Assembly: GCA_003695725.1 (NCBI GenBank)
Contig: RFHX01000018.1
Coordinates: 1 to 6,910, forward strand
Length of the DNA: 6,910 nucleotides
Reading direction: 5' to 3'
Origin: J061 sp003695725 [NCBI: Candidatus Schekmanbacteria bacterium]
GTDB lineage: Bacteria; Schekmanbacteria; GWA2-38-11
Shown: positions 1 to 6,910 of the stretch, one piece after another
How positions within the stretch are numbered: position 1 is the stretch's first letter
Layout: each line of letters starts with the position of its first letter
Notes under the pieces: generated by a model
Seen by the model: the letters and a program-made list of their open reading frames with translations, nothing else
What the model was told of the DNA's origin: nothing
The model's database searches: none
Program-made: the position numbers and the translations under genes

Positions 1-439
1 AGTAGATGCTCTTGTCAATTGGGCAAGAAAAAGCTCTCTTTGGCCCTTGCCTTTTGGGACAGCTTGTTGCGCCATTGAATTTATGTCGGTAGTTTCATCA
101 CATTATGACTTATCCCGCTTTGGCGCAGAGGTTGTTAGATTTTCTCCCAGGCAGGCAGATCTTCTTATAGTTGCAGGCACAATTACGGACAAAATGGCGC
201 CTGTCCTCAAAAAAATATATGACCAAATGCCTGAACCGAAATGGGTGCTTTCAATGGGTGCGTGCGCATCATCAGGAGGATTTTATAGAGCATATCATGT
301 CGTTCAAAGTATCAAGGAGATTATTCCTGTTGATGTATTTGTAGCAGGTTGTCCGCCTACTCCAGAGAATTTGATTCATGGAATTATGATGATTCAAAAG
401 ATTGTTGAAAAGGATTCTGTGAAAAATGCTCGAGGATAA
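1..439 (+). CDS. nuoB: NADH-quinone oxidoreductase subunit B (NuoB), 5'-truncated by the window edge
   Basis: NuoB is the peripheral-arm subunit that holds cluster N2, the last [4Fe-4S] centre before quinone. The reading frame is open from base 2, so the gene starts upstream of the window; the TTG at 47 is an internal leucine codon, not the start. The visible 145 residues begin [15 protein letters not shown] and run into [11 protein letters not shown]. All four N2 ligands are present: the adjacent Cys22-Cys23 (visible-fragment numbering), Cys88 in [10 protein letters not shown] and Cys117 in VAGCPPTPE. The stop is TAA at 437-439. The last 14 bases overlap the start of nuoCD, which suggests translational coupling. 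Only a short N-terminal stretch should be missing. Family assignment is certain; whether nuoA lies just upstream cannot be seen. Confidence 0.97.
410..414 (+). promoter_or_regulatory. Ribosome binding site for nuoCD, inside the nuoB 3' end
   Basis: AAGGA lies 11 bases upstream of the ATG at 426, within the last codons of nuoB. The spacing is somewhat long. It is the only Shine-Dalgarno-like sequence near this start, and the next in-frame ATG (residue 55) would cut into the NuoC domain. It therefore supports the 14-base overlapping start. Confidence 0.5.
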
Positions 440-2105
440 TCCCACAGTAGCAAAAATTAAAGAAGAACATCCAGAGGCAATTCGTTCAGTTGACGATGCA
501 TACGGCAATCTAACAATTGTGCTGAACCGTGAATATATTGTTCCCGTATGCAATACCTTAAAAAATAATCCTTCTCTAGATTACAAAATGCTTCTTGATA
601 TATGCGGCGTTGATTATTTGGGAAAGAGAGAAGAGCGGTTTGAAGTAGTATATCATCTCTATTCTCTTTCACGCAAAAAGAGAGTTCGTCTTAAGGTCCC
701 TCTTTATGAAAATGATCCTGTCGTAGATTCTGTAACAAGTGTATGGAAGGGAGCCAATTGGTTTGAACGTGAAGCATATGATATGTTTGGTATCCGTTTC
801 AATGGACATCCAAACCTTTCAAGGATACTCTGCCATGACTGGTTTGTAGGACACCCTTTACGCAAAGATTTTGATGCTGGACAGAGGACCAAAAATACAC
901 AAATCAAAGAATTTTTAAAAGAGGAATTCAAAGATGCCGGCGCAGATAAATATGTTGTCAATATTGGACCTTCACATCCAGCTATGCATGGCACTTTCAG
1001 AATTCAAGCTCTTCTCAATGGTGAGATAATCGAAGATGCAGAAGCTGAAATAGGTTACCTTCATCGTTGTTTTGAAAAAATGTGTGAAACTCATACTTAT
1101 AATACTGTAATTCCTTATACTGACAGATTGAACTATTGCTCTGCATTTATGAATAATGTTGGATATGCTATGGCTGTAGAGCGGTTAATGGGTATAGAGA
1201 TAACTCCAAGAGCGACAGCCATAAGGATTATCCTTTCGGAATTTTCGAGAATAATGGACCATTTTGTCTGTCTTGGCGCCAATCTTGTTGACCTTGGTGC
1301 TTTGACAAATTTCTGGTATTTCTTTAAACCGAGAGAAGATGTTTATGAGCTTCTTGAATCCTGCTGTGGCTCCCGTTTGACAACGAATTATGTCAGAATT
1401 GGCGGACTTGCCAAGGATGTGCCAGATGATTTTGTCACAAGATGCAGAAAAGTAATCGAATCCGTTAGAGAATTTCTAAACTATGTCGAGAAGCTGAACA
1501 ATAAGAATATGATTTTTCACAAGAGGACGAGAGGCGTTGGAGTCATCAGCAAAGAAGATGCAATAGAATTTGGCTGGACCGGACCTTGTCTTCGCGCATG
1601 CGGAGTCGATTATGATATAAGAAAAGATCATCCTTACTATGGATATGAAAATTTTGATTTCGAAGTACCCATAGGAACAAATGGTGATACCTATGACCGT
1701 TACATTGTAAGGATTGAAGAGGCAAAGCAGAGTTTGAGAATAATTGAACAAGCCCTTGAAAAAATGCCTAAAGGCTCTGTGCACTGTGGAGATAAGAGAG
1801 TTGAACTTCCTCCAAAAAAGGATGTTTACACTAATATAGAAGCATTGATGAATCATTTTAAACTTATAATGCACGGAATGGAACCGCCTGAGGGAGAAAT
1901 TTACTCTTTTACCGAAGCTGCAAATGGAGAGCTTGGTTTTTATATAGTGAGCGATGGAAGTGCCAAACCTTATAGAATTAAGTTAAGGCCGCCCTGTTAT
2001 GCTATATATCAAGCATTCCCGTATATGTTGAAAGGTGCAATGATTTCAGACCTCATAGCAATATTGGGCGGATTGAACATTATAGCAGGTGAGCTTGACA
2101 GGTAG
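426..2105 (+). CDS. nuoCD: Fused NADH-quinone oxidoreductase subunit C/D (NuoCD)
   Basis: One 559-residue protein joins the 30-kDa (NuoC) and 49-kDa (NuoD) subunits, which form the core of the quinone-reducing module with NuoB. Residues 1-150 are NuoC, with the 30-kDa signature starting [10 protein letters not shown] (114-123) and a typical end GHPLRKDF. A short linker (about 150-174) leads into NuoD. NuoD shows PSHPAMHGT (182-190), LHRCFEK (212-218), YTDRLNY (231-237) and LVDLGA (287-292), and ends GELDR as expected for a complete C-terminus. By alignment with bovine NDUFS2, His188 and Tyr237 match quinone-site His59 and Tyr108, Arg214 and Arg234 match Arg85 and Arg105 near N2, and Asp289 matches the conserved Asp160. 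Cys215 replaces the usual Gly/Ala of the 49-kDa signature. The frame is unbroken across the C/D junction, so this is a real fusion. It overlaps nuoB by 14 bases and ends 4 bases before nuoF. Confidence 0.97.
2100..2103 (+). promoter_or_regulatory. Ribosome binding site deciding the nuoF start
   Basis: AGGT overlaps the final codon and stop of nuoCD. Its AGG core ends 7 bases before the ATG at 2110, good Shine-Dalgarno spacing. The alternative in-frame GTG at 2089, inside nuoCD, has no purine-rich site upstream. This favours the ATG at 2110, with initiation coupled to termination of nuoCD. Confidence 0.6.
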
Positions 2106-2109
2106 ATTG

Positions 2110-3375
2110 ATGGAAAAGATACTGTTAAAAAATACTGATTTTGATGACCAGCCACAGATCGATGCGGCGCTTTCTCGCGGTGCCTATAAAGCCCTCGAAA
2201 AAGCCGTTTCAATGGCTCCGGAGACAATAGTTGAAGAAGTTAAGAAATCAGGATTGAGAGGGCGCGGAGGAGCAGGTTTTCCTACCGGATTAAAGTGGTC
2301 ATTTATCCCAAAAGATACAACACTTCCAATTTATTTGGTATGCAATGCCGATGAAGGAGAACCGGGCACTTTTAAAGACAGACATATTATTGAAAGAGAC
2401 CCTCATCTTTTAATCGAAGGCATAGCCGTTTCAAGTTATGCGCTTAAAGTGAAAACTGCTTATATATACATAAGAGGAGAATTTTATAAAGGCGCGATGA
2501 TGCTTGAAAAAGCAATTGATGAAGCCAAGGAAAAAGGTTTTTTGGGAGAGAATATACTTGGAAGAAATGGCTTGAACATCGATATCATTGTTCACAGAGG
2601 AGCGGGTGCATATGTTTGTGGTGAGGAGACATCCTTGCTCGAGTCTCTTGAAGGGAAACGGGGTTATCCCCGCTTGAAACCGCCTTTCCCTGCAACTGTT
2701 GGCGCCTTTGATTGTCCTACTGTAATAAACAATGTAGAAACCTTGGCTTCTGTGCCATGGATAGTTTTGAATGGCGGTGATGCCTATGCTTCCATAGGCA
2801 CTGAAAAGAGCAAAGGGACAAAGCTTTTCAGTGTTTGCGGAAAGGTAAATAGGCCGGGAGTATATGAAATTGACCTTGGTTTGCCACTTAAAACTTTTCT
2901 TGAGGAATCGTGTGGAGGTATAAAGGATGGAAAGAAACTAAAAGCAGTAATTCCCGGCGGTTCTTCTACACCAGTACTTCGAGCTGAAGAAATAGAAAAG
3001 GTTAATCTCGACTATGAATCTGTAGCTGAGGCAGGGTCGATGCTCGGGTCGGGAGGAATGATTGTTTTTGATGAAAGCGATTGTATGGTTGAAGCAATAA
3101 CAGTGCTTGCTCATTTTTATGCCCATGAATCGTGCGGACAGTGCACTCCTTGCAGGGAGGGAACGGCGTGGATGGCACGGATTTTGAAGAGAATTTTGAA
3201 TGGTGAAGGAAAGATATCGGATATCGACCTGCTTTTGGATATCTGTGACAACATTAGTGGAAAAACAGTATGTCCTCTGGGAGATGCGGCTGTTATGCCT
3301 GTGCAGAGCTTTATTGAGAAGTTTAGAGACGAGTTTGAGTATCACATACAAAATGGTAAATGTAATGTTAAATGA
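2110..3375 (+). CDS. nuoF: NADH-quinone oxidoreductase subunit F (NuoF), NADH- and FMN-binding
   Basis: NuoF oxidises NADH, binds FMN and holds [4Fe-4S] cluster N3. From the ATG at 2110 it has 421 residues, within the usual size range. In order it shows the glycine-rich FMN/NADH segment GRGGAGFP (51-58), NADEGEPGTF (79-88), the first 51-kDa signature GAGAYVCGEETSLLES (164-179), and the second signature ESCGQCTPCREG. The N3 ligands are Cys342, Cys345, Cys348 and Cys388, the last in TVCPLGD. Every catalytic motif is intact, so it should be a working NADH dehydrogenase subunit. It follows nuoCD by 4 bases. The partner NuoE, which carries N1a and usually lies between nuoD and nuoF, is not encoded here. 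Related NuoF-like subunits occur in NAD-dependent hydrogenases and formate dehydrogenases, but the nuo neighbours on both sides settle the role. An upstream GTG start at 2089 would add 7 residues and is less likely. Confidence 0.96.
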   Translation: MEKILLKNTDFDDQPQIDAALSRGAYKALEKAVSMAPETIVEEVKKSGLRGRGGAGFPTGLKWSFIPKDTTLPIYLVCNADEGEPGTFKDRHIIERDPHLLIEGIAVSSYALKVKTAYIYIRGEFYKGAMMLEKAIDEAKEKGFLGENILGRNGLNIDIIVHRGAGAYVCGEETSLLESLEGKRGYPRLKPPFPATVGAFDCPTVINNVETLASVPWIVLNGGDAYASIGTEKSKGTKLFSVCGKVNRPGVYEIDLGLPLKTFLEESCGGIKDGKKLKAVIPGGSSTPVLRAEEIEKVNLDYESVAEAGSMLGSGGMIVFDESDCMVEAITVLAHFYAHESCGQCTPCREGTAWMARILKRILNGEGKISDIDLLLDICDNISGKTVCPLGDAAVMPVQSFIEKFRDEFEYHIQNGKCNVK

Positions 3376-3391
3376 TTGAGTTGGTAAAGTT

Positions 3392-4954
3392 ATGCCAAAA
3401 ATAACTATTGATGGAAAGGAATTTGAATTTGAAAAGGGTGAAAGTATTCTGCAGGTAGCGGAAAGAAATGGTATTGAAATACCTCATTTTTGCTACCATA
3501 AAGACCTGCCTTGGGCTGGCAATTGCAGAATGTGTCAGGTAGAAGTTGAAAAGATGCCTAAATTAGTCATCTCATGTGCCACTGTAGCCCAAGATGGGAT
3601 GGTCGTCCATACAAATAGCCCTCGTGTCCGTAAAGCGGTGAGAGGTGTGCTTGAATTCCTTTTACTCAACCATCCGATTGATTGTCCAATATGCGACCAG
3701 GCAGGAGAATGTTATTTACAGGATTATTATATGAAGTATGGTTTGCATGATTCTCGAATTGATCTTTCTGAAAAGGTGAGAAAGAGAAAGGCAATTCGAT
3801 TGGGTGATATGATTGTCCTTGATACAGAAAGATGTGTTCTCTGCTCACGTTGTATTCGTTTTTGTGAACATATTACTAAAACAGGAGAATTTGGCTTTTC
3901 TTATAGAGGCAATCGCACTGAGATAGGCACTTTTTATGATGCTGTAGTTGACAATCCCTATTCAGGGAATCTTGTCGATATTTGTCCGGTAGGAGCGATT
4001 ACGAGCAGAGATTTCAGGTTTAAATGCCGAGTATGGTTCCTTGAATCTACGGAAACAATATGTCCTTCTTGTAGTACAGGATGCAATATCTTTTTGGATA
4101 CAAAGGACGGCATTGCCTACAGGATTCGCCCCAGATATAATCCCGATGTTAACAAAAGCTGGATTTGTAACGAAGGGAGGCTTTCTTATAAATTATTGAA
4201 TGATGAGGCAAGACTTCTTCAGCATTTAGAAAAAGAGAATGGGGCATATAAATCCTTAAGCTATGAGAATGCCATTGAAAAGACAACGGAAAAGATAAAA
4301 AGAATTGTATCTTCTAACAATGAAAAAGTCTTGGCTATTGCTTCTCCTGATGCTACCAATGAAGACATATACCTCTTTAAAAAAGTCTTTTCCCATTACA
4401 TTAGGACACCGCACATTTATCTTGGTGAGACATCAGGAAAAGAAGATGCCGAAAAGAGGGAAGACCAGATTTTAAGGCGAATTGATAAACATCCAAATAC
4501 TATGGGCGCAATTTTTATGGGAATTAGTACTCCTCCGGGAGGTAAGCTAACTCCACAAAAAGCAGCAGAAATCATTAAAGCTAACGATATAAAAATGCTT
4601 TATTTTATGTCGCCGTCGCTCATAAAAGAAGGTGAAAATTCAGAAGAATTCATAAATGCATTAAAAGGAGTAGAGCTTATTATTATTCATTCTATGTTTG
4701 TTGTGCCTTCTAATTTTCCGGTAAATTATGTTTTTGCTTCATCATCTTATGCTGAGGTATCAGGTACTTTTACAAATTATGCAGGGAAGGTGCAAAGAAT
4801 TAAAAAAGCTCTGCCGAATAAGGGAGATGCAAGAGGACATTATGAAATACTGCAGGATATACTTTTTGAAATTTCCGGTGAGAAGAGATATGAAAAGGTA
4901 GAGGAAATATTTGAAGAAATTAAAAGGGAATATGAACAGTTTTCTAACCTTTAG
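3392..4954 (+). CDS. nuoG: NADH-quinone oxidoreductase subunit G (NuoG), short form
   Basis: NuoG carries the iron-sulfur chain that moves electrons from NuoF toward NuoI. Its 520 residues include a [2Fe-2S] ferredoxin-like domain (about 1-80; N1b ligands Cys34, Cys45, Cys48, Cys62), the His-Cys3 N5 site (His94, Cys98, Cys101, Cys107), N4 (Cys148, Cys151, Cys154, Cys198), and the start of a molybdopterin-oxidoreductase-like domain with an N7-type set (Cys224, Cys227, Cys231, Cys259). N7 is kept only in some bacteria. The C-terminal domain is much shorter than in E. coli NuoG (about 900 residues) or mitochondrial forms (about 700). It still ends with the familiar GTFTNYAGKVQR segment (458-469), so the loss is internal and not a cut-off end. 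It starts 16 bases after nuoF with only a weak ribosome binding site. The family is certain; the N-terminal half alone could be mistaken for a hydrogenase diaphorase subunit. Confidence 0.95.
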   Translation: MPKITIDGKEFEFEKGESILQVAERNGIEIPHFCYHKDLPWAGNCRMCQVEVEKMPKLVISCATVAQDGMVVHTNSPRVRKAVRGVLEFLLLNHPIDCPICDQAGECYLQDYYMKYGLHDSRIDLSEKVRKRKAIRLGDMIVLDTERCVLCSRCIRFCEHITKTGEFGFSYRGNRTEIGTFYDAVVDNPYSGNLVDICPVGAITSRDFRFKCRVWFLESTETICPSCSTGCNIFLDTKDGIAYRIRPRYNPDVNKSWICNEGRLSYKLLNDEARLLQHLEKENGAYKSLSYENAIEKTTEKIKRIVSSNNEKVLAIASPDATNEDIYLFKKVFSHYIRTPHIYLGETSGKEDAEKREDQILRRIDKHPNTMGAIFMGISTPPGGKLTPQKAAEIIKANDIKMLYFMSPSLIKEGENSEEFINALKGVELIIIHSMFVVPSNFPVNYVFASSSYAEVSGTFTNYAGKVQRIKKALPNKGDARGHYEILQDILFEISGEKRYEKVEEIFEEIKREYEQFSNL

Positions 4955-4984
4955 AAATTGATTATTTAGTGAAGAAGTGTAAAA

Positions 4985-5485
4985 ATGGCAAAAACAAAAA
5001 TAGCTGAAGTTGAAGAGAAAAACATTGTGGCAACTATTAAGGGCCTTGCTGTTACAATCGGTAATTTTGCAACAAATCTCTTTAAAAAAGACAGGCCCAC
5101 AATAGAGTATCCTGATGAAAAGCGAGAATATTCTGAGAGAGTCAGAGGTGTGCATATCCTTACAAAGAGAGAAGATGGAAGCCCCAAATGTGTTGCCTGT
5201 TATATGTGCGCAACGATTTGTCCTGCGCAATGCATTACCATAGTTGCTGAGGAGCATCCTGATGATACAATTGAAAAAAGGCCAAAGAGTTTTGAGATAG
5301 ATATGCTTCGATGCGTTTTTTGCGGATATTGTGTGGACGCCTGTCCTGAAGAAGCCATTATAATGAGCAATGAAATAGAGTGCGCATTCTATTCCTATGA
5401 TGAGCGCAATTACAATATTGATATATTGAAAGACAGACCTTCTTTAAAAGATTCTAAACTTGGATATAGACCGGATAAAGATTAG
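4985..5485 (+). CDS. nuoI: NADH-quinone oxidoreductase subunit I (NuoI), 2x[4Fe-4S] ferredoxin-type
   Basis: NuoI carries clusters N6a and N6b, which link NuoG to N2 on NuoB. The 166-residue protein has two ferredoxin-type motifs: CVACYMCATICP (69-80) and CVFCGYCVDACP (110-121). By the family pattern one cluster is held by Cys69, Cys72, Cys75 and Cys120, the other by Cys79, Cys110, Cys113 and Cys116. The segment HILTKREDGSPKC before the first motif is typical of NuoI and separates it from generic ferredoxins. Residues about 13-33 form a mildly hydrophobic, probably amphipathic helix, as expected for docking onto the membrane arm; there is no true transmembrane segment. The gene starts 30 bases after nuoG, with a purine-rich GAAGAAG at 4971-4977. 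nuoH, normally between nuoG and nuoI, is absent here, and nuoJ does not follow. Confidence 0.97.
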   Translation: MAKTKIAEVEEKNIVATIKGLAVTIGNFATNLFKKDRPTIEYPDEKREYSERVRGVHILTKREDGSPKCVACYMCATICPAQCITIVAEEHPDDTIEKRPKSFEIDMLRCVFCGYCVDACPEEAIIMSNEIECAFYSYDERNYNIDILKDRPSLKDSKLGYRPDKD

Positions 5486-5524
5486 TTTTCAATAATAAGG
5501 TTGTCCTTTTTAAAAATTCATTTA

Positions 5525-6640
5525 ATGGCTTCTCCAAAAGATTTTATCAATTTGCTTTTTTTGGGAAGGAAGAGAATATCTTTTGATGAGTATGTCGATT
5601 TTGTTCTCCATCATCCTGAATATGGATATTATGGCAAGTCAAACAAGAGGAGAGGGCTTGGCGAAGATTTTTATACTGCCCCCCTTTTAAGCTTTGCTTT
5701 TGGAAAATGTATATCGAATTTTTTGATTTCCACACTCAGATTTTTCCCCTCAAATAAAAAATTGACTATTCTTGATGTGGGTGCAGGAAATGGAATGCTA
5801 TTGAAAGATATTTTTTCATCTTTATCGGCGGAAAGAGAAAAAAATATTCAATTTTTCTTTTGTGCTGTAGAGCAGAAGGATATTTTAAGGAATGAAATCG
5901 AGGAAAGATTCAAAACATTGAGCCAACATATCGGAATAAATGAGAAATTGGAAGATGTTGAGTCATTCGATGGAGTTGCCTGTTTCAACGAATTCTTTGA
6001 TGCACTGCCTTTTAGCAGAGTTAGAATAGAAGGAGTAAGAAGGGAGGAAATATATGTCGAATGCCACGATGGTGTCTTTGAGGAAAAGAAGGGGAAGATT
6101 TCATCTGATATAAAATCAGCAGAATGCAGAAGATGGTTTAAAGATTTTTTAGGAAGAGGGGAAGTCGATATTTGTCCTTTTTATGAAGATATTTTTAAAA
6201 AACTTTCTGCAAAAATGAATAGTGGTTTTGTCTTAATTATAGATTACGGAGATAGTGCATACAAATTATATGATAAGGATTTCCCTCAGAGTACGCTGAG
6301 ATGTTTCAGCAGAAATCGAGTAAGCAAAAATCCTTATATTCTTCAAGGTGAGCAGGATATAACCTTTTCTGTCAATTTTTCTGAAATTGCCTTTCAAGCA
6401 AAGAGACATGGATTTAAGGTAATAGATTTCATATCACTTCAAACTTTCCTTATCAGGTGGGGAATCCTTGATATTGTTTCTTCCCTTGCATCAGACAGCG
6501 CCATTGATATAAAAAGATATAATGAAATTCAAAAAATAAAAAACCTTCTTCTTCCCGGAAGTTTGGGTGAAGTCTTTAAGGTTCTTATGTTGGCTAAGAA
6601 TATAAAAGAAGATTCTTTTTGCAAAGAAACCGATTTTTAA
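5525..6640 (+). CDS. MidA/NDUFAF7-family SAM-dependent methyltransferase, likely acting on NuoD
   Basis: This belongs to the SAM-dependent methyltransferase family (COG1565, formerly DUF185) that includes Dictyostelium MidA and human NDUFAF7. From the ATG at 5525 it has 371 residues, the usual length. Visible family motifs are HPEYGYYG (30-37), GEDFYTAP (46-53), the SAM-binding loop LDVGAGNGML (83-92), an acidic residue after the next strand in VEQKDILR (115-122), the family hallmark NEFFDALP (155-162), IDYG (239-242) and GEQDITF (275-281). The late motifs diverge: Asn264 stands where many members have His, and SVNF replaces a common HVDF-type end. NDUFAF7 dimethylates an arginine of the NuoD homologue NDUFS2, and the neighbouring NuoCD has the matching arginine (Arg214), so I infer the same job here. 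No signal peptide or membrane segment is seen. The start is uncertain: neither this ATG nor the in-frame TTG at 5501 has a well-spaced ribosome binding site. The family call is firm; the substrate is inferred. Confidence 0.88.
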   Translation: MASPKDFINLLFLGRKRISFDEYVDFVLHHPEYGYYGKSNKRRGLGEDFYTAPLLSFAFGKCISNFLISTLRFFPSNKKLTILDVGAGNGMLLKDIFSSLSAEREKNIQFFFCAVEQKDILRNEIEERFKTLSQHIGINEKLEDVESFDGVACFNEFFDALPFSRVRIEGVRREEIYVECHDGVFEEKKGKISSDIKSAECRRWFKDFLGRGEVDICPFYEDIFKKLSAKMNSGFVLIIDYGDSAYKLYDKDFPQSTLRCFSRNRVSKNPYILQGEQDITFSVNFSEIAFQAKRHGFKVIDFISLQTFLIRWGILDIVSSLASDSAIDIKRYNEIQKIKNLLLPGSLGEVFKVLMLAKNIKEDSFCKETDF

Positions 6641-6674
6641 TTAACTCTTTCATTCATCTAATAAAATCAGAATT

Positions 6675-6910
6675 ATGAGTGAATGTTTTTATTATCTCCT
6701 ATCAAAAATTGACTATGAAGAGGGATTGAAGCTTCAAAGGGCGGCATTCCAAAAAGTATCGTCAGGTGATGTTGGCAATATTCTTCTCCTACTTGAACAC
6801 AATCCTGTTATAACTTTAGGTAGAAGAGGAAAAAAAGAAAATCTTTTAGTGGAGGAATCATTTCTTAAAGAAAAGGGAATAGGTTTGTATAATGTTGAAC
6901 GCGGTGGTGA
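6675..6910 (+). CDS. lipB: Octanoyltransferase LipB (lipoate biosynthesis), 3'-truncated by the window edge
   Basis: LipB moves an octanoyl group from acyl carrier protein to lipoyl domains of enzymes such as pyruvate dehydrogenase, before LipA inserts sulfur. Only the first 78 codons are present, open to the end of the window. They start MSECFYYLLSKIDYEEG and contain LLLLEHNPVITLGRRG (39-54), ENLL, and NVERGG at the edge, matching the family pattern LLLEHPPVxTLGRRG followed by an RGG segment. The conserved region with the catalytic cysteine and lysine lies beyond the window, so activity cannot be judged. The gene begins 34 bases after the methyltransferase with no clear Shine-Dalgarno site. 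The short spacing and shared direction suggest co-transcription. Assignment rests on the N-terminal motif only but is distinctive. Confidence 0.9.
   Translation, partial: MSECFYYLLSKIDYEEGLKLQRAAFQKVSSGDVGNILLLLEHNPVITLGRRGKKENLLVEESFLKEKGIGLYNVERGG

Follow-up and report, generated by a model that had tools for sequence, protein, structure and literature searches.

Organization of the midA locus

The window, by which we mean the whole stretch of DNA analysed here (6910 bases), is one complete contig (C18) of a draft genome of 2.77 Mb which is 97.84% complete. Open reading frames and profile searches identify, on the + strand throughout, a set of complex I (nuo) genes followed by a gene of the COG1565/PF02636 type, referred to below as midA, and by lipB. 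The features are:

2 to 439, + strand: nuoB, 5′ end lost at the contig start (PF01058, 3.4e-28; TIGR01957 above cut-off)
426 to 2105, + strand: nuoCD fusion (PF00329 and PF00346; TIGR01962 491.6 bits, cut-off 459.35)
1065 to 1070, + strand: Arg214-Cys215 of NuoCD, the position of bovine NDUFS2 Arg85 by sequence and alignment, with Cys next and not Gly
1125 to 1127, + strand: Arg234 of NuoCD (codon AGA), the position of bovine Arg105 and position 60 of the NuoD query
2110 to 3375, + strand: nuoF (TIGR01959 633.9 bits, above cut-off; frame open from GTG 2089)
3392 to 4954, + strand: nuoG, short form of 520 aa (TIGR01973 3.4e-127, below cut-off; relatives 66% and 53% identical)
4985 to 5485, + strand: nuoI (TIGR01971 above cut-off; no nuoH in the nuoG-nuoI interval)
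5525 to 6640, + strand: midA, NDUFAF7/MidA-family (COG1565, PF02636) methyltransferase (alternative start TTG 5501)
5774 to 5794, + strand: DVGAGNG of MidA (Gly86 and Gly90 invariant, Gly88 nearly so, in an alignment of 25)
5987 to 6010, + strand: NEFFDALP of MidA (Asn155, Glu156, Asp159 and Pro162 invariant in the alignment of 25)
6675 to 6908, + strand: lipB, 3′ end lost at the contig end (PF21948)

NuoB is the subunit which binds cluster N2. The part of nuoCD from base 948 served as NuoD query in the searches described below and Arg214 (codon 1065-1067, CGT) is position 40 of this query. Neither nuoE nor nuoH occurs within the 6910 bases. NuoG is short (the corresponding frames of relatives are 534 and 560 aa). 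As the earlier note on this DNA had stated, the COG1565-type gene lies 39 bases 3′ of nuoI on the same strand if ATG 5525 is the start; the gap is 15 bases from TTG 5501. Between 4900 and 6910 there are no terminator-like sites, and the five promoter-like sites (one at 5467-5496, + strand) do not exceed the mean of 8.1 in shuffled sequences. The succession midA-lipB is common to the window genome and to a relative of the same family, G001 (lipB at L013, 6371-7063).

The source genome is, as judged from its genes, one with two complexes I, gene names being partly read from translations. One would be split: the window carries its peripheral arm and contig C117 (L410) its membrane arm, with nuoA-, nuoH-, nuoJ-, nuoK- and nuoL-like frames together with nuoE- and atpE-like frames. 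A second set, with nuoC-, nuoD-, nuoH-, nuoI-, nuoJ- and nuoK-like frames, lies on C104 (L415). On these two contigs NuoH was located by search and the second NuoD (NuoD2) by alignment, the other names being readings of translated frames. Since the peripheral-arm genes of the window are apart from the membrane-arm genes of C117, midA is grouped with the peripheral arm of the split complex.

Family membership and predicted fold of MidA

PF02636 matches the window MidA with 3.4e-37 and 128.7 bits (curated cut-off 23.3) over positions 1-247 of 249, while no NCBIfam profile matches at E 0.001. Its solved relatives by sequence are 4f3n (COG1565, Burkholderia thailandensis), 5ztz (Dictyostelium MidA) and 1zkd. 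A structural model of the protein (mean pLDDT 86.5) retrieves in a fold search, as its top six chains, 4g67, 4f3n, 5zu0, 5ztz and chains A and B of 1zkd, which belong to five COG1565/MidA entries, with TM scores by query length of 0.80-0.83; the other matches listed reach at most 0.46. The predicted fold is thus that of the MidA/COG1565 structures and not that of a generic methyltransferase. The residues conserved in the family are kept, as seen in the alignment of 25, which includes the window protein: NExxDxxP, DYG and the glycine-rich DVGAGNG, which we take to be the motif of class I methyltransferases. Membership of the NDUFAF7/MidA family, as judged from sequence and model, is solid. Another PF02636 match in the source genome (C85, 23 bits) was set aside as a 259-aa frame resembling a generic methyltransferase.

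Conservation of gene order in related genomes

The order nuoB-CD-F-G-I-midA also occurs in G001 and in G002, one of two further genomes of the same order, so that every genome of the order with the gene, three in all, has it after nuoI; PF02636 finds nothing in the remaining relative, G003 (70% complete). The neighbourhood is therefore not unique to the window contig, the circumstance which would have told against the earlier note. Despite the kept gene order, MidA of G001 and G002 is only 43% and 34% identical to that of the window.

This divergence bears on whether midA is decaying or already inactive in this order and is now without function. The idea draws on the long branches of these MidAs, on the 43% identity between window and G001 compared to 75% for NuoI, and on codon 183 of midA in G002 (L014), which is an in-frame TGA although the frame is otherwise full length and the genome 99% complete. 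The TGA is a single codon in one assembly and may be an error. Against decay, neither the window copy nor that of G001 is truncated and both have the shared motifs, the window protein keeps the columns which are invariant in 25 sequences and its model is well formed. We consider loss of function very improbable.

Linkage of midA to complex I genes across bacteria

We scanned one genome for each of 84,980 species, confirmed at least 577 relatives and examined the best 80. The flanks fetched for these loci contain a window-type nuo gene in 22 cases. One (L022), with a NuoG-like match on the opposite strand, was set aside, leaving 21 linked loci, all on the same strand as midA: 10 of 16 in Nitrospirota, 7 of 31 in Cyanobacteria, 3 of 9 in Acidobacteria and 1 of 4 in Aquificota. 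These counts are lower bounds, since many loci end at contig ends. The partners differ between lineages. In Nitrospirota midA is followed by nuoB-nuoCD and, in the two loci read (L074 and L027), a nuoA-like frame, named from its translation, lies between midA and nuoB, five bases from midA in L074. Cyanobacteria have ndhH then midA, their flanks being without other window-type nuo genes; Acidobacteria have nuoB then midA, and Persephonella nuoCD-nuoI-midA.

When linkage is mapped onto a quickly built tree of 97 MidAs, 11 label changes are required, each a gain or a loss, of which at least six are forced by supported branches, some "unlinked" entries being on short contigs. This tree omits 14 MidAs from Cyanobacteria, another 10 which are short or weak, and three (L206, L214 and L215) which gave no tblastn match. 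A wide sample of 386 genomes, comprising the order itself and a draw over the domain, includes 41 MidA genomes from outside the order; in six of these the fetched flanks, at most 10 kb long, contain a window-type nuo gene (L018, L183, L184, L208, L217 and, on the opposite strand, L215). The MidAs of L183 and of L052 are identical and probably represent one species seen twice. At L018 (genome G034) a ferredoxin-type, glycolate-oxidase-FeS-like frame, by its translation, occupies 4578-5897 between midA and nuoB. With 6 of 41 genomes, and with several phyla having different neighbours, linkage is recurrent but not the rule.

Proximity was also measured in 156 genomes from the phylum of G324, which is taken to be cyanobacterial from the place of its MidA in the tree (MidA cut-off at least 100 bits). 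A NuoD/NdhH gene lies within 5 kb of midA, on the same strand, in 10 of 73 MidA genomes, upstream in eight and downstream in two. About 0.16 would be expected from random placement in an assumed genome of 4.8 Mb, a figure to be read with the non-independence of related genomes in mind. One more ndhH-midA pair lies at a contig end in G193. The earlier note had proposed a survey for adjacency of COG1565 and nuo genes beyond chance, and such an excess is what this phylum provides, with recurrence in others.

Co-occurrence of MidA and NuoD

In the wide sample, MidA was defined by PF02636 at 50 bits or more (44 genomes in 29 families) and NuoD by E <1e-60, both cut-offs being chosen post hoc. All 44 MidA genomes have NuoD, compared to 175 of the 342 others (Fisher 2e-12; with G193 scored as NuoD-negative, 1e-10); the total with NuoD, 219 of 386, includes G193. 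This genome was considered as a case of MidA without NuoD and rejected: its midA contig stops within an adjacent ndhH-like match, and other fragments read HRG. PF02636 matches occur in 54 genomes, and the 10 which fall below 50 bits were excluded; seven of these 10 have NuoD at <1e-60. G008 has 23.5 bits for PF02636 in one listing and is absent from the wide-sample matches. Within the cyanobacterial phylum NuoD/NdhH is present in 73 of 73 MidA genomes (G193 by its contig-end fragment) and in 16 of the 83 without MidA.

A genomic tie of midA to complex I beyond the window contig is strongly supported. The earlier note had called the gene a complex I maturation gene, and gene order and co-occurrence bear out the tie to complex I.

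Such a tie might also arise if midA acted only on some other protein or on nucleic acid and its place among nuo genes reflected shared expression in respiring cells. The neighbour on its other side, lipB, both in the window and in G001, lends itself to this idea, since lipB is not known to have a role in complex I. In addition, adenine and cytosine methylation has been reported for a Wolbachia MidA expressed in E. coli (PMC12455994, in the part of the text available). Simple hitch-hiking sits poorly, however, with links to different nuo or ndh genes according to lineage, the partner in Cyanobacteria being the gene for NuoD/NdhH, with strict co-occurrence in two samples and with the action of the human and Dictyostelium enzymes on NDUFS2, as described in the available portions of PMC3829151 and PMC9006661. 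We regard it as improbable and retain an enzyme acting on complex I as the preferred reading.

Sequence context of the candidate target arginine

The earlier note had pointed to Arg214 and Arg234 of NuoCD and to their 20-residue spacing, exactly as in the bovine protein. Both residues are present and so is the spacing. It carries no evidential weight, since NuoDs of MidA-free genomes keep it too: the second arginine is at this distance in all 179 NuoD copies spanning the site, with and without MidA, and even where Thr, Ser, Cys or His takes the place of the first arginine.

The residue following the first arginine is more informative. Bovine Arg85 is followed by Gly and Arg214 of the window by Cys; most methylated arginines precede Gly according to Carroll et al. 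(PMC3750175, available excerpts). NuoD copies were read at this site for every one of the 44 MidA genomes and, out of 175 genomes which have NuoD but lack MidA, for 145, a non-random choice by available coordinates which took about one of the better matches per family. G009, whose match stops short of the site, was excluded; in the cyanobacterial sample the site was read in G049, G193 and G324 only. Second copies were incompletely read, two or more copies being covered in 12 MidA genomes and 44 others. At least one copy has Arg in 44 of 44 MidA genomes and in 124 of 145 without MidA (Fisher 0.005), and at least one has Arg-Gly in 44 of 44 compared to 75 of 145 (Fisher 4e-11). In 49 sampled genomes Arg is present but never followed by Gly, and MidA is absent from all 49. 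The nine MidA genomes which were added by way of loci also have an Arg-Gly copy without exception, and the midA-linked NuoDs readable in the best 80 loci are all Arg-Gly (17 of 17: 10 Nitrospirota, six Cyanobacteria and one Persephonella). A tree of NuoD fragments, built after masking the motif columns, yields six supported independent pairs, too few for an ancestry-aware test, so that shared descent may account for part of the Arg-Gly tie.

Four MidA genomes with Thr at the site (G034, G140, G277 and G247) were considered as counter-examples and dismissed, as each has a second, Arg-Gly NuoD. In four genomes from acidobacterial midA loci (G539, G540, G542 and G543) a Thr copy is likewise accompanied by an Arg-Gly copy. 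Seven genomes (G034, G140, G277, G539, G540, G542 and G543) therefore have two NuoDs which differ, Thr or Arg-Gly, at the N2 arginine:

Thr NuoD copies: L354, L352, L356, L351, L357, L355, L358
Arg-Gly NuoD copies: L365, L364, L367, L362, L369, L363, L366

In G247 the NuoD near midA (L215, opposite strand) is Arg-Gly and the distant one (L160) Thr. In G034 midA is near the operon of the Thr-type NuoD and the Arg-Gly copy is on another contig; adjacency is thus not always the mark of the target. Covariation of MidA with the NuoB residue after CPP was also considered and rejected, as CPPR occurs with and without MidA; in loci where NuoB and NuoD were both read, all Thr-type NuoDs came with CPPR.

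In the order of the window, NuoCD of all four genomes (G000-G003) reads HRC and all four also carry a NuoD2 which reads HRG; in the source genome, HRC is in the window and HRG on another contig. Loss of the second complex I followed by midA in G002 was ruled out by a NuoD2 fragment at a contig end which reads HRG. The earlier suggestion that the probable substrate residue is encoded in the same transcript as midA has become doubtful: the adjacent NuoCD is Arg-Cys, whereas the MidA genomes sampled all have an Arg-Gly NuoD and the source genome has its own elsewhere.

It could be, on the other hand, that specificity has shifted and that MidA of this order has adapted to the adjacent Arg-Cys NuoCD, Arg214 being the real target and NuoD2 a secondary one or none. 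In keeping with this, each of the three midA genomes of the order has the gene 3′ of the nuoI that belongs to the Arg-Cys operon, and a long internal branch (1.11) leads to the MidAs of window and G001. Against it, MidA genomes elsewhere always had an Arg-Gly copy, as do all four genomes of the order itself, and in G355 and in G541, the latter from an acidobacterial locus, which hold one Arg-Cys and one Arg-Gly NuoD each, the nuoB adjacent to midA is not that of the Arg-Cys operon. Such a shift seems to us unlikely, if worth keeping in view. Modification of an NuoD arginine without an exclusive shift to Arg214 remains our preferred reading: the HRG copy fits the pattern across genomes better, NuoCD fits gene order, and both may be modified.

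Probable function of MidA

From these observations we infer, with a probability of roughly three in four, that the window gene encodes a SAM-dependent protein arginine methyltransferase of the NDUFAF7/MidA family which symmetrically dimethylates the NuoD arginine beside cluster N2 early in assembly. The protein is encoded together with the peripheral-arm half of the split complex I (nuoB-CD-F-G-I-midA) and, by analogy with mitochondria, is predicted to modify the 49-kDa/NuoD subunit at an early stage. Candidate targets are Arg214 of the adjacent NuoCD (HRC), the NuoD2 arginine (HRG), or both. Counted against this explanation are the Arg-Gly motif in 75 of 145 MidA-free genomes and the HRC motif of the adjacent NuoCD.

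Relation to known systems and significance

In the available excerpts of PMC3750175, NDUFS2 Arg85 is described as symmetrically dimethylated in cow, human, Pichia and Paracoccus, the equivalent arginine of E. coli as unmodified and the Thermus residue as Thr; NDUFAF7 is the enzyme responsible in human cells (PMC3829151, in part). A 2022 review, in the text available, describes bioinformatic and structural evidence as pointing to the same activity in alphaproteobacterial homologues and cites Shahul Hameed et al. (2018) for this (PMC9006661). In our 14 control genomes PF02636 occurs in three (Caulobacter, Synechococcus and Haloferax) and hence in neither E. coli nor Thermus composti, the control lists being taken as the same.

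The window protein resembles human NDUFAF7 and Dictyostelium MidA in sequence family (5ztz), in fold (5zu0 and 5ztz, TM 0.82-0.83 by query length) and, by analogy, in its expected target subunit, NDUFS2 being NuoD. In contrast, the window gene is bacterial and lies in a nuo operon beside an Arg-Cys NuoD, with a second NuoD in the genome. Paracoccus denitrificans has a bacterial complex I in which the same arginine, Arg65 of NDUFS2/Nqo4, is dimethylated according to the accessible reports (mass spectrometry in 2013, cryo-EM density in 2024) but, unlike the window organism, is alphaproteobacterial. The Burkholderia thailandensis (4f3n/4g67) and Rhodopseudomonas palustris (1zkd) proteins are of the same superfamily by sequence and fold, but their database titles say at most "likely methyl transferase". 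E. coli also has a NuoCD fusion with the arginine conserved, but there it is reported as unmodified (PMC3750175, in part) and PF02636 is absent from the control genome.

The earlier note had inferred that arginine methylation near N2 would be an ancestral bacterial feature. Bacterial methylation as such is not new: it is already published for Paracoccus denitrificans (PMC3750175 and PMC11522691, as far as their available text goes), and a proteobacterial origin is reportedly stated in the title of the paper by Shahul Hameed et al. (2018). In its accessible part the 2024 structure paper gives one bacterium only as having the N2-adjacent modification (PMC11522691), and a term search of the available text of two NDH structure papers found neither "methylat" nor "dimethyl" (PMC7021789, PMC12170339). 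Among the titles and abstract openings searched, a search outside which most subscription papers lie, none reports midA-nuo/ndh linkage. As far as these searches go, recurrent linkage outside Alphaproteobacteria, the Arg-Gly signature and the predicted modification of NdhH look new.

Taken together, we lean somewhat towards a reading in which methylation of the N2-adjacent NuoD/NdhH arginine, dependent on MidA, is a maturation step of complex I that is widespread in prokaryotes, extending beyond Alphaproteobacteria to Nitrospirota, Acidobacteria, Aquificota, some archaea and cyanobacterial NDH-1, with Arg-Gly as its genomic signature and with mitochondria having inherited one branch. In some cyanobacterial lineages midA is just downstream of ndhH, which belongs to the photosynthetic NDH-1. 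The gene survey points to many more bacteria, including cyanobacteria, in which the modification is expected, and MidA-free genomes with and without Arg-Gly provide natural controls. Where one genome has both a Thr and an Arg-Gly NuoD, it is worth asking whether the N2 potential differs between the two complexes. It can now be tested at what time this modification first appeared and whether its role lies in assembly or in the tuning of cluster N2, the last iron-sulphur cluster.
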